Shown here: piece by piece, positions 1-10,169 of the stretch
How positions within the stretch are numbered: position 1 is the stretch's first letter
Layout: every line of letters begins with the position of its first letter
Source: Candidatus Cloacimonadota bacterium
Lineage (GTDB): Bacteria > Cloacimonadota > Cloacimonadia > JGIOTU-2 > B8-G9
Direction of reading: 5' to 3'
DNA length: 10,169 nucleotides
NCBI GenBank assembly: GCA_003647765.1
Contig: QMNM01000029.1
Span: 1 to 10,169, forward strand
Made by a program: the position numbers and the translations under genes
Notes under the pieces: generated by a model
Seen by the model: only the letters and a program-made list of their open reading frames with translations
The model's database searches: none
Told to the model about the DNA's origin: nothing

Positions 1-762
1 CCAATAATCTAATAGCATTGCACCAGCAGTTGGACTACAACCAAAACTCCAATCAAGAAATGGAACACATTCATCCTGATAAGGAATATACACAGGTGCT
101 CTTGTTCCATCTCGTAAAGGAGTGCCTGATAAATAAGTATCCCAAGAAGAACGCGAACCTTTTGGAATTATCTCATCCAAATTATAATTTTCTGCAACCT
201 CTTTTTGAAATTCAGATTGAGAGAGTGTTTGCATTGGAGGGAATATACGAACATATACTACATTTCCATTACCAACATACTTATAATATTTGAGCATAGG
301 TGACAGATAATAGATTTTATCAAGATTTACAGCATTGGTATTCAAATAATCAACAGCCATTTGTCTAATCTGAGCACCATAAGCAAATTCATCAGACAGT
401 GCCTTAATATGTCTGATAGTAACAATGCGGTCATATCTGTTAGACATAATCAGATGAGCATATTCATCAACACCCTAACGAGCATATTTGTTCATATCAG
501 TCGCTTTACTTTCGCATTCATCAATAAGAGATTGCTTATCAGGAAATCCTTTGTCAATTGCATAATTAAAAGCATAAGCAACAATCTCATCATCTACCGA
601 ATAATAAGGGATAGCTTCAGCAGGATGCACATCTCCCCATAAGGATTCCGCATTTCTATGCGCAATCTCTCTTAATTTCTCCATTGGCACTATGTTACTT
701 TCTGCATACAGAGATAATGAAAGCAGAGATAGACATAATGTCAGTAATATTAGTTTTCTCAT
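1..762 (-). pseudogene. Secreted C39-like cysteine peptidase, 5' part, interrupted by in-frame TAG; runs off left edge
   Basis: The start is the ATG at 762, with AAAAAAGGA about 10 nt upstream. Residues 1-20 form a classic signal peptide (basic MRK, a leucine-rich core, then LYA before ESN), so the product should be exported. The frame runs 95 codons to a TAG at 475-477 and then continues open, in the same frame, for 158 more codons to the left edge. The downstream part ends in a block containing VYIPYQDECVPF and then GCSPTAGAMLLDYW. This matches the N-terminal catalytic motif of C39-like / papain-like bacterial peptidases, with the probable nucleophile Cys at 37-39. The catalytic His and Asp would lie outside the window. 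Residues 22-95 and the stretch after the stop look like the propeptide region seen in secreted C10/C39-type proteases. No indel is needed to join the halves, so a single substitution, a sequencing error or stop read-through would explain the TAG. The family call is moderately sure; functional status is unknown. Confidence 0.72.
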
Positions 763-778
763 TTTAATTTTTCCTTTT
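748..778 (-). promoter_or_regulatory. Ribosome binding site and start region of the C39-like peptidase gene
   Basis: On the minus strand an AAAAAAGGA tract lies about 10 nt before the ATG at 762. This supports that start, and a canonical signal peptide begins exactly there. Just upstream, 791-806 (TCCCA, six bases, TGGGA) can form a small 5-bp hairpin in the leader. A TATAAT hexamer on the minus strand at 933-928 could be a -10 box, but I see no good -35 box, so the promoter is not assigned. Confidence 0.5.
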
Positions 779-961
779 TTAATTTTCCCATTTTATTGGG
801 ATTTTTTGTTCCGATATAACAGAACAGGTTTACAATTTAGTTAATTTTTTCTTACTTCGTTTTTTGCCTTTGGTCTTATTTAACGACATTAACAGCACAT
901 TGGTTTTGCTTTGAAGTTTATGGATTAATTATAACAATAGATTCATTTAACACATAAAGAA

Positions 962-1597
962 CTAATTTTTTGCTCTTAACTCTTTCTGAATTAGTGTGAA
1001 TATATAAGTATAGATTTCATAAGGAGTATACTTTGGAGTTTGTTTAATCTCATTGAAGGATAAAGTAAAAGATGGTAATAAACCTGACAATTGTCCCCAC
1101 AAAGCATAGGAAAACTTAACAGTGTCTATATCACTTCTGATTGAACCATCTTCTATTCCTGATTCAATTATATTAGTAATGATATTGTTTATTTTTTCAT
1201 TTTCTGTAATAGCTTCTTGAAGAATCTTGCTCTCCACATTAAGTTTATGTGTAGAATAATATAATAATGCTGTAATACAATCAGGTAAGTCATTGTAAAA
1301 ATCCAGAAATGTACTCGCCAATGTCAGTATTTTATCAATGCCTTTACCTTGTTGATGTAGAATATCTTCAAATGTTGAGGATATTTGTCTCAAGCTACGC
1401 ACAATAATAGCAAGACATAACTCCTTTTTATTTTTGAAATAAAGATAAAGAGCACCTTTACTCAGTTCGGCTTCGTTTGCAATATCATCTATAGTTGCAT
1501 TAACAAAGCCTTTTGCGGAAAAAACCCTTTCAGCTGCATCAATAATATTTTCTCGTCGCTGTTTTTTCTCCCTTTCTCTTCTTTTTACTGTACCCAT
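962..1597 (-). CDS. TetR/AcrR-family transcriptional regulator
   Basis: A 211-residue protein, normal for the family. A basic N-terminal tail (residues 1-15) is followed by the TetR DNA-binding domain at about 16-62: IIDAAERVFSAKGF, then ATIDDIANEAELSKGALYLYFKNKKELCLAII. The recognition helix is around SKGALYLYF, the hallmark of the family. Residues 65-205 are the variable ligand-binding and dimerisation domain, here with many aromatic and hydrophobic residues, so the inducer cannot be predicted. The start is the ATG at 1597, with an AAAAGGA element 11 nt upstream. The gene stands alone: neighbours on both sides are not efflux or fatty-acid genes, the usual partners of this family. An inverted repeat over its own promoter (see 1626-1640) suggests autorepression. 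The peptidase gene lies 199 bp downstream on the same strand and could be co-transcribed, although no link in function is evident. Confidence 0.95.
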   Translation of the reverse strand: MGTVKRREREKKQRRENIIDAAERVFSAKGFVNATIDDIANEAELSKGALYLYFKNKKELCLAIIVRSLRQISSTFEDILHQQGKGIDKILTLASTFLDFYNDLPDCITALLYYSTHKLNVESKILQEAITENEKINNIITNIIESGIEDGSIRSDIDTVKFSYALWGQLSGLLPSFTLSFNEIKQTPKYTPYEIYTYIFTLIQKELRAKN

Positions 1598-1625
1598 AAT
1601 GATAACATTCCTTTTATTAAATATG

Positions 1626-1640
1626 GGTCAATTACTGACC
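1626..1640. promoter_or_regulatory. Candidate TetR operator (GGTCA-N5-TGACC)
   Basis: GGTCAATTACTGACC is a perfect 5-bp inverted repeat with a 5-bp spacer, 15 bp in all, 29 bp upstream of the TetR start codon. TetR-family dimers usually bind short palindromes of about 15-20 bp next to their own genes. It overlaps the -10 hexamer of the promoter predicted here, the position expected for autorepression. Assignment is by position and symmetry only. Confidence 0.5.
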
Positions 1641-1659
1641 AATGTTCATTTTTTGTCAA
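1631..1659 (-). promoter_or_regulatory. Candidate promoter of the TetR gene (TTGACA-N17-AGTAAT)
   Basis: On the minus strand a perfect TTGACA -35 box (1659-1654) is followed after exactly 17 bp by AGTAAT (1636-1631), a 4-of-6 match to the -10 consensus. Transcription would begin about 25 bp before the start codon at 1597. The hexamers follow the sigma-70 consensus; if this organism uses Bacteroidetes-type promoters the assignment fails. Confidence 0.4.
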
Positions 1660-1836
1660 ATTTTTTTTAATTCATTCAAAATCATTGCTACTTTACTTGA
1701 TAGATATATGCTTTTAATTTTCTCTATTTTTTTGCATTCCATTTTTTATCACATATAATCAGAACTTTCGCAGTGGAGTAATTTTATTATTATAAGTTCA
1801 ACCTAATTGCGAGTGGATAAATCCATACGCTAAGTC
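1641..1836. other. Intergenic DNA with no gene seen between the TetR promoter and the upstream terminator
   Basis: Very AT-rich, with stop codons in all frames and no coding signal longer than a few dozen codons. Apart from the TetR -35 box (1654-1659) I see no repeat, tRNA or clear hairpin until the terminator structure starting near 1829. Confidence 0.6.
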
Positions 1837-1877
1837 AAAAAAAGCGTTCTAAAGAACGCTATATTATAGAACGCTTT
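1837..1877 (-). terminator. Rho-independent terminator of the SiaB-like gene, with two alternative stems
   Basis: Read on the minus strand, it lies about 40 nt after the stop codon at 1916. AGCGTTC (1849-1843 arm) pairs with GAACGCT (1860-1854) across a 4-nt loop and is followed at once by seven T residues (the A run 1837-1843). This is a textbook intrinsic terminator. The T-proximal arm can instead pair with a third arm: 1841-1851 and 1867-1877 are perfect 11-bp inverted repeats (AAAGCGTTCTA / TAGAACGCTTT). The two stems cannot form together. It closes the transcription unit before the TetR gene. Confidence 0.85.
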
Positions 1878-1901
1878 AGCCTTCTTTTATTGACTCAGCC
1901 T

Positions 1902-1915
1902 CGGCGTTTACACCG
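1902..1915 (-). other. Small hairpin abutting the stop codon of the SiaB-like gene
   Basis: Immediately after the TGA at 1918-1916 the minus strand reads CGGTG TAAA CGCCG, a 5-bp stem with one G-U pair and a 4-nt loop. It is unusually GC-rich for this DNA. It may be part of the terminator region and has no T tract of its own. Confidence 0.35.
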
Positions 1916-2485
1916 TCACAATATCTTGTTCCTTTTTTGAATATTAACAGATAACACAAATAATGAATGCTCATCATTTATAGAATGTATTTCATATTTG
2001 AATGTATTGTCAGATTTCCGAGCAATGTCAATTAATCCAATATTTCCTCCATAATTATTATCTCCTCGTGGCTGCTTGATTCGGTCTTTGTAAAATCGCT
2101 TCAATTTATCATCATCCATTTGGCTAATATAATCGCATCTTTCAATTAGTGCCGCAATTTTTCCTTTCTCTACTAAATTGCCTGATGTTATCATATAAAA
2201 ATCAGCATATTCACCTACAACAATGATTCCATATCCTATTTCTTTATCTTTACCGTACAAAATCAGTTTTTCAGCAGAATGACGACTAATATTTTGAGCC
2301 ATTTCAATGAAGATGGAAAAAACTCTCTTTGCAACATTTGATTTGCCTATTTCATGATATATCTTATTCTTAAGCATTTTAGTCATACTAACCAAAATAT
2401 CTTGAGAAAAAATTCCTTCAAATGCAAGTATAATTTTCTGAGACCTCATCTCTTTATAATAATCAAATAAATTTAACTTACCCAA
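1916..2485 (-). CDS. SiaB-family protein kinase-like protein (DUF6272)
   Basis: 189 residues, soluble, with no signal or membrane segment. The whole sequence follows the SiaB / DUF6272 family, a GHKL-type ATPase fold. N-terminal LFDYYKEMRSQKIILAFEG and the FSQDIL segment come first, then FSIFIEMAQNISRHSAEK (54-73) with the N-box-like E61 and N65. FYMITSGNLVEK (96-107) follows, then a helical region ISQMDDDKLKRFYKD (120-134). The glycine-rich GGNIGLIDIARKS (146-158) is the ATP-lid equivalent, and a strand FKYEIHSINDEHSLFVLSVNI closes the domain. In Pseudomonas SiaB phosphorylates SiaC, counteracting the PP2C phosphatase SiaA; the substrate here is unknown. The start is TTG at 2485, chosen because AGGAG lies 5 nt upstream and the conserved LFDYYKEM begins right after it. 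It is the last gene before the terminator at 1837-1877 and lies 405 bp after the phosphatase gene. Family call firm; activity inferred. Confidence 0.85.
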   Translation of the reverse strand: MGKLNLFDYYKEMRSQKIILAFEGIFSQDILVSMTKMLKNKIYHEIGKSNVAKRVFSIFIEMAQNISRHSAEKLILYGKDKEIGYGIIVVGEYADFYMITSGNLVEKGKIAALIERCDYISQMDDDKLKRFYKDRIKQPRGDNNYGGNIGLIDIARKSDNTFKYEIHSINDEHSLFVLSVNIQKRNKIL

Positions 2486-2496
2486 ATAAACTCCTC
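2483..2496 (-). promoter_or_regulatory. Strong Shine-Dalgarno sequence setting a TTG start
   Basis: The minus strand reads ATGAGGAG, five bases, then TTG GGT AAG. The AGGAG is optimally spaced for the TTG. The ATG overlapping the Shine-Dalgarno sequence is in another frame and stops after six codons. A poor start codon behind a strong ribosome site may hold expression below that of the partner genes. Confidence 0.65.
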
Positions 2497-2704
2497 ATAA
2501 AAAATATCGTGAATTTAACCATTTTATTCAAAAACTTCTTTTGTTCTATTGAGTGCATTGTAAAGTAAATTCTGATTGATAGACAGGTGAACTGAAAAGG
2601 AATTAAAAATAACTAATTATTCACCCCATTGAATAGAAAAACTTATCCAACTGGGCAAGAATATCTAATAAATTTCAAAATCCAAATTTCTAATGATAAA
2701 TAAC

Positions 2705-2729
2705 ACTTTCAAGAAAGTAATTGACTTTC
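2705..2729. repeat. Three-armed inverted repeat (ACTTTC / GAAAGT / ACTTTC)
   Basis: ACTTTC at 2705-2710, GAAAGT at 2713-2718 and ACTTTC at 2724-2729 lie within 25 bp. The middle arm can pair with either neighbour; the first pairing has a spacer of only 2 nt and the second a spacer of 5 nt. The stems are short, so RNA stability is uncertain. A symmetrical protein site is equally possible. Confidence 0.4.
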
Positions 2730-2742
2730 ATTTATAAAAGAA

Positions 2743-2758
2743 CTACGATGTATCGTAG
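2743..2758 (-). terminator. Possible terminator hairpin downstream of the phosphatase gene
   Basis: CTACGAT GT ATCGTAG is a perfect 7-bp inverted repeat, in practice a 6-bp stem with a 4-nt loop. On the minus strand it is followed by TTCTTTTATAAA, a weak T-rich tail. It lies about 130 nt after the phosphatase stop codon. If it works, the SiaB-like gene needs its own promoter. Confidence 0.45.
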
Positions 2759-2761
2759 AAG

Positions 2762-2838
2762 AGTGCTGATAAAAAATTAAAATTACTCAGTGTCCTTAAA
2801 TTCTACTCTGTGTCCTCTGTGGCTATTTTATTTGTGTT
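2762..2838 (+). repeat. Short interspersed MITE-like repeat, copy A (inverted relative to copy B at 4707-4791)
   Basis: 77 bp that align with the reverse complement of 4707-4791. There are about six substitutions and one 8-bp gap, placed between two GTG triplets where copy B has an extra TTTTTGTG-like segment. The core holds the phrases TTACTCAGTGTCC and CTCTGTGTCCTCTGTGG. Such ACTCTGTGTCCTCTGTGGC-type repeats are, in my recollection, common between genes in environmental bacteria. The outer ends of this copy have lost perfect terminal symmetry (AGTGCTGAT versus AACACTGAT). Confidence 0.8.
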
Positions 2839-2890
2839 TTTTCATGTAGTTTTGTGGATAAAGATTCTTTTGTGGTTGCTATACACTGAA

Positions 2891-4630
2891 TTATATTTTG
2901 ATGCCAATTACCGTAATATCGTCTCTTTGTTCTTCACTTCCTTGATGATAGTGCAGTTCAGATAGTAAAATCTCTTTTTGTTTGGCAAGTGTTAAATTAG
3001 CATTTGACTGTAAAAATTCTTTTAATCTTTTTGAACCATATTTTTTCCCTTCTGAATTGTTCTGGTCAGCAAATCCATCACTTGTTAAATAAATTATATC
3101 TCCGTGTTGAACATCAATATTTTTATTTGTGAATGTCCGTTTATTTTCTTTTTGTTTGCCTCCTACTGATTTACGGTCACCTTTGATTTCTACAAGTTTT
3201 GAATCTGTAAAATGATATAATGGTCGTTTAGCACCTGCAAAAATTATTTTCCCTATATCTTTACTAACTTTACATAAACATACATCCATTCCATCTGTTG
3301 TTTCTGCATTTTTATTTTCTTGCTTCAATATCATTCTAACGCTTTGGTGTAAATGTTCAATAATTGATGCTGGATCAAATACACGATTTTCATTTACGAT
3401 TTTATTTAACATTGTATTGCCTATAATAGACAAAAGAGCACCTGGAACACCATGACCTGTGCAGTCAACCACAGCAATAAATATATTTTCCTGTATTTGG
3501 CTAAACCAATAAAAATCTCCTGATACGATATCTTTTGGTTTGAAAATAACGAAATATTCATTGAACGCATTTGCAATCTTTTCATTAGGTGGCAGAATAG
3601 CCTGTTGAATTCTTTCCGCATATTTAATGCTACTCATTATATGCTGATTTTTCTGTTCTATAATATTTTTGGCATATTGAAGCTGTTTGTTTGCTCTCTT
3701 TTTTAAAAGATACCGATTATATGTCATAATAGATAACAGCAAAATTAGTACAATCCCACCAATATAGAATTTTTTCATAAGTTTTTGCCGATTCAATTCT
3801 AACTCTTTTATCGCTTGATCTCTCTTCAAAATTTCTATCTCTTTTGCCTTTTTCTCTGCCTCATATTTTATCTTCATCAATTCCAATTCCTTTATCGCCT
3901 TATCTCGTTTCAATACTTCTATCTCTTGATCCTTCTTTTTGGTCTCATGCTTTATCTGAGTCAACTGCAAACTCTGAACTGCCCTGTCTTTTTTCAATAC
4001 TTCCGTCTTTACCTTCTCTGCTTCATATTTCACTTGCATCTCTGCAATTCTATTACAAACATCTTCATTAAAAACAGTATCCTTTATCGCTGTGTACTTC
4101 TTATAATATTCCAATGCCATCTTATAGTTACCTGCATTAGAACAAACTTCCGAAAGATATAAATAATCATCCTTAACTTTTTCCTCTTCTATTCTTAATG
4201 CCTTTAAATAGTATTCTAATGCTTTTTCTTTATTACCTATATTATTGTAAAATATCCCAATGTTATTTAATGTCTTGATAATGCCTTCGTTATATTCCGT
4301 CTCTTGCTCAATCTTTAACGCTTTTAAATAATATTCTAATGCCTTATCATAATTATTCAAATGAGAATATCCTAAACCAACATTCTTTAATGCTGTAATC
4401 TCTGCTTTTTCATTATGCAATTTCCGTGATAACTTTAATGCAGAATTGCCATATTTAATGGACTGTTCTGGCGATTTATCCAAATAAGCAGATGATAACG
4501 CATTTAACACTTCAATTCTCTCTTTGCCAAAAACAGCCTTTAGTCGGATTTCCAAACTGTCAATCTGGCTCAATCCCAACAATCTATTAGCTATAATTGC
4601 TAAAAACAATAACAAAAATAATCTTCTCAT
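2891..4630 (-). CDS. TPR / coiled-coil / transmembrane PP2C-type (SpoIIE-like) serine phosphatase, SiaA-like role
   Basis: 579 residues. An N-terminal signal or anchor (1-20) is followed by a partial TPR (about 40-70) and clear TPRs at about 78-108, 118-149 and 156-185 (repeated YDKALEYYLKALKIE phrase). A charged coiled coil (about 195-286) is built of three 28-residue repeats. Next come a transmembrane helix (about 289-304), a second linker helix (310-345) and the phosphatase domain (about 346-579). The PPM/SpoIIE metal-binding motifs are present: KDIVSGDFYWF (D372), VVDCTGHGVPGAL (D389), TTDGMDV (D446), YLTSDGFADQ (D518) and RDDITVIGIK (D570, D571). If the N-terminal signal is cleaved or inserted, the TPRs face the periplasm and the phosphatase the cytoplasm. 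In the Sia pathway the PP2C enzyme dephosphorylates SiaC; TPR-PP2C fusions of this type are also frequent in FCB bacteria in other contexts. The ATG at 4630 has only a weak GGA upstream. It lies 163 bp after the diguanylate cyclase, the gap being filled by repeat copy B. Confidence 0.9.
   Translation of the reverse strand: MRRLFLLLFLAIIANRLLGLSQIDSLEIRLKAVFGKERIEVLNALSSAYLDKSPEQSIKYGNSALKLSRKLHNEKAEITALKNVGLGYSHLNNYDKALEYYLKALKIEQETEYNEGIIKTLNNIGIFYNNIGNKEKALEYYLKALRIEEEKVKDDYLYLSEVCSNAGNYKMALEYYKKYTAIKDTVFNEDVCNRIAEMQVKYEAEKVKTEVLKKDRAVQSLQLTQIKHETKKKDQEIEVLKRDKAIKELELMKIKYEAEKKAKEIEILKRDQAIKELELNRQKLMKKFYIGGIVLILLLSIMTYNRYLLKKRANKQLQYAKNIIEQKNQHIMSSIKYAERIQQAILPPNEKIANAFNEYFVIFKPKDIVSGDFYWFSQIQENIFIAVVDCTGHGVPGALLSIIGNTMLNKIVNENRVFDPASIIEHLHQSVRMILKQENKNAETTDGMDVCLCKVSKDIGKIIFAGAKRPLYHFTDSKLVEIKGDRKSVGGKQKENKRTFTNKNIDVQHGDIIYLTSDGFADQNNSEGKKYGSKRLKEFLQSNANLTLAKQKEILLSELHYHQGSEEQRDDITVIGIKI
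3785..4030 (-). repeat. Three tandem 28-codon coiled-coil repeats inside the phosphatase gene
   Basis: Residues 201-226, 227-254 and 255-282 are copies of one unit with the pattern KYEAEKK..EIE.LKRD.AIKELEL..I. The first copy is two residues shorter. A unit of 28 residues equals four heptads, so adding or losing a unit would lengthen the coiled coil without changing its register. The DNA copies are similar enough to suggest recent duplication. Confidence 0.75.
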
Positions 4631-4706
4631 AAGTCCATAAATCCAAAACGAATCTTTTCAGGAAAAATTGTTTTATATCATCCAATTCTTTAATTTAACG
4701 CAGGAA

Positions 4707-4791
4707 AACACTGATAAAATAGCCACAAAAACACAGAGGACACAGAGTAAAATTTAAGGACACTGAGTAATTTTAATTTTTTATCAGTGTT
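4707..4791. repeat. MITE-like 85-bp element, copy B, with 13-bp terminal inverted repeats
   Basis: AACACTGATAAAA at 4707-4719 and its exact reverse complement TTTTATCAGTGTT at 4779-4791 bound the element. The inside carries ACAGAGGACACAGAGT and AAGGACACTGAGT. No target-site duplication is obvious. It ends only two bases short of the stop codon of the diguanylate cyclase, so it lies in the transcript between cyclase and phosphatase, where the ends could form a 13-bp stem. A transposase is not present in the window. Copy A (2762-2838) is inverted with respect to it. Confidence 0.8.
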
Positions 4792-4793
4792 AT

Positions 4794-5570
4794 TCACTGT
4801 GCTATAATGACACAATTTTTCCCAATTTTTTTGCCCTTATAAAGAGCTATATCCGCTTTTTTTATTACCTCCTCAATATCCATTTCTATGTTATCATAAA
4901 CACTTACCCCAAATGTCATAGTAATTGATAATTTCTGTCCATTAAAGACATAAGAGCTATGTGCAATCTTCTCTCTTATTCTTTCTGATATGATTTTCCC
5001 TCCGTTTATATCTGTCTCTGGTAGAAGAAATAAAAATTCTTCACCTCCCCAACGGCTTATAGAATCCTGTTTTCTAACCATAGACATCATAAGTTTAGCT
5101 AATGTTACAAGTATAAAATCGCCACAGTCATGCCCATATTGATCATTAAACAATTTGAAATTATCAATATCCACCAAAACTATAGCAAAAGATCTGCTGT
5201 TTCTTTCAAAACGATTTTTCTCATACAATATCTTTTCCATCATATCTCTACGATTTGATAAATCAGTCAAAGGGTCTGTTCTGGCAATCAATTTTAATTG
5301 TTTATGCATTTCAATCAATTCTTTATTTTGCTTTTGTATTGACTCATTAGCTTTAAGTAATTTCTTCTGATATGTATCGCCAATTTTCGTAAGCTTAATC
5401 GTTTTTTTTAACAATTGTTCAAACTGTTTGCCTAATAAAAGATATTGACGGATTATATCATCTTTTGGAAGATTTTTATTGCTTAAAATTTCTTTGATTT
5501 GTCTTAATTGATCAAATTCGCTACTAAAAATTAAAGAAGTATTAAAGATATTTTCTCCTTTTTTTCCCAT
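4794..5570 (-). CDS. GGDEF diguanylate cyclase, SiaD-like
   Basis: 258 residues, cytosolic, about the length of Pseudomonas SiaD. Residues 1-40 are a short N-terminal region. Residues 41-95 form a helical stalk (QYLLLGKQFEQLLKKTIKL, then TKIGDTYQKKL) like the segment through which SiaD is bound by SiaC. The GGDEF domain runs from about 96 to 255: DPLTDLSNRR (99-108), VDIDNFKLFND (133-143) with D134 for metal, YGHDCGD (145-151) and the active-site loop RWGGEEF (173-179). The product-inhibition I-site RKQD (166-169) sits exactly five residues before GGEEF, so both catalysis (2 GTP to c-di-GMP) and feedback look intact. There is no sensor domain, which implies control by a partner protein. It starts 40 bp after the TamB-like stop codon, with no terminator between. 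The ATG at 5570 has a poor upstream ribosome site, and a strong AAAGGAG lies inside codons 4-6 instead. Confidence 0.93.
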   Translation of the reverse strand: MGKKGENIFNTSLIFSSEFDQLRQIKEILSNKNLPKDDIIRQYLLLGKQFEQLLKKTIKLTKIGDTYQKKLLKANESIQKQNKELIEMHKQLKLIARTDPLTDLSNRRDMMEKILYEKNRFERNSRSFAIVLVDIDNFKLFNDQYGHDCGDFILVTLAKLMMSMVRKQDSISRWGGEEFLFLLPETDINGGKIISERIREKIAHSSYVFNGQKLSITMTFGVSVYDNIEMDIEEVIKKADIALYKGKKIGKNCVIIAQ

Positions 5571-5610
5571 TTTTTACTCATTTCTTATGATATGGATAAA
5601 GGGTTCATTT

Positions 5611-8600
5611 CTAAAATCTGAATGTCTTTTGTAAAGATATCTCCTGTACATTTTCTTCTTCTGGTGAATATATATATTTATATCTCATTCTGAATCCTAA
5701 TGGTAGATCGTATTGAAATAAAATCTGATGAATAACTCCATATCTTTCTATATTATTTTCTTCTAATCCCTTTTGTAATAATGCAGAATAACTTACATAC
5801 CAGGAGTGAGTAATATATTTTCCCATACTTAATGATAAATTATTTAATACAATTTCTTTGCTTATCCTAGAAATTTCAGTATCCTGATTTTCTTGTTCCA
5901 TTGATTTGTATTTATCTTCTTCAGAATACAAAATACCACTTTTAAGTATAATATTTTCAACAAGACCTGTATTCAATTTAAAGAAATCCAGTCCTAACCA
6001 TCTTCTAAGTTTCGTTTCAACCGGATTAAGTAATGGATTAAACAATTTGTTATCTATACCTTGACCTGCGAATTTAATTGCTTCATCAAGATATAGTGAT
6101 TTTTTTTCTTCTTCTGATAATTGCTCAAAATCCTTTCCATAACGCATCTTAGAAAATATCTGGGCTGTAGTTTCACTATTGGGACTATCAGTCCGTAAAA
6201 CCAATTTGAAATTTCCATACTCAGTTTTTTGTATATCCTGTCCAACGCTCTCAGTGGTAGAATAAATATCTAAAAAAATAGTAGTACCGTCTGGCAACTT
6301 TTTTTCAAAATTAGCAATAATCTTAGGTCGTTTGCTGTATTGGTCAATTTTCATTTCCACTTTAACTACTTGAAACCGCTCTCCAAATAAAGAGATACTA
6401 CCAAAAGAGGACGAAAAAAATCCATTGACCAAAATCTTTTCCCCAGTTTTACCTTTCAAACTTAACCATGAATCTGGATTTATTTTAATATTCATCGGAT
6501 AAGTAGAATACCAGATGTTCTTTGCGAAAAATAAATTTAAATCTAAATTAATTCGTATAGGACTCCCCTTCTTCTTTTTCATTTTTTTGGGCGGATAAAT
6601 ACCATTTCCATTTTTAAAATAAATGTTGCCATAAAGCGTTAAACTATCTATAGGACCAAAAATCTTAAAATATTTATCCTCTCTACCTGTAAGTTTAGCA
6701 TTTATAATCCCATCTTTAAGCAAATATCCTGGATAATTAACAGATATACCTTTTTCACCTGTTCTGATTAAAATTGTGCCAAAGTTTAGAAAATCGGTCT
6801 TTATTTGTCTATTATGATATTCAAACTGATTTGTTATGTATATTTTATCATCACCCATTTTTCCCGAAATATTCTTTATAAAAACCTTTCCATCTTGTAT
6901 TGTAATATCTCCATCTATTTTAGTGATTGCTTGGGGTTGGTTCTTAATTTTCATTTTACCATTCTTTATCCTGATTTTCCCTTCTGCAATATTGATCTCT
7001 TTGTTTGGCGAATTGATTTTTAATCTTATATCTGTCTTACTACTTGCAGTTTCCAAATAGCCAATATAATTAGAAATTTCTTTTAGCATATCGCCTTGAT
7101 AAAATACTATCAAATCGCTATTTTTATTTGTAAATTCCTTTTTGAATAAATTATACGCATACTCTCCTTTTAATGTTAATTTATCTTTTCCTTTCTGTAA
7201 GTAAGCTTCTCTAATGTAAATAAAATTGCTATCTTGAAATATATTAATTTTGCCATTATCAAAAGAAATTTTGCCAAATTTTATGTCTTCACAAGAAAGA
7301 TTGAACAGAAGCGTTGGCTCAGAAATTTTTCCTATTACCAAACAGTCATAATCAATCTTTCCGGTTATATCTCCACTGGAAATAATATTTTCCATTCTTA
7401 TGCCATTATTCCATAGATGAAGATGCAAAGAGCTGTCTTGTAAAGAGACCTTACCATAACCAGCAATAATATCGTCTGTTGGATTATAAACTGTAAGAGT
7501 ATCAATCATAAATTCATCATTGTAGAATTTGAAATGAACCTTGGAATTAATGTTTTCAACTTTTTGATATTTCATCTGAGTAGCAATCAATCTGCCTTGT
7601 ATTTGCAACTTATCTTTTTTTGAGAAATCTACATCAGCATTAACAAAGCCATCCATTGGTTTGCCACCTAAAAGAAGAACACGCTGAATTTGTCCAATCA
7701 AAAGATTATTTATATTTAACTTTCCATGAAAATTGCCTTCAAATGTTTTATTTTTTGTATTTTTACCTGAAATTTTGTGGCTACCAATTTTACTCGGATA
7801 AGAAGGCAATTCCATTGTTAAATAAATATCATTATCTCTCTTCTCTTTATGCATTAGGCTCTTCATATTTATTCCTGTTTCCACTTGCCAATGATTTTGT
7901 GTCTCCTGTCCAAAAATATCAATAGAATATCCTTCACCATCCAATCTTAATTGTTCACTTTTTAATGAAAATTTGGATTTAGTTGTATCTGGCCAATGTT
8001 TTGTTTTTTGTATTTTTTTGGATAATTTTGTGGCTACCAGATCCTCAGGGTAATAATGCATTGCTAATAGTAATTTTCCATCAATTTTGCTTTTGCTATT
8101 ATTCTCAAAATCTATCTCTCCTTTACATTCCAAGTAATCTTCATAATGTAGATTAATATCTGTGTTAATAACAGGGTTGTAATATGCTAATAGTTTGCTT
8201 TCTTTATGGTAAATGTTTGCTATAGGAAAGGAGTTTGTTTTAATATCAACAGATAATTTAGGGTTATGTAATACATTCCTAACTGTGCCACTAATGAGAA
8301 AATAATTAGTTGATGGTTGATGGTTGATGGTTGATGGTTGATTATCAGACAAAGAAAAACTTAGGTTTTGTTGATAATAGTTCAAGTGGCAGTTAAATTT
8401 CGTATAGAATGAATCGTTAATAAATGATGCACTATACAGATTAGCTTTTATTTGATAATCTCGCCACTTGCCAGTAATTTTTGCAATCATATTCCCTGAG
8501 AGTTTACCTAATTTATGAGTTGTAATGAAATTATTTGCTCTAAATGTTAAATTTAAATAAGAGTTTTTGAAATCGTTTGGTTCAAGATTTATATTTCCAT

Positions 8601-9768
8601 TAAGTTTAATTTTGTTATTTAACAGCAAGAAATGGCTATTGTCAAATATCAGGTTGTTTTCAGCGAATGTAGAATTTAGCTTTATATTTTTCAGGATTAT
8701 ATTTTTATATTGAAGTGATGGAGTATGAGCAAAGAGTACAAACTTTGGCTTATTTACATTACCTCTGATTTTTACAATGAATTTGATTTTCCCAGTGATT
8801 TCTGGCAAAATATTATCTAATATAAAGTTATTGCTGATTATATCAATTTCTGGTTGGATTGGTGAAGATAAGACATTCTTGATTTTTCCACTGCAATTTA
8901 CTAAATTATCTAAAAAAGCAATCTCTCCCTTTTCAATTATTATGTCTCTGTTTTGACAGGATAATTTTACATCATTTAATGCTAAATTTTGCTTATTTAT
9001 TTTGCACAGTAATTTACTAATTTTTACAAAGCTATCACCTATAAAAAGATTATTATTTATCTCAATATTGCCATCAACAATGCCTTTTTCTATTTCAATC
9101 TTTTGAAAAACTGCTTTTGGTATTTCTACATTTTTTAGATTGGCTATTGCATTGTAATTTCTCTTATTCTCATAACTTCCTTTAATAGAAATGGTTCCAT
9201 TTGTTTTACTTTGCTTTGCTGAAAATAGGAATGTAATTTTATTCTTTATACTTTCGGATATGCAGTCAATTTTATCTATTTCTTGATAAAAGTTGTTATG
9301 TTCATCTTTCCATTTAATTTGTAATTTCCCATTAGTAATATATATATTTGGTTTAAGTTTATCAAGAATGTTAACCTTTTTATCCCCTTTTTTCTTATTT
9401 GGTAATGTAATTTTGGCTAAATCAATTTTAATATCTGGTGAGAATACACTAAACTTCTTGATAGACCCAACAAAATTTAAGTTTTTTAGAAGCAATTTAA
9501 TGGGATTATAATCAATATATATTTGTTTAGCAGAGAAGTAGAAGCTGTCATTTTTTTCTGATATTTTTATATCTGAAATCTGGATAAATTTTATATCTAA
9601 AATAAAAGAGCCAATTTCAATATCAGCATTTAGCTGCTTCCCAATACTGTTTGTCAGAATATTCTTAACATATTTATCAATAAGATGAGATTTTGATATG
9701 AATAATCCTAATAGAAATAAAATAATTAAGACAGCAGATATAAAAATTAACCATTTTTTTTTAGGCAT
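5611..9768 (-). CDS. TamB/AsmA-like translocation and assembly module protein (C-terminal DUF490)
   Basis: 1385 residues from the ATG at 9768. MPKKKW followed by a single hydrophobic helix (about 6-25) is an uncleaved inner-membrane anchor. The next segment (QLNADIEIGSFILDIKFIQISDIKI) is the AsmA/TamB N-terminal signature. The body is a very long run of amphipathic beta strands (alternating hydrophobic residues, many N, K and D), as expected for the beta-taco groove that crosses the periplasm and carries lipid or helps outer-membrane protein assembly. The last few hundred residues fit DUF490, ending in strand-like YGVIHQILFQYDLPLGFRMRYKYIY and a terminal Phe (TFRF). A lysine-rich patch (PPKKMKKKKG) lies in the C-terminal third. 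A TTG in the same frame at 9810 was rejected as start because it lies in a hairpin. A heptamer repeat interrupts the beta pattern near residues 477-487. No TamA/Omp85 partner is visible. The cyclase gene follows within 40 bp, probably in the same transcript. Confidence 0.88.
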   Translation of the reverse strand: MPKKKWLIFISAVLIILFLLGLFISKSHLIDKYVKNILTNSIGKQLNADIEIGSFILDIKFIQISDIKISEKNDSFYFSAKQIYIDYNPIKLLLKNLNFVGSIKKFSVFSPDIKIDLAKITLPNKKKGDKKVNILDKLKPNIYITNGKLQIKWKDEHNNFYQEIDKIDCISESIKNKITFLFSAKQSKTNGTISIKGSYENKRNYNAIANLKNVEIPKAVFQKIEIEKGIVDGNIEINNNLFIGDSFVKISKLLCKINKQNLALNDVKLSCQNRDIIIEKGEIAFLDNLVNCSGKIKNVLSSPIQPEIDIISNNFILDNILPEITGKIKFIVKIRGNVNKPKFVLFAHTPSLQYKNIILKNIKLNSTFAENNLIFDNSHFLLLNNKIKLNGNINLEPNDFKNSYLNLTFRANNFITTHKLGKLSGNMIAKITGKWRDYQIKANLYSASFINDSFYTKFNCHLNYYQQNLSFSLSDNQPSTINHQPSTNYFLISGTVRNVLHNPKLSVDIKTNSFPIANIYHKESKLLAYYNPVINTDINLHYEDYLECKGEIDFENNSKSKIDGKLLLAMHYYPEDLVATKLSKKIQKTKHWPDTTKSKFSLKSEQLRLDGEGYSIDIFGQETQNHWQVETGINMKSLMHKEKRDNDIYLTMELPSYPSKIGSHKISGKNTKNKTFEGNFHGKLNINNLLIGQIQRVLLLGGKPMDGFVNADVDFSKKDKLQIQGRLIATQMKYQKVENINSKVHFKFYNDEFMIDTLTVYNPTDDIIAGYGKVSLQDSSLHLHLWNNGIRMENIISSGDITGKIDYDCLVIGKISEPTLLFNLSCEDIKFGKISFDNGKINIFQDSNFIYIREAYLQKGKDKLTLKGEYAYNLFKKEFTNKNSDLIVFYQGDMLKEISNYIGYLETASSKTDIRLKINSPNKEINIAEGKIRIKNGKMKIKNQPQAITKIDGDITIQDGKVFIKNISGKMGDDKIYITNQFEYHNRQIKTDFLNFGTILIRTGEKGISVNYPGYLLKDGIINAKLTGREDKYFKIFGPIDSLTLYGNIYFKNGNGIYPPKKMKKKKGSPIRINLDLNLFFAKNIWYSTYPMNIKINPDSWLSLKGKTGEKILVNGFFSSSFGSISLFGERFQVVKVEMKIDQYSKRPKIIANFEKKLPDGTTIFLDIYSTTESVGQDIQKTEYGNFKLVLRTDSPNSETTAQIFSKMRYGKDFEQLSEEEKKSLYLDEAIKFAGQGIDNKLFNPLLNPVETKLRRWLGLDFFKLNTGLVENIILKSGILYSEEDKYKSMEQENQDTEISRISKEIVLNNLSLSMGKYITHSWYVSYSALLQKGLEENNIERYGVIHQILFQYDLPLGFRMRYKYIYSPEEENVQEISLQKTFRF
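8310..8342. repeat. Heptanucleotide tandem repeat (TTGATGG x4 plus partial) inside the TamB-like gene
   Basis: Four perfect, head-to-tail copies of TTGATGG (8310-8337) followed by TTGAT. On the coding strand this reads CATCAAC-type units giving QPSTINHQPST, a phrase unlike the surrounding beta-strand sequence. Because the unit is 7 bp, gain or loss of one copy shifts the frame. In this sequence the frame is open on both sides. Confidence 0.9.
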
Positions 9769-9780
9769 AATATTTAGTCC

Positions 9781-9821
9781 ACTAACCCGACTCGGGTTCA
9801 AAGAACTCAAGTCGGGTTAGT
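9781..9821. terminator. 41-bp near-perfect inverted repeat between sorting-tail gene and TamB-like gene
   Basis: 19-nt arms (9781-9799 and 9803-9821) with a 3-nt loop and two non-Watson-Crick positions, one of which is a G-U wobble in RNA. The outer 12 bp (ACTAACCCGACT / AGTCGGGTTAGT) are perfect. It begins one base past the tandem stop codons TAATAA of the right-hand gene. On the minus strand no T tract follows (GGACTAAAT), so it may be a weak terminator, an RNA-stabilising 3' hairpin or a processing site. The left arm also contains its own palindrome (AACCCGACTCGGGTT, 9784-9798), giving a competing fold. Confidence 0.6.
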
Positions 9822-9824
9822 TTA

Positions 9825-10169
9825 TTATTTCAAAAGCAAACATTTCTTCGTATCTATCACTTTATCATCTACTTTCAGACGATAAAAATATATGCCTGAA
9901 CAAACAGCTCTGTTATTATTATTCTTACCTTCCCAAATGACTTTATGATAACCTATGGATTTTCGTTCATTAACAATTGTTTTTACCAACTCTCCTTTGA
10001 TGTTATATATCTTTAATTCAACTTTACTGTCTTTTGGAATTGAGTATTGAATAGTAGTATTGGGGTTAAATGGATTGGGATAATTCTGATATAACATAAG
10101 TCTTGAGTGTGGAACCAATGTATTTCCAACTTCAGTTTGATTCTGATCAAAGTAATATGCTCCGATGTC
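9825..10169 (-). CDS. Secreted surface protein, C-terminal part with T9SS-type/FlgD-like sorting tail; runs off right edge
   Basis: 114 codons in the window, open to the right edge, so the true start lies outside. An internal TTG at 10118 is not the start. The sequence begins DIGAYYFDQ, the phrase that often ends right-handed beta-helix or Pmp-like repeat domains. A linker and then the C-terminal sorting domain follow: YQNYPNPFNP, TTIQYSIPKDSKVELKIYNIKGELV, then WEGKNNNNRAVCSGIYFYRL and the basic end KKCLLLK. This is the FlgD-like Ig fold used as type A sorting signal in FCB bacteria, expected to direct the protein through the outer membrane for surface attachment or release. Tandem stop codons TAATAA are followed directly by the 9781-9821 hairpin. 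Its relation to the TamB-like gene is only positional. Confidence 0.88.
   Translation of the reverse strand, partial: DIGAYYFDQNQTEVGNTLVPHSRLMLYQNYPNPFNPNTTIQYSIPKDSKVELKIYNIKGELVKTIVNERKSIGYHKVIWEGKNNNNRAVCSGIYFYRLKVDDKVIDTKKCLLLK

Follow-up and report, generated by a model that had tools for sequence, protein, structure and literature searches.

The closest described system is SiaABCD of Pseudomonas aeruginosa, in which SiaB phosphorylates SiaC at T68 and SiaA takes the phosphate off; SiaC without the phosphate binds the stalk of the diguanylate cyclase SiaD, which is thereby activated (PMC8457831, PMC7647112). Residue E61 of SiaB is the predicted catalytic residue (PMC7647112). Pseudomonas SiaD alone is an inactive pentamer, and in the complex its residues S82 and Q86 contact T68 of SiaC (PMC8457831). 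The carrier part is filled for other cyclases by the STAS proteins HsbA and BgrV, in the HsbA-HsbD and BgrV-BgrR switches, and DUF1987 proteins have been suggested to modulate adjacent proteins (PMC8457831). Our literature search found no treatment of c-di-GMP in the phylum Cloacimonadota.

The window, meaning the whole stretch of DNA analysed here, is an entire contig of 10,169 bp from a 1.97 Mb genome that lies in 360 contigs and is 88.8% complete. It carries a siaD-like, a siaA-like and a siaB-like gene in that order, all on the minus strand and with catalytic motifs intact in each, separated by gaps of 163 bp (siaD-siaA) and 405 bp (siaA-siaB). An earlier note on this DNA had described three families in one minus-strand cluster with the order D-A-B, and the ORFs were indeed found at those places, with matches to NF038262, NF038263, NF038266, DUF6272, SpoIIE and GGDEF (Table 1). 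The nearest solved structures by sequence were SiaD 7e6g, SiaA 6k4e and SiaB 6kko, all from P. aeruginosa, and the homology-based assignment of the three proteins as SiaD-, SiaA- and SiaB-like is not in doubt. The window shares with the Pseudomonas SiaABCD system a SiaB-family kinase, a PP2C domain and a stalk-GGDEF cyclase with an I-site and a docking motif. It differs in its D-A-B order, with no SiaC found in the window genome, in a TPR/coiled-coil sensor where the Pseudomonas SiaA has a HAMP-type module, in two more heptads from the docking motif to the GGDEF domain than in SiaD, and in SiaA and SiaD equivalog scores below the NCBIfam cut-offs. With SiaC absent from the cluster, the locus is best described as a Sia-derived module and not as a complete SiaABCD, and it probably works like SiaABCD. 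Beside the cluster, a gene for a 1399-aa TamB/YhdP/DUF748-like protein (window 5611-9810) stops some 40 bp short of the cyclase gene, and the two may be transcribed together. Searches for Rfam families and tRNAs gave no match in the window.

Table 1. Features of the Sia-derived locus, with window coordinates and the evidence for each.
Feature	Position	Strand	Evidence
Terminator-like hairpin behind siaB, then TTTTTT	1843..1860	-	hairpin search
SiaB-family (DUF6272) kinase, 189 aa	1916..2485	-	NF038262 9.1e-54; 6kko 3e-20
Terminator-like hairpin between siaA and siaB	2743..2758	-	hairpin search
Inverted copy of dispersed repeat, between siaA and siaB	2766..2821	.	56 nt, 98% complementary
SiaA-like TPR / coiled-coil / TM / PP2C phosphatase, 579 aa	2891..4630	-	profile and structure-sequence matches
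PP2C/SpoIIE catalytic domain of SiaA, residues 317-578	2897..3682	-	6k4e 1.7e-44; tree
Single transmembrane stretch of SiaA, about residues 285-307	3710..3778	-	hydropathy
Coiled coil of SiaA, about residues 200-285	3776..4033	-	direct repeat D1, sequence
Sensor region of SiaA with TPRs, about residues 40-190; prediction places it outside the inner membrane	4061..4513	-	TPR_12 1.7e-23
Dispersed genome repeat, copy between siaD and siaA	4709..4787	.	repeat search
SiaD-like diguanylate cyclase, 258 aa	4794..5570	-	GGDEF 1.1e-44; NF038266 5.8e-57
Active-site GGEEF, residues 175-179	5034..5048	-	sequence
I-site RKQD, residues 166-169	5064..5075	-	sequence; five residues before GGEEF
Putative SiaC-docking stalk, cyclase residues 14-85	5316..5531	-	stalk profile; phylum co-occurrence
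Putative docking motif IGDTYQ	5367..5384	-	alignments with SiaD I81-S82-D83-R84-Y85-Q86

The siaB-like ORF starts with TTG behind a GAGGAG Shine-Dalgarno-like sequence. Its product matched DUF6272 at 3.3e-39 in the profile search and also the SiaB profile NCBIfam NF038262, scoring 181.7 bits, above the cut-off of 85, with residues 6-182 on model positions 1-177 of 177; this was the search that the earlier note had named as a check of the family. Residues E61, N65 (N-box), G86, N103 and G150 are all intact, E61 and N65 being invariant across 94 SiaB sequences. A possible defect in the glycine box (GGNIG for GxGLG) was rejected, as N or S stands there in many SiaB proteins.

The PP2C domain of the SiaA-like protein aligned with 6k4e over 261 residues (1.7e-44), and the profile search matched the protein to SpoIIE at 1.7e-21. 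Against NF038263 (prot_phos_SiaA) it gave 5e-67 and 226.9 bits over residues 314-578 only, missing the cut-off of 700 bits. The domain was 57-66% identical to the PP2C domains of cousins from the same order and was sister in the tree to that of the SiaA of genome G001 (98/87). The N-termini of the cousins' SiaA proteins consist of REC-PAS-GAF-PAS, and other Sia phosphatases carry HAMP, 7TMR, propeller or CHASE sensors. Up to about residue 330 the window protein resembles the TPR-coiled-coil-TM-GGDEF proteins of its phylum, its nearest relatives there. Because the PP2C domain groups with the cousins while the TPR-coiled-coil-TM part resembles these cyclases, TPRs, coiled coil and a single transmembrane stretch are a domain swap for the sensor, with the switch core kept. 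The TPRs are predicted to face the periplasm, judging from one hydrophobic N-terminus and the one transmembrane stretch. The coiled coil holds an 84-nt tandem duplication (28 residues, four heptads; window 3793-3960).

Replacement of the usual sensor by TPRs and a coiled coil had been proposed in the earlier note, and it is supported by this sister grouping and by the cousins' different sensors. The note's wider description of a rebuilt phosphatase stands for the swap and falls for the architecture, which was considered as new and rejected: the arrangement is an ordinary one, given how common TPR-PP2C proteins are in Bacteroidota. Those Bacteroidota proteins (e.g., in G130, G138, G128 and G135) likewise hold a TPR N-terminus and SpoIIE/PP2C in one ORF, but the PP2C domains of four in the tree were placed elsewhere and full-length similarity to the window protein was 31-38%. 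Acquisition of the entire gene from Bacteroidota was rejected as well, since in the tree the PP2C domain of the window protein falls among those of its own order. The phylum's TPR-coiled-coil-TM-GGDEF cyclases (L158, L159, L163) have the same sensor module, but they combine sensor and GGDEF in one protein and have neither a stalk nor Sia partners.

The cyclase retains the GGD/EEF motif, the metal-binding aspartates and the I-site and keeps every invariant column of the cyclase alignment; GGEEF and the I-site had already been reported as intact. It scored 192.9 bits against NF038266 (diguan_SiaD) over residues 44-254, missing the cut-off of 290 bits. The description of the enzyme as simply sensor-less did not survive. 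Residues 14-85 form a conserved module without a Pfam match, and the N-terminus is a putative SiaC-docking stalk with its motif intact, a comparison that covers SiaD I81-Q86 because the alignment with solved SiaD begins at residue 65, on the C-terminal side of the distal SiaC-binding motif S50/Q54. The AlphaFold2 model (pLDDT 89) has a 62-residue helix that runs into the GGDEF domain. No PDB chain covered more of the model than SiaD 7e6g (243 residues, Z 26.4), whose rmsd of 13.1 is caused by the stalk; on the GGDEF domain alone, other cyclases match as well as 7e6g. The window GGDEF domain was 59-66% identical to those of the phylum's TPR-coiled-coil-TM-GGDEF cyclases, as against 37% to the stalk cyclase of G001, and grouped with the former in the tree (99/100), and the window stalk was closest to a stand-alone stalk of genome G013 (47% identical). 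A one-piece TPR cyclase may have been split, the phosphatase receiving its sensor and the stalk its catalytic domain. We offer this as a suggestion only, because the same GGDEF clade also includes stalk cyclases of Acidobacteriota and Aminicenantes.

The nearest genomes available for comparison were from the same order, none of them from the window's own family. One of these, G001 (L036), has the genes D-A-B-C and thus shares with the window the D-A-B order, the sister PP2C and a stalk cyclase; it differs in having SiaC and in a REC-PAS-GAF-PAS SiaA with a fused degenerate GGDEF domain. Window D-A-B is therefore a known arrangement minus the last gene, and the linkage of the three genes is real, which supports the earlier proposal that their products form one pathway. 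The SiaA-type PP2C-GGDEF fusion of G001 (L036:3598-6606) has the degenerate active site YGDEIF, and the separate stalk cyclase lies adjacent. Genomes G013 and G002 (L034, L035), whose PP2C domains are 57-66% and stalks 42-47% identical to the window's, differ in that their A-B-C genes precede one for a stand-alone stalk protein that has 153-156 aa and no output domain (L034:982-1452, L035:7595-8056). The neighbourhood comparison that the earlier note had suggested thus found the Sia genes linked in related genomes.

We investigated the distribution of the stalk with a profile grown from the window stalk alone, which matched 80 of 5977 ORFs in the retrieved loci. All matches except the window's own were in SiaC-bearing loci, almost always adjoining siaC. 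Across 124 phylum genomes the stalk was found once in each of the 18 that are SiaC-positive, eight of which had contributed nothing to the profile, and among the 106 SiaC-negative genomes only in the window genome (3e-26) and as one marginal match (8e-4). Within the motif, [IVL]-[SG]-D-x-x-Q, the glutamine was present in 63 of the 73 sequences in which the motif could be placed, and the aspartate, which is part of the search pattern, in 73 of 73. In relatives the stalk is followed by GGDEF, a class III cyclase (PF00211), HisKA/HATPase, a hybrid kinase-REC-Hpt, or nothing.

Counted from the aspartate of the motif, the DxLT aspartate that opens the GGDEF domain lies 20 residues further on in P. 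aeruginosa and 27, 34, 41 or 48 elsewhere. This spacing equals 20 + 7n in all 40 cyclases, the window's 34 being 20 + 14, although most of the cyclases with spacing 48 are close Methylobacterium relatives, so that independent support amounts to about five length classes. An apparent exception, L102, proved to be produced by the regular expression and was rejected; the spacing there is in fact 48. In those histidine kinases whose H-box was found, the distance from the motif to the phospho-accepting histidine was 36, 43 or 50, again in steps of 7, and the histidine kinase of L059 had a spacing of 15 with an unsure motif. The rule was drawn from GGDEF cyclases and histidine kinases. Heptad-phased linkers are known generally in other cyclases and kinases, and spacing in steps of seven residues fits a signal that passes along a continuous coiled coil.

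In nine loci SiaC has as its neighbour a stalk-bearing class III adenylate/guanylate cyclase (L037:7516-8505, L038:9021-9992, L041:1405-2373, L048:6340-7317, L050:6985-7974, L073:1840-3294, L098:8986-10251, L109:7509-8552 and L118:8912-10393), which suggests SiaC switches that would govern cAMP or cGMP. Several Acidobacteriota loci (L057, L081, L114, L122) have two or three stalk proteins around a single SiaC. In L057, from an Acidobacteria genome, a hybrid kinase (5291-7090), a diguanylate cyclase (7147-7917) and a histidine kinase (8998-9939) bear stalks round one SiaB-SiaC pair, and one SiaC may serve several clients there. A literature search, mostly without subscription papers, found no link between SiaC and either class III cyclases or histidine kinases, nor any docking stalk common to the two. 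We hold it an evenly balanced proposition that the cyclase N-terminus is an unnamed portable docking domain, coupling SiaC to many coiled-coil enzymes through heptad-quantized linkers, with diguanylate cyclases, class III adenylate/guanylate cyclases, histidine kinases, hybrid kinases and stand-alone adaptors as its clients, and that in the window SiaC and client are genetically decoupled, SiaC being encoded elsewhere. The portable stalk is a more general result than the window's variant of the Sia system.

The Pseudomonas switch that the earlier note had cited acts through SiaC; in the window the kinase, phosphatase and cyclase were confirmed, and SiaC was found in neither the contig nor the genome. 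PF09345 (SiaC, DUF1987) is present in 18 of the 124 phylum genomes, the window genome not among them, and no SiaC was recovered from this 88.8% complete genome with PF09345, at relaxed thresholds or with a profile from the 18 cousins. Six-frame profile searches and tblastn of the window, intergenic gaps included, found no SiaC or SiaC remnant. One strong tblastn match was rejected as a remnant because it matches the SiaB half of a SiaB-SiaC fusion; this fusion is a single 316-aa protein in a Desulfatirhabdium MAG (L094:5007-5957). SiaC was in the same locus in 77 of 80 GTDB SiaB loci, or 77 of 78 where the contig extends past siaB. Of the three loci without it, two end at or just behind siaB. 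The third, L128 from the Cytophagales genome G124, has no SiaC adjacent to SiaB and 11 SiaC matches elsewhere in the genome; unlinked SiaC therefore does occur. SiaB adjoins SiaC in all 18 SiaC-positive phylum genomes; among SiaB loci with complete flanks, only that of the window comes from a genome in which no SiaC was found.

We rate at somewhat better than even the explanation that the locus encodes a Sia-type partner switch on a diguanylate cyclase, with a SiaC encoded outside the cluster in an unassembled or unbinned part of the genome; the weights given to this explanation and to three rivals are judgement and were not computed. A TPR/coiled-coil sensor across the inner membrane would set the activity of the PP2C phosphatase, which together with the SiaB kinase would determine whether SiaC is phosphorylated. 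In its unphosphorylated form SiaC would dock on the cyclase stalk and straighten it into a parallel coiled coil, turning on c-di-GMP synthesis, and the I-site would limit the enzyme by product inhibition. The direction of control is presumed from homology with Pseudomonas, and the SiaC step is proposed because the docking motif is intact and stalk and SiaC co-occur. That the three genes are intact in a family so far diverged from its cousins speaks for continued selection and hence for a SiaC. Against an uncaptured gene, random incompleteness of 11% alone makes it unlikely that SiaC was missed, and the same-locus SiaC in 77 of 78 scorable SiaB loci counts against its being encoded elsewhere.

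A contig misjoined just downstream of siaB, with siaC following siaB in the organism on an unbinned piece, would be in keeping with the fragmented state of the assembly (360 contigs, 88.8% complete) and with the position of siaC directly 3' of siaB in nearly all relatives. The well-formed terminator-like hairpin behind siaB, as at a real gene end, speaks against a misjoin, which we consider highly improbable. A switch without SiaC, in which SiaA and SiaB act on another carrier such as a STAS protein or directly on the stalk, would explain why kinase, phosphatase and stalk cyclase are conserved in a genome that shows no SiaC, and HsbA and BgrV, STAS proteins that work with other cyclases, are a precedent for another carrier (PMC8457831). 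The stalk motif, however, is the one that serves SiaC, and the compared genomes gave no example of a switch lacking it; we judge such a switch improbable.

The intergenic gaps bear on a third rival. A dispersed repeat of about 80 bp, with the ends AACACTGATAAAA and TTTTATCAGTGTT and 34 matches in the genome, flanks siaA and looks like a MITE or REP-type element. SiaC may have been truly and recently lost, perhaps through recombination between these copies, a rather unlikely course of events in which the cyclase would be uncoupled, by analogy with the mostly inactive lone SiaD oligomer, and siaA and siaB would be relics that have yet to decay. Loss would agree with the absence of SiaC from contig and genome, with the repeat copies in both gaps and their 34 genome matches, and with the inactive pentamer of lone Pseudomonas SiaD (PMC8457831). 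The three ORFs with their catalytic and docking residues intact argue against it, as do the lack of a SiaC remnant in the six-frame search of the window and the incompleteness of the genome. A single D-A-B transcript is doubtful, because the gaps hold repeats and a terminator-like hairpin, and this counts against the favoured explanation of one partner switch. Promoter-like sites in the window were no commoner than in shuffles.

The missing SiaC makes this locus a clean test of whether a Sia-type switch runs without its carrier. The stalk profile provides a sequence handle to find what any SiaC controls, and it leads to the prediction that the target of many SiaC proteins is a cAMP/cGMP cyclase or a histidine kinase instead of c-di-GMP synthesis. 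For the Cloacimonadota, a Sia-type phosphorylation switch exists in the phylum, and its sensor is exchangeable while the switch core stays.
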